Assembly (NCBI GenBank): GCA_009692425.1
Contig: SHZF01000008.1
Span: forward strand, 1-64,000
DNA from: Myxococcales bacterium
GTDB taxonomy: Bacteria; Myxococcota_A; UBA9042
Length of the DNA stretch: 64,000 nucleotides
Direction: 5' to 3'
Shown here: positions 1 through 64,000 of the stretch, in pieces
Position numbering within the stretch: the first letter of the stretch is position 1
Layout: the number at the start of each line of letters is the position of its first letter
The notes under the pieces: generated by a model
The model's database searches: none
Told to the model about the DNA's origin: nothing
Seen by the model: only the letters and a program-made list of their open reading frames with translations
Made by a program: the position numbers and the translations under genes

Positions 1-3000
1 TGCATGAATCCACCGTGCACGAGTTCTTGTCGTCGCACGGCTTCGGCACGCTCTTGCACTTGTCGACGGCGCACTTGCCCTTCTCGGTGCACGGGTCGCC
101 GTCGTCGCACGCCGCGCCGTCGATCGCCTCGTAGACGCAGCCCTTCTGCTGGTCGCACTTGTCGAACGTGCAGTCGTTCTTGTCGTTGCACGTGTTCTGC
201 TTGATCTGGCAGCCTTTCTTGGGGTCGCAGCCGTCGAGCGTGCACAGATTCTTGTCGTCGCAGTCGATCGTGATGCCCTGGCAACCGCCGCCCGCACACT
301 TGTCGCTGCCCGTGCACGCGTCGTTGTCGTTGCAACTCACGCCGTCGTTCGCCGCAATGACGCAACCCTTGGTCGGCGAGCACTGCACGACGACGCCGCA
401 CACGCCGTCGGCCTTGCACTGCACCGGACCACCTACGCACGCGCCGGTACCGCTGCACTTGTCGGCCTCGGTGCACGCGTTGCCGTCGTCGCACGCCTTG
501 CCGGTCCCCGCCAGCACGGCGCACGTACCCTTCGAGCACGATTCTTCGGTGCATGGGTTGTTGTCGTCGCAATTCTTGGCCTTGCCGATGCACTTGCCGC
601 CGATGCACGTGTCGCCGGTCGTGCACGCGTCGCCGTCCTGGCAGTCCTTGTTCTCGATGACGACGTTCTTGCAGCCGCCCTTGCCGTCGCAGTTGTCGAT
701 CGAGCACGAGTTGCCGTCATTGCAGTCGAGCACTGAACCTTTGCAGGTGCCGTCCTTGCAGGCGTCCTTGGTGGAGCACGGGTCGCCGTCGTCGCACGTC
801 AGGTTGTCGTCCAGCACGACCGAGCAACCACCCTTCGCCTTGTTGCAGACATCGATCGTGCACGGATTGCCGTCGTCGCACTTGACCAGGATGCCGGTGC
901 ACACCTGCTGCAGGCAGGTATCCTTGGCGGTGCACGCGTTGCCGTCGTTGCACAGCGCGCCCGTCGCCAGCGCAGCGTGGTCGCAGCCGAATACCTTGTC
1001 GCAGATGTCGGCCGTGCACTTATTGTCGTCGTCGCAGTTGACCTTCTTGTCCGACGTGCACTTGCCCTGCACGCAACTGTCGGCGGCGCTGCACGCATTG
1101 CCGTCATCGCACGGCGCTGCATTCAGCTTGGGCTTGCCCTCGCACTTGCCCGACACCGCGCTGCACACCTGATCGAGGCAGGGCTCGTTCTTGTCGGGCG
1201 GGCACGTCACCTCGGTCTTGGCGGCCTTCTCGCACACGAACAGGCCGGCGCCCTTGCCGATGCATTTGAACGTGCCGTTGCACAGGTTGCCGTCGTCATA
1301 GCTGAGGCATTCGCCGTCGGTCTTGCACTTGCATGTGTTCTCGTCGCCGATGCACTTGCCGCCATTGCACTTGTCGTTCGGCGTGCACGCGTTGTTGTCG
1401 TTGCACAGTTCGTTGTCCGGCAGTGGCTTGCCCAGACAGCCCTTCTTGGAATCGCACACATCGGTCGTGCACGGCTCGTTGTCTTCGCATTTCACCGCGA
1501 TGCCGACGCACGAACCGTCTTTCGTGCAACTGGCGTTCTGCAGGCACTTGTTGTTCGCCGCGCACGGTGCCGCTTCGGGCTTGAGCACAACCGCGCACTT
1601 GCCCGAGGCGGCGTCGCACGTGTTCTTCGAGCACTCGCTGTCCTGCGAGGCATCGCAGGTGACGACCGTCTTGAGATCGACGGCGCATACGGCCGCCTTC
1701 GGCCCGGGGATGCACCGCACCAGGCCGTTGCAGATGTTGCCGTCGTCGTAGGTCGCGCACTCGAGGTCCGACTTGCAGCCGACGCACGAATTCGTCACCG
1801 CCACGCACTTGCCGGCGTCGCAGTAGTCGTCGCTCGTGCACGACAGCCCGTCGTCGCACTTGGCGCCGCCGGCCAAGGGCAGCTTCTGGCAGCCGAACTG
1901 CGTCGAGCAGAAATCGTTCGTGCACGGGTTCTGATCGTTGCAGACGATGGCCTGGCCGTCGCAGATGCCCCCGCTGCAGAAATCCTTCTCCGTGCACTTG
2001 TTGCCGTCTTCGCACGGCACGGCTTCTTGTTTCGCGTGGGTGCACGCGCCGGTCTTCACGTCGCATGCGTCCGCCGTACACGGCAGGCTGTCGGCGCAGT
2101 CTTTCTTTTTGCCCTTGCACGCGGAGCCGAGGCACGTGTCCGGGATCGTGCACGGGTCCCCGTCGTCGCAAAACTTGCCGTCCGTCGGCACGTGCAGGCA
2201 GCCGATTGCGGGCTGACACGAGTCATTCGTGCAGCCGTTCTTGTCTTCACACTGGCCGGTTGATTCCCACTTCTTGCCCGCGCAAGCCTGCACTTTCGTC
2301 TTGGGGTCGAGCCCGCAGGCATCGGCCGATGTGCACTTGTCGCCGTCGTCGCAGACCGTGCCGTCGGGCTTCGGCGTCACGGCACAGTAGCCGCAGTCCG
2401 TGCCGACAATGCATTTCTTCTCGTCGCAGGCGTCGTCGGTGCACGGGTTGCCGTCGTTGCACACGAGCTTGGCGCCTTCGCACTTGCCCTGCTTACACTG
2501 GTCCTGTTTCGTGCAGCCGACGCCGTCGTCGCAGATGCCCGACAGCTTCGGCACCAGCGTGACGGTGCATGTCGGCGTGTTGGGCACCGGCACGGCATCC
2601 ATGCACGGGTTGCCGGTGGTCAGCGCCCCGTGCGGCTTGCCGGTGCACTTGGCGTTGACGCAGATGTCGTCGATCGTGCACGAGGCCCCGTCGTTGCACG
2701 GCTCGCCCTGCTTTGCCGGGAGCTTCTCGCAACCGAACTTGCTGTCGCATTTCTCGGCCGTGCACGGGTTGCCGTCGTCTTTGCACGTCACTGGGATGCC
2801 GCCCGCGCATTTGCCGGTCTTGCATTTCTCGGCTTCGGTGCACTGGTCGCCGTCGGAACACAGGGAGCCGTCCGCCCGCGCCAGGTGCGCACAGCCGGTC
2901 TTCGCATCGCAGGTCGCGTCGGTGCACGCGTTGCCGTCGTCGGGGCACTGCTCGTCCTTGATCACCTTGGACGCGATGCACGCGCCTTTGTCGCAGACGT

Positions 3001-3571
3001 CGCCGGTTGTGCAAGCGTTGCCGTCGTCGCACACGTTTTTATTGTTTGAATTCAAGCATTTGCCGTCGTCGTCGCAGGCGTCCGTCGTGCAAGGCTTGCC
3101 ATCTTCGCACGTGACTTTGCCCGAGCACGCGCCTGCGGCATCGCACACGTCGGCGGTTGTGCATTCCTTGTTGTCGTCGCACTTGGCGCCGGCGTCGGTG
3201 CCGACCAGCACGCACACCGGCTTGGCCAGCGAAAGGTCGCACGTCGCGCGCTTGCAGTTCGGTCCCGCCAGCGCCTTGCAGTCTTCGTCGGTCGTGCAAT
3301 CGGCCTTGGCGTCTGCCCCGAGGTCCTGGCCCTTCGGCGCGTCCTTGGCACTAGGGCCCGCGTCGGCGTCGTCCAGTACGACATCCGCAGCGTTCGCCGT
3401 GTCGGGCTCGACCGCACCGCCAGCCGCAGGCTTGACCGGGTCTGCGCCGCACGCCCCGAGGGCCCCGACGGCGAAGGTGATGGTGGCGAAAAGCGCGGCC
3501 CGCACGCCCTGACGAGGCAGCGTAGCGTGAAGAATCGGCGCGAAGTGACTAGAGCAAGGCAAGCGACGCAT
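1..3571 (-). CDS. Very large Cys-rich repeat lipoprotein (C-terminus beyond window)
   Basis: The frame is open from an ATG at 3571 to the left window edge, at least 1190 residues; I checked it at the start, near 2250-2290 and at 1-50. The start has a strong GGGAGG ribosome site about 8 bases upstream. Residues 24-41 form a hydrophobic signal ending in a lipobox (Leu-Gly-Ala-Cys41), so export and lipidation are likely. A low-complexity Asp/Ala linker follows, then tens of units of about 35-45 residues built on C-D-D-G-N-x-C-T-x-D-x-C, each with about six Cys, probably disulfide-bonded. Such repeats are typical of secreted myxobacterial/deltaproteobacterial proteins, but no biochemical role is known to me. 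It is divergent from a related gene at 3967. Plus-strand frames here are shadows. Confidence 0.85.
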   Translation of the reverse strand, partial: MRRLPCSSHFAPILHATLPRQGVRAALFATITFAVGALGACGADPVKPAAGGAVEPDTANAADVVLDDADAGPSAKDAPKGQDLGADAKADCTTDEDCKALAGPNCKRATCDLSLAKPVCVLVGTDAGAKCDDNKECTTADVCDAAGACSGKVTCEDGKPCTTDACDDDGKCLNSNNKNVCDDGNACTTGDVCDKGACIASKVIKDEQCPDDGNACTDATCDAKTGCAHLARADGSLCSDGDQCTEAEKCKTGKCAGGIPVTCKDDGNPCTAEKCDSKFGCEKLPAKQGEPCNDGASCTIDDICVNAKCTGKPHGALTTGNPCMDAVPVPNTPTCTVTLVPKLSGICDDGVGCTKQDQCKQGKCEGAKLVCNDGNPCTDDACDEKKCIVGTDCGYCAVTPKPDGTVCDDGDKCTSADACGLDPKTKVQACAGKKWESTGQCEDKNGCTNDSCQPAIGCLHVPTDGKFCDDGDPCTIPDTCLGSACKGKKKDCADSLPCTADACDVKTGACTHAKQEAVPCEDGNKCTEKDFCSGGICDGQAIVCNDQNPCTNDFCSTQFGCQKLPLAGGAKCDDGLSCTSDDYCDAGKCVAVTNSCVGCKSDLECATYDDGNICNGLVRCIPGPKAAVCAVDLKTVVTCDASQDSECSKNTCDAASGKCAVVLKPEAAPCAANNKCLQNASCTKDGSCVGIAVKCEDNEPCTTDVCDSKKGCLGKPLPDNELCNDNNACTPNDKCNGGKCIGDENTCKCKTDGECLSYDDGNLCNGTFKCIGKGAGLFVCEKAAKTEVTCPPDKNEPCLDQVCSAVSGKCEGKPKLNAAPCDDGNACSAADSCVQGKCTSDKKVNCDDDNKCTADICDKVFGCDHAALATGALCNDGNACTAKDTCLQQVCTGILVKCDDGNPCTIDVCNKAKGGCSVVLDDNLTCDDGDPCSTKDACKDGTCKGSVLDCNDGNSCSIDNCDGKGGCKNVVIENKDCQDGDACTTGDTCIGGKCIGKAKNCDDNNPCTEESCSKGTCAVLAGTGKACDDGNACTEADKCSGTGACVGGPVQCKADGVCGVVVQCSPTKGCVIAANDGVSCNDNDACTGSDKCAGGGCQGITIDCDDKNLCTLDGCDPKKGCQIKQNTCNDKNDCTFDKCDQQKGCVYEAIDGAACDDGDPCTEKGKCAVDKCKSVPKPCDDKNSCTVDSC

Positions 3572-3895
3572 TGGGGGGTCCCTCCCGAGAATGACCGCGA
3601 TCCATGCGGGTGGGGCGGGCAGGTCGTTACATCGACAGCATCGCATGCGTGGTCGCACGGACCGACGCGGTTCGCGATGCGCTCTACCGGCCGCGCACCC
3701 AGTTCCCGACGACAACGGGCTGTTCGCGCACGATAGCAGACGCGCGGCGTGACCGGCAAGCAAATCGCCGCCAGATTCGCACTCCTTTGTGTCCGGCGAA
3801 GTGTAAAGGTTTGTGTAGACCCGAAGCGGCGCGGGCCTCGTGACAGCTGGGCGGGAGGGTTGGGGCGCTGCGGCACCTCGTGCAGGTCTGCGGGT

Positions 3896-3924
3896 TTGCC
3901 GCTCGCGTCGGGGGCGGCTAGACT
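3896..3924 (+). promoter_or_regulatory. Putative sigma70-type promoter of the MopE-like gene
   Basis: TTGCCG at 3896-3901, a 17-bp spacer and TAGACT at 3919-3924, about 40 bp upstream of the ATG at 3967. The rest of the divergent intergenic region, 3572-3895, holds no gene I can support. I could not find an equally good promoter for the minus-strand gene. Confidence 0.55.
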
Positions 3925-3966
3925 GGCACGTTCCTGCCGGTGTTTGGCGTTGGCGGGGGAGGCACG

Positions 3967-6036
3967 ATGGGGCGAGAACGGAGCCTGCGTCACGACCGGT
4001 CCGAGCGGCGCCCGGGCCGAGCGCTGGCCTGCGTGCCTTCCGCCGTGCGGTTTGCGATGGGCTGCGTAGTGCTGTGTGCCGGGGGCCTGGTCGGCGGCTG
4101 CAGCGACACCGAAGTGCAAGGCAAGCTCGCGACGGGAGCCGGCGGCACGCTCGCGTTCGACAACGGCGGCAGCCTGACCGACGGCGTCGCGGCCCCGTCC
4201 GACACGAATGCAACGCCAGACGCGGCGATGTCACCGGGTACAATCGACATGGCGGGTTGGTCCGAACCGGACGTGCCGCCGGCACCGGGCACCTTCGGCG
4301 CGCCGTGCGAGAGTGCGGAGTTGTGCGATTCGGGCGTGTGCGTCGAGGGCGCCAACGGCAAGTACTGCACGAAGACCTGTAGCGGCATGTGCCCATCGAA
4401 CCATTACAAGTGCCAGGAGTGGACGGCGCCGAGCGGCGACGTGAGCTTCATCTGCCTGCCGCGCTTCAAGACGCTGTGCTTTCCGTGCCAGGAGCACAAG
4501 GAATGCAATGCTGAAGGCGAATCTGGCAACCTCTGCCTGGCGTACGGCTTGGAGGGGAGCTTCTGTGGCGTCAAGTGCGACCCTCTCAACCCGCTGTGCC
4601 CGCCCGGCTACGGCTGCTCGTCGGTGGTCGACGATGCCACGGGCTTGAAGTCGAACCAGTGCCTGCGCTCCGGCGCGGGCGGTTCAGGCCTGCAATTGTG
4701 CGAATGTGCGCTGAAGTCGATTGAGCAGGGCCTCAAGACGAAATGCGCGGTCCAGGCGATCGTCTACGACAAGAAGGCGACCTGCTGGGGCACGCGGCTG
4801 TGCAAGGCCGACGGCCTGACCGCGTGCTCAGCCAACGTGCCGATTGCCGAGAAGTGTGACGGCTTCGACAACGACTGCAACGGCAAGGTCGACGACTTCG
4901 AGGAGAAGAACCTCGAGTGTTTTTCGAAGCCCAACGAATTCGGCAAGTGCAAGGGCCTCGTGCTCGATTGCGTCGAAGGCAAGGAGACGTGTTCGGCCGT
5001 GCCCGCGAAGCCTGAGGCGTGCAACGGTGTGGACGACGACTGCGACGGCACGACCGACGAGGGACTGTGCGAGGACGGCGACCCTTGCACGAACGACGTC
5101 TGCAACACCGACGGCTCTTGCAAGCACGTACAGTTGGCCGGGATGCTGTGCGACGACGGCTCGATCTGCACGCAGACCGACAAGTGCCTGGCCGGCAAGT
5201 GCGTCGGCGGCAACGTGCTGCCGTGCGACGATCAGGACACGTGCACGGCCGACTCCTGCGATCCATTCACGGGGTGCGTGCACAAGCCGGCGTCGGATGC
5301 CGTGTGCAAAGACGACGGCAACCCGTGCACGCTCGATCAGTGCCAGCAAGGGCAGTGCGTGCACCCACCCGCGAGCGGCAAGCCGTGCACCGACGAGGGC
5401 GAGGCGTGTACGCAGGACACGTGCGAGCAAGGCGCATGCAGCCACCCGCCGGTCAAGGAGGGCACGCCGTGCCAAGACGATGGCAAGCCGTGCACGGTCG
5501 ACGTGTGCACCGCCGGCAAGTGCGCCCACCCCAACGGCGACGGCCAGAAGTGCCAGGACGACGGCAAGGCGTGCACCGACGACGTGTGCCAGGGCGGCGG
5601 GTGCTTTCACCCGTTCAACACGACGCCGTGCGAAGACGGCAACTTCTGCACCGAGAGCGACCAGTGCTCCGGCGGCACGTGCAAGCCGGGCGCGCCCAAG
5701 AACTGCAACGACAGCAACCCGTGCACGAACGACGCGTGCAACACGAAGACGGGCTGTGTCAAGACGAACAACGACTTTGCGTCCTGCACCGCGGGCGCGA
5801 CGGAGTGTCCGCTCGGCCAGTGCTCGGGCGGCAACTGCTTTTCCAAGGCGAACGTCACCTGCCAGACCAAGATCAGCGCGGACCTGTGCGGCAAGATCGA
5901 CGTCGCGGGCCTGTGCACTTCGTCGGGCAAGTGCGTCGTGTCGAAGCCGCCGCCGCAGTACACATGCCCCGGCTGCAACGGGCTGTGCGTGAAGTGTTTC
6001 GGCATCCAACTCTGCCTGCCGCTTTTCGGTCCATGA
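3967..6036 (+). CDS. MopE-like Cys-rich surface lipoprotein
   Basis: About 689 residues. I start at ATG 3967, which has a GGGGGAGG site directly upstream, rather than the ATG at 3940. The N-terminal region has a basic stretch, a hydrophobic segment and a Val-Gly-Gly-Cys lipobox. Two Asp-rich calcium-binding-like motifs of the MopE/putative metal-binding family occur near residues 296 (CDGFDNDCNGKVDD) and 351 (CNGVDDDCDGTTDE). They are followed by about eight C-x-D-D-G-x-x-C-T-x-D-x-C units like those of the divergent gene. An outer-surface protein stabilised by disulfides and possibly metal is inferred. MopE binds copper in Methylococcus, but most relatives have no proven function. Confidence 0.85.
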   Translation: MGRERSLRHDRSERRPGRALACVPSAVRFAMGCVVLCAGGLVGGCSDTEVQGKLATGAGGTLAFDNGGSLTDGVAAPSDTNATPDAAMSPGTIDMAGWSEPDVPPAPGTFGAPCESAELCDSGVCVEGANGKYCTKTCSGMCPSNHYKCQEWTAPSGDVSFICLPRFKTLCFPCQEHKECNAEGESGNLCLAYGLEGSFCGVKCDPLNPLCPPGYGCSSVVDDATGLKSNQCLRSGAGGSGLQLCECALKSIEQGLKTKCAVQAIVYDKKATCWGTRLCKADGLTACSANVPIAEKCDGFDNDCNGKVDDFEEKNLECFSKPNEFGKCKGLVLDCVEGKETCSAVPAKPEACNGVDDDCDGTTDEGLCEDGDPCTNDVCNTDGSCKHVQLAGMLCDDGSICTQTDKCLAGKCVGGNVLPCDDQDTCTADSCDPFTGCVHKPASDAVCKDDGNPCTLDQCQQGQCVHPPASGKPCTDEGEACTQDTCEQGACSHPPVKEGTPCQDDGKPCTVDVCTAGKCAHPNGDGQKCQDDGKACTDDVCQGGGCFHPFNTTPCEDGNFCTESDQCSGGTCKPGAPKNCNDSNPCTNDACNTKTGCVKTNNDFASCTAGATECPLGQCSGGNCFSKANVTCQTKISADLCGKIDVAGLCTSSGKCVVSKPPPQYTCPGCNGLCVKCFGIQLCLPLFGP

Positions 6037-6129
6037 CGCTGTTCGGCACCTGACCCGGTCACCGGTTTGGGACGCAACTCGCTTCTGAATGCGGGTCGGG
6101 CGCCAGGACTGACGGGCGGGCCGGGTTTC

Positions 6130-6158
6130 TTTCGGCCGCGCTCGCGTCGGTCTAGGAT
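6130..6158 (+). promoter_or_regulatory. Weak putative promoter of the tamB-tamA pair
   Basis: TTTCGG at 6130-6135, a 17-bp spacer and TAGGAT at 6153-6158. A start of transcription about 7 bases after the -10 would fall almost at the ATG (6167), so the message may be nearly leaderless. The -35 match is poor. Confidence 0.35.
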
Positions 6159-6166
6159 GCGGGGCG

Positions 6167-9100
6167 ATGGCCGTGCGCCGTACCCACCTCCCACCCGGTG
6201 TCACGCGACTGCTGCACGCGGCGTACCTGCTCGCCGTGCAGGCGACGGTCGGCCTGCTCACGTTCGCGTTGTTCGGCTGGTTTGCGGTGAATTCGCCGTC
6301 TACGCCGCGGCGGTTGGGGGCGCTCGTCTCCAATGCGCTGCCGGGCGACCTGGCGATCGGGCGCGTGCGCTGGGGGCCCGGCTTGGACCACTTCCGCGTC
6401 GACGACGTCGTGGTGACCGACCCGCACGGAGCGCGCGTGCTGGCCGTGCGGCGCGCGGAGGCCTGGGTCGGCATTGGCCGCGTGCTGCTGGGGCTGGCGC
6501 TCGGCGATCGCACGCTGTCGGTGCGGGTCGAGCAACTGGAACTCGACGGGCTCGACGTGCGCGTCCGCAACGACAGGATGGGCCGGCTGACCCTAGCGAC
6601 GGCCTTTGCCGACCCCGACGAGCCACCGCCGCCCGAGCCGCCGCGGCCCTTTCGCCTCGATGTCGTCGCGAGCCGGGTGCGCGGGCTCGCCATGGCCATG
6701 GACCTGCCGGGGTCGAAGCTGGACGTGGTGGGCGTCGACTTCGATGGGGCGATGCAATTCCGGTCTGGCGAGGGGCCGGTCCACGTCGGTTGGCAGTTCG
6801 AGCGGTTGGTCGGTCGACGCATCGAGATGGCGTACGCGTCGATGAAGGACCTGCCGCCGATTCCGCCCGCGTTCGTGCGCGTCGACCGCGTCGAGGGGTC
6901 GCTGGAGCGCGTGCGCCTGCGCGGGGTCGATTGCGTGCTCGATCGCGTGCGGCCCTGGCACGACATCGCCTTGCCGGACACGGCCCTGGTCAGCGCACGC
7001 ATCGACATGGAGCTGAAGCCCGAACTGTCGGTCGATGCCAGCCACTTGCGCATGGAGACTTCGACCGCCTCGACGTTCCTCGGGCCGATGCTCGGCCGGC
7101 TTTTTGACTGTCGGCTCGGGCTTGACGGCGGCTTCCACTTCGACCTCGCGCACGGCTTCGTCGCCGAGGCCGATGTGACCGCGGCCGGCTTGCTGGCGGG
7201 CTTCGACGTGCGCGTGCTCAGGGGGCACGTGTGGACCGAATCGGCGGCGCCCGGCAACACGCTCACGCGGGTGCGCACGACCAATCTCGACCTGCGCGGC
7301 TACGGGGGCGCGATCCGCGCGCCCTGGATCGACTACACGATGACGAAAGACGACCTCGCCCACCTCGTGCGCGGCCGGTTCACTTTCGATCGCGTGGCGC
7401 CGCCGACCCTGCTCGCCGCACCGGGAGCCGGAGCTTTCCGCGGCGGGTGGCTGCTGTTCCTGCAAGGCGCACTGTCGGGCGACGTGGGCGTGGCGGTGCG
7501 GACCCGACTGACCCCGCTCGAGGAGCCGAACGTCGAGGTGGACCTGGCGCTCGACTGCGACCTCGACCTCGAGCGCAGCGGCATCGGCGTGCCGTTGCGC
7601 GACGTGGTGCCGACCCTTTTCCTGCGCGGCGGCATCGGCTTCCACATGGGACCGGGCCGGGTCATGGCGAATGATTTCCACGACGTGCTGTTGCATACCG
7701 GCGAGAGTCGGACGCACAGCCTCACAGACCCGGTGCTGCAGCGCGCGGAGTGGGTACGGCTCGACGGGAGCCTCGAACTCGCCGGCCCAGGCTCGCACTT
7801 CACCCTCGCAGCTCACGTGCCGCGCATCGAACGGCTCGCGCCACACCTCGGCGTGACGGGCCGCGTCGAACTGGGTAACACGCAGGTGCGCGGCCCCATG
7901 CAGAGCCCCGACGTGGTCGGTGAACTGCGCGTGCACAATGTGGTGGCGGCCGGCATCGAAGTCGCTTCCGCACGCACGCTGGTGCGCGTCAAGGAGGGGA
8001 CGGTCTGGCTCGATGGGTTCAAGGCCCAGACGAGCCTGGGTTCGATCGCGGCCGACATCAAGGCCCATGTGCTCGGCGCAACGCTGGCGCAGACGCCGTC
8101 GCGTCGCACCGTCGCCGTGCGTGGGCTCGAGGTGCGAGGCCTCGACCTCGGCAGCGTGCTGCCCCGCTTCGGCACGCCGGGGATTGCCGGGGTGGTCGAT
8201 CTGCGCGGTGCCTCCGTCGAAATGGATCTCGGCGACCCGATGGCGTCGCTGCGGCTGCACGGGGCACTGGACGTGGTCGGGTTCGACGGCTACGGCGAGC
8301 GCCTGCCGAAGCTCTCGGCGCATCTCGGGATGCACGGGCGCCGGCTCACGGTCACCGCATTGCGCGCGACCCTGGAGACTGGCGACGACGTGACGGGGAG
8401 CGCCGAAGTCGACCTGTCGACGATGGCATGGCGGGTCGACGCCGACCTGCCTGTGCTGCCGATGAAGACGTGGCACGCGGTCGAAAAGCTCGACCTGCCG
8501 ATGCAGGGCGCTCTCGGTGGACGGCTGCAGGCCGAGGGCAACCTCAAGGACTTCGCGCTCGAAGCGGATCTCCAGATCGTCGGGCTGCAGTGGGGCGAGC
8601 GGCCTGCCGCGGAGACGTGCCTGAAGGGGCCGATCTATGCGCTTGGCGACGCAACGCTGCACATCGTCAAACCGCGCGGTGGCGACATGAGCTTGACGTC
8701 CGAGTCGTTCTTTCCCCATTTCAAGCTTGCGCCGGGGAGCACAGTGGCGTTCGCCGGCCTCAAGCCGACCGAAGTGATGCTGCGGATCGCGTCGGACGGA
8801 CCCTTCGATCCCGGCGAGTTGTCGGGCTGCGCGTGCGCCGGAGAACTATTCGGCATGGACTGTGCGGCCGGCGTCGCGATGAAGGTCGACGTCGAGACAG
8901 ATGTGCAACTCGACTTTCGCCCGGGAGCCCGGCCCTTCGGGGTCGAGGCCCGGTTTCGGCCGGGCGGGCTGATGGTCGATTTCGGCGCGGATTTCCTGCC
9001 CCTGACGAACCTCGAAAAGACGGAGGTGGCGGTCGTGCCGGGCGCCATCCGTTTTGCGGGCGCGCTGTTCGACCTCGGGCGCAACCAGTTCGAGATGTGC

Positions 9101-10723
9101 GGCGAGTACCGGCTGGGCAACCCGACGCAAGCGCAGCCTCCGGAAATGCTCGTGTTCGTCGCGGGCACGCTCGATCTGCAGCCGCTGCAGCGCATGGGCA
9201 GCCTGGGCAAGTCGCTCAGCGGGCTGGATCTGCGCTTTGCGTTCCAGCGCCACCCGGCCGTGACGACCGACGTGCGCCACCAGTGTCTGCGTTCGCTGCG
9301 CGGCGGTGGGGCGGCACTGCGCGTGGAGGGCCCGCTCGACGACCTGCGCATCGACGGCAGCCTGCGCGCCGAGGCTGGTCGGGTCTCGTTGCGGCGGATG
9401 CCCGACCTCGCGGTACTCGAGGGCGGCCGCCTCGACATCGAGAGCCGCGGCAGCCGCACGTGGCTGCGCATCCCGCACTCGCACCGGCTGCAGGCGACGA
9501 TGGAAGACGGCAAAGTCTGGCTGTGGGGCGAAGTCGAACTGCACGCCCTGAAGCCCGATCGCATCGACCTGCACGTGGGCGGCGCGGACATGCCGGTGCC
9601 GGGCGTGCGCGACTTCTCGGCGACTCTGAGCCCCGCGCTGCGCTTCGAGGGCAGCGGGTTGGCGGACCCGGTCGAGCGCGAGATGAAACTGACGGGTGCG
9701 ATCGACGTGAGCGAGGCGAGCTATCGCAAGTCGGCAGACAAGTTCGCCAGCATCGTCGGCGGCGTGACGGGGCGCGAAGTGGAGGCGGCGTCGAAGCCGC
9801 TGGCCGAGACCTTCCCCGAAGCGTGCGAACTCAAGCTGGGCATCGACGCGCGCGGCCGCAACGTCGAGGTTCAAATGAAGTTCGGCGTCGCGCGCACGGA
9901 CCTGCTGGCCGAATTCGATCTGCGCGTCGAGGGCACGCCGTGCGAGCCGCGCCTGCGCAACCGCGTTACGCTCGTGGCGGGGCCCGACAGCCAGGTCGCG
10001 CTGGCGAACAATACCGTGTTCGAGATCGAGCGCGGCACGCTGGACTTCACGGGCGACCCGCTGCGGCCGTTCGTCGATGTGGCGGCGAAAGCGAGCATCC
10101 ACACACGCAATGCGGGCGGGCAAGGGCGACTGACCGGGTTGGGCGAGGATCTGAACACGAGCGGCAGCCAGACGTCGGGGCAGAAGGTCAACGTCACGGC
10201 CAGCGTCACCGGCTACCTGACGGGCGACACGAAGAACCTCAAGCTGCGGTTCGCGTCGGATCAGGGCGACAGCGACGCCGACGTGCAGTCGCTCATCGTG
10301 ACGGGGCGACGGCGCAGCGACACCGCGGCCGGCGGTGGCAGCGGATTCCAGCTCGATCTCTTCAATGACCTCGCACAGTTCGGCATGAAGCAACTGGAGG
10401 TGGTGCTCGGCTTCGTGCTGCCCTTCGCCAAGCTGAATCTCGGTACGTTCGTCGACGAGACCAACTTCTACGTCGATACGGCCAACGGCGTCATCATCGA
10501 GGCGACCAAGCGGTTGGGTCGGGTCGCGTCGGCCGGGGCGCGCGTCGTCCCGGGTCTGGCCGGCCAGTCGCCGCAGTACACGGGCAACTTCCAGTTCCGC
10601 TTCATGGACAACCTGTCGTTCAACGGCCTGCTGAGCCGCACCCGGCCGATCGCAGAGACCCAGTCGAATGCGACCGTGGATGTGTTCGAGGGCAAGCTGC
10701 GCTACAAGGTTCCGCTCGATTGA
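6167..10723 (+). CDS. tamB: TamB-like translocation and assembly module protein
   Basis: 1518 residues. One N-terminal transmembrane segment (about residues 16-42) anchors a huge periplasmic region rich in beta-strand, AsmA/TamB-like repeats. The C-terminal 350 residues resemble the TamB domain: glycine-rich strands, then a stretch reading TLDFTGDPLRPFVDVAAKA near residue 1290, and strongly amphipathic strands at the end. TamB-family proteins bridge the inner and outer membranes and act with a BamA-type partner in outer-membrane protein insertion or lipid transport. The next gene encodes such a partner and overlaps this stop codon, which supports a functional pair. Family assignment is confident; the cargo is unknown. 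Confidence 0.9.
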   Translation: MAVRRTHLPPGVTRLLHAAYLLAVQATVGLLTFALFGWFAVNSPSTPRRLGALVSNALPGDLAIGRVRWGPGLDHFRVDDVVVTDPHGARVLAVRRAEAWVGIGRVLLGLALGDRTLSVRVEQLELDGLDVRVRNDRMGRLTLATAFADPDEPPPPEPPRPFRLDVVASRVRGLAMAMDLPGSKLDVVGVDFDGAMQFRSGEGPVHVGWQFERLVGRRIEMAYASMKDLPPIPPAFVRVDRVEGSLERVRLRGVDCVLDRVRPWHDIALPDTALVSARIDMELKPELSVDASHLRMETSTASTFLGPMLGRLFDCRLGLDGGFHFDLAHGFVAEADVTAAGLLAGFDVRVLRGHVWTESAAPGNTLTRVRTTNLDLRGYGGAIRAPWIDYTMTKDDLAHLVRGRFTFDRVAPPTLLAAPGAGAFRGGWLLFLQGALSGDVGVAVRTRLTPLEEPNVEVDLALDCDLDLERSGIGVPLRDVVPTLFLRGGIGFHMGPGRVMANDFHDVLLHTGESRTHSLTDPVLQRAEWVRLDGSLELAGPGSHFTLAAHVPRIERLAPHLGVTGRVELGNTQVRGPMQSPDVVGELRVHNVVAAGIEVASARTLVRVKEGTVWLDGFKAQTSLGSIAADIKAHVLGATLAQTPSRRTVAVRGLEVRGLDLGSVLPRFGTPGIAGVVDLRGASVEMDLGDPMASLRLHGALDVVGFDGYGERLPKLSAHLGMHGRRLTVTALRATLETGDDVTGSAEVDLSTMAWRVDADLPVLPMKTWHAVEKLDLPMQGALGGRLQAEGNLKDFALEADLQIVGLQWGERPAAETCLKGPIYALGDATLHIVKPRGGDMSLTSESFFPHFKLAPGSTVAFAGLKPTEVMLRIASDGPFDPGELSGCACAGELFGMDCAAGVAMKVDVETDVQLDFRPGARPFGVEARFRPGGLMVDFGADFLPLTNLEKTEVAVVPGAIRFAGALFDLGRNQFEMCGEYRLGNPTQAQPPEMLVFVAGTLDLQPLQRMGSLGKSLSGLDLRFAFQRHPAVTTDVRHQCLRSLRGGGAALRVEGPLDDLRIDGSLRAEAGRVSLRRMPDLAVLEGGRLDIESRGSRTWLRIPHSHRLQATMEDGKVWLWGEVELHALKPDRIDLHVGGADMPVPGVRDFSATLSPALRFEGSGLADPVEREMKLTGAIDVSEASYRKSADKFASIVGGVTGREVEAASKPLAETFPEACELKLGIDARGRNVEVQMKFGVARTDLLAEFDLRVEGTPCEPRLRNRVTLVAGPDSQVALANNTVFEIERGTLDFTGDPLRPFVDVAAKASIHTRNAGGQGRLTGLGEDLNTSGSQTSGQKVNVTASVTGYLTGDTKNLKLRFASDQGDSDADVQSLIVTGRRRSDTAAGGGSGFQLDLFNDLAQFGMKQLEVVLGFVLPFAKLNLGTFVDETNFYVDTANGVIIEATKRLGRVASAGARVVPGLAGQSPQYTGNFQFRFMDNLSFNGLLSRTRPIAETQSNATVDVFEGKLRYKVPLD

Positions 10724-13700
10724 AGGGGCGCGTCGTGGTTGCAGTTGGGCGTGCGGAAGACGCAGGCAGGCGTACGGAAGCGGCGATCCGGCGGCGTGGA
10801 CCGGCCGTTGCCGTGCGCGCTGCGGCCTGCGGCGGGCTGGCGGGGCTTCTTGCGGCGTCCGGTGCCCTCGGCCAGGTTCCGCTCCCACGCCAGGCCACCG
10901 TGACGGCCACGGAATTGGCGGTGCCGGCCACCGCGACCCAACTAGCCGGGGCGCTCACGGCGGCCGACGAGACTTCGCGACAGGCCGTGTTCGATGCCGA
11001 AGCGATGTGCGCGGGCCTCGGCCTCGCCGACATCGTACTCGAAGGCTGCCCCGGCACACGCTGTGAAGATGCGGACGCGCACGCGCGCTGCTTGTCTCTG
11101 ACCGATCTCGAACGCGGCACCACACTGCACGCCGGCCGGATCGCGCTGGCCCACGATCGCCTGCGCCGCCTCGGCTGGTTTCGCTCCATCGGCGTGCGCT
11201 GCCTGCCCGACCTGCGCGGGCGCGCGCGCCTGACGTTCACCGTGGTCGGCCAGACGTTCGTGCGCAAGGTCGAATTGCGCGGCAACGAAGCGGTGTACGC
11301 CGACGAGTTGCAGTCCAAGCTCGTGATCTGGCCCGGCACGCCGTTCGAGCCTGGGTCAGCCGAGGCCAATGACCTGCTGCAACGCCAACGCGAGGCGATC
11401 GTGGCCCAGTACCAACGCTTCGGCTTCGACACCGCCGCCGTCACGATGGCCACCGAACCGATCGCGCCCGGCGAAATCCGCGTGGTCATCGAGATCAAGG
11501 AAGGGCAGCGCCAACGGGTCAACGAACTCGCCGTACGCATCCAGGCGTTGCCGCCGTCCTCGGAATCGGAAGAAGCGGCCGGCCTGGTCTGTCCGGTGGT
11601 GCGCGACGGCGACCTGCGCAAGGTGAGCGGCCTGGAGCACGCCGAAGTCTACTCGCGCCGGCTCGGCAACAAGGCCAAGGTCGCCGTGCGGCGCCTGCTG
11701 CGGCGCGCTGGCTACGGCGACCCCCGCATCGAAGTGACCGTGGCGCCGGGCGAGCGCGTGATCCGGCTCGACGTCCGCTTGGGACCTTGTGCGCAGGTGC
11801 AGATCCTGGTGCGCGAAGAGGGCGCTCCCGACGCCCGCGCGGGCTTCGTGGCCGACAACGACCCGCGCCTGCTCGACGTGCTGCCCTCGACCGAATCGGG
11901 CGTGTTCGATTTCGACGAGGCCGACAGCGGGCGGCGGGCATTGGAACGCGCGCTCGAAAACCGCGGCTACCCGTTCGTGCGCGTGGCGCTGGAGCATCGT
12001 CCGGTACCGAAGCTGTTGGCGAGCCAGGTCGCCGTCACGGTGCGCTACTTCGTGACGACGGGGTACCTGGCCCAAGTGCGCGGCATTTCGTTCCCTGGCG
12101 TGGCGCGGTTCTCGGCGGGCGAACTCGCCGGGGTGCTCTCGTCACGCGCCTACGACGTGCTCGACTCTGGCGGCTACATGCAGCCCGAGGCGCTGGAGGT
12201 GGACCTCGATGCGCTCGCCCAGCACTACCGCAGCCATGGCTACTATGCGTTCCGGTTTGGCATCGGCCTGCCTGACGACGCAACGCCGCTCGCCAATCCG
12301 CGCACCCGCATTGAGACGGCCGACGGGTCGACGGTTTTCGAGTACCGCTGGCCCGGCAAGGGGTTTCGCGTGCGGCGCCCTCCCGACGAGCACTTTCTCT
12401 ACGTCGAGGTACCGGTCATCGAGGGCGAGCCCTCGCAATTGCGCCGGTTGCGCTTCGAGGGCGTGCGCGCGATCCCTGAAACCGAGGTGCGCAGCCGGCT
12501 GCAACTCGACGGCGGCGACATCGTCTCGAAAGCCCTGCTCGACGACGGATTGCGCCGCATCGAGGAACTCTACCGCAACGACGGCTTCTTTCGCGCGACT
12601 GTGGTTGCGACGTGTGCCACGCTCGAACCGACGCGCACCGAGGGTCCCTGCTCGCGTGAACAACTCGTGGCCCGCACGGTCGACCTGCGCGTCCACATCG
12701 AAGAGGGCGATCGCGTGCTATTCGGCGAGGCATTCGCGGCCGGCAACTTCGGCACGCGCGCCGACGTCTTGCTGCGCGACTTTCCGGACGCGGGCCGCGC
12801 CTATTCCGCCGAAGCCTTGTTCGACGCGCAACGAGGCATCCGCAACCTGGGTCTGTTCAGCCAGGTGTCGCTGCGCCACATCGGCGACGAAGAGACCCCC
12901 GCGCGCGAACGGCTGGCCACGGTCGTCAACGTCGTCGAGGCGCCGGCACGCTGGTACGAGGCCAGCGCCGGTTTCCAGACCATCAACGCGCGTCGCATCG
13001 AGTCCCAGAGCCTGCGCAGCCTGATGCGGGCGGTCGATGGCGTGCTTGCCGAGTCGGATCGGCTTGCCAACGGCCTCGGCGAGCGCATCGACCTCGACCT
13101 GCCCAATCTGCTGCTGGCGGGGGAGTTCGCCTACGTCAACCTGAACTGGCTGCGCCGCGGCTGGGAACTGCGGTTGCCGTTGAAGCTCGGGCTGACTTTT
13201 TTCGAAACCAAGGTCAAGGACCTGTCCGAGCAGCGCTTCGACGACGACTGCAGCTTCGATCCCGAGCCCTGGAACTGCCGCTGGCACGCGGGCTACGAGC
13301 GCTTCCTGCGCGTGGCGAGCTTCGTGCCGACCTACGTGAACCGACGCTTGTTTGACAGCCAATGGGGCGTGCGCATCTCGCCCTACGTAATGCACGACTA
13401 TGCCATCAGCGCCGTCGACGTCGATCAGTCTGGCGTGCTGACCGAGGTGACGCGGCGCTTCGAGAAGGTCGCGTTCTCGGTCGGGGGCGACGTCGGTGGC
13501 ATCCGGGTGCGCGACGCGACCCAGCCCGGCGCGCTGTTTTCGGACTTCGGCTCGAAGTTCAGGCTCGAGCCCACGGTCGTGTACGACGCGACGGACAGTC
13601 CGATCAACCCGCGCAAGGGCGGTCTCCTCACGCTGCGCGGCCCGACGTACATCAACGCCTTGATCCGCAGGCAGGACGGGGAAAGCTACGAGCACGCGAA

Positions 13701-14334
13701 CTTCCTCAAGGCCGAACTCGCCGCCAAGCTGTACCTGCCGATCGGGCCGGCCACGCTCGCCTTGCACGCGCGGGCGGGCGGCGCGGTGCCACTGGGAGGG
13801 AAGGCCGAGAGTGCCCTGCCCGAGAACGAACGCTTCCGGTTGGGCGGCGACAACGACTTGCGGGGCTTCGTGACGGGTGGCGTGCGGCAGTACCGTGCCG
13901 GCAAGGTGCGCTACGTCAAAGACACGGTGGGGCTCGCGACGACAGGTGCGGACGGCGTCACCCACAGCGCCGCGGCCGACATCAACGTCGCAGTGAACGA
14001 CGGCAACGCGGTGCTGAACGGCTCGATGGAGGTGCGCTTTCCGATCTTGCGCGACCTGAACATCCTCGGCGCGGCGTTCTGGGATTGGGGAGGCCTTGCC
14101 GATGACATGCGCGACTTTCGCCTCGGGGCGTTCCGGCACAGCGTGGGCCTGGGCTTGCGCTACGTGTTCTCGGGCCAGATTCCGATCCGGTTGGACTACG
14201 CACTCGCCATCGGCAAGCGCTGCCGCGAACTGAAGGCGACGCCCTACGTCGACCCGGCCAGCGGCAACGCACCCGCGTGCGAGACGTTCGACGATTCCGG
14301 CGCGGCGTCGTTCGCGCTGTTGTACAGTTTCTGA
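10720..14334 (+). CDS. tamA: TamA/BamA-family outer-membrane assembly protein with many POTRA domains
   Basis: About 1204 residues from a TTG at 10720 that overlaps the tamB stop; a GTG at 10735 is an alternative. A signal peptide ends around residue 50 (Ala-Leu-Gly-Gln). POTRA-like units are clear near residues 181, 451, 574 and 665, with further related sequence between, so the periplasmic arm may hold seven or eight. From about residue 743 to the end is an Omp85/D15 beta-barrel, with the barrel signature around RLGGDNDLRGF near residue 1046. It is much longer than Escherichia coli TamA (three POTRA) or BamA (five). It probably works with the upstream TamB. Confidence 0.9.
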   Translation: MKGRVVVAVGRAEDAGRRTEAAIRRRGPAVAVRAAACGGLAGLLAASGALGQVPLPRQATVTATELAVPATATQLAGALTAADETSRQAVFDAEAMCAGLGLADIVLEGCPGTRCEDADAHARCLSLTDLERGTTLHAGRIALAHDRLRRLGWFRSIGVRCLPDLRGRARLTFTVVGQTFVRKVELRGNEAVYADELQSKLVIWPGTPFEPGSAEANDLLQRQREAIVAQYQRFGFDTAAVTMATEPIAPGEIRVVIEIKEGQRQRVNELAVRIQALPPSSESEEAAGLVCPVVRDGDLRKVSGLEHAEVYSRRLGNKAKVAVRRLLRRAGYGDPRIEVTVAPGERVIRLDVRLGPCAQVQILVREEGAPDARAGFVADNDPRLLDVLPSTESGVFDFDEADSGRRALERALENRGYPFVRVALEHRPVPKLLASQVAVTVRYFVTTGYLAQVRGISFPGVARFSAGELAGVLSSRAYDVLDSGGYMQPEALEVDLDALAQHYRSHGYYAFRFGIGLPDDATPLANPRTRIETADGSTVFEYRWPGKGFRVRRPPDEHFLYVEVPVIEGEPSQLRRLRFEGVRAIPETEVRSRLQLDGGDIVSKALLDDGLRRIEELYRNDGFFRATVVATCATLEPTRTEGPCSREQLVARTVDLRVHIEEGDRVLFGEAFAAGNFGTRADVLLRDFPDAGRAYSAEALFDAQRGIRNLGLFSQVSLRHIGDEETPARERLATVVNVVEAPARWYEASAGFQTINARRIESQSLRSLMRAVDGVLAESDRLANGLGERIDLDLPNLLLAGEFAYVNLNWLRRGWELRLPLKLGLTFFETKVKDLSEQRFDDDCSFDPEPWNCRWHAGYERFLRVASFVPTYVNRRLFDSQWGVRISPYVMHDYAISAVDVDQSGVLTEVTRRFEKVAFSVGGDVGGIRVRDATQPGALFSDFGSKFRLEPTVVYDATDSPINPRKGGLLTLRGPTYINALIRRQDGESYEHANFLKAELAAKLYLPIGPATLALHARAGGAVPLGGKAESALPENERFRLGGDNDLRGFVTGGVRQYRAGKVRYVKDTVGLATTGADGVTHSAAADINVAVNDGNAVLNGSMEVRFPILRDLNILGAAFWDWGGLADDMRDFRLGAFRHSVGLGLRYVFSGQIPIRLDYALAIGKRCRELKATPYVDPASGNAPACETFDDSGAASFALLYSF

Positions 14335-14341
14335 ACGGCGC

Positions 14342-14376
14342 GAGCCCTCGATCCGATTCAACGGGCTCTGGTATTA
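14342..14376 (-). repeat. Copy 2 of a TAATACCA repeat, with a hairpin between convergent genes
   Basis: Read on the minus strand it begins TAATACCAGAGCCC at 14376 and contains an inverted pair GAGCCC/GGGCTC (14363-14368 and 14342-14347, loop 15). Its first three bases are the TAA stop of the aminopeptidase gene. The segment CTCGATCCGATTC then CGGGCT then TGGTAT on the plus strand matches the copy at 58915-58943. The hairpin could also terminate transcription from both sides. Confidence 0.65.
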
Positions 14377-16950
14377 CAGGCCGTGCGCGGCCTTGCCGTC
14401 GCGACCCTCGCGTTGCAGTTTCTCCAGGGCATCTTCGAGGCGCTTCAGGCGCTCCTCGAGCGGCAGGTTGCGCGCGATGCTGTCGGCCGCGCGCAACATG
14501 GACTTCTGCACCCGCCGTTCGATTTCGCGGCCGGCCGCCGCACGCAGCGCCGGGATGGCTGCGGCATCACCGAGCGCGCCCAGGGCCCGGCCGACCGCGT
14601 CGCGCATCCGCACCGTCGGCTCGTGCAACAGGCCTTCCAGGTGCTGGCGGATGGCGTCGCGCTCCGGCTCCACCTTCGCCCCCCATGCCGCCAACGCGCC
14701 GACCGTCGCCTCCCGCAGTGCCTTGGGCCGACCGGGCTCCGTCGCACGCCACAGCACGTCCCTGTCGCGCGCGTCGCCGAGGCTGCCGAGCAGGCCAAAC
14801 GCCGTCCCCTCCAACGTCTGGCGCCGCGACGGCCAACTCGTGGCTTCGAGCAGCGTATCGCGTGCGCGGCGGCGATCAATGGTGGCGAGCGCCCGGAGCG
14901 CCGCGCGCCGGACCTGCGGGCTCACGTCGCGGTGCGCGGTCCGGTCCACAGCGTCCCACGCCGCCCCATCGTGGAGTTCGCCCAGCGCTTCGACGGCCTC
15001 GGCGCGCACCATCGATTCAGCGTCCTGTTCGAGGGCGCGCAGCAGCGCAGGTCGAGCCAGCGCGCGCTCCGCGCCCTTGAGGGCATCGGCCGCCGCTGCG
15101 CGCACGTGGCGGGCGGAGTCGGCCGCCAGGACCTTGGCCAAGGCCTCGACAGCAGGACGGGCGCCGGGGTCGCGGCCGAGGTCGCGCACCGCACGGATGC
15201 GAACCTCGGGCGTCGTCCCCGTGGTCGCCTGGGCGGCCAACCACGCCGGCGGCGCGGTCGTCGTCCAGTCGATCAGCAGCGCCGCGTCGGCGTCGATCTC
15301 CACGCGCGCCGGCGGGGCCGGCAGTGCGAGCGTCCATTCGCCGTTTGCGGTGCGGAGCCGGTAGGTCGCCTGCACCGGCACATCGCCCGCCTTGGCCCAC
15401 ACGGCGATCGCCAGCGGCAGATCGAATGCGGGCTGCTGTGACGTGACCTTCTGCGTCTGCTCGAAGCCGACCTTGAGCAACTTCGCGCCCCCGTCCCAAT
15501 GCAGCCGCGCCTTGACCGCGGGATGCCCCGCCTCGTGCAGCCAGCGCTGGAAGAAGCCGCGCAGGCTCTGGCCCGATGCCGCCTCGAACGCCCGCCGCAG
15601 ATCGGCCGTCTCGACGCTGCCGGGACCGTGCGCGGCAAAGTAGCCCTTCAGGCCGGCCCAGAACGCCGCCTCGCCGAGCTTGCGCCGCAGCATGTGCGCC
15701 GCCCACGCGCCCTTGAGATAGCTGTGGCGGTCGAACAAGTCTTCGGGGTCGTCGTAGCGATCGGCGACGGTCGGCCGCTGGAACTCCTTCGCTTCGGCCA
15801 AGTACGCGCGGCGGCCCGCGTCGAGCTCTTCGTGGAAGCGGGTCGGCCCGAACGCCTGCTCATGCCAGACCCAGTCGAGGTACGTCGCCCAGCCCTCGTT
15901 GAGCCACAGGTCGCCCCATGTGCGGCAGGTGACGAGGTCGCCGAACCATTGGTGAGCGAGTTCGTGGGCGAGCAGGCCATTCGGCTCCCAGTCGAGGTCG
16001 CCCGCGAGGTCGGGGACGGCGCGGTCGGTCAGCAGCGTCAGGCTCGCGTTCTCCATGCCACCGGCGACGAATTCGGCGACCACGACCTGCCCGTAGCGGG
16101 CGAAGGGATACGGCGTGCCCAGCAACCGCTCGAACGTGTCGACCATGTGTGGCAAGCGGCCAAACGTGCGCGCCACGTCGGACTGCAGCGCGGGCTCGAC
16201 CCACGTGACCAATTCGCGCTTGGGATGCGCGTGGCGTACCTCGGCAAAGGCTCCCACCGCAATCGCGAACAGGTAGATCGGCAGCGGCGTCGTCATCTCG
16301 AAACGCGTGGTCGCGAGCGGGCCTGCGGGCTTGGACCCGAGCAACCGACCGTTCGACAGCGCGAGCAGGCCCGCCGGGGCGGTCACTGCCACCGTCCACG
16401 TCATGCGCTCGTCGGGGTCGTCGGGCGAAGGCAGCCAATGGCGCGCATCTGACGTCTCGCCCTGCGTCCACGCCTGTGTCAGGCGCGCGGGCTCGTCGGC
16501 GTCGGGCCCGTGGAACCAGAAACCGGCGCGCGGTTGCACCGTCCACTGGAGCCGCAACTTCCAGCCGGGCGCCGTGCGGGCGGCGGGCAGCGCAAAGCGC
16601 AGGTCGTCGCCGTCCTTGACCCACGCGGCAGGCACGGGCTTGCCCCCTTCTTCCCAGTGTGCCGTCGTCGGCGTGAAGTCGCGCGCCTGCAGCACGACGG
16701 CGTCGATGTCGACTTGCGCGGTGCCGGTGTACGTGACCCGCCCTGCCACGCTGTGCGCCGCGAGGTCGAGTTGCACATCGAGGTCCATGTGGCGCACATC
16801 GACGCGCCGGTCGGCCGGTTCGCGCCACGGCAGGTCGGGGTCGCTCCAGCGCGGCAGCACGGGCGGAGCCGCTCCCGCGAGCCCACTGGTCGCCATGATG
16901 AGGAACGTGACCAGCAGCCTTGCCTGGTTGGTCTGTCGCCGATTGCCCAC
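14374..16950 (-). CDS. M1-family metallo-aminopeptidase with HEAT-repeat C-terminus
   Basis: About 858 residues from a GTG at 16950. The open frame extends to 17019, but that segment overlaps the predicted promoter, so I prefer the GTG, which leads directly into a signal peptide (residues about 11-27, ending Gly-Ala-Ala). The gluzincin catalytic site is complete: HELAH near residue 329 with a downstream NEGWA glutamate, and the substrate motif GGMENAS. This is an exported zinc aminopeptidase that removes N-terminal residues from peptides. The last 270 residues are alanine-rich helical pairs resembling HEAT repeats in place of the usual ERAP1-like domain. The stop codon lies inside a dispersed repeat. 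Confidence 0.9.
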   Translation of the reverse strand: MGNRRQTNQARLLVTFLIMATSGLAGAAPPVLPRWSDPDLPWREPADRRVDVRHMDLDVQLDLAAHSVAGRVTYTGTAQVDIDAVVLQARDFTPTTAHWEEGGKPVPAAWVKDGDDLRFALPAARTAPGWKLRLQWTVQPRAGFWFHGPDADEPARLTQAWTQGETSDARHWLPSPDDPDERMTWTVAVTAPAGLLALSNGRLLGSKPAGPLATTRFEMTTPLPIYLFAIAVGAFAEVRHAHPKRELVTWVEPALQSDVARTFGRLPHMVDTFERLLGTPYPFARYGQVVVAEFVAGGMENASLTLLTDRAVPDLAGDLDWEPNGLLAHELAHQWFGDLVTCRTWGDLWLNEGWATYLDWVWHEQAFGPTRFHEELDAGRRAYLAEAKEFQRPTVADRYDDPEDLFDRHSYLKGAWAAHMLRRKLGEAAFWAGLKGYFAAHGPGSVETADLRRAFEAASGQSLRGFFQRWLHEAGHPAVKARLHWDGGAKLLKVGFEQTQKVTSQQPAFDLPLAIAVWAKAGDVPVQATYRLRTANGEWTLALPAPPARVEIDADAALLIDWTTTAPPAWLAAQATTGTTPEVRIRAVRDLGRDPGARPAVEALAKVLAADSARHVRAAAADALKGAERALARPALLRALEQDAESMVRAEAVEALGELHDGAAWDAVDRTAHRDVSPQVRRAALRALATIDRRRARDTLLEATSWPSRRQTLEGTAFGLLGSLGDARDRDVLWRATEPGRPKALREATVGALAAWGAKVEPERDAIRQHLEGLLHEPTVRMRDAVGRALGALGDAAAIPALRAAAGREIERRVQKSMLRAADSIARNLPLEERLKRLEDALEKLQREGRDGKAAHGL

Positions 16951-16973
16951 GTTGCCCCCGCATCGAGCGGCGC

Positions 16974-17002
16974 AGGATACGGCGCGCCCCCTGAGGCCAC
17001 AA
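16974..17002 (-). promoter_or_regulatory. Putative promoter of the aminopeptidase gene
   Basis: On the minus strand TTGTGG (17002-16997), a 17-bp spacer and TATCCT (16979-16974), about 24 bp before the GTG at 16950. It supports that start over the upstream extension to 17019. Confidence 0.55.
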
Positions 17003-17009
17003 TGGCCGC

Positions 17010-17038
17010 TTCCGCGCACTGCTGGACCCGCGTATCCT
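17010..17038 (+). promoter_or_regulatory. Putative promoter of the HD-GYP gene
   Basis: TTCCGC at 17010-17015, a 17-bp spacer and TATCCT at 17033-17038, about 42 bp before the TTG start at 17081. It lies back to back with the aminopeptidase promoter. Confidence 0.45.
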
Positions 17039-17080
17039 CACCGGGTTGCTCGGCCTTGCGCCGCGCTGAGGTCAATCGCC

Positions 17081-18655
17081 TTGAAGTCCCAAGCCCGCAT
17101 CCTTGTCGCCGCGCACGACGCCGAACTGCTCGCCGCCGTGGCCCAGGTCGCCGAACCGCTTGGGCACCTGCTTCTGCACGTGCCGACGCCCGAAGACCTC
17201 GGCCAGCGCCTCAACGACCTGCGGCCCGAACTGCTGATCCTCGACGGCGACACCGCGCTCGTGCGCGACCGCGACAGCCTCGACAGTCTTGTGCAGCGCG
17301 TGCGCTCGGCGCCGGTGCGGCCCCAAATCCTGCTCATGTTGCGCGCCGACGATTCGATGCGCGAACAACTGTGGCAGACCACCCACGCCGACGACCTCAT
17401 CGACAAGCCGTTCGACCAACTCGACCTGCAGGTGCGCATCCGCAGCCTGGTGCGCGTGCACCGGGTGACGACGCGGGCCTTGCGCGACCGCGACATCCTG
17501 AACGCCCTGTTTGAGCTGTCGACTTTCAGCGAGTCGAGTCCGAGCGCCGACGAAGTGCTGTCGGCGCTCGCAGGGCGCGTGGCCGAGTGGACGGGTCTCG
17601 CCCACGTCGTCGTCACGCTGGGGCCGCCGTCGCAGCCACGCGTCGCGGCCGACCACCACGCCGCGCCGGGAGGCTGGAGCCAATCGCTGGCCGATCGACG
17701 CCACGCCGAACTGATCGGCCACGGCGACACGCTGCTCGTCGACGAAGCGGAGGGCGTGCTGGCCGGCGAGAACCCGAGCGGCCTGCCTTACGTCGGGCTG
17801 CCGTTGCGGGCCCATGGCGGGGCGGTGCTCGGCGTGCTGCACGCGTGGGGCAAGGGCGAGCGCTCGTCCGGAGAATTGCCGACCGGAGCCCAGTTGCGCG
17901 TCTTGCAGGTGGCCGCCCAGCGGATTTCGACGGAGACGCAACTCCACGAGACGAACCGGCGCCTCGAAGAGATGGTCAGCGCGCGCACGAAAGACCTGAC
18001 CGCGGCCCTCGACCGGCTGCGCGGGGTGAACACGCAACTCCTCGAAGCGAGCCGCGACACCGTGATGCGGCTGGCGCGGGCGGCGGAGTTTCGCGATGGC
18101 GACACCGGCGAGCACGTGGAGCGCATGTCGAGCTATGCCCAGGCGTTGGCGCGCCAGATGGGCCTGGCAGTCGAGGAACAGGCGCTCATCAAGCTGGCGG
18201 CGCCGATGCACGACGTGGGCAAGATCGGCATCCGCGACTCGATCCTTCTCAAGCAGGGCAAGCTGACGAAGGAGGAGTTCGACCAGATGAAGGAGCACCC
18301 GGCGATCGGCGCGCGCATCCTGGGCGGGTCGAAGTCGAAGCTGTTGCAGATGGCCGAGAAGATCGCAGCCTCGCACCACGAGCGCTGGGATGGCGCCGGC
18401 TATCCGCAACAGCAGAAGGGCGAGGACATTCCTTTGGTGGGCCGCATCGTCGCGCTCGCCGATGTCTTCGATGCGCTGACCACGCCGCGGGTCTACAAGG
18501 ATGCGTGGAGTGTCGAAGACGCCGTCACGCACATCCAGCGCGAATCGGGACGCCACTTCGACCCCAAGGTCGTCGCCGCGTTCGAGCAGTGCCTCGATCG
18601 CCTGCTCGAGATCCGGTCAAAGTACCTGGACAGCGGGGGCGTGACGCCAAATTGA
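17081..18655 (+). CDS. Receiver-like, GAF and HD-GYP domain protein (c-di-GMP phosphodiesterase family)
   Basis: 524 residues from a TTG with a GAGG site upstream; the frame is open far upstream but without coding character. Residues 5-120 resemble a response-regulator receiver. The phosphoacceptor-like Asp55 and Lys109 are kept, but the usual N-terminal acidic pair is replaced by Ala-His, so phosphorylation is doubtful. A GAF-like domain follows (about 140-285), then a coiled coil. The C-terminal HD-GYP domain is complete, with MHDVGKIGIRD near residue 376 and HHERWDGAGYP near 431. HD-GYP enzymes hydrolyse cyclic di-GMP, so this is likely a cytoplasmic second-messenger enzyme. The input signal is unknown. 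Confidence 0.88.
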   Translation: MKSQARILVAAHDAELLAAVAQVAEPLGHLLLHVPTPEDLGQRLNDLRPELLILDGDTALVRDRDSLDSLVQRVRSAPVRPQILLMLRADDSMREQLWQTTHADDLIDKPFDQLDLQVRIRSLVRVHRVTTRALRDRDILNALFELSTFSESSPSADEVLSALAGRVAEWTGLAHVVVTLGPPSQPRVAADHHAAPGGWSQSLADRRHAELIGHGDTLLVDEAEGVLAGENPSGLPYVGLPLRAHGGAVLGVLHAWGKGERSSGELPTGAQLRVLQVAAQRISTETQLHETNRRLEEMVSARTKDLTAALDRLRGVNTQLLEASRDTVMRLARAAEFRDGDTGEHVERMSSYAQALARQMGLAVEEQALIKLAAPMHDVGKIGIRDSILLKQGKLTKEEFDQMKEHPAIGARILGGSKSKLLQMAEKIAASHHERWDGAGYPQQQKGEDIPLVGRIVALADVFDALTTPRVYKDAWSVEDAVTHIQRESGRHFDPKVVAAFEQCLDRLLEIRSKYLDSGGVTPN

Positions 18656-18660
18656 CGGCC

Positions 18661-19596
18661 CTACGGGGACGGCCGGCGACGGGGGCCGGTTCGGCTGGGT
18701 CGATCCGGGCCCACTGGTGCGGGGCGGGCGGGCGGCGCCGGGCGCGGCCGTTGGGTCGGGATCGTGCGCGGCGGTTGCACGCTGTTGCGGGACAGCGCGG
18801 CGACGCTCGGCAGGGTTGCCGTGGCCCCTTTGCGGCGCTGTTCCGGTTCCGTGCGGTGGCGCCGATCGACGTCGCCGGGCACGGAGCACGCGTCGGCGGC
18901 CAGCGCGGCCTTGAAGTCTGCAGGCAACGGCGCCTTCACGAGCACGTGGCCGCCCGTCTGCGGATGCGCAAACGCGAGGCTGCGGGCGTGCAGCAGCACG
19001 CGGTCGGCCAACCGCTTCGACAGCGTGCCGCCATACAGGAAGTCGCCGGCAATCGGCGCGCCCAGGCTGGCCAGGGTCGTGCGCACCTGGTGCTTGCGGC
19101 CTTGCAAGGGAATCACCCGCACGAGCCCAAGCCGACGCCCGCGCGCGAGCACCTCGACTTCGGCGTCGGCGGGCTGGCCCTCTTCGCGCACGACCTCCAT
19201 AAACTCGCCCTGGCCCATCTTGCGCGGCCGCAGCAGCAGGTGCGTCTCCTGCCAGCGCGCGGGCGGCAGCGGCGACACGGCGGCGAGGTAGACCTTGGTC
19301 AGCGCGTGCTCGCGAAAGCGGTCGCCCATTGCAGAGGCGACTTCTGCGCCGCGGGCGAAAAGCAGCACGCCAGATGTATCGCGGTCGAGTCGGTGGACGG
19401 GCAGGATGGCGTCGGGGTCGCCACCGCGGCCCGTCTCGCGCTCGCGCAGCCAGCCGAGCACCGACGTGCGCTCAGCCTCGGCGTGCACCAGCCAGCCGCT
19501 CGGCTTGTCGACGGCGACGAGGAAGCCGTCGTCGAGCAGCACGCGCGGGAACAGTTGGGGCGGGCGTGCCGGCCCGGCACGAGAGGTTGTGGGCAT
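18661..19596 (-). CDS. RluA-family RNA pseudouridine synthase
   Basis: 311 residues from ATG 19596. The catalytic motif HRLDRDTSG and the downstream QVRTTLASLGAPIAGDFLY region identify the RluA/RsuA-type family, which isomerises uridine to pseudouridine in rRNA or tRNA. No S4 domain is present. The C-terminal 70 residues are Arg/Pro-rich and look disordered. The frame is open upstream to 19761, but that part is simply the translated tRNA-Pro gene and is not protein. It converges on the HD-GYP gene with only 5 bases between the stops. Which uridine it modifies cannot be told from sequence. Confidence 0.88.
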   Translation of the reverse strand: MPTTSRAGPARPPQLFPRVLLDDGFLVAVDKPSGWLVHAEAERTSVLGWLRERETGRGGDPDAILPVHRLDRDTSGVLLFARGAEVASAMGDRFREHALTKVYLAAVSPLPPARWQETHLLLRPRKMGQGEFMEVVREEGQPADAEVEVLARGRRLGLVRVIPLQGRKHQVRTTLASLGAPIAGDFLYGGTLSKRLADRVLLHARSLAFAHPQTGGHVLVKAPLPADFKAALAADACSVPGDVDRRHRTEPEQRRKGATATLPSVAALSRNSVQPPRTIPTQRPRPAPPARPAPVGPDRPSRTGPRRRPSP

Positions 19597-19621
19597 GGCG
19601 AGCCTGAGGCCAGGCACCCGC

Positions 19622-19650
19622 GAGGCTCCCGGAGGACAAGAGGCTCCCGG
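19622..19650. repeat. Short direct repeat upstream of the pseudouridine synthase gene
   Basis: GAGGCTCCCGG occurs at 19622-19632 and again at 19640-19650, between the pseudouridine synthase start and the tRNA. No function is apparent. Confidence 0.5.
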
Positions 19651-19675
19651 GGGCCAACACGACGTGAGGGCCAGG

Positions 19676-19749
19676 TCGGGGTGACTGGATTCGAACCAGC
19701 GACTCCTTGCTCCCGAAGCAAGTGCGCTACCAGGCTGCGCTACACCCCG
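19676..19749 (-). tRNA. tRNA-Pro (anticodon CGG)
   Basis: A full 74-nt cloverleaf reads on the minus strand. The acceptor CGGGGTG pairs with CACCCCG and is followed by discriminator A. The D-loop is AGCCTGGTA, the anticodon stem is CTTGC/GCAAG with loop TTCGGGA, and the T-arm contains GGTTCGAATCC. The anticodon is CGG, decoding CCG proline. CCA is not encoded; the next bases are CCT. Confidence 0.97.
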
Positions 19750-19854
19750 ATGTCGCTGCACGGACCGGCTGACCCGGGGCGGCCGCGAGCCGCAGCAGGA
19801 TGGGGATCATGAAGCAGTCTGTCAAGATCGGAAGCGGCGTACTTACGCACCGGA

Positions 19855-19883
19855 TTGCCAACCCCATTGCCACGCGCTACAAC
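19855..19883 (+). promoter_or_regulatory. Putative promoter of the NTPase lipoprotein-tldD-pmbA operon
   Basis: TTGCCA at 19855-19860, a 17-bp spacer and TACAAC at 19878-19883, about 42 bp upstream of ATG 19926. The same TACAAC hexamer at the same spacing precedes the genes at 24404 and 39949. Confidence 0.6.
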
Positions 19884-19925
19884 CCGCGCCCTCTCCGGCG
19901 CCCGCCCTGCCGGCGGAGCCTCGCC

Positions 19926-21569
19926 ATGCGTCATCGCCCTGTTACCTCCCGCGCCGCCGCCGGTGCGTTCTTCACGATGGGTGCGCTCGCTGCGGCCGGC
20001 CTGCCCGGCTGCGGCCCCGCGCCCCAGGTGCGCGGCCCTCTCGCCGACCGCGACGCGTCGAAGTACCTGCCCCAGTGCGATGATCGCACCAGCGCCCACA
20101 AGAAGGACCTCGACAGCGGCGCTTACAATCCGCCGGTGCTGTTCGTACACACCTGGCCGGCCGGGCTGCGACCGAACCAGGACCTGTTCATGCCCGAGGC
20201 GCAACTCGTGTCGGCGCTCGACGCCGGCGACGTAAAGCGCGTGTTCGTGACCGCTCGCGGCGGGCTCGGCAAGACGCGGCTGGCCGAGGCAATTCGGGCC
20301 CAGGTGTGCCACACAACGCCGGTTTTCAGCGTCGACCTCAAACAGGTCGCCGCCGGCATCAGGGCGGGCGCAGTCGGGGCTGCGGCGGTGTTCGACGTGA
20401 TCACCAAGGAAGTCGGAGTGCAGTCCGCCGAAGCCAAGGCGGGGCTGCAGCAGACGCTGACCGAGGTCCGCTTCGTGCTGCTCGCCGACGCCATGGAAGA
20501 AGTTGAGCTGGTCGAGCGCGGCGCCGTGCTGGAACGGCTCGGGCAGATCGCAGTCGCCTGTCCCAACCTGCAACTGGTGCTGCTGGCGCGGCCGCCCGTG
20601 TTTGACGACGACTACGGCTTCGGCGCGGAAGCCGGCGCGCTCGGCAAGATCGACGCCCGCCTGGAAATCCCTCCGTTGGCGTGCAGCGTGGCCGACGCAT
20701 TCGTCGCACGGGCCTACAAGACCGAAGCTGACCGCGAGCGTTTTCGCGCGTTCGCCAAGCGCCATGGCCTCGACGAGCAGACACGCTTCGGCATGCAGTG
20801 CCTCTACCCGTACCTGTCGACGTATCGCGACATCCAGACGCTGGCGAAGTTCGAGCAGGCGGCCGCGAAAGACAAGGGCGCCGAATTCGCCAGCCGCAGC
20901 GCTGTGTACGAGTCGCTCATCGGCACCCGACTGGTGAAGGAATTCGAAAACTTGAAGTGGTCGACGCCCGAAGCCCTCGACATGGTCGACCGCATCGTGC
21001 GCGCGCAGTCCGGCAAGACGGGCCAGCACAACCTGACGTTCGACGTGCCGACGTGCATCCTGTCGCTCGATGCGCGCTGGGGCGAGTTGGCAGTCGATGC
21101 GGGCGTCGGCGGCACGCCCGAGCAACGGCGCGAGCACGTGTGCGAGAAGACTTTTCAGTCTGCGTTGTTCCAGAAGACCGACGGCAGCCACGCGTTTACA
21201 TTCGCCGACCGCGGCACGACGGACCTGTTCCTGGCGCGCTGGCTCAACGGCGAACTCGCGCGCAGCCCCACGAACGATTGCGCCATCGTCGGCCAGCACC
21301 AGGATCTGCTGGCGGGGCCCGGCGTGGTGCGCTTCTTTGCCAGCCAGCCGCTGGGTGCACGCTGCCTCGCGCACACGATCGGCGTGCTGTGCGATAGGGC
21401 GGCGGCCGCGACTGGGGACCACGTCAAGCTGCTCGACGAGGGCCTGCCGGGCGGTCCCGCGCGGGTGCAGCCGTTGCAGGACGCGCGCGCGATGGCGTCG
21501 GCCCAGGCGCAGAAGGCGTGCGTCGTGTCCGTGCTCGACGCGCTCGACAAGACCGTGGCAGCGCCGTGA
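19926..21569 (+). CDS. Predicted lipoprotein with a NACHT-like P-loop NTPase domain
   Basis: 547 residues from ATG 19926 (GGCGGAG site). A hydrophobic signal (residues 10-28) ends Leu-Pro-Gly-Cys29, a good lipobox. A Walker A motif is at 109-117 (TARGGLGKT) and a Walker B-like VLLADAMEE at about 185-192. A sensor-like LLARPP at 219-224 recalls the TSRP motif of NACHT/STAND ATPases. About ten further Cys are scattered through the protein, as in disulfide-bonded exported proteins. An NTPase fold behind a lipoprotein signal is odd because the periplasm has no known ATP pool. The gene overlaps tldD by four bases. The function is unknown; the family call is by motif only. Confidence 0.75.
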   Translation: MRHRPVTSRAAAGAFFTMGALAAAGLPGCGPAPQVRGPLADRDASKYLPQCDDRTSAHKKDLDSGAYNPPVLFVHTWPAGLRPNQDLFMPEAQLVSALDAGDVKRVFVTARGGLGKTRLAEAIRAQVCHTTPVFSVDLKQVAAGIRAGAVGAAAVFDVITKEVGVQSAEAKAGLQQTLTEVRFVLLADAMEEVELVERGAVLERLGQIAVACPNLQLVLLARPPVFDDDYGFGAEAGALGKIDARLEIPPLACSVADAFVARAYKTEADRERFRAFAKRHGLDEQTRFGMQCLYPYLSTYRDIQTLAKFEQAAAKDKGAEFASRSAVYESLIGTRLVKEFENLKWSTPEALDMVDRIVRAQSGKTGQHNLTFDVPTCILSLDARWGELAVDAGVGGTPEQRREHVCEKTFQSALFQKTDGSHAFTFADRGTTDLFLARWLNGELARSPTNDCAIVGQHQDLLAGPGVVRFFASQPLGARCLAHTIGVLCDRAAAATGDHVKLLDEGLPGGPARVQPLQDARAMASAQAQKACVVSVLDALDKTVAAP

Positions 21570-22987
21570 GCGGGTTTGCCCATTTTGCCTCGTTCGGCGT
21601 GACGCCGGACCTCGTGCGCGCCGCCCTGCACGAGGCGCTGTGCCACGGCGGCGAGTCTGCCGACGTTTTTGTGCAGAGCCGCGTCAACACGACGCTCGCA
21701 CTCGAAGACGGCGAGGTCAACCGCGCGTATGCGTCCGTCGATGCCGGCCTCGGCGTCCGTGTGGTGCGCGGCGACCAGCAGGGCTATGGCTATACCGAAG
21801 ACTTCTCGGAGCAAGCGGTGCGCCGCGCGGCGCAGACGGCCGCAGCCATCGCCGAAGGTCCCGCGCGCCCGGGACCCGTCGCTCTGACATCCGGCCCGTT
21901 GCCTGACCGCTATCGGACGCTGCGGCCGTGGGAAGACGTCGCCGCGCTCGACCGCCTGCCCGTGCTGCGTCAACTCAACGCGGCGGTGCTGGCGGCCGAC
22001 CCGCGCATCGTGAAATGCAGCGTGACGTTTCGCGACGAGTCGAGCACGGTGCTCATCGTCGACGGTCAGGGCCGCGTCGCATTCGATCGGCAGCCGATGA
22101 CCGTGGTCGGGGTGACCTGCGTGGCCGAGCACTCCGGCCGCCGCGAGTCGAACAGCGCCAACGTCGCGGGCCGCGCCGGGTTCGAATTCTACACGCCCGA
22201 CCGGCTCGAACGGGTCGCGCGCCAGGCGGTCGAGCGCACGCTCATCCTGTTCGATGCCGCGCAACCGCCGGCGGGCGAGATGCCCGTGGTGCTCGGCGCA
22301 GGCTCGAGCGGCATCTTGCTGCACGAGGCGATCGGCCACGGGCTCGAAGCCGATTTCAACCGCAAGAACATCAGCATCTACTCCGACAAAATGGGCAAGG
22401 CGATCGCGCAACCGCTGGTTACGATCGTCGATGACGCGACACTGGCCGGCGCGCGCGGGTCCATCAACGTCGACGACGAAGGCAATGCCGCGGGGCGCAC
22501 GGTGCTGGTCGATCGCGGCGTGCTGGTCGGCTACCTGCACGACGGCATCAGTGCGCGCCACTACGGTGTGCAGCCGACGGGCAACGGCCGCCGCGAGAGC
22601 TTTCGCCACCTGCCCATGCCGCGGATGCGTGCGACCTACATGGAAGCGGGTCCGCACGACCCGGCCGAGATCATCGCCTCGGTGGCGCGCGGCATCTACT
22701 GCGAGACGTTTGCCAATGGGCAGGTCCAGATCGGCGCCGGCGACTTCACCTTCTTCGTGAAGAACGGCTGGCTGATCGAGGGCGGCAAGCTGACGCGGCC
22801 GATCAAGGACGTCAACCTCATCGGCAACGGCCCGCGCGTGCTCGAACAGGTCGACATGGTGGGCACCGACCTCGCCATCGACGAAGGGGGCTGGACGTGC
22901 GGCAAGGACGGCCAGTCGGTGCCCGTGTCGCAGGGCATGCCGACCGTGCGCGTGCGTGGCATGACGGTCGGCGGGAGGGCGGCGTGA
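21566..22987 (+). CDS. tldD: TldD metalloprotease subunit
   Basis: 473 residues from a GTG at 21566 inside the preceding stop (GTGA). The metal-binding HEAIGHGLE motif, near residue 255, and the flanking GSSGILLHEAIGHG block are diagnostic of TldD. TldD and TldE/PmbA form a cytoplasmic heterodimeric protease that trims unfolded peptides, for example microcin B17 leader and CcdA. The partner gene follows with another 4-base overlap, so the two are co-translated at a fixed ratio. Length is normal for the family. Confidence 0.95.
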   Translation: MSGFAHFASFGVTPDLVRAALHEALCHGGESADVFVQSRVNTTLALEDGEVNRAYASVDAGLGVRVVRGDQQGYGYTEDFSEQAVRRAAQTAAAIAEGPARPGPVALTSGPLPDRYRTLRPWEDVAALDRLPVLRQLNAAVLAADPRIVKCSVTFRDESSTVLIVDGQGRVAFDRQPMTVVGVTCVAEHSGRRESNSANVAGRAGFEFYTPDRLERVARQAVERTLILFDAAQPPAGEMPVVLGAGSSGILLHEAIGHGLEADFNRKNISIYSDKMGKAIAQPLVTIVDDATLAGARGSINVDDEGNAAGRTVLVDRGVLVGYLHDGISARHYGVQPTGNGRRESFRHLPMPRMRATYMEAGPHDPAEIIASVARGIYCETFANGQVQIGAGDFTFFVKNGWLIEGGKLTRPIKDVNLIGNGPRVLEQVDMVGTDLAIDEGGWTCGKDGQSVPVSQGMPTVRVRGMTVGGRAA

Positions 22988-24324
22988 GTTCGCACGGACC
23001 CGACGCCGCGTTGCGCGACCTCGGTGAAGCGGCGATCGCCACGGCGCGCGCGCTGGGGGCCCAACAGGTCGCGGTCAGCGCCGCGTTGGAGCGCGAAACT
23101 GATGTTCAATGGCGCGACGGCGGGATCGAGAAGCTGCTGCAGGCCACGTCGCGCAGCCTCTCTCTCGACCTGTATGTCGATGGCCGCTACGCATCTGTGG
23201 CGACGAGCGACTTGCGGCCCACCGCCGTGCAGCGCTTCGTGGCCGATGCCGTGGCGCTGACCCGCACGCTCGCGCCCGACCCGTGCCGCCGCCTGCCCGA
23301 ACCCGAACTGTGGCCCCAGGGACCGGCCGTGGATCTCGGCCTTGAAGACCCGACCTGCGATGCGCGCACGGCGCGGCAACGGCGCGATGATGCCGAGGCG
23401 TTGGAGGCAGCAGCCCGTGCGGTGCCGGGCGCGGCGCGCATCCTGGCGGTGACGGCGACGGTGTCGGACAGCGCGCATGCCTCGTGGCGCCTGCACTCCG
23501 ATGGCTTCGCGGGGCACCGCCGCTCCACAGCGTTCTGGCTGGCGTGCGAGGTCAGCGTGCAGGACCCCGACGGGCGCCGGCCTGAGGAGTCGCACGCCGT
23601 TGCCCATCGGCTTCAGGAGCGGTTGCCCGCGGCGGCCGCCGTCGGCGCTCTGGCGGCGGGCCGGGCCCTGGCCCGCATCGGCAGCCGCAAGGGTACGTCT
23701 GAGGTGCTGACGGTGGTCGTCGATCCGCGCGCGGCAGGGCGCTGCGTCGGCATCCTGCTCGGCGCGCTGTCAGCCGCGGCGCTCCAGCAGAAGCGCTCGT
23801 TCCTCGACGGCCGCACCGGCCAGGTGGTCGGCTCGCCGCTCCTCCACGTCGCCGACGACCCGCTCGTCGTACACGGCCTCGGCTCGCGTCACTTCGACGG
23901 CGAAGGGCTCGCCGCGCGCCGTCTGCCCCTGTTCGAGGCCGGCGTGCTGCGGTCGTGGTACGTCGATACCTACTACGGCCGCAAGCTGGACCTGGCGCCG
24001 ACGACCGGCCGGGCGTCGAACCTCGCGTGGCGGCTCGGCACCGACGACTGTACCGCGCTGACCCGCAACGTGGCGGAGGGCGTGCTGGTGACGAGCTTCC
24101 TCGGCGGCAATGCAAACGCGACGACGGGCGACTTTTCGCTGGGCATCCAAGGCTTTCGCATCCGGGCGGGCGCGCTGGCCGAGCCGGTGGCCGAGATGAA
24201 CGTGGCGGGCAACCAACTCGAACTGTGGCCGCGGCTGGCGGCGGTCGGCAGCGACCCGTATCCGTACAGCGCGCTGCGGACGCCGACGCTGGTTTTCGAT
24301 GCGGTGGCGGTGGCGGGGGTGTAG
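22984..24324 (+). CDS. pmbA: TldE/PmbA metalloprotease subunit
   Basis: 446 residues from a GTG at 22984 overlapping the tldD stop. It belongs to the same superfamily as TldD but lacks the HExxxH metal site, as TldE/PmbA does. Characteristic blocks include YVDTYYGRKLDLAPTTGRAS and the SFLGGNANATTGDFSLGIQG segment near the C-terminus. It forms the non-metal half of the TldD/E protease and closes the cavity. No further gene is coupled downstream. Confidence 0.93.
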   Translation: MSSHGPDAALRDLGEAAIATARALGAQQVAVSAALERETDVQWRDGGIEKLLQATSRSLSLDLYVDGRYASVATSDLRPTAVQRFVADAVALTRTLAPDPCRRLPEPELWPQGPAVDLGLEDPTCDARTARQRRDDAEALEAAARAVPGAARILAVTATVSDSAHASWRLHSDGFAGHRRSTAFWLACEVSVQDPDGRRPEESHAVAHRLQERLPAAAAVGALAAGRALARIGSRKGTSEVLTVVVDPRAAGRCVGILLGALSAAALQQKRSFLDGRTGQVVGSPLLHVADDPLVVHGLGSRHFDGEGLAARRLPLFEAGVLRSWYVDTYYGRKLDLAPTTGRASNLAWRLGTDDCTALTRNVAEGVLVTSFLGGNANATTGDFSLGIQGFRIRAGALAEPVAEMNVAGNQLELWPRLAAVGSDPYPYSALRTPTLVFDAVAVAGV

Positions 24325-24332
24325 GGTGGTCG

Positions 24333-24361
24333 TTGCCCCGCGCCCGCGCGTCCGGTACAAC
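24333..24361 (+). promoter_or_regulatory. Putative promoter of the Cys-rich lipoprotein gene
   Basis: TTGCCC at 24333-24338, a 17-bp spacer and TACAAC at 24356-24361, 42 bp before ATG 24404. It starts 8 bases after the pmbA stop. Confidence 0.6.
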
Positions 24362-24403
24362 ACGGCCTCCCCGCAGGCCATCCGCCCACGTCGGGAGGTC
24401 TCC

Positions 24404-25654
24404 ATGCGCCGCGCCCACTGCTCCTCATCTGTCGCCTGTCTCGTGGCCTGTGTCGCCGTCGCCTGCGCCGACCCACCCGCTCCCACGCCAGCCCCGGCCG
24501 CCCAGGCCACCGCGTGCGCGCCCGGCAAGGCGAAGTGCCACGGCAACTACGAAGGCCGCTGCGCCGCCGACGGCAAGGCGTGGGAACTCAAGTTCTGCGG
24601 CGAGAGCGCGTACTGCTCCGAGGGAGCCGGCACGTGCCAGTTGGTCGTATGTCAGAAGAGCAAGCGCTCGTGCAGCAAGGACGGCAAGGTCATCGAGTGC
24701 ACGTCCGACGGCTCTTCGGAGAGCGCGCCGGCCGCTTGCGATGCTGGCAAGACCTGCGTCGGCGGCGCGTGCGTGGTGAGCGCGTGCAAGATGGGCGAGG
24801 CGGCCTGTGGCTGGAACGCGCTCGTCACGTGCAAGGCCGGCAAGTTCGAGGCGGTGAACTGCCCGGCCGGCCAGTTCTGCGACCCGGCGAAGAAGGCGTG
24901 CGCGGCGCAGGTGTGCAAGCCGACGGCCCAGGGATGCAAGACAAAGGACGCGCTTCAGGTCTGCAAGCCCGACGGCTCGGCGTGGGTCGAGCAGGCGTGC
25001 GCGGCGGGGCAAGGGTGCTACAACGTCGCCGCGGTGCAGGCCGCCGTATGCCAGACGCTACTCAAGGACAAGGCGCCCGACGGCGCTGCGGACGCCGGCC
25101 CCACCGATGGCGGCGCCCACGACGGCGCCACGGTTGTCGACACGGCCCCGGCCGCGCAGGATACGGGCACGGTGAACACGGACGCGCCGGCATTCCTCGA
25201 TTTCGGCAAGAAGGAAGTGGTGCTCGAACAGGCCGATCTGCTGAAGTTCACGCTGTCGAAGACGCCCAAGCCTGGGCCCGAAGCCCAGGACCTGAAGTTT
25301 TCGATTGCGAGCGCGACCTACCTCGGCACACTTTCGATGCTCCAGATCACGGGCAGCCTCGGCCTGTACAACTTCGAGATGCAGATCGCGAAAGTTGAGG
25401 AATTCGAGGAGGGCGAGTACACGACGGGTGGCGAGACGGGCGACAAGTCGCTGCTGCTGCTCAACGACGGCACGAACGACCAGACACGCCAGCAGTGGAA
25501 GTGGCAGTCGTCGGATTACACCATCAAGGTCAACAAGTTCGAGGACAAGAACGGCCGGGTCAAGGGCACGTTCTCGGGGCAGATGGCCGATACCGCCAAC
25601 AAGGCCAACAAGATCTTCGTGCTGGACGGCGTGTTCGACGTCGAGCGCAAGTAG
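24404..25654 (+). CDS. Cys-rich lipoprotein of unknown function
   Basis: 416 residues from ATG 24404 with a GGGAGG site. A short signal ends in Val-Ala-Cys, so it is likely lipidated. Residues 35-220 contain four or five Cys-rich units of about 40 residues (patterns such as C-x-x-G-x-x-x-C and W-x-x-x-x-C). An Ala/Asp/Thr-rich linker follows (about 225-265). The last 145 residues form a compact, beta-rich domain with no Cys, starting FLDFGKKEVVLEQADLLKF. I do not recognise that domain. The architecture of Cys stalk, linker and globular C-terminus suggests a surface-exposed protein. Confidence 0.8.
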   Translation: MRRAHCSSSVACLVACVAVACADPPAPTPAPAAQATACAPGKAKCHGNYEGRCAADGKAWELKFCGESAYCSEGAGTCQLVVCQKSKRSCSKDGKVIECTSDGSSESAPAACDAGKTCVGGACVVSACKMGEAACGWNALVTCKAGKFEAVNCPAGQFCDPAKKACAAQVCKPTAQGCKTKDALQVCKPDGSAWVEQACAAGQGCYNVAAVQAAVCQTLLKDKAPDGAADAGPTDGGAHDGATVVDTAPAAQDTGTVNTDAPAFLDFGKKEVVLEQADLLKFTLSKTPKPGPEAQDLKFSIASATYLGTLSMLQITGSLGLYNFEMQIAKVEEFEEGEYTTGGETGDKSLLLLNDGTNDQTRQQWKWQSSDYTIKVNKFEDKNGRVKGTFSGQMADTANKANKIFVLDGVFDVERK

Positions 25655-25660
25655 GCTCCC

Positions 25661-27256
25661 GTGGCGGGCGCGGACACCAAGGCCCAGGCGGGTGCCCACC
25701 TCGTCTGCATTCAGGCGTCGCGGGAAGAGACCCGTGTGGCGGTGCTGCAAGGGGGCGACCTCGTCGAGTTGCAGGTCGAGCGCACGACCGGGCGCGGGCT
25801 GAGCGGCAACGTGTACCGCGGCCGGGTCGCCCGCCTTGTGCCGTCGATGGACGCCGCGTTCGTCGACATCGGCCTGGACCGCATGGCGCTGCTGCACGCG
25901 CCCGATGTGTGGCTGCCGGGCCTCGAGGCCCAGCCCAGCGCGGACGAAGAAGACGATGCGCCCGTGCGGCGGCGCGCCCAGCGCGTGGTGGCGGAACTGT
26001 TGGCGGTCGGCCAGCAGGTCATGGTCCAGGTCGTGCGCGAGCCGGTGGCGCGCAAGGGACCGCGGGTGACGATGTTCGTGTCGCTGCCGGGCCGCAACCT
26101 CGTGCTGCTGCCACGCGACCCACACATCGGCGTGTCGAAGAAGATCGACGACCCCGTCGAGCGCGACCGTTTGCGGTCCGTCGTGCAGCGCCACCTGCCG
26201 CCAGGTACGGGCGTCATCGTGCGCACGGTCGGCGAGGGTGCCACGGAGCAGGAACTGGCCGACGACGTGGGCCTGCTCGCCGACCAGTGGGCCGACATCC
26301 AGACGCGCTACGAGTGTGCGTCGGGCCCGAGCTTCATTTTCGACGACCTCGACCTCGTGCTGCGCGCCGTGCGCGACCTCGTGGGGCCCGACACGGAGGC
26401 CGTGTGCGTCGACGACCCGGCGGAATGCGAGCGCGTTGAGCGCTTCTTGAAGCGCTTCCACAAGGGCGCGCCGATCGACGTGCGCCTGCACGACGGCCCG
26501 CGCTCGCTGTTCGAGACGTTCGGGCTCGATGCCCAGGTGCGCGGTGCGCTGGCCCCAAGGGTACGGCTCCCATCGGGCGGCGAACTCGTCATCGACCGCA
26601 CGGAGGCGATGACGGTCATCGACGTCAACTCCGCCCACCAGAGCGATGGGGCGAGCCTTGCCGACGCGGTGCTGCGCCTCAACATCGAAGCCGCCGTCGC
26701 AGTCGCCCGCCAGTTGCGCCTGCGCAACATCGGAGGCCTCGTGGTCGTCGATTTCGTGCGGATGGTGCGCGCCGACGGGCGCAAGGCGCTGGAGACTGCG
26801 TTTGCCGAAGCGCTGGCCCACGACCGCGCGCGGGTCCGCGTGGGCCGCCTGTCGGAGTTCGATACGATCTCGCTCTCGCGCAAGCGGGTGCGCGAGAGCA
26901 TCTATGAACGGCTGACTGAGCCGTGCCCGACCTGCAAGGGCCAGGGCTACGTGCGCAGCGCGGCCGACGTGGCACTCGAGGCGTTGCGGCGCATCCAGCG
27001 CGCGGCCGATGGCGCGGGCGGCCAGGCGCCAGCTGCGGTCGTCAAGGTGGGTGCGCCGACACGGGTCGCCGCGATCCTGCGCGACCAGTTGGCGGGCTCG
27101 GTGCGCGACATCGAAGCGCGTGCCGGGGTGCGGGTCGAGATCGAGGACAGTGGGCGTGGCATCGCGGGGGGCGTCGACGTGCGCGTGACGACGGACGGTG
27201 GCCGCTGGCGCATCGGCGGCGGCACGAACGAGGGCGACGAGCCGCCACCTGAGTAG
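25661..27256 (+). CDS. rng: Ribonuclease G/E family endoribonuclease
   Basis: 531 residues from a GTG six bases after the previous stop. An S1 RNA-binding domain lies near residues 40-120 (LSGNVYRGRVARLVPSMDAA). The DNase I-like catalytic region carries both metal-binding aspartates, in VIDVNSA near residue 320 and VVDFVRM near 364. The zinc-link motif CPTC lies near 425 and is followed by a KH-like tail. RNase G/E enzymes cleave single-stranded AU-rich RNA for rRNA maturation and mRNA decay. The short length and lack of a disordered C-terminal scaffold favour RNase G over RNase E. Confidence 0.93.
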   Translation: MAGADTKAQAGAHLVCIQASREETRVAVLQGGDLVELQVERTTGRGLSGNVYRGRVARLVPSMDAAFVDIGLDRMALLHAPDVWLPGLEAQPSADEEDDAPVRRRAQRVVAELLAVGQQVMVQVVREPVARKGPRVTMFVSLPGRNLVLLPRDPHIGVSKKIDDPVERDRLRSVVQRHLPPGTGVIVRTVGEGATEQELADDVGLLADQWADIQTRYECASGPSFIFDDLDLVLRAVRDLVGPDTEAVCVDDPAECERVERFLKRFHKGAPIDVRLHDGPRSLFETFGLDAQVRGALAPRVRLPSGGELVIDRTEAMTVIDVNSAHQSDGASLADAVLRLNIEAAVAVARQLRLRNIGGLVVVDFVRMVRADGRKALETAFAEALAHDRARVRVGRLSEFDTISLSRKRVRESIYERLTEPCPTCKGQGYVRSAADVALEALRRIQRAADGAGGQAPAAVVKVGAPTRVAAILRDQLAGSVRDIEARAGVRVEIEDSGRGIAGGVDVRVTTDGGRWRIGGGTNEGDEPPPE

Positions 27257-27368
27257 GAACCAGATCGGACTGGACGCGTCGGACCCGAAGGACTCGGTCG
27301 GGGTTTCTGATTGACGCTCTAGCCTTGCGCCCGCTGCACCGGCTACCATTGCGGCCGCTCGCCGCGAG

Positions 27369-30300
27369 GTGTCGTTGTCTGCCAATCCGCCGCCCACTGT
27401 ACCCACGTCGCACGCCGGTGCGGCCGCCGCGGAAGCTGAACTGGACACCAGCGGCGCCGACTCGACGGTCGTCCAGCGCTTTCGCACGACGCAACAGATC
27501 GACGAGGACGCGGTCCAGCAAGCGCTGCGCGCCGACCCCGCAGCCTTCGAAGCCGCCCGCCTGCTGCGCGAGCCCACCCCGGCGACGGTGCCGCTCGATG
27601 GGGCCGGCGCAGACGGAACCACGGGAATGGGGGCCGCCGTGGCGGCTCACCCCACCTCGCGCGACGACATCGCGGTGCTGCTGACGGCGGGGCTCAGCGG
27701 CGAACTGCCCGAGTTGGAGGACCCGACGCTGCCGCGTGCGGGTGCTGACCGCTACGAGCGCCACGAACTGATCGGCAAGGGCGGCATGGGCCATGTCTAC
27801 CGCGCCCGCGACCGCGCGCTCGGCCGCGACGTGGCGATGAAGATGCTGCAGCCCCGCCTCGACGGCGACGCCGCGTACGTGGCGGCGCTGCGGCGCGAGG
27901 CGCGCATCATCGGGGCGCTGGAGCACCCGGCCATCATCCCCGTGCACGAACTCGGCACGCTCGACGACGGCACGACCTACTACACGATGAAGCGACTCGA
28001 GGGCCGTTCGCTGGCCGACGTCGTCGAACGCCTGCAGCACGGCGACGCGGCTACACAGGGCGAATTCACGCCGCGCCGGCTCATGCGCGTGTTCGTGCAG
28101 GTGGCGCAAGGGCTCGAATTCGCTCACGCGCGCGGCGTCATCCACCGCGACCTCAAGCCCGAGAACGTGTTGCTGGGTGCCCACGGCGAAGTCCAGATCA
28201 TGGACTGGGGGGTCGCCAAGCGCAGCGGCCACACCAGCGCGTCGGGCATCGTCATCGGGACACCGGCGTACATGAGCCCCGAACAGGCCGTCGGCGACGA
28301 CATCGAAGTCGATGCCCGGTCGGACATCTATGCGCTCGGCGTCATGTTGTACGAGGTGCTCGCGCTCAAGCGGCCGTACGCGGGCGAGAACCCGGAGCAG
28401 CAGATCGAGGCCGTCAAGAACGTAGTCCCGCTGCCGCCCAGCCTGGTGGCGCGCGACCGCCACGTGCCGCCCGAACTCGAAGCGCAGTGCATGCGAATGC
28501 TCGAGAAGAAGAAGGAGCGGCGGCCGCAGTCGATGCGCGAGGTGTGGGAGGCGCTCGACCGCTTCCTGGCCGGCGATCTCGAGCGCGAGCGGATGTTGGA
28601 GCGCGCCGACCAGGCATACGCGCGCGGCCTGGACGAACTGGCACGCTACGAGGCCCTGCGCGCCGAACGCGAGATCGCGGCCGCCGAGGAGCGCGCCTTG
28701 CAGCGCGACGTGCGCCCGTGGCACGACCAGACCCAGAAAGAGCACGTCTGGACCGTGCGGCGCCAACTCGCGATGCTCGACATCTTGACCGCACAGGCGT
28801 TCGCGCGGGCGACCGAACTGTTGCGCGAAGCGCTCGTCGATGGCGGCGACCACACGTCGGCGCGCGGCCAGCTCGCCGCCCTCAGTTGGCATCGCCACGA
28901 CGAAGCGGCGGCCCACGGCGACGCAGCCACCAAGCTTTTCTTCGCCCGCCAGGCCCACGCGCTCGAACACGAGGGGCACGGGCACGCGGGCGCGCTGCCC
29001 ACCGGCATCATGCACATCCGCTCGCAGCCGCCGGGCGCGCGCATCTACGCGGTTCCGTTCGATGAGATTCGCGCATCCATGGGCCGGCCGTCCCCCAGTC
29101 ACGAAGTCGGCATCGCGCCGATCGCCGGCCTGCGCCTGCCGCTCGGACCGTACGTGATGGTCGCGCACCTCGATGGCCACCGCGACGCGATGGAGACCGT
29201 GTACATCCGGCCCGAGAACCGTGACCTGCTGTTGCTGTGCTACCCGTGGGCTTCCGAGACGCCGGTCATCGGCCGCGCGGTCGAGTTGACGGTGCTGTGG
29301 ACGCTGCTCGAAGACGCCGAACTGCGCAGCCGCCCGGTGACGTGCCTAGTGGCGGGCGCGATCGGCACCGGCAAGAACGTGCTGCTCGACGCATTCCGGC
29401 GCGACATCGAGCGCAGCACCGACAAGCTCTGCTTCCTGCTCGAAGTGACGTGCGATCGCCTGCACCGCGACCTGCCATACTCGACGGTGGTGGACCTCGT
29501 GCGGGTGCGCGCAGGCATCCTCGAGATCGACACGGCCGAGCAGGCGCGCGGCAAGCTGCGCCGCATGGTCAGCCAGGCCTTCAGCCGCCTGGGGCGCCGC
29601 CGCATGACGCCCGAGCGCCACGCCGAGGCCGACCGCATCGCCGACACCATCGCCGCCCTGCCCGCGTTCGACATCGAGGAACCGGCGCGCATGGGCGTGC
29701 GCGAAGAACTGGCCCACGAGGGCCGCCGCGCACTCACCGAGGCCTTGGCGCGCTACTTTGAAGCCATCGCGGTCGCCACGCCCGTCGTCATGCTGGTGCG
29801 CAACGCCCAGCACATGGACCCGTCGTCGCGCGCGTTCTTTCACGACATGCTCGGGATCGTGCGCGGCAGCCCCGTGCTCGTGGTCGCCAGCAGCACCGAG
29901 GCCGACGAGGTCGAAAGCCTGCGCGTCACCGCGCTGCGCAACCTGGCGCCGCACCAGCCGCCGTTTCACTTCGACGAAGACCTGCAGTTGCAGCCGCTGT
30001 CGGAGCGCGCGGTCGGCTGCCTGGTGCGCGAGATGCTGGCCGCGCCGGTGAGCGCCAAGCTGACAGAGTGGGTGCAGGCACACGCTTTGGGCAATCCGTT
30101 CCTCGCAGGCGAACTCGTCCACCTGCTGGCGCGGCTGGGCGCGATGACGCTGCACCACGGCGAGTGGCGGCTGGTGCGCGAGCGGCTGCCGCAGGAGGTG
30201 CGACCCGGCGACATTGCGCGGGCGGTGCGCGCGCTGTTGCAGACGCTGCCCGACGCAGTGCAGCGTTGTTTTTCGACCGCCGTTGTGGTCGGCGCCGAAT

Positions 30301-30770
30301 TCTGGGACGGCGCCCTGCGTCACCTTGGGGTGGACCACCTGCAGGAGAGCCTCGACCAGCTCGTCCAGGTCGGCTTCATCGTGCGCAACGCGTCGAGCCG
30401 CTATCCCGGCGAGCGCGAGTATCGCCTGACGTCGACACTGCGCCGGCGCGTGGCGTACGACCTGCTGCCGCCGAAACAGCGCCGCACGCTGCACCGCAAA
30501 GTGACGACGTGGGTGGCATCGAAGCGGCGCACGGACCTCGAAGAATCGCTGCGCCTGGCGTGGCACCTGCAACAGGGCGGCCAACCGGAAGAGGCGGCAC
30601 TGTTGTACGCGCGCATCGGCAAGGCGGCGTTGACGGTCGCGGCCGAGGAGGAGGCGGAGCGGCTCTTCACGCAGGCATACGTGCTGACCGGCGACACGTC
30701 GCTGCAAGGCGAGATCGAAGTGGCGCTGCGGGCCCAGCAGGTCAAGGTGCGCGGGCGCGGGCCTTGGTGA
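27369..30770 (+). CDS. Ser/Thr protein kinase with degenerate AAA/STAND ATPase module
   Basis: 1133 residues from a GTG with a weak ribosome site; TTG 27375 is an alternative. After a 120-residue acidic leader comes a complete Hanks-type kinase: GKGGMGHVY near residue 135, HRDLKPEN near 258, DWG instead of DFG, and GTPAYMSPEQ. A helical region (400-540) and a PEGA-like segment (IRSQPPGARIYA) follow, then an AAA_16/STAND-like module. Its P-loop reads GAIGTGKN, with Asn where Ser/Thr is expected, and the Walker B aspartates are not evident. The C-terminal part is helical with TPR-like character. It is probably a cytoplasmic signalling hub whose ATPase is impaired or regulatory. No transmembrane segment is seen. 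Confidence 0.88.
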   Translation: MSLSANPPPTVPTSHAGAAAAEAELDTSGADSTVVQRFRTTQQIDEDAVQQALRADPAAFEAARLLREPTPATVPLDGAGADGTTGMGAAVAAHPTSRDDIAVLLTAGLSGELPELEDPTLPRAGADRYERHELIGKGGMGHVYRARDRALGRDVAMKMLQPRLDGDAAYVAALRREARIIGALEHPAIIPVHELGTLDDGTTYYTMKRLEGRSLADVVERLQHGDAATQGEFTPRRLMRVFVQVAQGLEFAHARGVIHRDLKPENVLLGAHGEVQIMDWGVAKRSGHTSASGIVIGTPAYMSPEQAVGDDIEVDARSDIYALGVMLYEVLALKRPYAGENPEQQIEAVKNVVPLPPSLVARDRHVPPELEAQCMRMLEKKKERRPQSMREVWEALDRFLAGDLERERMLERADQAYARGLDELARYEALRAEREIAAAEERALQRDVRPWHDQTQKEHVWTVRRQLAMLDILTAQAFARATELLREALVDGGDHTSARGQLAALSWHRHDEAAAHGDAATKLFFARQAHALEHEGHGHAGALPTGIMHIRSQPPGARIYAVPFDEIRASMGRPSPSHEVGIAPIAGLRLPLGPYVMVAHLDGHRDAMETVYIRPENRDLLLLCYPWASETPVIGRAVELTVLWTLLEDAELRSRPVTCLVAGAIGTGKNVLLDAFRRDIERSTDKLCFLLEVTCDRLHRDLPYSTVVDLVRVRAGILEIDTAEQARGKLRRMVSQAFSRLGRRRMTPERHAEADRIADTIAALPAFDIEEPARMGVREELAHEGRRALTEALARYFEAIAVATPVVMLVRNAQHMDPSSRAFFHDMLGIVRGSPVLVVASSTEADEVESLRVTALRNLAPHQPPFHFDEDLQLQPLSERAVGCLVREMLAAPVSAKLTEWVQAHALGNPFLAGELVHLLARLGAMTLHHGEWRLVRERLPQEVRPGDIARAVRALLQTLPDAVQRCFSTAVVVGAEFWDGALRHLGVDHLQESLDQLVQVGFIVRNASSRYPGEREYRLTSTLRRRVAYDLLPPKQRRTLHRKVTTWVASKRRTDLEESLRLAWHLQQGGQPEEAALLYARIGKAALTVAAEEEAERLFTQAYVLTGDTSLQGEIEVALRAQQVKVRGRGPW

Positions 30771-30891
30771 AGGCAACTCGGGCAGCGAGGAGCCGGTCTG
30801 ACGAACCGTGCGCCCTTGGCTTGCTCACTGCCCTGTCGTGCGCCAACATACGCTGCCGACCCCGCCGCCCATTGCGTGCGGGGCGCCGCCG

Positions 30892-31551
30892 ATGCTGCCT
30901 GTCGATCTGCACCGACCGCTTCGCCGAGACGGCGCACGCCACGGCGCCCAGTGGGGTGCACTCGTCGTGGTGCTGGCGCTCGCTTCCCCCTCCTGCAAGC
31001 GCATCGCCGAAGATCGCGCCCGCAGCGCGGCCGCCCGCCAGGCCGTCTCGGCCATCGAGTCCTATTCCGCGGCGTCCCTCGCCGCCAACGAGGCCCACCG
31101 CGCCGTCGTCGTCGAGTTCGCCGCTGCCAACCGCTCGACGAACCTGGCGGACTACCGCCGGTCGTTGCGGGAGCGCGTCTTGCCGGCGATGGATGGGTTC
31201 GTGCAGCGCCTGCGCGCAATGCCGGCAGCGACGCCGGACCTGGCCACGGTGCACGCGCGCTTGGTCACGGCCTACGACAAGGCGCGGCGCGACATCGCCA
31301 CCTTCGAGGCCGAGTTGATGAGCCCGGCGGACCTGCCGCGCTTCGACCGCATTCGCACCGACCTGCAGGAAGCCGTCAAAGCCTACCAGCAGGGCCTGCG
31401 CACCTATTATGCCAGCCACGACCGCCAACTGGCGTCGGACCGTGCCGCTGGGGCCGACGCCACGCCGGTGCCGGTGCCGGCGACTGCGACGCCAACCGCG
31501 CCGACGCCGGTGGGGCCGACTTCGCACTCCGCACCCGCAACCGCCACATGA
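30892..31551 (+). CDS. Small helical lipoprotein of unknown function
   Basis: 219 residues from ATG 30892; the frame is open to a GTG at 30808, but the ATG places the signal correctly. The signal ends Ser-Pro-Ser-Cys, a plausible lipobox. The mature part is Ala/Arg-rich alpha-helix, probably coiled coil, with a Pro/Thr-rich C-terminal tail. Its stop overlaps the next start (ATGA), tying it to the prenyltransferase gene. No family is recognised. Confidence 0.7.
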   Translation: MLPVDLHRPLRRDGARHGAQWGALVVVLALASPSCKRIAEDRARSAAARQAVSAIESYSAASLAANEAHRAVVVEFAAANRSTNLADYRRSLRERVLPAMDGFVQRLRAMPAATPDLATVHARLVTAYDKARRDIATFEAELMSPADLPRFDRIRTDLQEAVKAYQQGLRTYYASHDRQLASDRAAGADATPVPVPATATPTAPTPVGPTSHSAPATAT

Positions 31552-32468
31552 CGCCACCGGCAACGGCAGGGACCTGGGTGGCCCTGTGGCGCACCGCCCG
31601 CCCGCATCAGTGGGTCAAGAACGCCTTTGTGGCCGTGCCCCTCGTCTTCGCCGGGCCGGAGTTGCACGCGACCGGCCGGCTCGACACAACCGTGGCCCTG
31701 CGTACTTTGGCTGCGGTCGTCGCATTCTGTTTTGCGTCCAGTGCGGTGTACGGCTTGAACGATCTGGCTGACGCAACCGCCGACCGCCAGCATGCCGTCA
31801 AGCGATTGCGCCCGATCGCGGCCGGCACGTTGCCTGTCGCGATGGCCCGGCGCGGGGTCGGCGCCGCGCTGGTGCTCGCCGCGTTGCTCGGGGTGCCGGC
31901 CGGGCCGGCGTTCCTCGGTTGGCTCGGCGTCTACTTCACCGTCAATCTCGCGTACTCGGGCGGCCTCAAACGGATTGCATGGGTCGATGCGGGCATGGTC
32001 GCCTCCGGCTTCCTGCTGCGCGTCGTCGCCGGTGGCGAGGCGGCGGGCGTGCACCTGTCCTTCTGGCTGATCGCGTGCACGGGGCTCTTGGCACTGTACC
32101 TCGCGTTGGGCAAGCGCAAGCATGAACTGCTGACGTCCACCGACAACCACCGCGCAGCGCTGGCCACCTACCGCACCGGCCACCTCAACCAGGCGCTGGG
32201 CCTCCTGGCAGCCATCACGGTGCTCACGTATCTCGGCTATACGCTGGACGAAACGACCGTGGACCGCTTCCACACCCGGTTGCTGCCGTGGACCGTGCCG
32301 TTCGCCGTCTTCGGCCTGTGGCAGTACGCGATGCTCCTCGAAGATGTGGACACGGCGCACAGTCCGACCGAACGGATGCTGCGCAGCGTGCCGTTCCTGG
32401 CGAACCTTGCCGCCTGGGGCGTCGCGGTGGTCGCGATCCTGTACAGCCAACTGGGCGGTGGGCGATGA
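31548..32468 (+). CDS. UbiA-superfamily prenyltransferase, DPPR-synthase-like
   Basis: 306 residues, about eight or nine transmembrane helices. The first Asp-rich motif, near residue 71, reads NDLADATADRQH and is followed by KRLRPIAAG. This arrangement is typical of decaprenylphosphoryl-5-phosphoribose synthase and related UbiA proteins, which move a phosphoribosyl or other group onto a polyprenyl phosphate. A second motif region begins YSGGLKRIAWVDAG. In mycobacteria the family supplies arabinose donors; in other bacteria the product is often unknown. It is coupled by ATGA overlaps to lipoprotein genes on both sides, which suggests a cell-envelope role. Confidence 0.85.
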   Translation: MTPPATAGTWVALWRTARPHQWVKNAFVAVPLVFAGPELHATGRLDTTVALRTLAAVVAFCFASSAVYGLNDLADATADRQHAVKRLRPIAAGTLPVAMARRGVGAALVLAALLGVPAGPAFLGWLGVYFTVNLAYSGGLKRIAWVDAGMVASGFLLRVVAGGEAAGVHLSFWLIACTGLLALYLALGKRKHELLTSTDNHRAALATYRTGHLNQALGLLAAITVLTYLGYTLDETTVDRFHTRLLPWTVPFAVFGLWQYAMLLEDVDTAHSPTERMLRSVPFLANLAAWGVAVVAILYSQLGGGR

Positions 32469-32995
32469 GGGTTGCGCGGAGCGCTCTCGCGTGGATTGCG
32501 GTTGCCGTCTGTGGCTGCTCCGGGGCGTCCGCCGTGAGCGAAGTCGCCCGCGCCGACCCGCAGGCCGTGCGCCATGCCCTGGAAGCCGCACTCCGGCGCC
32601 TCGACGCAAACGACCCGCTGCGGCTGCGCTACAACCCGGCACCGTGCGATTGTCCGCCGTTTGAATTGCTCACCGAGGAGGGCTGGGTGCGCGCCGAGTT
32701 GAGCGGCGACGCCGACCGCCTCGCCGTGTGGACGGCCCACGTGGCGCACCTGGCGGGGAGCGGACCCTTGCGCTCCGAAGTGCGCGGCAAGGTCGAACGG
32801 GAGCTTCTGCGCACGGTGCAGGGCGCCTATGCCGTTCGCATCGACGTCAAGGAGCCGCTGACCCCGCCACTGCCCGCGCCTCCTGCTGAAGCGCCGCCCG
32901 CCGATGAGCCAGCGCCGTCCGGCGATGAGCCCGCGCAGCCCGGCGAGCCAGCGCCACCGGCTGACACCAAGCCCGGCGCTGCACCGATGCCCTGA
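32465..32995 (+). CDS. Small lipoprotein with Pro/Ala-rich tail
   Basis: 176 residues from an ATG inside the prenyltransferase stop. The signal ends Val-Cys-Gly-Cys, so lipidation is likely. A globular part of about 110 residues contains a Cys-Asp-Cys-Pro-Pro segment. The last 50 residues are Pro/Glu/Ala repeats, perhaps a cell-wall-spanning tail. No family is recognised; it is the last coupled gene of the cluster. Confidence 0.72.
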   Translation: MRVARSALAWIAVAVCGCSGASAVSEVARADPQAVRHALEAALRRLDANDPLRLRYNPAPCDCPPFELLTEEGWVRAELSGDADRLAVWTAHVAHLAGSGPLRSEVRGKVERELLRTVQGAYAVRIDVKEPLTPPLPAPPAEAPPADEPAPSGDEPAQPGEPAPPADTKPGAAPMP

Positions 32996-33060
32996 GGACG
33001 GGATGGAATCTTGACGGCGCACTGCGCGTTGCCATGCTCGGGCTGGTTCGCGGAGGCTCC

Positions 33061-33876
33061 ATGGCGCTCGGCAGGTTCGCTCGCACATCCTTTAGACTGG
33101 CGCTCGCGGCGACGTGCGGCTTGCTGACTGCGACCACGGCCCACGCCAAGCCGGCCCAGCCGAAGCCCGAAGCCCACGAGTGGAAGGTCTCGCTGCACGA
33201 CAAGCCGGTCGGCACGGAGACGCTGCGCATCCAGCGCGGCGCCCAGGGCCTGTACTATTCGACCCAAGCCAGCTTGCAAGACAAGGTCCAGAAGGTCTGG
33301 CGCAGCTTCGCCCAGCGCGCCCACCTGCCGCTGTCGCTGCGGGGCGAAGTGACGCAGTACGACCGCTGGATCGACGTCACGGGGGCGACGAGTTCGACCA
33401 AGCTGTTCCAGTTCCAGGGCCAGTGGCGCGTGGCGACCCAGGACGCGGCCGAGGACGGCAAGAAGCCCAAGCCGCGCGTACAAGACATCAAGCTGACGCC
33501 GCCGTTCGTGGTGCTCGACGAGCGTGTGCAGGCACTCATTGCGCTGGGCGCCGATCACATGGCCAAGGCAGGCGTGGCCGAGTTCGATTTCGTGCGCGTG
33601 GACCTCGCGATCACGGGCCGGATGACGCTGCGCACGGAGCATCTGCTCGATCAGGCCGGCACGAAATGGTCGCGCCAGGTGCTCGAGGGCGGCAGCATGA
33701 AGTTGGAGGTCCTGCGCGATGCCCACGGGCAGGCGGTCGATGTGCGCGGGGTCGATGGCTGGCGCGCGGTGCATGGCAAGCTGCCAGGGCCGAAGGGGGC
33801 GCTGGAAGTGACGACGGCGCCCATCGTGGCGGTGCCGGTCGAGCCGGCGGGTTCAGCGACGCCCACTGCAAAGTAG
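33061..33876 (+). CDS. Periplasmic protein of unknown function
   Basis: 271 residues from ATG 33061, which has a GGAGG site six bases upstream; the in-frame ATG at 33034 lacks one. A Sec signal peptide ends Ala-His-Ala before Lys-Pro. The mature protein looks beta-rich, with alternating hydrophobic strands beginning EWKVSLHDKPVGTETLRIQ, and has no Cys. The layout recalls periplasmic DUF3108/DUF6134-type beta proteins, but I cannot confirm this. It may have its own promoter, being 65 bases from the preceding gene, and it converges on the radical SAM gene. Confidence 0.75.
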   Translation: MALGRFARTSFRLALAATCGLLTATTAHAKPAQPKPEAHEWKVSLHDKPVGTETLRIQRGAQGLYYSTQASLQDKVQKVWRSFAQRAHLPLSLRGEVTQYDRWIDVTGATSSTKLFQFQGQWRVATQDAAEDGKKPKPRVQDIKLTPPFVVLDERVQALIALGADHMAKAGVAEFDFVRVDLAITGRMTLRTEHLLDQAGTKWSRQVLEGGSMKLEVLRDAHGQAVDVRGVDGWRAVHGKLPGPKGALEVTTAPIVAVPVEPAGSATPTAK

Positions 33877-33928
33877 CGCCGCGTCTGCTCATCACGCCAG
33901 ACGCCGGTCGCCCGATCGCGGGGAAGCA

Positions 33929-36220
33929 TCAGTCGCCAAACCGCGCCCGCGCCTCATCCTTCCACTCGTCGGGCCAGTAATAGAACCCCTGGCACGCAAT
34001 CGAGAAGAAGCACGTCTTGCACGGCTCTTCGTGGCGCCGCCGCGACTGCAGGTAGTCGAACAGGTTCACGTCGTCCATCGTGACGAACACCATGTGGCGT
34101 TCCAGCTTGCCGATGTCGCTGAGCCCGTACTCCTCGTAGCCGGGGATGTAGCACATCGGCAGGTTGATGACCTGGAACTTGATGCGGTCGCCAAACTGGT
34201 CAATCAGCTGCATCACGAGCGGCGCGACCTCGGCCGGGTCGGGCTGGCACTCCGCGGACGCCCGCCCGAAGGGAGTCAGGAACTGCACGTTGCACAGCTT
34301 CACGCCCAGCCGCACCAGCAGTTCGCCATACTCAAGCAGCACCGGACTGTTGACCTTGGTCAGCGTGACGTTGACCCCAAACGCGATGCCGGCCGCGTCG
34401 CACAACGGCCGCGCGTTCTGGATGCCGAGCACCGTCTGGCGAAACGCACCCTTGGCCTGCACGTTCTCTTCGTGCACCGCCTCGTTGGGCCCATGCAGGC
34501 TGACGAGCAGGCTGGTGATGCCCGAACGTACGATCTTCTCTGCGTTCTTCGGCACCGCCATCATGCGGCCATTCGTCGTCAGGTTGATCTGTTGGAAGCC
34601 GAGGTCCTTCGCCCCCGCAATCAGCTTGAGCAGGTCCGGATTCGTGGTCGGCTCGCCGCCGTCGAAGTCGCAGAGATCGAAGCCCTGGTCGCGGCGGTCC
34701 TTCAGGAAGCCGAGTTGGCGTTCGAGGTCGCCTTTCCACGGGCTGCGGTTGCCGGTCGCGCAGAACACGCACTGGTTGTTGCACACGTAGGTCGTGTTCA
34801 TGATGACCTTGCGCGGCTTGCTCACGTCGACCTTCGTCTCCAGCACGCGCTTGGCGGCCCACAGTTCGTTGGCGGTCCAGTCCTTGCCTTGCAGCACGGG
34901 CTTGCCCTGGAAAAGCGGCCCGATATCGCGGTCCTCGCGCGTGGTCCACAGCTGGCGCTCAGTCACCTCGGCGTGCAGCTTCGTGCCGAGGATGGGCGTG
35001 GCGAACTGCACCAGCGGCCGCGCACCGTAGCGCTCGAACAGGTCCCACGCGGCATTCAGCGTGGCGAGGATCTCGGCACGCGTCTCGTCGGGCTGGCCGA
35101 TCATCCAATGGACGACGAGCGGCAGGCCATGGGCAGCGCACCAGCCGGCCACGCGCTCGGTGGCAGCCAGGTCGAAGCGCTTGCCGATCAGGTCATTGGC
35201 CACGCGCTCCGTGGCACTCTCGGCCGACACGCTCAACACCGCGCAGCGCTGCGCCAACCGGTGGACTTGGGCTTGCGTCAACCGATCGGCCCGCATGCCG
35301 TTGGGGAAATCCAGCCGCAGGTCGAGTTTCTCGGCCACGGCCAGCACCGCCTCGAAGTGGGCCTGGTTCACGTTGGCGAGTTCGTCGAGCACGACCAACC
35401 GCCGCACGCCGTAGGTGTCGCGCAGCAAGGTGAAGTGGCGTTCGAGGTACGCCGCGCCGTGCATCCGGTACGACTTGCTGTCGAGGCCGTCCTGGCGCCA
35501 CGGGTTGGCGGTGCAGAACGAGCAGCCGTAGACGCAGCCGCGCGCGGTCTTGACGGCGGCGATCGGCGGCGTGAGGTCGAACATCTCGCGCTTGAAGTCG
35601 CCTTGGGCGGTGCGCTGCAAGAAGCGCTGGAAGGCGGCAAAATCGATGAGGTCGTAGGCCGGCAGCGGCAGTTCGTCGAGGTCGAGGGCCTGGGGCGGCG
35701 CCTTGGCGATGCGCGACATCGGCGTGCGACCGGCCACGAGGTCGTCGACGATCGCGGCGAGCGAGCCCTCCGGTTCGTAGCGCTGGCCCCACGCGATGCC
35801 GAGCTCATCGAGTGCGTTCTCGTCCCATGCGATCGAGTGCATGCCGCCCACGTCGCAGTCGGCCAGCACGACGGGCACCTGGGGCCAACGCGCCTGCAAG
35901 CTCGCGGCCAGCCGCTTGAGTTCGGCAGCCGCCGGGCGCGCGCGCAGCCACGGACTGTGGCCGATCACCACGACGTCGGGCCGTTGCGCGGGCAGGCGGC
36001 CGAGCAGGGTCGCAAGCGGCACGCCCAGGCGCACGAAACGGCCCGCCTCGCGCGTGGCGTTTGAACTGGGCAGGCAGCAGGCATCGAGCACTTCGACGCT
36101 GTGGCCGCGGGCGCGCAGGTCGGCGGCGGCCTGCCACAAGCCGAGGTTGGCGAAGTACGGGTAGTCGATCCAGTCGGCGTGGAGCAGCAAGGGCGGCTGG
36201 ACAAGAAGGGCGCGCGCCAC
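33929..36220 (-). CDS. Tandem radical SAM protein with N-terminal B12-binding-like domain
   Basis: 763 residues from a GTG at 36220 with a GGAG site. Residues 1-165 look like a Rossmann-type cobalamin-binding domain, but the Asp-x-His-x-x-Gly motif is missing. The first radical SAM domain has C229-x3-C233-x2-C236 and the look of the B12-dependent Elp3-type class. A second, different radical SAM domain has C480-x3-C484-x2-C487 followed by DFDGGEPTTNP. The end carries C734-x2-C737-x5-C743, a SPASM-like auxiliary cluster site. Two SAM-cleaving centres plus an auxiliary cluster in one chain is rare. Substrate unknown. It lies 99 bases downstream of kce on the same strand. Confidence 0.87.
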   Translation of the reverse strand: MARALLVQPPLLLHADWIDYPYFANLGLWQAAADLRARGHSVEVLDACCLPSSNATREAGRFVRLGVPLATLLGRLPAQRPDVVVIGHSPWLRARPAAAELKRLAASLQARWPQVPVVLADCDVGGMHSIAWDENALDELGIAWGQRYEPEGSLAAIVDDLVAGRTPMSRIAKAPPQALDLDELPLPAYDLIDFAAFQRFLQRTAQGDFKREMFDLTPPIAAVKTARGCVYGCSFCTANPWRQDGLDSKSYRMHGAAYLERHFTLLRDTYGVRRLVVLDELANVNQAHFEAVLAVAEKLDLRLDFPNGMRADRLTQAQVHRLAQRCAVLSVSAESATERVANDLIGKRFDLAATERVAGWCAAHGLPLVVHWMIGQPDETRAEILATLNAAWDLFERYGARPLVQFATPILGTKLHAEVTERQLWTTREDRDIGPLFQGKPVLQGKDWTANELWAAKRVLETKVDVSKPRKVIMNTTYVCNNQCVFCATGNRSPWKGDLERQLGFLKDRRDQGFDLCDFDGGEPTTNPDLLKLIAGAKDLGFQQINLTTNGRMMAVPKNAEKIVRSGITSLLVSLHGPNEAVHEENVQAKGAFRQTVLGIQNARPLCDAAGIAFGVNVTLTKVNSPVLLEYGELLVRLGVKLCNVQFLTPFGRASAECQPDPAEVAPLVMQLIDQFGDRIKFQVINLPMCYIPGYEEYGLSDIGKLERHMVFVTMDDVNLFDYLQSRRRHEEPCKTCFFSIACQGFYYWPDEWKDEARARFGD

Positions 36221-36319
36221 GGCGGCTCCGATCGGCCGGCGGCGAGGGGGACGCGACCGGACCGGATCGGTGCGAATTGTAGCCGACGTGGCGGGCCAGG
36301 GGCAAGGGCGATCGCGGGG

Positions 36320-37156
36320 CTAGGCGCGCCCCAGCAGCAACAACCGGGCGTCCGCCACCGATGCCAGCCGCCGCCCACCCGCCGCCGCCAGCGCGACAAC
36401 CTGCTCGACCAGTTCGTACGAGCCCTTGGCCAGGACGCCCTTCGCCACGAAAAGATTGTCCTCCAGCCCGACACGCACGTGCCCGCCGTGCCGGATGGCG
36501 TGGGCGGCAAGCGGCATCTCCCAGCGACCGATGCCCGCCACGCTCCAGGTCGAACCGGCCGGCAGCAGGCTGCGGATGAAATCCAGGTGCTGGACCGTGC
36601 CGCCCATGCCGCCCGGCATCCCGAGCACGAAATTGAAGTGCGCGGGCAGATCGAGCAAGCCGTCCTTGGCCAACCGCAGGGCTGCATCGACCATGCCGGT
36701 ATCGAAGCATTCCACCTCGGGCTTGACGGCGAATTCGCGCAGGCGGGCGGCGATCGCGCGCACGTCCGGCGGCCGGTTCACGAACACTTCGTCGCCGAAG
36801 TTCACGCTGCCGGTCGTCAGCGTCGCCATGTCTGGGCGCAGGCGCACGGCGTCAGCGCGCTCGGCAACGCTCATGCCGACCGCGCCACCGGTCGAGAACT
36901 GCACGAGCATCGGACAGCGCGCCCTGATGCGCTCCATCGTCTCGGCAAACAGGTCCGCACGCTGGCTCGGGCGGCCGTCGGGCTCGCGCACGTGCAGGTG
37001 GACCATCGTCGCGCCGGCCTCCCAGCAGCGCACCGCCTCGTCGGCCAGTTCCGTCGGCGTGTAGGGAATGTGCGGCGTCTGATCGCGAAACACCTCGGCG
37101 CCGCAGATGGCCGCCGTGATCATGAGGGGCGCAGGCGGCATCGCGGGCTCGGACAT
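36320..37156 (-). CDS. kce: 3-keto-5-aminohexanoate cleavage enzyme (BKACE family)
   Basis: 278 residues from ATG 37156 with an AAGGA site. The DUF849/BKACE family is recognised by TAAICGAEVF, the zinc-binding HLHVRE segment, QFSTGGAVGMS and GGHVRVGLEDN. The classical reaction joins 3-keto-5-aminohexanoate and acetyl-CoA to give acetoacetate and 3-aminobutyryl-CoA. BKACE enzymes act on several beta-keto acids, so the substrate is inferred. The gene eleven bases upstream encodes the next enzyme of lysine fermentation, which favours the lysine role. Confidence 0.88.
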   Translation of the reverse strand: MSEPAMPPAPLMITAAICGAEVFRDQTPHIPYTPTELADEAVRCWEAGATMVHLHVREPDGRPSQRADLFAETMERIRARCPMLVQFSTGGAVGMSVAERADAVRLRPDMATLTTGSVNFGDEVFVNRPPDVRAIAARLREFAVKPEVECFDTGMVDAALRLAKDGLLDLPAHFNFVLGMPGGMGGTVQHLDFIRSLLPAGSTWSVAGIGRWEMPLAAHAIRHGGHVRVGLEDNLFVAKGVLAKGSYELVEQVVALAAAGGRRLASVADARLLLLGRA

Positions 37157-37167
37157 GTGCGGTTCCT

Positions 37168-37554
37168 TCACGCTGGGCGGCGCTGTTTGGCGGCCGGCAC
37201 CACGCACGTGCCGACCGCGCGGCACACCACGACCGGCTCGCGCACCACGTCGGCGGCAGAGTCCGAGACGTCGGGCCGCGGCACGATGACCTTGCGCGCC
37301 TCGAAGCGCAGCTTGCGGCTGGTGCGGCCGACGTCGATGATTTCGCCCTCGACCTCGATGAAGTCGCCGGCATGGACCGGGGCGAGAAACTCGACGGACT
37401 CGTACGCGCGGAACAACCCCTCGTCGCCGTCGTGGCGCACGAGCAGTTCGGTGGCCACGTCGCCAAACAGGCCCAACATGCGGGCGCCATCGACGAGGCC
37501 GCCGCCATAATGGGCATCGTGGCTCGACATGCGCAGGCGGATCACGGTTTTCAT
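37168..37554 (-). CDS. kal: 3-aminobutyryl-CoA ammonia lyase
   Basis: 128 residues from ATG 37554. A short hot-dog-fold protein with the Kal-type block [19 protein letters not shown] and an [17 protein letters not shown] strand. Kal removes ammonia from 3-aminobutyryl-CoA to give crotonyl-CoA. With kce directly downstream, the pair forms the last steps of the lysine 2,3-aminomutase fermentation route. The earlier genes (kamA, kamDE, kdd) are not in this window. A small hot-dog protein could act on other acyl-CoA amines. Confidence 0.88.
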
Positions 37555-37560
37555 GCGCGC

Positions 37561-37590
37561 GGCGTAGCATGGTCGGGCCGGCGGCGGCAA
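37561..37590 (-). promoter_or_regulatory. Putative promoter of the kal-kce genes
   Basis: On the minus strand TTGCCG (37590-37585), an 18-bp spacer and TACGCC (37566-37561), only 7 bases before the kal ATG. The -10 is poor and the leader would be very short. Confidence 0.35.
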
Positions 37591-37665
37591 GGACCTGGCT
37601 GTGCCCAGGATTGGTGCCGTGGTCGCCGAGCCGCCGCTGTGCGACGCTGGCGGTCGGGAGGTCCC

Positions 37666-39855
37666 ATGGGTGCGCGACTCGTCCGGTTGGCTCACGCGGT
37701 TTCGATGGCCGGCACGGTCCTGTGGGGTGCGGCGTGCGCAGACTCGATGACCGGCACGGTCCTCCCGGTTCCGCTCGTGGCGACGGGGGGCGACACGGCA
37801 GACACCGACGCGGCGAAGGCGGCGGCGGACGGCCAGCACGATGGCGATGCGAGCGGTGCACAGAGCCTCGACGGCACCGGCTCGGCCGCCGACGGCAGCA
37901 CAGAGGTCGTCGCCGCGCCGCAACCGCCGCGCATCTGCCGGCCCGCCACGGCCTGGCAGCCGGGCACGAAGGCGTTCACCGACGTCACCGAGGCGGTCGG
38001 CATCGGCACCGCGGAGCCGACCGCGACCGGCCTTGGCGTGGGCGGCATTCGCCTGTCGGCCGCAGACCTGGACGGCGATGGCTTGCCCGAACTCGTCGTG
38101 CGCCGCCATGTGCTCGGCCTGCGCGACCCGTTCGAGGCCGGCAAACGCATGACGTGGCTGCTGCACAACGACTCCAAGCCGGGCCCATGGCGCTTTTCGG
38201 ACATCACGCAGTCCAGTGGCCTGCTGCAGACCCGTGACGGCAAGGATGGCCGCCCCACGCACATCGCGGTGTACGGTGACATCGACAACGACGGCGACGT
38301 CGATGTGTTCACCGGCATGAACGTGGCGTTCGACCCGAAGAACGACCCCAACAAGGTCGACGCGTCCGAGGTGATGATCAACGACGGCAAGGCCAAGTTC
38401 ACGCTATCGGCGTTGCCCCAGTTCGCCAGCGCCGACCTGCGCCGTTCGCTCAACGCCGCCACTTTCGTCGACTACGACCGCGACGGCCTGCTCGACCTGT
38501 GGCTCGGCTACGGCAGTTGGGGCACGCAGGGCTTTCCCATCGCGGACCAACTCGTGCGCGGCGACGGCCAGGCCGGGTTCACGACCGTCACCGCCGACGA
38601 GGGCCTGCTGACGAAAGACTGGATCAAGCTCGTCGATGTCCAAATCGGCGCCGCCCACCGCAACACGTGGGGCACGGCGGCGTGCGACGTCAACGATGAC
38701 GGCCACCCGGACCTGCTGACCACGAGCTACGGTCGCTATTTCAATGGCCTGTGGCTGGGCGGCGGCACCAAGGGGACATCCTTTCGCTTCGACGACGTGC
38801 AGATCGAGTCGGGCTGGGGCCGCGACGACGACGACGACTGGACCACGAACTGGAACGCCCAGTGCTACTGCCAGGACAATCCCGCGGCGCCGGAGTGTTC
38901 AAAGGCCCAAAAACCAAAGGTGAACTGCGCGGCGCTCAAGGCGAGTTTCGGCGGCAAGTACCGCTGGGATCATGCCAACGACCGCGAGGCGTGGCGACTG
39001 GGCGGCAACACGGGCACGGGCGTGTGCGGCGATCTCGACCGCGACGGCGACCTCGACTTCCTGGTGGTGACGATCGTCCACTCCGACGTCGGCACGTCGT
39101 CGGACCCCACGCGCATTGTGCGCAACGATGGCACGGGGGGCGGCAAGTCGGGCGGCGTCCCCACCTTCACCCACCTCAAGGACACCGCGTCCGGCCTGCA
39201 GCGCACCTGGCCCGACCCCTTGAACTGGAACGCCGGCGACATCACCGGCGCGCTTTTCGACTTCGACAACGACGGCCGCCTCGACGTGTTGGTGGCGTCG
39301 TCGGACTACCCGGGCACGCGCGCGTTCCTGTTCCGCCAGTTGCCGAGCGGCATGTTCAGCGAGGTTCCGACCCAGGACGGCATCGACTTCCGGCACAGCC
39401 AAGGTGCCGCTATTGCCGATTTCGACGCGGACGGTGACCTCGACGTGGCGCTGGGTCACAGCCTGGCGCGCTGTTCGTCGTCGCCCAAGGAGTGCCAGAA
39501 GACCGAGCAGATCCATGTCTTTCGCAATGACTTGGGCGCCCAGGGCAACTGGCTCCAACTCGACCTGCGCGGTGGCAAGGGCGCGAACCGCAGCGCGATC
39601 GGCGCCCGCGTCCAGATCACGGCGGGCGGGGTCACGCAGACTGCCGAGGTGGGCGGCGGGCACGGTCACTACGGACAGCAGAATGATCTGCTCCAGCATT
39701 TCGGTCTGGGCGCGGCGTGCGACATCGACAAGGTCACCGTGCGCTGGCCCGACGCGGCGGCGACGACCCAGACGTGGGCCGGCGTGCGCGCGAACTACCG
39801 AGTGCGGCTGCGTCAAGGCGACGCGGCGCCGGAGTATGTGGGGATCGCGCAATAG
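37666..39855 (+). CDS. FG-GAP/VCBS repeat lipoprotein with UnbV (ASPIC) domain
   Basis: 729 residues from ATG 37666 with a GGGAGG site; the frame is open upstream without coding character. The signal ends Gly-Ala-Ala-Cys, a plausible lipobox. After a low-complexity linker come at least five calcium-binding DxDxDG-type loops of FG-GAP/VCBS repeats (for example [48 protein letters not shown]), forming a predicted beta-propeller. The C-terminus has the ASPIC/UnbV signature with [10 protein letters not shown] and a [13 protein letters not shown] motif. This is a likely surface-exposed, calcium-stabilised binding protein; the ligand is unknown. Confidence 0.88.
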
Positions 39856-39889
39856 GGTGAGAAACCACAGTCTGCGGTGGATCGGGCCG

Positions 39890-39918
39890 TTGAAACCGCG
39901 CGCCGCCCGGCGTACAAC
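39890..39918 (+). promoter_or_regulatory. Putative promoter of the isocitrate-dehydrogenase-family pair
   Basis: TTGAAA at 39890-39895, a 17-bp spacer and TACAAC at 39913-39918, 30 bp before ATG 39949. It is the best -35 match of the TACAAC promoter group. Confidence 0.6.
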
Positions 39919-39948
39919 CCGCGCCCCTTGCACGGACCGCGGCCCGCC

Positions 39949-40953
39949 ATGAGCTACCGTTTCACCCTAATCCCCGGCGACGGCATCGGCCCCGAGGTGA
40001 GCGCCGCCACGATGCGCGCGATCGCCGCGACGGGCGTCCGCATCGACTGGGAGGAAGTGGCTGCCGGCGCGGGCGCCCTGGCCAGCCACGGCACGACGCT
40101 GCCGGACGCGACGCTGAAGTCCGTGGAGCGCAACCGCGTCGGCCTCAAGGGTCCGATCGCGACGCCGGTCGGCAAGGGCTTCACGTCGGTCAATGTCGCC
40201 CTGCGCAAGGAACTCGACCTCTACGTCAGCCTGCGCCCGGTCAAGTCGGTGCCCGGCGTGCACACGCGCCACGACGGGGTCGATCTCGTCATCTTTCGCG
40301 AAAACACCGAGGGCCTCTACTGCGGCCGCGAGCACTCGCCGGCACCGGGCGTCGTCGAGACCCTGCGCATCCTGACGGACCGGGCCAGCGAGCGCATCGT
40401 GCGCTGGGCCTGCCAGTACGCGCGCGCCGAGGGGCGCCGCCGCCTGACGTGTGTGCACAAGGCGACGATCATGAAGAAGTCGGACGGCCTGTTCCTCGCG
40501 GCGTTCCGGCGCATCGAGGACGAGTGGCCGTTCCTGACGTTCGACGACGAACTCGTCGACGACACCTCGCGTGGCCTCGTGCTGGCGCCCAAGACTTACG
40601 ATCTGCTGGTGATGGAGAACCTCTACGGCGACGTGCTGTCCGATCTGTGCGCCGGCCTCGTCGGCGGGCTCGGTGTCGTGCCTGGCGCCAACATCGGCGA
40701 CCGTTGCGCGGTGTTCGAGGCGGTCCACGGCTCGGCACCCGACATCGCGGGGCGCGGGCTGGCGAACCCGACCGCGCTCATGCTGTCGGGCGTGTTGCTG
40801 CTGCGCCACATCGGCGAGAAGGTGGCGGCGCAGCGTCTGGAGTCGGCCGTGTTCGACGTGCTCAGCGCCGGCATCGTGCGCACGGGCGACCTGGGCGGCA
40901 CGGCGACCACGCGCGAATTCACCGACGCCGTCTGTGTACGGGCAGGGGCATGA
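39949..40953 (+). CDS. NAD-type isocitrate dehydrogenase family, catalytic-type subunit
   Basis: 334 residues from ATG 39949. Complete beta-decarboxylating dehydrogenase features: the IPGDGIGPEV N-terminus, SVNVALRKELDLYVSLRP for substrate binding, the catalytic Tyr in RENTEGLYCG and Lys in HKATIMK, metal-binding ENLYGDVLSDL, and the nucleotide loop HGSAPDIAG. The loop without Arg/Lys/Tyr specificity residues suggests NAD use. It probably oxidises isocitrate to 2-oxoglutarate in the TCA cycle; homoisocitrate or isopropylmalate cannot be excluded. It is coupled by ATGA overlap to a divergent paralogue. Confidence 0.85.
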   Translation: MSYRFTLIPGDGIGPEVSAATMRAIAATGVRIDWEEVAAGAGALASHGTTLPDATLKSVERNRVGLKGPIATPVGKGFTSVNVALRKELDLYVSLRPVKSVPGVHTRHDGVDLVIFRENTEGLYCGREHSPAPGVVETLRILTDRASERIVRWACQYARAEGRRRLTCVHKATIMKKSDGLFLAAFRRIEDEWPFLTFDDELVDDTSRGLVLAPKTYDLLVMENLYGDVLSDLCAGLVGGLGVVPGANIGDRCAVFEAVHGSAPDIAGRGLANPTALMLSGVLLLRHIGEKVAAQRLESAVFDVLSAGIVRTGDLGGTATTREFTDAVCVRAGA

Positions 40954-41999
40954 TGGGCGGCACCTCCCGATCCGTGGTTCTTGTGCATGGCGGGCCGGTC
41001 AGCGACGCGCTGGGCGAGGCGGTCAAGCGCTGCATGACGGTGCTCGGAGTCGCGATCGACTGGCTCGACGTCGATGCGGGTACGCGAGCCGTGCAGGCCG
41101 GCGAGCGCGCGATGCCCGAACACGTCGTCGCCGCGATCCGGTCGGCCGGCGTGGCACTCAAGCCGCTGTTGCGCACCCCGCTCGGCAACGGCTACGGTTC
41201 GCCAAACGTGCAGTTACGCAAGGATCTAGGGGTGTTTGCCGGAGTTCGCCCGCTGCGGCCGCTGCGGGGCCTGCGCACGCCGTACGCCGGCTTCGACATC
41301 GTGCTGGTGCGCGAGATGACCGAAGGAACGTACTCCGGCATTGAGCACGACATCATCCCTGGCGTGGTCGAGACGATCAAGGTGACGACGGCCGCCAAGT
41401 GCGAGCGGGTGGTCGAATTCGCTTTCGATTGGGCGGAACGCCATGGCCGTCGTCAGGTGTGTGTGGTGCACAAGGCGAACATCATGAAGCTGTCGGACGG
41501 GATGTTCGTGCGCATCGGCCAGGAAGTGGCGGCGCGGCACCCGACGATCGGCTTTCGCGACATCATCGTCGACAACTGCGCCATGCAACTCGTGGCGCGG
41601 CCGGAGCAGTTCGACGTGCTGGTGGCGGATTCGATGTTCGGCGACATCCTCGGCGACATCGGGGCCGGCCTGATCGGGTCGCCGCTGGCAGTGCCGAGCA
41701 TCAACGTCGCGCCGGACGCCACGGTGTTCGAGGGCACGTGGCATGTACCCGCCGAGACCGGGCAGGGCCCGGAGGTGACGGCCAACCCGCTCGCGCTGCT
41801 GGTGCCGGCCACGGAAATGCTGGTCTTTCTCGGCGAACGGGTGGCGGCGGATCGGCTGCGGGCCGCCATCGAACAGGTGCTGGTGGATGGTGCGGTGCGA
41901 ACGCCGGACCTGGGCGGCCGTGCCTCGACATTTGCGATGACCGCAGCCATCATCGCGGCGCTGGAGCGAGGTGCCACGATGGCGCCCGTGCCGGTCTGA
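40950..41999 (+). CDS. Isocitrate/isopropylmalate dehydrogenase-like second subunit with altered active site
   Basis: 349 residues from the ATG inside the previous stop. It is homologous to its neighbour and keeps the catalytic Tyr (TEGTYSG) and Lys (HKANIMK). However, the conserved N-[LM]-YGD is changed to S-M-FGD, and the HGSAPD nucleotide loop is replaced by EGTWHVPAETG with a two-residue insertion. The start IPGDGIG is also lost (VVLVHGGPVS). This resembles the regulatory subunit of heteromeric NAD-isocitrate dehydrogenase in mitochondria, so a two-gene alpha/beta enzyme is inferred. Independent activity looks unlikely. Confidence 0.78.
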   Translation: MMGGTSRSVVLVHGGPVSDALGEAVKRCMTVLGVAIDWLDVDAGTRAVQAGERAMPEHVVAAIRSAGVALKPLLRTPLGNGYGSPNVQLRKDLGVFAGVRPLRPLRGLRTPYAGFDIVLVREMTEGTYSGIEHDIIPGVVETIKVTTAAKCERVVEFAFDWAERHGRRQVCVVHKANIMKLSDGMFVRIGQEVAARHPTIGFRDIIVDNCAMQLVARPEQFDVLVADSMFGDILGDIGAGLIGSPLAVPSINVAPDATVFEGTWHVPAETGQGPEVTANPLALLVPATEMLVFLGERVAADRLRAAIEQVLVDGAVRTPDLGGRASTFAMTAAIIAALERGATMAPVPV

Positions 42000-42013
42000 A
42001 CGACCACCCCTCT

Positions 42014-42056
42014 CGGCCTGTACCCCCGGCCTCTACCCCGGCCTCTACCCCGGCCC
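42014..42056. repeat. Short tandem repeat upstream of the ferredoxin gene
   Basis: Three and a part copies of a 12-13-bp unit CGGCCTSTACCCC in the 127-base gap between the dehydrogenase and ferredoxin genes. It may be slippage-prone; no role is evident. Confidence 0.55.
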
Positions 42057-42126
42057 CGGCCATCCTCGGAAACTGGTCGGGCCCAGCCGCCCCGCCAGCG
42101 CGACGCTGCAAAGGAGTTCTGCAACC

Positions 42127-42480
42127 ATGGCCTATATCATCACGAGCCTGTGCGTCGACTGCAAAGACACCGCTTGCGCCGACGTCTGCCCGGTGGAGTG
42201 CATCTACGAGTACAAGGGCAGCGACAAGGACAAGTACCCAAACCAGTTGTACATCCATCCGGACGAGTGCATCGACTGCACGAACTGCGAGCCGGCGTGC
42301 CCGTGGAAGGCGATCTACGAAGAAGACGAGACGCCTGACCTGTTCAAGCAGTGCATCGAAAACAACCGGCAGATCATGGAGGACATCGGCGACTTCGAGG
42401 TGGCGAAGGTCGTCAAGGGCCACGCGCCGACCGCCGAACAGGTGCGCAACAACGACGCGAAGTGGGGCTACGACCGGTAG
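42127..42480 (+). CDS. fdxA: 7Fe [3Fe-4S][4Fe-4S] ferredoxin
   Basis: 117 residues from ATG 42127, with AAGGAG upstream. The Cys pattern matches Azotobacter ferredoxin I. C9, C17 and C58 would hold the 3Fe-4S cluster, C21, C48, C51 and C54 the 4Fe-4S cluster, and C12 and C25 are the usual extra cysteines. The HPDECIDCTNCEPACP block and a C-terminal helical extension also fit. It carries low-potential electrons in the cytoplasm; the partner is not shown. Its last 13 bases overlap the end of the convergent thiD gene. Confidence 0.93.
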   Translation: MAYIITSLCVDCKDTACADVCPVECIYEYKGSDKDKYPNQLYIHPDECIDCTNCEPACPWKAIYEEDETPDLFKQCIENNRQIMEDIGDFEVAKVVKGHAPTAEQVRNNDAKWGYDR

Positions 42481-43301
42481 CGGCCCACGCGCGGACCGTT
42501 CGCAGTGCGCGCCCGGTGTGCGACGAACGCTCCGGCCGCCCGCGCCGCCGCCACCAACGGCAGACCGTCGGCCAGGCCCAGCGCAAGCGTGCTCGCAAAG
42601 CGACAGCCGGAGCCGCGCAGGTTGACGCGCCACGGTGGCCACGGCGGCAGTTCGATCCCGTCGGTGCCCGTCCAGACCCAATCGGCACCCCGGCGCTCTT
42701 GCGGGGCGTGACCGCCCTTGAGCACGGCGGGGCAGGGCAGCGCGCGCAAGGCCGCCCAGGCCGCGTCCGGGTCGTCGAGGTTCGCTGCGCCCGCGAGAAA
42801 CGCGAGTTCGGGACCGTTGGGGGTGCACACCGCTGCGTGCGGCAGGATTTCGTGCAGCAGCAGCAAGCGCACGGCGGCGGGTGCCAGGCCCGGCCACAGC
42901 CAACCGCCGGAACTCGACGCCAGCACGGGATCGACGACGAGCGGCACGCCCGCCTGACGCGACCACGCCACCGCGCAGCGCGCCGCATGGGCGGACGCCA
43001 ACATGCCCGACTTGGCGACGGTGCGCGCCGCGGGCACCTCGAGTCCGGCGAGCACCTCGTCCAGTTCGGCGGGCGGCGTCGGCCATGCCGCAGCGAACCC
43101 GGAAGAACCCTGGGCCGTGCGCGCCGTCAGCACCAGGCGCACGCCGGCTCGGTGGGCGTAGACTGCGTCGAGATCGGCGGCCAGGCCCGCGCCACCCGAC
43201 GGGTCGAGGCCTCCGATCGCGACCAGCGTGACCCCGTCGTGCGCTTGCCGCGTGGTCGGGACTCTCGAACGGCGCGGCGAAGACGGCGGGGGCGAGGTCA
43301 T
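42468..43301 (-). CDS. thiD: Hydroxymethylpyrimidine (phosphate) kinase
   Basis: 277 residues from ATG 43301; a start at 43337 is possible. A ribokinase-type fold is marked by GGLDPSGGAGLAADL, KSGMLAS, VVDPVLASSSGG, TPNGPELAFL and the anion-hole segment RGSGCRFAS. ThiD phosphorylates hydroxymethylpyrimidine and its phosphate in thiamine synthesis. No other thiamine gene lies nearby. A possible promoter (GTGACG, 18 bp, TACGAT) sits at 43354-43383 on the minus strand. Confidence 0.85.
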   Translation of the reverse strand: MTSPPPSSPRRSRVPTTRQAHDGVTLVAIGGLDPSGGAGLAADLDAVYAHRAGVRLVLTARTAQGSSGFAAAWPTPPAELDEVLAGLEVPAARTVAKSGMLASAHAARCAVAWSRQAGVPLVVDPVLASSSGGWLWPGLAPAAVRLLLLHEILPHAAVCTPNGPELAFLAGAANLDDPDAAWAALRALPCPAVLKGGHAPQERRGADWVWTGTDGIELPPWPPWRVNLRGSGCRFASTLALGLADGLPLVAAARAAGAFVAHRARTANGPRVGRYRS

Positions 43302-43367
43302 GGCGCGAGGTGTGCGCCGGCCCGCGAAGTTGCGCAAGCCCCCGAACTGCGCGATCGTACTTGTGCG

Positions 43368-44108
43368 ATGTCGCCCCCGTCACCCGCCTACGACCGCGCC
43401 CCCCGTGTCGGGTCCCCGCTGGAGCCAGTCGAGGGCTCGCTCAACGCGACCCGGACCGCCAGCGAGACGGGGCCGCCAGACGCGCAGCGCCCGGCCGCCG
43501 ATCTGGCTGCACCCGACAGTCCTTCGTCACCTGGCCCTGCCAACGCAGCCGAGCGTCGGCGCCCGGCCCCCGCGCTCACACCCGCGCCCGGCTCCGGTCT
43601 GGGCGCGGAGATTTCCGAACTGGGAGCCGAACTGCGCGAGGGGGCCTCGGCTGCCATCCTGTCGTTCGCCGACGCAACGGTCGCGCCGCTTCAGGCGGGT
43701 CTTGGCAGCCGCGCCGTGTTCCTGCGCGGTGCGCTGGTCGCCCACCTCGCCAGCACGGCAGCCGCGGCATGGGCCGCCCTCGACGCGCGCCAATCGGACT
43801 GGCAGGTGTACCTGTGGGCTGGCGCGGGGGGCGTCGTGCTCGTCGGCAACTCGATGCGCTGGCCCCCGCAATCTGGCCGGCTGCGGCGCCTGGTGGCCAC
43901 GTCGTTCGCGCTGTTCGTCACGCTGGTGTGGGCGGCGCTGCTGCTCGACCGGGCGGTCGCGGGCGCGTTGCCCGATGCCGTCGGCACGCCCGTGCCCGCA
44001 TCCGGATTCTGGGCTCCGACCGCGTTGCTGACACTGTGCGGAGCGCTCCTCATCGTGCACTTTGGCGCATCGCTGCGCACCCTGTCGCCGCCGCCGCCGC
44101 CACAGTAG
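43368..44108 (+). CDS. Small membrane protein upstream of mreC, unknown function
   Basis: 246 residues from ATG 43368. The first 100 residues are Pro/Ala/Ser-rich and probably disordered. The second half has three or four transmembrane segments: one around VYLWAGAGGVVLVG, one around SFALFVTLVWAALLL, and one around ALLTLCGALLIVHFG. It ends in a run of five prolines. It precedes mreC by 54 bases on the same strand and may be the first gene of the cell-shape operon. No family is recognised. Confidence 0.6.
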   Translation: MSPPSPAYDRAPRVGSPLEPVEGSLNATRTASETGPPDAQRPAADLAAPDSPSSPGPANAAERRRPAPALTPAPGSGLGAEISELGAELREGASAAILSFADATVAPLQAGLGSRAVFLRGALVAHLASTAAAAWAALDARQSDWQVYLWAGAGGVVLVGNSMRWPPQSGRLRRLVATSFALFVTLVWAALLLDRAVAGALPDAVGTPVPASGFWAPTALLTLCGALLIVHFGASLRTLSPPPPPQ

Positions 44109-44162
44109 ACTCAGGCCCCTGCCCGCGGGCCCCGACGCGCGGCCCTGCTGCGCCGAGTTCCG

Positions 44163-45095
44163 ATGCTGCGCGACCTCCTCGTCCGCTACCGCCAGACCCT
44201 GCTGCTCGCGGTGGCGCTGCTGCTGCCGGTCGCGTCGATGTACTTCCACGGCAAGACGCGGACGGAGACGAGCGTCGTCGAGCGCAACCTGCTTGCCGTG
44301 ACCGCCCCCCTGACACGGGTCGCGCACGCGACCGTCGACGGGGCGCGCGGCCTCGCCAACGACTACGTGTTGCTCGTAGACGTGTCGCAGCGCAACGAAG
44401 AACTGCAGCGCGAGAACCGCATCCTGCTCGGCGAGGCGCTCAAGTCGCGGGCACTCACAGAGGAACTGCAGCGCGTCAAGCAGTTGTGTGGTTTTCGCGC
44501 CACTCGCCAAGGGCTTGCGACCGTCCCCGCGCGCGTGATCGGCCGCGACGTGTCGCAGTTCTTCCAGGTCGTGCGCGTCCGCATCGACACAGCCGGCGCG
44601 GCCGGGTTGGTGGAGGGCCAAGCCGTCATCACGCATGATGGCGTCGTCGGGCGCATCGAGAAGCTGGCCGACGTGTGGGCCGACGTCATGCTCGTCAGCG
44701 ACGCGCGCTCGCAGGTTCACGCAACGATCCCCGGCAAGGGCGTGGTGGGCTCGGTGCGCGGCAAGGGGCGCCGCAACGAGTTTGCGGTGCAGTTCGTCTA
44801 CCTCGAGAGCACGGACCGCCATGAGCCGATCCGCGCCGGCGACGCGGTGCTGACGACGGGGCACGACCACGTGTTTCCCGCAGGCCTCGAAATCGGCCAC
44901 ATCGGCGACGGCGCGGCCGTCCACAACGGTCCGTGGCACGAATTCGTGTTGGCGCCGGCCGTCAGCTACGCCACGCTCGAAGAAGTGCTTGTTGTGACTC
45001 AGGACCGGGGCCCGGACACCGCGCCGCTGCCCAGCGACATGCCGCGGCCGCGCCGCGCAGTCGATCCCGCCAACACGCCGGACGCGCCGCCGTAG
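44163..45095 (+). CDS. mreC: Rod shape-determining protein MreC
   Basis: 310 residues: a short cytoplasmic N-terminus, one transmembrane helix (about 10-28), a coiled coil (70-105) and the MreC beta-barrel core. Conserved blocks include VIGRDVSQFFQVVRV, GLVEGQAVITHDGVVGRI and the GDAVLTTGHDHVFPAGLEIG segment. MreC is a periplasmic scaffold of the elongasome that activates PBP2. A Pro-rich tail of 30 residues is added. mreD, mrdA and rodA follow in order; mreB is not in the window. Confidence 0.93.
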   Translation: MLRDLLVRYRQTLLLAVALLLPVASMYFHGKTRTETSVVERNLLAVTAPLTRVAHATVDGARGLANDYVLLVDVSQRNEELQRENRILLGEALKSRALTEELQRVKQLCGFRATRQGLATVPARVIGRDVSQFFQVVRVRIDTAGAAGLVEGQAVITHDGVVGRIEKLADVWADVMLVSDARSQVHATIPGKGVVGSVRGKGRRNEFAVQFVYLESTDRHEPIRAGDAVLTTGHDHVFPAGLEIGHIGDGAAVHNGPWHEFVLAPAVSYATLEEVLVVTQDRGPDTAPLPSDMPRPRRAVDPANTPDAPP

Positions 45096-45107
45096 GAGAC
45101 TTTCGAG

Positions 45108-45629
45108 ATGCGCGAGATCGTCTGGACTCTGGTCGCCTTCGCGCTGCAGGCCGCGGTTTCGCCGCTGCTGGGCCGGCTGGAGTCCCAGTTTTTCGCCCCC
45201 GACATCGCGCTGTTGACGGCCCTGTACGTGGGCAGCCGGTCGTCGTTGTTGCGCGGCGTGGCGTGCGGGTTCGCAGTCGGCTTGTTCAAGGACGGTCTGG
45301 CGCTCGCGGCGCCGATCGGCGTGTACACCGAAATCACCGTGCTCGCGGTGTTGGCCGGCCGCGTCCTCGAGAAGCGCGTCGATTTGCGCAGCGCCGTGCC
45401 GCTGATGGCGACGGCGGCAGGTGTGACGCTGGCGGCAACGGCACTTTTCCTGCTGCTCGAAGCGGTGTTCCACCGTGCCTTCGACGCCTACCTCGACGTC
45501 GTGCAGATGGCGCTGCCGCTCGCGCTCGTGACGATGCTGGTCGCCCCCCTGTATTTTGCGCTGCTGGACCGCCTGTCGCGGCCCATCGAAGGCCACGCGC
45601 GTCCGACGCTGCTCGGCCGAGGTCGCTGA
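45108..45629 (+). CDS. mreD: Rod shape-determining protein MreD
   Basis: 173 residues, five or six predicted transmembrane helices and little else, as is usual for MreD. It starts 12 bases after mreC. The segment PDIALLTALYVGSRSS and the following GLFKDGL are typical of the family. An integral membrane partner of MreC in the elongasome. Confidence 0.88.
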   Translation: MREIVWTLVAFALQAAVSPLLGRLESQFFAPDIALLTALYVGSRSSLLRGVACGFAVGLFKDGLALAAPIGVYTEITVLAVLAGRVLEKRVDLRSAVPLMATAAGVTLAATALFLLLEAVFHRAFDAYLDVVQMALPLALVTMLVAPLYFALLDRLSRPIEGHARPTLLGRGR

Positions 45630-45632
45630 TCG

Positions 45633-48101
45633 ATGGCGCTCACCCTCGGACCCTCTCACGATGCGCAGCGCCACCGGGCCCAGAACCGGTTGGCGTTCGC
45701 CGTGGTGGCCGTCGGCGTGCTGGCGCTCGCGGCGCGCTTGTTGGCGGTGCAGTGGTTGGGCGGGGAGCGGTACGAGCGGTACGCCGCGATCGAGCGGGTT
45801 TCCAAGATCACGGCGCAAGCCCCGCGCGGCCTCATCAAGGCCTCAGATGGCACCGTGTTGGCGCGCAACATCGAGAGCCATCGCCTGGAAGTCCTGACGA
45901 ATCGCGTAGTTCCTGAACGTATTCCGGCGCTTGTGCGCGACTTGCGCGGGCTGCTCGATTTTGCCGACGCCGAGGCCGAGCAGTTGGTCGCCGACCTGTC
46001 GAAACCGGTCGATCCGCGCAAACGCCGACCGCTCGCGGTGCGGCGCGATCTGGTCTCGACGCACTGCCCTTACGATTCGAGCCCACTGGAACTCATCCCG
46101 CCGGCGCCCTATGGCTTCTGCGCCACGTGCGGCCGCGGCTTCGAACCGCTGCCCGAGCGGCACGTCTGCCCCTTCGACCAGCGCCGCCTGCTGCCGCAAG
46201 ACGGTGGCGGCTTCCGCTGTTCCACGTGCGAGCGCGAGTTCTGCGCGGGCCACGCGTGCCCCTACGATCGCCGCGCGCTGCGCCAGGGCCGCCACAACCT
46301 GCGCTGTCCGCTGTGCCGGCGCACGTTCAACGACGAGGTGGCGGTGCTGCGCGCCCACCTGCACCGCATCCCTGAGGCCCGCGTCGTCGCCGAAATCCAA
46401 CGCGAGTATCCGCTGCGGTTTCTCGCCAGCCACCTGCTCGGCTACATGGGTTACGCGCAACCGGCCGACTTGCGCGCGCTGACCCCGTGGGGGCCGCAAC
46501 TGCTGGGGCCGGGCGACCGCGTCGGCCGTTCCGGGCTCGAGCGGACCTTCGACTGGACGCTGCGCGGCGTCGATGGCGAACAACTGGTGGTGCGCTCCGA
46601 CGGGCGCGAGCACGACGCCAAGGGCTACGACGAACTCGTGGGCGCGGCCCGGCCCCAGCCGATCGTCGCGGGCGCGAGCGTGCGCCTGACGCTCGACCTC
46701 GCCCTGCAGCGCGCGGCCAAGGTCGCGCTCAAGGATGTCCACGCGGGCGCTGCTGTCGCCATCGACGCCCGCAGCGGGGCGGTGCTGGCCCTGTACTCGA
46801 AGCCGTCGTTCGACCCGAACACGATGTCAGGCAAGCGCACGCCGCAGGGCAAGGTGCCCGACGACCTCGTCGCGTGGGCGCCGCTCATCCACCGCGCGGT
46901 CCACCCGTTTCCGCCCGCGTCCGTCTACAAGGTCGTGGCCGCCGTCGCCGCGCTCGAAGAGGGCCTCGTCGGAGCGCGCACGACGTTCCACTGCCCGGGC
47001 CATTACGAATTCGGCGGTCGGCGCTTCCATTGCCACGATCGGCGCGGCCACGGCGACGTCAGCATCGTGCACGCCCTGCGCGCCTCGTGCGACGTCTACT
47101 TCTACCACCTCGGCGAGTTGCTCGGCATCGACCGGCTCGAACGGTACGCGCGCCTGCTTGGGTTCGGGGCGCCGACCGGCGTGGAGTTCCCCGAGCGGGT
47201 GGGCCGCGTGCCGTCGCGGCGCTGGTACCTGGATCACGTCCGCGGCGGCTACCTGCCCGGCTTTGCGCTGTCGACGGCGGTGGGCCAGAAGGACGTCACG
47301 GCGACGCCCCTGCAGGCTGCGCGCGTCTACGCTGGGCTCGCGCGGCGCGGCGCATTGCCACAGTTGACGGTCGTTGCGGGTTGGGAGGGGCCCGACGGCC
47401 CGCTGCACGATGCGCCGCGCCCGGCGCCGTTCGCGCTGCCGCTGCGCCAACAGACGCTCGACCTCGTGCGCGAAGGCCTGCGCGCCGTGGTGCAGGACGA
47501 AGGTGGCACCGCGCGCGCCGCCCGCAGCGAACTCGTGGGCGTCGCAGGCAAGACGGGTACGGCGCAGGCAGCCCAACGTCCACGCCGCGAACTGACCGAG
47601 CGGCTGCGCGACGACCCGGGCGCCCTGCACCGCCTGGCCACCTGGATGCAGAGCGATCATGCGTGGTTCGTCGGCTACGCGCCCGCCGAAGACCCGGACA
47701 TCGTGGTCGTCGTCCTCGTGGAGCACGGCGGTTCGGGAGGCCATGTCGCCGCACCCATCGCGCGCCAGATTCTCGACGCCTGGTTCAAGCGCCACGCGGC
47801 GACGACCGAAGTGCCCGTGCCAGTGCCGGTCCCACGCGCGCGGTCCGATGCCGCGCCAACTGACCCAGGAGCCGACCCGCGGGACCCGGGCGAGGGGGAA
47901 GCCCCGCGCGACGATGCGCTGGCCCCGAGCGTGCCAGCACCCGACGACGACGCGGCAGCCCCCGAGTTGCCCGGCGAGCCCGTGCCGCCGCCCGCCGACG
48001 CGACACCCGCCTCCCACCCGTCCTTGGGTGCCGGGTCGTCCCCTGGCACCGGCTCATCCCGTGGCCCCGACTCGTCCCGTGGCCCAGGCGGCGCGCCGTG
48101 A
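45633..48101 (+). CDS. mrdA: Penicillin-binding protein 2 with an inserted Cys-ribbon array
   Basis: 822 residues, longer than the usual 600-650. A transmembrane anchor (20-42) precedes the pedestal domain. The transpeptidase is intact: SxxK at Ser430 (ASVYK), S-C-D at 485, and K-T-G at 640. Residues about 143-233, inside the pedestal, carry eleven Cys arranged as C-P-[YF]-D-x3-L and C-x2-C-x3-F half motifs. This is the same pattern as the Cys ribbon of the kinase at 55997. A Pro/Asp/Ser-rich C-terminal tail of about 110 residues is also added. It cross-links lateral peptidoglycan with RodA. Confidence 0.92.
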   Translation: MALTLGPSHDAQRHRAQNRLAFAVVAVGVLALAARLLAVQWLGGERYERYAAIERVSKITAQAPRGLIKASDGTVLARNIESHRLEVLTNRVVPERIPALVRDLRGLLDFADAEAEQLVADLSKPVDPRKRRPLAVRRDLVSTHCPYDSSPLELIPPAPYGFCATCGRGFEPLPERHVCPFDQRRLLPQDGGGFRCSTCEREFCAGHACPYDRRALRQGRHNLRCPLCRRTFNDEVAVLRAHLHRIPEARVVAEIQREYPLRFLASHLLGYMGYAQPADLRALTPWGPQLLGPGDRVGRSGLERTFDWTLRGVDGEQLVVRSDGREHDAKGYDELVGAARPQPIVAGASVRLTLDLALQRAAKVALKDVHAGAAVAIDARSGAVLALYSKPSFDPNTMSGKRTPQGKVPDDLVAWAPLIHRAVHPFPPASVYKVVAAVAALEEGLVGARTTFHCPGHYEFGGRRFHCHDRRGHGDVSIVHALRASCDVYFYHLGELLGIDRLERYARLLGFGAPTGVEFPERVGRVPSRRWYLDHVRGGYLPGFALSTAVGQKDVTATPLQAARVYAGLARRGALPQLTVVAGWEGPDGPLHDAPRPAPFALPLRQQTLDLVREGLRAVVQDEGGTARAARSELVGVAGKTGTAQAAQRPRRELTERLRDDPGALHRLATWMQSDHAWFVGYAPAEDPDIVVVVLVEHGGSGGHVAAPIARQILDAWFKRHAATTEVPVPVPVPRARSDAAPTDPGADPRDPGEGEAPRDDALAPSVPAPDDDAAAPELPGEPVPPPADATPASHPSLGAGSSPGTGSSRGPDSSRGPGGAP

Positions 48102-49225
48102 CGTGGCTGACCCGCCTGCGCCGCCCATCAACTGCGGTGGGCATTGCCTGCCTGTTGGCGCTCTGCGCGATTGCCGTCGAGAATCTCGCCTTCACCGATT
48201 CCGTGCTCGGCACGACCTATCACCGCACCCAAACGATCTGGCTCGTGTTGGGGCTGCTCAGCGGCGGCATCCTGGCGACGCTCGACACGGCCTTCGTGCG
48301 CCGGCTCGCACTCACGCTCTACCTCGGCCTGACGATCCTGCTGGTCGCCGTGCTGTTCGTGGGCCGCGAAATCAACTTCAGCCGGCGCTGGATCGAGTTG
48401 GGGCCTGTCAACCTGCAGCCTTCGGAGTTCATGAAGCTGGCCGTCGTGCTCGTGCTGGCCGACTGGTTCGACCGTCGGCGCTTTCGGGGTCCGCTCAGCG
48501 GCCGCGATCTGGTGTGGCCGCTTGCCGTCATGGCCGTGCCCGTGGTTCTCATCAACCGCCAGCCCGACCTCGGCACGTCGCTGTGCGTGGCGCTGATCGC
48601 CGTCACGCTGATTGCGTACCACGGCGTGGAGCGTCGGTTGCTCGTCGTCTGCGCAGTTGTCGTCGCCATCGCTGCCCCGCTGGCGTGGGGAACCGGCGTG
48701 ATCCGCGACTACCAGAAAGGGCGCGCCGAAGCGTGGACAAGGATGGTCCTCGACGACGAGCCGATCGTGCAGCGCCGCACGGCCGAGGCGAGCCAGGCCG
48801 AAATCGCCATCTGGGCCGTCGGGTCCGGCCGTCTGCTGGGGCGCAGCGACGCATCAGCGCGGGCTTCGGTGCTGCGCCACCTGCCGTTTGTGCACACCGA
48901 TTTCGCGCTCGCCGCGTTTGCCGAGCGCTACGGGTTCGTGGGTTGCCTGCTGATTTTCGGCCTGTATGCCGGTGTGGTCGGCTGGGCCCTGCGCCTGGCC
49001 GATCGGGCGGAGCAGACGTATGACGCGCTGGTGGCCGTCGGCGTGGCAGGCCTCGTGTTCTGGCAGTTTTTCATCAATGCCGGCATGGTGATCGGTCTGC
49101 TGCCTGTGGTCGGCCTCACCTTGCCGCTCGTGAGCTATGGTGGGTCGAGCGCACTCACGGTCCTGTTGAGCTGTGGGCTGCTCGTCAACCTCGCGCTGCG
49201 GCGTGCTGCGCGGGGTTCGGCTTGA
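48098..49225 (+). CDS. rodA: Peptidoglycan glycosyltransferase RodA
   Basis: 375 residues from a GTG overlapping the mrdA stop. A SEDS-family membrane protein with about ten helices. Conserved blocks are RRWIELGPVNLQPSEFMKLA, NRQPDLGTS, the HTDFALAAFAERYG loop and NAGMVIGLLPVVGLTLPLVS followed by YGGSS. RodA polymerises lipid II during elongation in complex with PBP2, encoded immediately upstream. Confidence 0.95.
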   Translation: MTWLTRLRRPSTAVGIACLLALCAIAVENLAFTDSVLGTTYHRTQTIWLVLGLLSGGILATLDTAFVRRLALTLYLGLTILLVAVLFVGREINFSRRWIELGPVNLQPSEFMKLAVVLVLADWFDRRRFRGPLSGRDLVWPLAVMAVPVVLINRQPDLGTSLCVALIAVTLIAYHGVERRLLVVCAVVVAIAAPLAWGTGVIRDYQKGRAEAWTRMVLDDEPIVQRRTAEASQAEIAIWAVGSGRLLGRSDASARASVLRHLPFVHTDFALAAFAERYGFVGCLLIFGLYAGVVGWALRLADRAEQTYDALVAVGVAGLVFWQFFINAGMVIGLLPVVGLTLPLVSYGGSSALTVLLSCGLLVNLALRRAARGSA

Positions 49226-49230
49226 GTCCC

Positions 49231-51231
49231 ATGCAGCGCAATGCGATGCGTGTTGCGTCGGCCGCCGCCGCCGTGGCCGTTGTCGCGGTGGCCGTGTGCG
49301 CGGCGTGGACGGGTGCCGCATGGCGCGCGGGCTACGTGCTCGACGATGGCATCGTGATCCAGGGCAACCCGGTAGTCGCGTGGCCACCCGACCTTGCGCG
49401 CATCGCGGCCGCGCGCTGGTTTCCGGACCCCGACGAGTTCGGCTACGTCGTGTTGTCGCGCCCGCTCGCGACCCTGTCGTATTCGCTCGAATTGCCGCTC
49501 GGACTGGGCACCGCCCGCGGGCGCCACCTCGTCAACCTCGGACTCTACGTGGCCTGCTGTGCCGCGCTCGGCGCGCTTCTGTACGCTCTGCTGCAGCGTA
49601 AACACCCGCGCCGGGCGCCGTGGCTGGCCGCGCTGGGAGGGCTGGGATTCGCCGCTTTGCCGGTGCACACCGAAGTCGTGCTCGGCGTGGCGAATCGCCC
49701 GGAATTGTTGGCGGCGCTGGCCCTGATCGCGGCAACCGGCGCCCTGCTCGGCATCGCGCGGGGTCGCAGCGGGGTCGCCCCGTGGCTTGCGTTCGGGTTG
49801 GCGTGGGCCGCCGCCCTGCTGTCGAAAGAGTCCGCACTCGGCGCGCTCGGCGCCTGGGCGGCGTGGGCGTTTGCCGCGCGCGGCGATCGCCGGGTGTGGC
49901 GGGCACTCGGTCTGGCGACGGTCGTCGCGGCGGCCTGGTGGGCGTTTCGGCGCGCGACGTTCGGAGCCGTGCTGCAGTCCTTCATTCCCACGACCGACAA
50001 CCCGCTGGTCGCGCTGCCGACCGCGGCCCGTGTGGGCTACGGGGTGCGCCAGTTCGGGGTCGCGGCATGGCAGGCCCTTGGGCCCCCGGACGACGTGTGG
50101 CTGGGCCACGCGCACCGACTCGCGCCCGACCACACCTGGCAGCCGATGCGGGAAACGGCTTGGGCCGACCCGTGGCTCGCAGCCGGTCTGGTACTGGCGA
50201 TGGCATTCACTTGGGCCGGCGTTCGCCTGGCCTGGCAGGCGCGACGAGCAGCGCCCGCGTCCGACGGCACTCCCGTGGCCAGCGCGGTCGTGCTCGGCCT
50301 CGCGCTGGCGGCGTGCACGTGGTTGCCCGTTTCGAATTGGCTGTTCCCATCGACCACCTTTTTCGCGGATCGCCTGCTGTTCTTGCCAACACTTGGCATG
50401 GCGATTGCGTTGGTGGCCGCGTTGGCGGGCGCGCCGATTCCGACGGAGCGGGCAACGCGGACCCTTCTTGGGCTCGGCGCAGCCTTCGCCACCACCTACC
50501 TGCTCGCGTGCCTGCGCCTCGACGCGTCGTATGCGGACCAGTGGACATCGCCCGCCAAGCTCTACGCCCACCGCGCTGCAACACCCCTGCTGCGCCAGAA
50601 TCTCGCCCTCGTGCGGGCTGAGCAGGGCGATCTGGCCGGCGCCGCTGCGGCCCTGGGCTGTCCGGACGCGCCAGGCTGCGGGTCCCCGCGCGCACTGACC
50701 CAGGACCTCGAACTCCACACGCAACGCGACCAGTGCGATGCGCACCGACCTGGCGGCCCCCTGTGGCGCCTGGCGCGCCGGCTGACGCCCGCCACGAAAC
50801 CGTCGCTGGCGGCGATCGACTACGGCTTTCGCTGCCGCCAGTTCGCCGAGGTGTGGGCCGTCGTCCGCCACCTGCCAGCGCGCCGGGTGAGCGAACCGTG
50901 GCCGCGCCGGGTGCTCGCCCTGGCGGCGGCCGCCGGTGACCCGGCAGGCGGTGCGGCGTGGGTGCGCCCGCACCACCCCGATGCGCTCAGTGACCCGGCG
51001 TGGGCCGCCGCAGCCGTGTTCGGCCTCGAAACCGGAGGCCACGCGCTGCGGGCGGTCGCAGTGCTGGCCGAACTGCAGCGGCGCCATCCCAGCATCCAGG
51101 GCCTCGACCGCGCCGCCGCAGACCTCAGCGCGCGCCACCGCTTCGATGCCGACGCCGGTCCCCTTTACGCCGCCGTGCGCGCTGCCTTCCCCGCCATCGA
51201 ACTGCCCGCGCCGCCCACGATCGCCCCCTGA
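49231..51231 (+). CDS. TMTC-like polytopic membrane protein
   Basis: About 666 residues from ATG 49231; a TTG at 49222 overlapping the rodA stop is equally possible. Around ten transmembrane helices occupy residues 1-430. Motifs match the TMTC/DUF1736-type glycosyltransferase-like family: DDGIVIQGNP near the N-terminus, PVHTEVVLGVANRPELLAAL, SKESALGALGAW and LPVSNWLFPSTTFFADRLLF. The C-terminal 220 residues are helical and TPR-like but degenerate. Eukaryotic TMTCs are O-mannosyltransferases; the bacterial relatives are mostly uncharacterised. Its place in the elongasome operon suggests an envelope role. Confidence 0.75.
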   Translation: MQRNAMRVASAAAAVAVVAVAVCAAWTGAAWRAGYVLDDGIVIQGNPVVAWPPDLARIAAARWFPDPDEFGYVVLSRPLATLSYSLELPLGLGTARGRHLVNLGLYVACCAALGALLYALLQRKHPRRAPWLAALGGLGFAALPVHTEVVLGVANRPELLAALALIAATGALLGIARGRSGVAPWLAFGLAWAAALLSKESALGALGAWAAWAFAARGDRRVWRALGLATVVAAAWWAFRRATFGAVLQSFIPTTDNPLVALPTAARVGYGVRQFGVAAWQALGPPDDVWLGHAHRLAPDHTWQPMRETAWADPWLAAGLVLAMAFTWAGVRLAWQARRAAPASDGTPVASAVVLGLALAACTWLPVSNWLFPSTTFFADRLLFLPTLGMAIALVAALAGAPIPTERATRTLLGLGAAFATTYLLACLRLDASYADQWTSPAKLYAHRAATPLLRQNLALVRAEQGDLAGAAAALGCPDAPGCGSPRALTQDLELHTQRDQCDAHRPGGPLWRLARRLTPATKPSLAAIDYGFRCRQFAEVWAVVRHLPARRVSEPWPRRVLALAAAAGDPAGGAAWVRPHHPDALSDPAWAAAAVFGLETGGHALRAVAVLAELQRRHPSIQGLDRAAADLSARHRFDADAGPLYAAVRAAFPAIELPAPPTIAP

Positions 51232-51244
51232 GTTGGAGTATGCC

Positions 51245-52540
51245 ATGGAAATCCGCGACCCTGTCCACGGCCCCATCGCCGTCAGTCCGGTCGAAGAGCG
51301 AGTCATCGACACGCCGTGGTTCCAGCGTCTGCGCGGCATCAAGCAGCTCGGCTTCTCGGAGCTGACGTTTCCCGGCGCCACCCACACGCGCCTGCTCCAC
51401 AGCATCGGCGCCATGCACCTGAGCGGAGTTGCCTTCGACGCCGTGTTTCGCGACGCACCGTGGCTGCCTGCAACGGAGCGCGCGCGCCTGCGCCAGACGG
51501 TGCGGTTGGCGATGCTGTGCCACGACCTCGGCCATCCGCCGTTGTCGCACACGTCGGAGGTGTTGCTGCCGACGCTTGGCGTGCTCGCCGTGCCCGGCCT
51601 GCCGGTCGCGGCCCCCGCAGCGCGCGCCGGCCACGAGCACATGACCTTGAAGCTCCTGCTCGACTCCGGGCTGACCGACGTGATCCGCACCGCGTGTGCG
51701 CCCTTGGGCATCGACGCGGGCCACGTCGCCTCTCTGCTTGACGACGACTGCCCGATCGACGCGGGCACGTTTGCCGTCGCGGGTCGCCAACTGCGCGGGC
51801 TGCTCGCCGCGCTCGTGTCGTCGGAGCTCGACTGCGATCGGATGGATTACCTGTTGCGCGACTCCCACTTTACCGGCGTGAGCTACGGCAAGTTCGACGC
51901 CGACTGGCTCATTTCGCACCTCGGCCACGTCGATGGCGGCGACGGCACGTTGCACCTGTGTCTCGACGACCGTGCCGTATTCTCGTTCGACGACTTCCTG
52001 CTGTCGCGCCACCACATGTTCCTGATGGTATATTTTCATCGAAAATCGGTATGTTACGACCACATGTTGCGCGCATTCTACGCGGACTGGCCCGACCTGT
52101 GCCGCGCCACGCCCGACCCCGACGCCTGGCTGCGACTCGACGACGCCAAGGTCTGGCTGGCCCTACGCGACCACGCCGACCGCTCCGACTGGGCGCGCCG
52201 CATCGTGGCGCGTCGCCCGCTGCGCCTGGTGGCCGAAGCGACGGCCGCCGGCGCGCGGGATCCGGTCGAGGGCCTCGCTGACCAACTGCGCCACGAGGGC
52301 GTGCCCCACCTGCACGTGACGAGCCGCGGGGCGCTGTCGAAGTACCGGCCCGGCGACCAAGCCCGCGCGATCTTCGTGCGGCGCCGCCCCGCGCTCGGTC
52401 GGCCGACGATCCTGCCGATTGCCGAAGCCACGCGCCTGTACGAGCGCTACGCCGACACGACCGTGCTCGAAAGGGTGTATGTCGCCGAAGAACACCTGGC
52501 GCGCGTGGCCCCATGGCTTGAAGCCCTGCGCGGTGGGTAA
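51245..52540 (+). CDS. HD-domain phosphohydrolase (dNTPase/SAMHD1-like)
   Basis: 431 residues from ATG 51245 with a TTGGAG site. It opens with IRDPVHGPI, typical of COG1078 HD proteins. Metal ligands fit the HD superfamily: H52 in TRLLHS, H93-D94 in LCHDLGHPPLSH, and D196 in SSELDCDRMDYLLRD. Relatives hydrolyse dNTPs or other phosphoesters. The gene follows the mre/rod operon at 13 bases and is probably co-transcribed. Codons 262-270 (52028-52054) are AT-rich and rare for this genome although the peptide is conserved. Confidence 0.88.
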   Translation: MEIRDPVHGPIAVSPVEERVIDTPWFQRLRGIKQLGFSELTFPGATHTRLLHSIGAMHLSGVAFDAVFRDAPWLPATERARLRQTVRLAMLCHDLGHPPLSHTSEVLLPTLGVLAVPGLPVAAPAARAGHEHMTLKLLLDSGLTDVIRTACAPLGIDAGHVASLLDDDCPIDAGTFAVAGRQLRGLLAALVSSELDCDRMDYLLRDSHFTGVSYGKFDADWLISHLGHVDGGDGTLHLCLDDRAVFSFDDFLLSRHHMFLMVYFHRKSVCYDHMLRAFYADWPDLCRATPDPDAWLRLDDAKVWLALRDHADRSDWARRIVARRPLRLVAEATAAGARDPVEGLADQLRHEGVPHLHVTSRGALSKYRPGDQARAIFVRRRPALGRPTILPIAEATRLYERYADTTVLERVYVAEEHLARVAPWLEALRGG

Positions 52541-54295
52541 GCGGACGCGAGCCCAAATCAACGCAACGAGGCCACGCGAACCCTGCCCAAAACGACGAAA
52601 GCCCCCGTGGCAGCGCCCTTGCGGACGAGTCATGGAGGCCTTCGGGTGGCGTGTGAGCGAGAGGAAGCCAGCGCGCAGCCTCTCCAAGGTCTTTGCCGTT
52701 GCAGGTCGTGTCCGATTCGGCTCCCGTTCCGTAAGCGCTGACTGCGACGGCCGAGGCCATCGCGGGCTGCGCTCAATGTTCCGTCAAGCGATGAAGCCTG
52801 GCGGGGAACTGTCCCGAACCGGAGCGTCGGCTGTGGTTGGCGTGGCATTCGATGACATGGGGCGCTGCGTATGGGCATATCGGGTTGCCCATCCCCCTGC
52901 GGCGTTCGGCTGTGCATTCTCCGGTCGTGCGACCTTGCGGTCATCCGGCCTTTCGATCGGGCAGCCTGCCCTTGGGGTGTTCCGCTCTTCGTCCTGCACT
53001 CGCCGCGACCTTTCGGACGTGCGGCGCGTGCGCCATCCTGCCTTCGACTCCACCTTGCCGAGCATCGTCCCGTCGCGGTCACCGCGAGTGGTTCACCATT
53101 GCTGGTGCGACCCGCTCGTCTGCCCGCCGTTGCCGACGCGCGTACCTGCTCGGTTCGTTGCCAAACGCGAGCGAGGCGGTGTCCCTTCCTGAGGTTCTGC
53201 TCCCGTGGCGCTTGGGCACACCGGGCTTGTCCTCCGCGCCTCCCAAGGCGTGGAGCCAGTCGCGTTCGGGCAAAGCGGCCGAAGCCGTCCTGCCGTCCTT
53301 GCTCAGGGGCCGAAGCTCCGTCACAAGATGCGCGACAACCGATGCGCTGTCCGGGCTTGTTCCATCCCGGCGGCGCCCATGGGGATTCGCCCTCCAGAGG
53401 TCCTTTCCGCATCCAGCCGGTCGCCTTGCAGCGGGGCCAGCCCTTCTTTCTCTTGCTCTGCGGTGGCGCGGGTACGGGTGCGCGGGTTCCGTTGCAGCCG
53501 CCGTTGCCGGCGTCCGTCGTTTCCCCTCGCCGTCATTCTGAATTCTCGTCCGGCCGCTGTTGCCAGCGCCCAGACTTTCCTTCAGAACAACCCCTCACCT
53601 TGGCACCGGTGCACCTTTCGGCGCGCGGAGATTCAAGGGTTTTAGCACGATGCGGTTGCGCAGTTCGCGGCAGGCTTCCGCCCGCTTGACGAGTTGCGCC
53701 CCTCTCCTGGGCTTCGACCCGACGCCGTCGAAGGCGGCGTGGGCCGGTTTCCCTCCAGGGTTTGACAACGGCGGCCTTGAGCCGGATTTCGCCGTCTTCT
53801 CCCCTCTCGCTCTTGCCGTGCCGCGCGGGCCGGAGCTGGAGCCTCAGGGTGTCGATCGGTCGCCGCTGCAGCAGTCTCTCCCGCGTTCGCACGCCGACGT
53901 TGCCGCCGGGCCCTCGCGCAGGTTCGAACCGCTTCGCCCTCCTGGGCTTTTTTCCCGAACTGCCGAGCGGGGTGACCGCGCGACGTTCGGGGCGCTGGTG
54001 GACGTTTCGCCGTCCACGCAAGAAGGAGAATGCACCCACCGCATCGATTGTTGCAAGCCTGTCACAAAGCATTCGAGTTGACACTCCATTATTTCAGGGA
54101 GTTGCAGCGGAGGGCAAAACACCTGAAAAACAGTTGCGGCCCGCGTCGATCAGGATGTCCTCGCGATGAAAGCGAGAATTTCGCGAATCGGCCAGAAAAC
54201 CGGAATGCCTACCTGCGCGTCTTTTGCGTGCGCTTGACCGGTGCGAGGTCCACTGCTACCTCCAAGCCGTGCTGCCCAGCGCACGGATCCGCTTC
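52541..54295. other. 1.75-kb intergenic island without a convincing gene
   Basis: Several frames of 150-270 codons are open on both strands, but all are Arg/Pro/Ser/Ala-rich with no domains, no shared codon bias with neighbours and no credible start. The plus strand is pyrimidine-rich and base composition is a little lower in GC than the flanks. Short palindromes occur (for example GCACCGGTGC in 53580-53620), but no dominant fold is visible by eye. From 54060 to 54220 the DNA is clearly AT-richer, probably the tolB promoter region. Candidates are a long structured RNA or an eroded mobile element. Confidence 0.5.
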
Positions 54296-55888
54296 ATGCC
54301 CCTTGCCGCCTTGCCCCGCCGTGCCCTTGCTCCCGCGCGCCGGTCTGCGGGCTTTCTCCTGGCGATCGAACGGGTTGCAATCATCCTGTTGGCCACCATC
54401 GGCCCGTCGTCCGCGCTCGCCCAGGGCCCCGCGCCGCCCACGCCGGTTCCCGCCCCGGCTGCCGGCACCGATGAAGCCGGGCTCTACGTCATCATCGAAG
54501 CGGCGCAGCGCCCCCTCGACGCGATGCTCGTGCTGCCGGTGCAGTGCGCCTTGCCGCGGGCGTCCTGCGACACGCTCGACCAGGTGCTGGCCAACGACAC
54601 GCGGCTCTCGGGCGTGGTGCGCTTGCTGAAAGGGACGTCGGCCCAGGCCGGCCAGATCGGCAAGACGCCGTGGCCCACGTATACGGTGCGGCCGGCAGCG
54701 GCGCAGTCGATGGGCGCAACGTACGTGCTGGCGGCGCAGGCGCGTCCGTCGAAGCAGGCCGGGCTCATCGAATTGATCGCGGTGGCGTTTGACGCGCGCG
54801 ACGGCAAGCCGTTGGACTTGCTGGAGTACGCCCACCAGGTCGGGCCGGGCACGGGCCTGCGCTCGATGGCCCACCGCGTGCTCAATGCCGTCCACGGCAC
54901 CTTGACCGGCGTCGAGGGCAGCTTCGACACCGTGATCTATTACGCTGCGGCCGCGCCCGCCCTGCAGTGTAGCCGCGCGATCTGGGCGATGGACGCCGAC
55001 GGCTTCAACCGGCGCGTACTGGTGGCCGACGGCGGCTTGAAGAACGGCATCCACATGTTTCCGATGCAGCTGGTCGATGGTGGCCTGGCGTACATGTCGT
55101 TCCGCTCCGAGATGCCTTCGCTCTACAAGATGGAGGCGGCGCAACTCAACGCGCTCATCGACCTCGTGCCGGCCCTGCCGAAGGGGGCGCGCATGATGAA
55201 GGCCGGCGAGACCGCGACGACCGGGTCCGACTTCACAGGGCCGCCGGTGCCGTTTGCGAAGGGTTCTATCGATATGCAGTTCCGCGGGTGCGCCCAGAAC
55301 GGCCGCGGCGACTTCGTGGCGACGGTCAACGACGGTGACCAGGCCGACATCTGGGCGGTCGACGGGACCGGCTACCCGCACCGCAACCTGACGAACACCG
55401 AAAACGACGACCTCGGGCCGACGTTTTCGCCCGACGGCACGCACATCGCATTCGTGTCGGACCGGACGGGCACGCCGCAGGTGTTCGTGATGGACTGGGA
55501 CGGCCAGAACGCGCGCCGGTTGACCTTTGCCGGCCCTTACAATACTGACCCAGACTGGGGCCCGGACGGGCGCATCGCCTACTCCGGCATGCGCGGCGAT
55601 GCGCTCGATGTGCTGACCGTCGACCTCGCCGGCAAGATGCAGCGCCTGACGCCGGGCCAGGGCCGCCGCTCGCTGGAGCCGTCTTGGGCGCCCGATGGCA
55701 AGCGGCTGGTGTACTGCTCGAACGAGGACGGCACGCGCAAGCTGCGCCTGTGGATCGCCAGCCATGACGGTGCGGTGCGCGAGCCGCTCGACGTGCCGCT
55801 CGGCGACTACTTCACACCGTCGTGGCAGCGCATGCAGGGGCAGCAGGCGCGGCGCTGGGCCCGCAAGGTGGCGCCGCAGGGCCCGTGA
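54296..55888 (+). CDS. TolB-like beta-propeller protein
   Basis: 530 residues from ATG 54296; a signal peptide ends Ala-Leu-Ala before Gln. An N-terminal alpha/beta domain (about 50-200) resembles TolB domain 1. It is followed by a propeller with WD40/PD40-type blades: FSPDGTHIAFVSDRTGTPQV, then WGPDGRIAYSG, then WAPDGKRLVYCSNEDGTRKL. TolB is the periplasmic part of the Tol-Pal system that stabilises the outer membrane. No tolQRA or pal is in the window, so this may be a paralogue rather than TolB itself. Confidence 0.85.
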   Translation: MPLAALPRRALAPARRSAGFLLAIERVAIILLATIGPSSALAQGPAPPTPVPAPAAGTDEAGLYVIIEAAQRPLDAMLVLPVQCALPRASCDTLDQVLANDTRLSGVVRLLKGTSAQAGQIGKTPWPTYTVRPAAAQSMGATYVLAAQARPSKQAGLIELIAVAFDARDGKPLDLLEYAHQVGPGTGLRSMAHRVLNAVHGTLTGVEGSFDTVIYYAAAAPALQCSRAIWAMDADGFNRRVLVADGGLKNGIHMFPMQLVDGGLAYMSFRSEMPSLYKMEAAQLNALIDLVPALPKGARMMKAGETATTGSDFTGPPVPFAKGSIDMQFRGCAQNGRGDFVATVNDGDQADIWAVDGTGYPHRNLTNTENDDLGPTFSPDGTHIAFVSDRTGTPQVFVMDWDGQNARRLTFAGPYNTDPDWGPDGRIAYSGMRGDALDVLTVDLAGKMQRLTPGQGRRSLEPSWAPDGKRLVYCSNEDGTRKLRLWIASHDGAVREPLDVPLGDYFTPSWQRMQGQQARRWARKVAPQGP

Positions 55889-55939
55889 ATCGGGAGATTC
55901 CCAAGCACTCCGCAGCACATTGCTGGCTGGCTGCGTGCG

Positions 55940-55969
55940 TGGACTGCGCCGCAGGGGCTGGCGTACACT
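55940..55969 (+). promoter_or_regulatory. Weak putative promoter of the PPC kinase gene
   Basis: TGGACT at 55940-55945, an 18-bp spacer and TACACT at 55964-55969, 27 bp before ATG 55997. Confidence 0.35.
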
Positions 55970-55996
55970 CACCCCGCTCCTTGGGGCCGCGTCGGC

Positions 55997-58858
<2,862 letters not shown>

Positions 58859-58861
<3 letters not shown>

Positions 58862-58943
58862 TACCAAATCCCTTGAATTCGGCTCGGTGCTCACTCGCCG
58901 CGTTCGTCGCGAGTCCTCGATCCGATTCGGCGGGCTTTGGTAT
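58859..58943 (+). repeat. MITE-like repeat, copy 1, supplying the kinase stop codon
   Basis: An 83-bp unit (58861-58943) flanked by perfect ends ATACCAAA and TTTGGTAT, with an imperfect inverted repeat extending about 25 bp inward. With the preceding TA it reads TAATACCAAATCCC, and the TAA (58859-58861) is the stop of the kinase gene. The right arm (CTCGATCCGATTC ... CGGGCT ... TGGTAT) matches 14347-14374. The ends recall IS630-type miniature elements that insert at TA. No transposase is present. Confidence 0.65.
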
Positions 58944-58958
58944 GGCGGCGATGCCGTG

Positions 58959-59693
58959 CTAGACGCCCAGCGCGAGTCGACGGGCAAACTTCTCGTCGTG
59001 CCCCACTTCGCGAATCTTCTGTGAGGCGCCGGCCACATCGTACTGCACCCGCACGTGCGACACGTCCTTCGTATCGGAATCGAATACGACGAAGCACGCA
59101 TCGGGATTGCGATCGCGCGGTTGACCGACCGAACCCACGTTGACGAGGTAGCGGCAGCCGGACTTGTAGGCATAGTGCCCGCTGATGTCCTTGACCTTCT
59201 TGCCGTTGTACTCGTACGTCGTCGTCAGGTGGCTGTGCCCGATGAAGTTGTGGGCGAACAGACCGACCTTCATGCGCGTGAGTGCCTCGGCTTCTTCGTT
59301 GCGTACCACGTAGTAGAACGACGACGGCATGATCGGCGCGGCGTGGTACAGGCCGAGGTCGAGTTCTGGCCGCTGGTGCGTGTACGGCAGCGAGTACAGC
59401 CACAAGAAGTTCTCTTCGGTCAGCACCGACCGCGACCAATACAGCACCTTCTTGGCCGACTCGTAGTAGTAGTCCGCGTCCATCACGCCGACCGTCGCCG
59501 CGTCGTGATTGCCCATCAACACGACCGAGCAGCGCTCACGCAACAGGTCGCAGCATTCGTTCGGGTTGCCGCCGTAGCCGACCACGTCGCCGAGGCAGAC
59601 GATCTCATCGACGCCCTCGGCATCGCAGCGGTCGAACACGCGCGTGAGCGCCTGGATGTTGGCGTGGATGTCGCTGAGGATGGCGATGCGCAT
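58959..59693 (-). CDS. Calcineurin-like metallophosphatase (YfcE/diadenosine tetraphosphatase type)
   Basis: 244 residues from ATG 59693 with a GGAG site; the longer open frame to 59825 crosses the promoter. The motif set of the family is complete: D8-x-H10 (SDIHAN), GDVVGYGGNPNE, GNHD, and GHSHLTTTYEYNGK, with a C-terminal NVGSVGQPRDRNPDA. These dinuclear metal enzymes hydrolyse phosphodiesters or dinucleotide tetraphosphates; the natural substrate is unknown. It is monocistronic and points toward the kinase gene. Confidence 0.9.
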   Translation of the reverse strand: MRIAILSDIHANIQALTRVFDRCDAEGVDEIVCLGDVVGYGGNPNECCDLLRERCSVVLMGNHDAATVGVMDADYYYESAKKVLYWSRSVLTEENFLWLYSLPYTHQRPELDLGLYHAAPIMPSSFYYVVRNEEAEALTRMKVGLFAHNFIGHSHLTTTYEYNGKKVKDISGHYAYKSGCRYLVNVGSVGQPRDRNPDACFVVFDSDTKDVSHVRVQYDVAGASQKIREVGHDEKFARRLALGV

Positions 59694-59718
59694 GGCGGGC
59701 TCCTGCTGGCTGAAGTCC

Positions 59719-59747
59719 ACCTTATGCCTGCGAGCGCGGCGCGGCAA
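59719..59747 (-). promoter_or_regulatory. Putative promoter of the metallophosphatase gene
   Basis: On the minus strand TTGCCG (59747-59742), a 17-bp spacer and TAAGGT (59724-59719), 25 bp before the ATG at 59693. Confidence 0.55.
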
Positions 59748-59856
59748 GCGAATCGCGCCGACAACGTCTGGGCTTGCGGTTCGGGCGGTCGAGGCGCATT
59801 GACGGGGCGCGGTCGCCCGTGCCACGTTCGGCGCGCCCGCACGCTGGAGGCCGACG

Positions 59857-60816
59857 ATGAGCGATTTTACACCGACCGGCAGGCTCGCTCAATGGGATGG
59901 CGCCGCGCCCGACCTGCGCGCGTGGTCCGACGCCGAACTGCTCGAGGGGCTCGCCCAGGTCGGGGTCACCACCGATCGCGTGCGCTTCGGACTCGATGCG
60001 TGCGCCGCCGAAGCGCAGGCGGAACTCGAAGAAGCGTGGTTGACCACCGTGCCGGCCGCGGTGAGTTCAGATGAAAACCTGTCCAGTTTCGTGTGGATGT
60101 CGGTCCAGGAGCTGTGGGAGCGCTGGGAGGTGCCCGCCTGGCCACGCGACCGCCTGTCGCGCATGTTTGCGTACCTCGTCGACAACGACGTCGCGATCGA
60201 CTGGGCCGACCGCTTCCACGCGCCGACCGCCAACGCCGTGATGGACGCGCTCGAGGCCTACCTCTACCGCCCCGACACCGGGCTGCCGGCGTTCGAACGC
60301 ATGGTCGAGGAACTGGGCATGCCGCGCCAGGCGTGGCCGTCAAAGATGCTCGACGCGATGGCCGAGTGGAGCGAGATCGGCAACCTGACGCTGGCTCAGC
60401 GCGGCGGCGAGTTCCTGGCTCGGATGCTGGGCTCCGGCAATGGGCTGGCTTTTCTGGCCACCGCGCTAATCTCGGCGCGCATGATGGACCGGGCCCAGGC
60501 CGCCGCCCTCGAAGTCCCGCTCGATGCGCCGATTGACAAGGGCTTCGACGAGACGGTCGGCTACCTGTGCCTGTCCGCAGGCGATGCCATGCTCGGCGAC
60601 CACTGGATCAAGAAGGCCGACAAGGCGTCGGGGCTGCGCAAGTCGGAGATGACGGCGGCGGCCGAAGCCGTGCGGCAGTTCCTGACCGAGCGCAACGGCG
60701 ACGATTCCGTGGCGGTGCCCGAAGCCGTGCGCAAGGCCGCCAAGGCGGGCGCGTCGCAGGCCGCGTACTACGCGATCATGGCGTTTGCCGGGTCGGGCAC
60801 GCCGGGCGGCATGTAG
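59857..60816 (+). CDS. Protein of unknown function
   Basis: 319 residues from ATG 59857 with a GGAGG site seven bases upstream. It has no signal peptide or transmembrane segment, so it is probably cytoplasmic. The protein is mostly alpha-helical and acidic in the first half, with Trp-rich segments around residues 70-100 (SSFVWMSVQELWERWEVPAW). No motif is recognised. It is divergent from the metallophosphatase gene and convergent with tcdA. A real gene is likely from the ribosome site, codon usage and length. Confidence 0.75.
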   Translation: MSDFTPTGRLAQWDGAAPDLRAWSDAELLEGLAQVGVTTDRVRFGLDACAAEAQAELEEAWLTTVPAAVSSDENLSSFVWMSVQELWERWEVPAWPRDRLSRMFAYLVDNDVAIDWADRFHAPTANAVMDALEAYLYRPDTGLPAFERMVEELGMPRQAWPSKMLDAMAEWSEIGNLTLAQRGGEFLARMLGSGNGLAFLATALISARMMDRAQAAALEVPLDAPIDKGFDETVGYLCLSAGDAMLGDHWIKKADKASGLRKSEMTAAAEAVRQFLTERNGDDSVAVPEAVRKAAKAGASQAAYYAIMAFAGSGTPGGM

Positions 60817-60913
60817 AGGGTGTGGACAAAATGACGCCGGTTGGGTCGCCAGGTTCGCGGCTGGGGCCGACTCACGGCGACGCGAACGCCATCGACTTGT
60901 TTTTGCACGCATC

Positions 60914-61885
60914 CTAGCTTTGGCGCTCTGCCGGGGCGCCCTGCCGGGCTTGGCGTTGGCGGGCGTCGTCTTCGTCGAGCGTCGGCGCTGCGCATTCCGC
61001 CACGATGCCGCGCACCACCACGCTGGCCGCCGCCATGCCGAACACGGAGGTCACGAATACGGCGGAGCCTTCGATCTGCGCACGGTGGGCGCACAAGTCG
61101 ACCTCGAACTCGTCCGCCGGGCAGATGCACTGAAAGCCCGCCGGTCCGTCCCAACTCGGCGCGATCGGATGGCGGCGCGACTCCAGCGAATACACCACGG
61201 TGACCCCCGTCTTGGGCGAAGGCCCGCGCAGCCGCCCGGCCGGCCAGCCGTGGCGCTGGCGCAAGCGCTTGCGCAGGGAACGCGCGAACGGGTCGGTGTT
61301 CGACTCAGCCAGGTCGCCAATGCGCACCAACGTGGGGTCGAGTTTGCCGGCCGCGCCCATCGACGACACCACCGGCACGCCCAGCAACCGGCACCGATCG
61401 AGCAGCAGGGCCTTGCTTTCGCGGTGGTCGATCGCGTCGATGACCCAATCAGGCGCGGCCGCTGCCGGCAACAGATCGGCTGCGTTGCGGGCTCCGAAGA
61501 AATCGCGCACCGCCTCGATGCGCGCCTGCGGATTCACCAGCCGCAGCCGGGCCGCCAGCAGGTCCGCCTTGGGCGCGCCGACCGTGCCGTGCAGGGCCTG
61601 CAACTGGCGGTTCACGTTGGTCGCGCACACCACATCGAAATCGACCAGCGTGATGCGGCCGATCCCACTGCGCGCGAGCCCTTCGGCCGCAAACCCTCCA
61701 ACGCCGCCAAGGCCGAAGACCATCACATGGGCGCGCTGCAGGCGGTCGAAGCCCTCTTCGCGCACCAGGCGCACCAACCGATCAAAGCGGCGCTGGGCCG
61801 ACCGCGAACGCGGCGTGGGCACGCTAGCCGGAACCACAGCGGGCGCGGCCAGGGGAGGCACCAGGGCATCGAGAACGGAAGTCAT
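60914..61885 (-). CDS. tcdA: tRNA threonylcarbamoyladenosine dehydratase (ThiF/E1-like)
   Basis: 323 residues from ATG 61885 with a GGGAGA site. An E1-like adenylation domain carries the nucleotide loop GLGGVGGFAAEGLARSGIG followed by LVDFD and TNVNRQ. Blocks such as VIDAIDHRESKALLL and the AESNTDPFARSLRKRLRQ stretch fit TcdA (CsdL). The enzyme cyclises t6A at position 37 of ANN-decoding tRNAs using ATP. The start overlaps the tatD-like stop (ATGA), so the two are coupled. Confidence 0.88.
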   Translation of the reverse strand: MTSVLDALVPPLAAPAVVPASVPTPRSRSAQRRFDRLVRLVREEGFDRLQRAHVMVFGLGGVGGFAAEGLARSGIGRITLVDFDVVCATNVNRQLQALHGTVGAPKADLLAARLRLVNPQARIEAVRDFFGARNAADLLPAAAAPDWVIDAIDHRESKALLLDRCRLLGVPVVSSMGAAGKLDPTLVRIGDLAESNTDPFARSLRKRLRQRHGWPAGRLRGPSPKTGVTVVYSLESRRHPIAPSWDGPAGFQCICPADEFEVDLCAHRAQIEGSAVFVTSVFGMAAASVVVRGIVAECAAPTLDEDDARQRQARQGAPAERQS

Positions 61886-62676
61886 GGTTGCGTTCTCCCG
61901 ACATCTGCGATTCGAAACAAGGCCTTGCCAGTTGCCGTAGCGCGCTCCAGCAGCGCCTCTACTCTCTCGCCCCGCCACCGGGCGATGCGGGCGGCCAACT
62001 CCTCCAGCGCGGCGAGCGCGGCAGGATACGCGAGGTCCAGAAAAGGCCAATCTGTTTCGACGAGCAACCGGTCGGCACGGACGGTGCGGGCCACGGCCGC
62101 CCGGCGGGCTTCGTCTTCGCGCGGCTCAAGCGCCAGCGAGATGCACAAGCCGAGGCGCTCGTACGCTCCGACGAGGTCCGCCGGACCCGAATAGCGGTGC
62201 ACGACGCCCCCGTGGGGCACGCCCACGGCCGCCAACTCCTGCAGCGCGTGCCCGTGCCAGCCCACGACATGGAGCACGACCGGCAGGCCGACCGCGCGCG
62301 CCAGTTCGAGCCCGCGCCGAAGCCCACGGCGCTGTTCAGCCGGCCCCGCCAGTTGCTTGCGGGTGCGGTCGAGGCCGATTTCGCCCACGGCCCGCACGTC
62401 GGACTCCCGGCAGTCGGCGGCGAGCGCGGTCCAGGCGGCTTCCTGTTCGGCAGGATCCGGGTGTTCCACCAGCCACCACGGGTGCAGCCCCGCCGCCCGG
62501 CCGACACCCGCAACGTCGCGACACACGGCACGCTGTGTCGCCGTCCGCTCAGGTCCATAGCCTGCCGCCAACGCGCCCGGCCACCCTGCGGCGCGCAGGC
62601 GGAGCAACTCAGCCACCAGAGCGGCAGTGTCGCCGCCGGGGTCGTCAAAGTGGGCATGGCTGTCGAAGGCGAACAT
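61882..62676 (-). CDS. TatD-family metal-dependent hydrolase
   Basis: 264 residues from ATG 62676. An amidohydrolase-type TIM barrel with the TatD ligands: SHAHFD at the N-terminus, GEIGLD, a His in HVVGWHG, HRYSG, and ETDWPF. TatD proteins act as 3'-5' DNA/RNA exonucleases or deoxyribonucleases. It is the first gene of a coupled pair with tcdA. Divergence from E. coli TatD is high, so I give no symbol. Confidence 0.88.
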   Translation of the reverse strand: MFAFDSHAHFDDPGGDTAALVAELLRLRAAGWPGALAAGYGPERTATQRAVCRDVAGVGRAAGLHPWWLVEHPDPAEQEAAWTALAADCRESDVRAVGEIGLDRTRKQLAGPAEQRRGLRRGLELARAVGLPVVLHVVGWHGHALQELAAVGVPHGGVVHRYSGPADLVGAYERLGLCISLALEPREDEARRAAVARTVRADRLLVETDWPFLDLAYPAALAALEELAARIARWRGERVEALLERATATGKALFRIADVGRTQP

Positions 62677-62690
62677 GGGCGGAGACCCTG

Positions 62691-62717
62691 AACTGGCGAG
62701 CGCGTGGTGTGCCAGTT
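62691..62717 (-). terminator. Possible terminator after the somatomedin-B-like gene
   Basis: A perfect 7-bp inverted repeat, AACTGGC (62691-62697) and GCCAGTT (62711-62717), with a 13-base loop, starts 6 bases after the minus-strand stop at 62724. There is no U-tract, so intrinsic termination is uncertain. Confidence 0.4.
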
Positions 62718-62723
62718 ACTCGG

Positions 62724-64000
62724 TCAGCAGCCGCAGCCGTACTTGTCCGGGCAGCAGTCGCCAAACGTGTCGCAGGCCGCGTCGCACCAGCACCCGCCCG
62801 CGCCCTGATCGGCACACGTGCCCTTGCAACTGTTTGCCTTGTCGTGGCCGCACGGGGCGCAGCCGGACTTCAGGTAGTCGCTGCAGCAGTCCCCGATCTT
62901 CAAGCACAGGGCGTCGCACCAGCAGGCGCCGAGGCCCTGGCCGCCGCACTTGCCGAGACACGTGCCGGAGGGAGGCACCTTGCACTCGCCGCCGGTCGCC
63001 GTCGCCGCGCACAGGGTGCCTGGCCCGCAGGTCTTGACGGTCGTCCACATCGACCAGACGACAGCGCCATTGCAGGCATTCTTGCCGTCGCAACTCGCCG
63101 TGCCGGTGCGGCTCTGCAACGCGGTGCTGGCACATTGCCACTGGGTCGTGGCAGCCCCGCACGCCGTTCCGGCCGACTTGGGATACGTCTTGGCCACGTC
63201 GCAACACTCGCCGCTCGTGCACCCGCACTGTGCGGCGAAGCCCTTGCAGCAGTCCTTCGACGCCGTGCACGCCGCGTCGCACCAACACGTACCGTCCTTG
63301 GCCTGGCCGCCGCAGGCCCCGTCGCAGGTGCCGGTCGGACCCACGGCGACGCACGCGGGCAACTGGCCCGAGCCGGTCGCCGTGCACACGGTGTTCGCCG
63401 CACACGACTTGACCGTCGTCCAAGCGCCAACCGCAGCCGTCGTGGGCGAGCACGCGTCTGGACCGGTCCCGGTGCAGCCCGGCGTCGTCACGCGCTGCAT
63501 CACCTTGGCACCTTCGCACTTGTATTCGGTCGCGAGCACGGCATCGCCGCACGCAGTCTTGGCAGGTTTGACGGTTTGTGTCGCCACGTTGCAGCAGGTG
63601 CCCGCCGTGCAGCAGCCCGGGTTGTCCGTGACCGTGCATACGTGTTGGGCGACGTTGCACGCTGCAGTCTTGCACGCGCCCGGGGCGTCGCAGTCTGCGT
63701 CCGACAGGCAGCAGCCCGGCTTTGGCGCGCCGGCGCACGCTTTTGTCGCGCTGCACGCATCGTCGTAGGTGCACGCTTCGCCGTCGTCGCAGAAGGCGCC
63801 CGGGTCGGCGGACCACTGCGTCGGGGACTTCGCCGGCACGCACAAGGCACACTCGTTCGTCGCTGCGGAGTCTCCTGCCACGTAGCACGCACCCGCGATG
63901 AGGCAGGAGCCGGGCTTGACCGCCAGCCCGCACGCGCCGACGGCCGGGTCGCAAGTCGCCTGCTGGCACGGGAGCGAGGCCGGGCAGGTCTTCGCAACGA
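62724..64000 (-). CDS. Cys-rich protein with three somatomedin-B-like modules (N-terminus beyond window)
   Basis: At least 425 residues; the frame is open to the right edge, so the start and any signal are not seen. The upstream half has Cys-rich units including FCDDGEACTYDDAC, like the protein at 1-3571. The downstream half has three modules that fit the somatomedin-B spacing of eight Cys with CWCDAAC and DCC, encoded near 63216-63330, 62860-62970 and 62727-62840. They are separated by Cys-poor W-T-T-V-K-[ST]-C units. In animals this disulfide-knot domain mediates protein binding. An exported surface protein is inferred. It is the second giant Cys-rich gene at a window edge. Confidence 0.85.
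   Translation of the reverse strand, partial: VAKTCPASLPCQQATCDPAVGACGLAVKPGSCLIAGACYVAGDSAATNECALCVPAKSPTQWSADPGAFCDDGEACTYDDACSATKACAGAPKPGCCLSDADCDAPGACKTAACNVAQHVCTVTDNPGCCTAGTCCNVATQTVKPAKTACGDAVLATEYKCEGAKVMQRVTTPGCTGTGPDACSPTTAAVGAWTTVKSCAANTVCTATGSGQLPACVAVGPTGTCDGACGGQAKDGTCWCDAACTASKDCCKGFAAQCGCTSGECCDVAKTYPKSAGTACGAATTQWQCASTALQSRTGTASCDGKNACNGAVVWSMWTTVKTCGPGTLCAATATGGECKVPPSGTCLGKCGGQGLGACWCDALCLKIGDCCSDYLKSGCAPCGHDKANSCKGTCADQGAGGCWCDAACDTFGDCCPDKYGCGC

Follow-up and report, generated by a model that had tools for sequence, protein, structure and literature searches.

A conserved double radical SAM protein of uncultured myxobacteria with a probable role in a partly dispersed His-Xaa-Ser peptide system

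The 64,000-nucleotide window considered here (the whole stretch of DNA that was analyzed, lying on contig C59 of the genome G000) encodes a single protein with two radical SAM domains, which raises the questions of whether the double arrangement is genuine, whether both domains serve one pathway, and which substrate they might modify. We found no description of this double enzyme in the literature searched, which comprised few subscription papers or preprints. We refer to the protein as A-S and to its two halves as A and S.

Architecture and conservation of the double enzyme

The relevant features of the window are as follows.

33929..36220, minus strand: double radical SAM protein (A-S), 763 aa with a GTG start, from its open reading frame and homologue matches
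34886..36220, minus strand: half A, residues 1-445, a B12-binding-like Rossmann region (residues ~1-165) plus a radical SAM core; domain borders approximate
35513..35536, minus strand: first [4Fe-4S]/SAM motif, CVYGCSFC, residues 229-236; C229, C233 and C236 kept in 57/57 homologues
33932..34834, minus strand: half S, residues 463-763, a radical SAM core plus a putative C-terminal auxiliary-cluster region
34760..34783, minus strand: second [4Fe-4S]/SAM motif, CNNQCVFC, residues 480-487; C480, C484 and C487 present in 56/57 homologues, all three being Ser in L087
34151..34153, minus strand: Cys690, putative fourth auxiliary-cluster ligand, invariant in 57/57 homologues
33992..34021, minus strand: auxiliary-cluster motif C734-x2-C737-x5-C743, invariant in 57/57 homologues

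The A-S reading frame is GC3-rich, as are other coding genes, and it encodes two CxxxCxxC motifs, whereas 0 of 2000 composition shuffles produced two. Radical_SAM is recognized twice along the protein by Pfam (82.9 bits against a cut-off of 29.5). Each half carries its CxxxCxxC within a Radical_SAM domain, as is required of members of the superfamily. The first-pass annotation of the locus had placed the motifs at residues 229-236 and 480-487 in unlike radical SAM domains, and Pfam, the homologue alignment and the structure model all agree with this. Ahead of the first motif it had also described a cobalamin-binding-like domain devoid of DxHxxG, which is borne out by a weak B12-binding match at residues 24-156 (Pfam, 20.1 bits, below the cut-off of 32.1) as well as by fold matches; a sequence scan of A-S returned no DxHxxG motif.

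In the AlphaFold2 model of A-S (mean pLDDT 91.2, pTM 0.85), residues 1 to ~470 match AprD4 (Z 26.8, in an alignment covering model residues 1..740), MgmA (Z 25.8), TsrM (Z 23.8) and OxsB (Z 23.5), and CysS is matched too. AprD4 is not known to bind cobalamin. The matches to TsrM, OxsB and CysS assign half A a cobalamin-type N-terminal Rossmann fold, and the model suggests that it shares the B12-type fold of all five enzymes (Z 23-27 over 357-416 residues), whereas its sequence is 12-20% identical to theirs and cobalamin binding by A is putative. Because several B12-type radical SAM enzymes, OxsB and TsrM included, are described in PMC13331322 as binding cobalamin without a His ligand, the absence of DxHxxG is no argument against cobalamin in half A.

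Model residues ~465-750 match viperin (Z 23.0), SuiB (Z 21.5) and BlsE (Z 20.9), and half S is predicted to share the fold of SuiB, SkfB, BlsE, viperin and anSME (Z 20-23) along with a single putative four-Cys auxiliary site. It differs from these enzymes in the auxiliary pattern itself, C690...C734-x2-C737-x5-C743, and in its sequence (15-20% identity). The C-terminal cysteine set is of the SPASM/twitch kind and would imply a cluster, for which we take C690 and C734-x2-C737-x5-C743 to be the putative ligands, based upon the SPASM/twitch pattern. A SPASM-like C-x2-C-x5-C had already been noted after the second motif and proves invariant, whereas the fourth cysteine, C690, had been overlooked. 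Among 18,950 NCBIfam families, the best match of half S is HxsC4 (8.6e-29), although its 100.7 bits lie below the curated HxsC4 cut-off of 500 bits (NF038332).

Two radical SAM domains are likewise joined in the FO synthase FbiC, a CofG-CofH fusion whose consecutive steps are elsewhere performed by two polypeptides (PMC11917521). By its published description, FbiC resembles A-S in this respect, whereas A-S is distinguished by its B12-type A, its four-Cys S with a putative auxiliary site, and its peptide-system gene context; none of the best 25 of the 63 NCBIfam families matched by A-S is named CofG, CofH or FbiC. The description of A-S as one conserved protein with two unlike radical SAM domains, a B12-type A and a twitch/SPASM-like S, is supported.

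It is evident that A-S is conserved in many uncultured myxobacterial relatives. Homologues were found in 21/21 same-family relatives examined (61-75% identity, the G015 copy being cut by a contig end) and, at E<=1e-50, in 40 of 52 genomes of the class and 63 of 282 in a sample of the phylum. A scan of named genomes yielded 14 loci; the values are 63-74% for 13 of the records and 42% for the remaining one. The record titles are mostly Myxococcales or Polyangia, together with one Klebsiella pneumoniae that we take for a mislabelled bin. From 70 matches at 69 loci, 57 full-length A-S proteins (27-73% identity) were aligned, the remainder being fragments, split or differently fused. The halves reside on separate genes only in a few lineages, such as G058 and G053, where A stands alone as a protein of 470 and 472 aa, respectively (loci L090, L092). 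It had been proposed that the fusion should be doubted if the halves were usually encoded separately and had been brought together here by an assembly join; instead, the fusion is intact across many independently assembled genomes and, therefore, is not an assembly join.

Partner genes and shuffled fusions

In the operon of family f5, A-S overlaps a gene encoding a ~300-aa radical SAM protein (B), which has its own four-Cys auxiliary pattern, and a methyltransferase gene (C) follows. In family f8, a B12-like radical SAM gene is located where f5 has C. Within C, C24 and C101-x2-C104-x5-C110 are invariant among 13/13 aligned sequences, and its C-terminal part was recognized as a class I methyltransferase by a fold search (Z 19.2 to 1vl5) that barely probed the Cys-rich N-terminus.

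These components are joined in several other combinations. A is fused to C in G049 and G040 (loci L057, L063), whereas S is fused to C in G041 (L060), where the 5' end is cut by a contig end and the A part is present from residue 283 on. In G058 and G053, S is joined to B (L091, L093) and A forms a protein of its own (L090, L092). A further radical SAM domain, D (CNxxCxFCHT), precedes C in fusion proteins of G195, G172, G131 and others. Because the fusions vary (A-S, A-C, S-B), the gene arrangements argue that A and S are probably separate catalysts in a common pathway and do not form a single, indivisible machine.

The His-Xaa-Ser genes and their association with A-S

His-Xaa-Ser peptides were predicted bioinformatically by Haft and Basu, as cited in PMC9062424, where HxsB and HxsC are also named, after the same authors, among putative maturases. 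Our searches of the literature by Hxs names and repeats found no paper that seemed to report an Hxs product, though one may exist elsewhere. The genome that contains the window encodes the following.

C59 (the window): double enzyme A-S
C45:108748-109041: HxsA4 precursor, 90.5 bits (NCBIfam, cut-off 55), or 92.3 bits as an open reading frame
C32: HxsD, 52.6 bits (NCBIfam, cut-off 50)
C32: HxsD-like, 63.3 bits (NCBIfam, cut-off 41)
C32: HxsB, 502.5 bits (NCBIfam, cut-off 370)
C32, beside the hxs core: orthologues of a600 (a ~600-aa radical SAM protein), n311 and n283
C86:33628-34524: B, 254.7 bits, with CNCRCIGC and C-x2-C-x5-C present
C61:12815-13516: C-like, E 4.1e-19, in a 511-aa protein with C-x2-C-x5-C but without CxxxCxxC

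The precursor ends in (HGS)n-W, having 16 HxS units and a C-terminal W, with GGGGAG upstream. The copies of B and C in the window's family (f1) are distant (220-255 bits), and the C matches span only part of the query. HxsC4 was not found in this genome at E<=1e-40, and its n311 orthologue scores 98.5 bits against HxsC, as compared to a cut-off of 267.9. No Hxs gene is linked to A-S in G000, the window, the hxs core and the precursor lying on C59, C32 and C45, respectively. The first-pass annotation had reported no precursor gene, which is correct for the window, where a repeat search that also covered the other collected loci returned no HxsA4 repeats, but incorrect for the genome, given the HxsA4 on C45 above its NCBIfam cut-off. 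Another protein of the same genome, distinct from A-S, likewise contains two CxxxCxxC motifs (C16, L064:9551-11482, plus strand; 643 aa, 34% to its counterpart in G195), a relative of which adjoins an HxsC4-like gene in G210. The His-Xaa-Ser system, judging from these sequences, may be served by several proteins with paired radical SAM domains.

Direct linkage is evident in other genomes. In G214 (L076), hxsD, hxsD-like and hxsB are immediately followed by the double enzyme in one operon (HxsB 475.9 bits, HxsD-like 61.2 bits); the 156-aa first reading frame was named hxsD by its position and a look at its sequence, no family having been reached at 1e-12. In 9 genomes from 5 families, 20 kb or less separates A-S from hxsD-like, compared with 0.46 genomes expected under random placement, in a linkage count based upon the 14 genomes with A-S and an Hxs gene seen on one contig, of the 60 positive for both. 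In G131, HxsC4, HxsA4, HxsB, HxsD-like, HxsD, D-C and a600 are all ~18 kb or less from A-S, while HxsC4 exceeds its cut-off near A-S in G195, G172 and G119, the last of which is among the linked genomes. Peptides of the (HGS)n-W type were found around A-S in other families, and an operon of family f17 comprises HxsD, HxsD-like, C and a600. Within f1, A-S is a solitary gene in most relatives; it is located 10.4 kb from hxsD-like in G007 and 14.2 kb in G009. We also encountered a region of ~46 kb in G195 (C1:414000-460000; L099, L100, L074, L101) with more than 10 CxxxCxxC genes, including HxsC4, HxsA4 and A-S, as well as two adjacent HGS-repeat peptides in G203 (L080:2082 and L080:2403, plus strand) situated 6-7 kb from the double enzyme.

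When examining co-occurrence over the 282 genomes, it should be kept in mind that these are related and that kinship inflates the profile figures, so that the Fisher p-values of the profile should not be read as probabilities. C is encoded by 62 genomes and by 60 of the 63 A-S carriers, HxsD-like by 95 and 60, and a600 by 94 and 59, respectively. HxsA4 exceeds its cut-off in 90 genomes, 55 of the carriers among them (counts that take in matches summed with in-frame neighbours), and B is present in 52, including 50 carriers (13/63 being without B at the threshold). For comparison, one unrelated radical SAM protein of G000 occurs in 4 of 178 genomes, a subset of the 282, all from the window's own family. 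The eight f17 carriers (G092, G096, G108, G134, G144, G210, G253, G281) are all HxsD-like-positive, whereas the f17 non-carriers listed (G056, G077, G080, G084, G100, G141, G148, G168, G257) are all without HxsD-like; similarly, in f21 both genes occur together in four carriers, whereas G061 and G065 have neither. Eight of the 63 carriers are without HxsA4 above the cut-off (G007, G008, G043, G052, G053, G073, G222, G226). Partial matches are found in G007 and G222 (at contig ends) and in G073, the G052 match reaches 54 bits, and G043 and G053 have no match at E<=0.001; three A-S carriers are 58-68% complete, which accounts for some, but not all, of the gaps. Since HxsD-like, HxsA4 and a600 occur together without the double enzyme in 27 genomes, and HxsD-like does so in 35, A-S is an add-on to the system rather than part of its core.

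Proposed function and alternative explanations

Based upon these observations, we propose, with a probability of roughly 70%, that A-S serves in Myxococcota as an accessory maturase within a His-Xaa-Ser system of the HxsA4 type that is extended and partly dispersed. Membership of A-S in the extended system is well supported, it is likely that A and S belong to a common pathway, and HxsA4 is, by a modest balance, the favored substrate. The window's genome has HxsA4, HxsB, HxsD and HxsD-like above curated cut-offs, half S is HxsC4-like, and A-S is linked to hxs genes in other genomes. Conversely, A-S, B and C fall outside the named components returned by NCBIfam, and the parts of the system are scattered over contigs in G000, with HxsC4 missing at the threshold given above.

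Several steps can be envisaged. The leader of HxsA4 would be presented by HxsD/HxsD-like, and A and S would both act on the (HGS)n-W peptide. Half S might catalyze an oxidative side-chain step, either a crosslink or a desaturation, as in SPASM/twitch maturases, whereas half A might contribute a further radical step (an epimerisation, a dehydration or a methylation). C could perform a SAM-dependent methylation. Two consecutive A-S steps on one substrate would be plausible. A broader scenario, which we offer tentatively, is that of a dispersed Myxococcota system with a single (His-Gly-Ser)n-Trp precursor, on which some eight or more radical SAM proteins and a methyltransferase, encoded at many loci, would act in shuffled fusions (A-S, A-C, S-C, S-B, D-C), with A-S modifying the repeats twice in series to yield a heavily modified poly-His product, perhaps metal-binding or redox-active, of a new chemical class. 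If A-S, B and C do belong, the His-Xaa-Ser system would be far larger than its named genes and usually unrecognizable from the genes beside the precursor. It would also provide a defined enzyme set and a simple repetitive substrate for testing two radical SAM reactions, which can be addressed separately because nature supplies forms with a single domain or with one domain dead (L090, L092, L087, L088).

The strongest alternative, which we nevertheless consider unlikely, is that A-S, B and C constitute a separate small-molecule, cofactor or lipid pathway merely co-hosted with Hxs, the hosts being shared since both are found in myxobacteria with an abundance of radical SAM genes. This would agree with the similarity of half A to AprD4, an aminoglycoside enzyme, and CysS, and of half S to the nucleotide enzymes viperin and BlsE, as well as with the lack of linkage between A-S and hxs genes in f1 and several f17 genomes, the house-keeping genes flanking A-S in G092 and f17, and the 35 genomes that encode HxsD-like but not A-S. 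It is at odds with the absence of HxsD-like from only 3/63 carriers, the both-or-neither pattern among the f17 and f21 genomes listed, the G214 operon with hxsB, the f17 operon uniting C with hxsD/hxsD-like, and the position of HxsC4 as the family nearest to S among all 18,950. The first-pass annotation had judged a small-molecule or lipid substrate to be as likely as a peptide; this even balance is not supported, given the HxsA4 and HxsB/HxsD of G000 and the tracking of the peptide system by A-S phylum-wide.

Neighbouring genes were also considered as clues. Two lie upstream of A-S in the window.

36320-37156, minus strand: directly upstream of A-S, a beta-keto acid cleavage enzyme resembling Kce, its 378.2 bits falling slightly short of the cut-off of 382
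within 37168-38262, minus strand: hotdog-fold open reading frame

The pair is reminiscent of lysine fermentation genes, a clue that was set aside, as Kce is not beside A-S in the relatives inspected. A heme link, suggested by CtaA-like and HemE-like neighbours (named by sequence look) in some f17 and f21 loci, is not conserved, and a divergent TPR protein with a MopE-like lipoprotein accompanies A-S in f1 only.

It is considerably less probable that A-S matures some other, undescribed peptide or secreted protein with Hxs as shared helpers, a candidate being the ~1950-aa lipoprotein after C in f1. A secreted protein of ~1815-1974 aa does follow C in 5/5 f1 loci (L152, L153, L154, L161, L163), and secreted proteins are often near A-S in this family, but such neighbours are not conserved beyond f1, these genomes commonly encode large lipoproteins, and HxsA4 exceeds its cut-off in 55/63 carriers. 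The same five C-like genes are also near an MreB-like gene (5/5).

Lastly, the notion that the A-S fusion reflects an error of assembly or annotation, or a duplicate in decay, draws on two copies in G092 whose parts can evidently decay, but is already refuted by the 57 full-length homologues with conserved cysteines from unrelated assemblies and by the confident single structure model. In one of the G092 copies (L087:8905-11241, plus strand), the second-motif cysteines are all Ser (SxxxSxxS), and the other (L088:9427-11733, minus strand) keeps the S half with a first half devoid of CxxxCxxC. As a pair, their sequences suggest that the two activities may be divisible between proteins.

Follow-up and report, generated by a model that had tools for sequence, protein, structure and literature searches.

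In one class of Myxococcota, the penicillin-binding protein PBP2, which cross-links the side wall as the cell grows, carries a conserved arm on its head that, judging from sequence and structure models, is most likely stiffened by three zinc atoms; the arm is located in the region at which wall growth is turned on in other bacteria. The arm is the new result of the present study, and the type of zinc site predicted in the catalytic domain of the same protein is already known from other PBPs. PBP2, a target of drugs, is among the core enzymes of the cell wall, and the way in which its pedestal is activated remains an open question. The papers found, in a search that covered few subscription publications, mention no insert of this kind and neither did the PDB yield one, in line with the preliminary description of this DNA, which knew of no such PBP2.

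The gene pbp2 (mrdA) lies at positions 45633–48101 of the window, that is, of the whole 64,000-nucleotide stretch of DNA analysed, and its product is a class B penicillin-binding protein of 822 residues that belongs to the elongasome; all of its features given below are on the forward strand. The open reading frame matched the families Transpeptidase (1.9e-59) and PBP_dimer (3.8e-20), and it passed the curated cut-off of TIGR03423 (pbp2_mrdA; 480.5 bits against 455), the match being split into two stretches, of which the best begins at residue 224. The catalytic motifs S430-x2-K433, S485-C486-D487 and K640-T-G are all invariant, and the AlphaFold2 model placed the N-terminal membrane helix at residues 15–51. 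On the same strand, pbp2 sits between mreD (45108–45629; TIGR03426 at 2.2e-8, slightly below its cut-off) and rodA (48098–49225; below the cut-off of TIGR02210 at 1.5e-88, above that of NF037961), which encodes the glycan polymerase partner of PBP2, and mreC, encoding another elongasome partner, is found at 44163–45095 (NCBIfam MreC, 2e-37). The solved PBP2/MrdA proteins of E. coli, Yersinia, Pseudomonas, Acinetobacter and Helicobacter share this domain order, the catalytic motifs and the gene order mreC-mreD-pbp2-rodA, and the fold of the window protein matched them with a TMt of 0.83. The genome search returned a single clear PBP2, the second match being a distant PBP (E 3e-9). The Cys-rich insert sits inside an otherwise full-length PBP2.

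The insert comprises about 94 residues and belongs to the head, a subdomain of the pedestal. In the profile alignment, all solved PBP2s lack it; they aligned to about position 124–138 and resumed at about 232, skipping profile positions of about 139–231, which places the insertion point in the head subdomain. Residues 143–233 correspond to positions 46059–46331, and residues 123–262 (45999–46418), the insert with its flanks, were used for the profile and for structure prediction in isolation. The open reading frame, its coordinates and the order of motifs are as described earlier. Residues 143–235, with CPYD, CATC, CPFD, CSTC, C204, CPYD and CPLC in this order, hold ten Cys, not the eleven counted previously. 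C204 is specific to the window genome and not conserved, and the other nine Cys are conserved, giving, together with three Asp, the ligand-like residues of the insert. Three C-P-x-D half motifs, P1 to P3, alternate with three C-x2-C half motifs, Q1 to Q3. P1 (C145-P-Y-D148, 46065–46076) and Q3 (C225-P-L-C228, 46305–46316) are the predicted partners of site a, Q1 (C163-A-T-C166, 46119–46130) and P3 (C209-P-Y-D212, 46257–46268) those of site b, and P2 (C179-P-F-D182, 46167–46178) and Q2 (C196-S-T-C199, 46218–46229) those of site c. All nine motif Cys, including those of P1, Q1, P3 and Q3, are invariant in the 27 intact sequences, which come from families f1, f2, f3, f7, f8 and f9, far more than chance would give. 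Apart from three sequences of one genus (L017–L019), in which P2 reads C-P-V-H, all of these keep the three Asp as well, P1 and P3 being invariant; the exchange of Asp for His is what would be expected at the position of a metal ligand. Pfam zinc families matched the window PBP2 below their cut-offs only, and members of the insert alignment gave scattered weak zinc-finger matches. When the sequence of the insert was compared with the PDB, it gave only short, uninformative Cys-rich similarity to C2H2 zinc-finger proteins.

AlphaFold2 predicted the strands of the insert region with confidence. In the full-length model (22 sequences), block pLDDT was 80–92 across the insert, and prediction of the insert alone (17 sequences) gave the same strands with pLDDT of 77–93, mostly 86–93, in the core blocks. 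In both models, strands 153–162 and 217–224 are long and unbroken, and residues 187–188 and 193–195 form a hairpin that links P2 and Q2. The strands mirror one axis (i+j of about 375), 34 of 35 strand residues matching with a slip of 2, and the single axis suggests one long beta-hairpin with P1 facing Q3, Q1 facing P3 and P2 facing Q2, pairings that were derived from strand order in the models rather than from distances. The ligand pattern and the predicted strands would fit, at the level of sequence and model, a zinc ribbon of two knuckles, four ligands and a beta-hairpin. An array of Cys ribbons in the periplasmic pedestal of PBP2, as claimed in the preliminary description, is supported in predicted form. 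Its suggestion that the outermost half motifs pair is probably correct as well, because families f5 and f12 have a short insert in which P1 and Q3 alone form a single ribbon, and the long strands of the models adjoin these two half motifs.

Foldseek with the insert alone returned the PriA cysteine-rich region and the MetRS zinc domain as best matches, which were weak (E of at least 0.04, TM 0.2); in particular, the match to the PriA-type nested zinc region was not significant (E 0.04–0.06, TMq 0.2), and the comparison is one of working principle only. Both known regions hold nested zinc knuckles and are not known to have more than two zinc sites. They are cytosolic and related to nucleic acids, whereas three sites of three Cys and one Asp are predicted in the PBP2 insert.

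The loss of Cys in decayed inserts provides evidence on the pairing that is separate from the models. Four sequences from three families (L028, L029, L030 and L032; f6, f7 and f10) lack some of the ligands although their insert is as long as before. For the six possible matchings of P with Q half motifs, the sites that were no longer intact and held an odd number of Cys were counted. There were none under the nested matching, five under the matching with kinase-type inner ribbons, seven under the tandem matching and two, seven and seven under the others. When Cys were placed at random, using one sequence per family, zero odd sites were expected with p 0.012 for the nested matching and 0.06 for any matching. 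The pattern of Cys loss may be taken as moderate support for nested pairing, and decayed sites seem to go either to Cys pairs, possibly disulfides, or to no Cys at all.

These data bear on a different zinc pairing, which we regard as unlikely, namely kinase-type ribbons Q1-P2 and Q2-P3 within an outer P1-Q3 loop, as claimed for the inner half motifs in the preliminary description, or three tandem P-Q ribbons. The kinase encoded at 55997–58861 of the window has an N-terminal ribbon, CTTC-x10-CLED, and this and the related Ser/Thr kinase ribbons (L111 and L112) are built of C-x2-C-x3-F/Y and C-x2-D half motifs with spacing like that in the insert, where 9–14 residues separate the Cys from Q to P. 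The half motifs thus do resemble those of the kinase, as had been proposed, but the likeness does not extend to the pairing, the kinase ribbon being a stand-alone Q-P unit in the cytosol and the predicted pairing in PBP2 being neither Q1-P2 nor Q2-P3. Duplication of a P-Q ribbon of the f5 type would be the simplest route to three tandem ribbons, and indels at 157 and 193 occur where tandem hairpins would turn. One of these, an insertion of 5–14 residues at position 157 in family f9, lies inside a predicted strand; the nested model does not readily explain it, and a P1-Q1 hairpin would accommodate it more easily. However, the unbroken strands leave no turn at two of the three hairpins expected for tandem ribbons in either model, and each alternative produces five or seven degenerate sites with odd Cys where nesting produces none. 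Nested Q1-P3 and P2-Q2 pairs within the P1-Q3 pair therefore fit both the strands and the Cys loss better. The f9 member L027 has a His/Lys-rich insertion of 14 residues (HDNHRHKHKKK) at position 157, between P1 and Q1, which is possibly metal-binding.

We propose the following explanation for the insert, which we consider reasonably probable as a whole: an arm with a structural role, braced by zinc, that lengthens the head of PBP2 and makes contacts in the Rod complex. One long beta-hairpin would grow from the head subdomain of the pedestal, and three zinc sites, each of three Cys and one Asp or His, would cross-brace it. The sites would be nested as rungs, with P1-Q3 at the base, Q1-P3 in the middle and P2-Q2 near the tip. 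The stiff arm would add to the head, which is part of the region that in other bacteria touches MreC and RodA and opens to activate wall synthesis, and most likely it would work inside the Rod complex as a contact or lever, acting on assembly or opening. MreC of H. pylori binds and opens the pedestal of PBP2, opening by MreC activates RodA-PBP2, and mutations in the pedestal of E. coli PBP2 activate RodA (PMC6207328, PMC10257715). The sequences show that the insert exists, how conserved and how widespread it is, its ligand pattern and its series of decayed forms; zinc, fold and nesting are predicted, and we infer the role as contact or lever. Conservation of non-ligand residues is highest at the arm's base (0.78 and 0.74) and falls to 0.48–0.58 along the arm and at its tip. 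Such a gradient favours a rigid extension anchored in the head, and a tip of such low conservation gives little sign of a conserved surface for binding. If the explanation is true, the insert would represent a periplasmic beta arm that holds several zinc atoms and in which the passage from zinc sites to Cys pairs can be followed. The class, in which the arm occurs in versions with 0, 1 and 3 sites and in partly metal-less versions, offers a natural series for testing which contacts of the head matter.

The arm could instead be a zinc or redox sensor, the thiolate sites of which release zinc or become oxidized under stress, altering the pedestal and tuning elongation. The preliminary description had proposed elongation that responds to redox state or metal; this is possible but, in our judgement, doubtful. 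Thiol-rich sites in the periplasm on a core wall enzyme would suit such a role, DsbA-family proteins were found in all 53 genomes searched, and the catalytic-domain zinc sites of other PBPs are speculated to sense redox (PMC9334274, PMC9974482). However, families f7, f10 and f6 include proteins that keep the full-length domain after ligand loss, mostly with 0 or 2 Cys per site. A sensing role should go when the thiols are lost, and yet the domain persists in three lineages, which makes a structural arm likelier than a sensor and disfavours the proposed response. The residues of the catalytic-domain zinc site are meanwhile kept in the proteins with a decayed insert, indicating that the ligand loss is specific to the insert. 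Metal-gated activation of the Rod complex, by which the class would have rebuilt the activation point of its elongasome and in which the zinc taken up by the arm in the periplasm would decide whether MreC can open RodA-PBP2, appears quite improbable.

A disulfide-rich domain without metal is less probable still. The periplasmic location and the Cys pairs retained in degenerate sites would agree with disulfides, but the conserved Cys of intact members number nine, with three at each site, and the Asp is swapped only for His. The exchange of Asp for His at a ligand position and the odd number of Cys per unit, which is three and applies also to f5 and f12, argue for metal rather than disulfides.

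The distribution of the insert agrees with a conserved part of the enzyme. In a search of 53 whole genomes, PBP2 with the insert from end to end was found in 19 relatives of the same family, and 46 of the 52 genomes of the Myxococcota class had a match to the insert profile; the class sample consists mostly of metagenome assemblies and covers this one class of Myxococcota. The same segment occurs intact in independent assemblies of about 20 genomes of the same family and in other families of the class, and an assembly error, a frameshift or a chance motif, the first two of which the preliminary description had raised together with absence from homologues, can therefore practically be dismissed. 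Mean within-family identity is 61% in the insert, 65–67% in the adjoining head, 64% in the transpeptidase domain and 28% in the C-terminal tail; selection thus acts on the insert as it does on the remainder of the enzyme. The PBP2 of family f4 is without the insert. Among the PBP2 matches listed for a phylum-wide sample of 379 genomes, those from outside the class start past the ribbon, at profile position 35 at least, and so lack the insert. Other matches to the insert profile that were examined are mostly other proteins, for example, multi-ribbon membrane proteins, and named records that carry the insert bear for the most part the labels Myxococcales or Deltaproteobacteria. In the catalytic-domain tree, the single-ribbon group (f5 and f12) is sister to the triple-ribbon group, and the loss in f4 is nested in the triple-ribbon group on a weakly supported branch. 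The insert may have started as one P1-Q3 ribbon, or f5 and f12 may have been reduced to one. A metagenome assembly labelled Klebsiella pneumoniae holds this Myxococcota PBP2 (L084, CAMDBH010000014.1), and the label is probably wrong.

The catalytic domain of the window PBP2 has a predicted zinc site of known type, C454, C467, H473 and C486 (46992–47090), the residues of which align with the ligands D350, D365, H371 and C384 of A. baumannii PBP2. The A. baumannii enzyme binds zinc in its catalytic domain through these four residues, and mutants fail to restore rod shape (PMC9974482). Class B PBPs of C. difficile have the same zinc site (PMC9334274), with Cys for Asp in PBP3 and SpoVD, the Cys-Cys-His-Cys arrangement of these two being that of the window PBP2. 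The Cys-Cys-His-Cys positions are present in the class members (L002–L049) and in the outgroup examined. Whereas the zinc of the C. difficile and A. baumannii PBPs is bound in the catalytic domain, the insert would provide separate, extra sites in the pedestal. The available text of these two papers does not name Myxococcota as a phylum with such a catalytic-domain site, and the residues found here may, as far as sequence can indicate, add to the case that wall elongation is zinc-dependent beyond the groups described so far.

Ribbons and thiol-disulfide proteins were also observed elsewhere in these genomes. Matches to the DsbA family, for which PF01323 is a broad model, numbered 19 in the window genome (G000) and 3–8 in genomes of f5 and f12. 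Several genomes of the same family encode Ser/Thr kinases that start with one C-x2-C ... C-x2-D ribbon. In other Myxococcota, predicted membrane proteins (L103–L109) end in an array of C-x2-C ... C-P-x-D ribbons, two to five in number.
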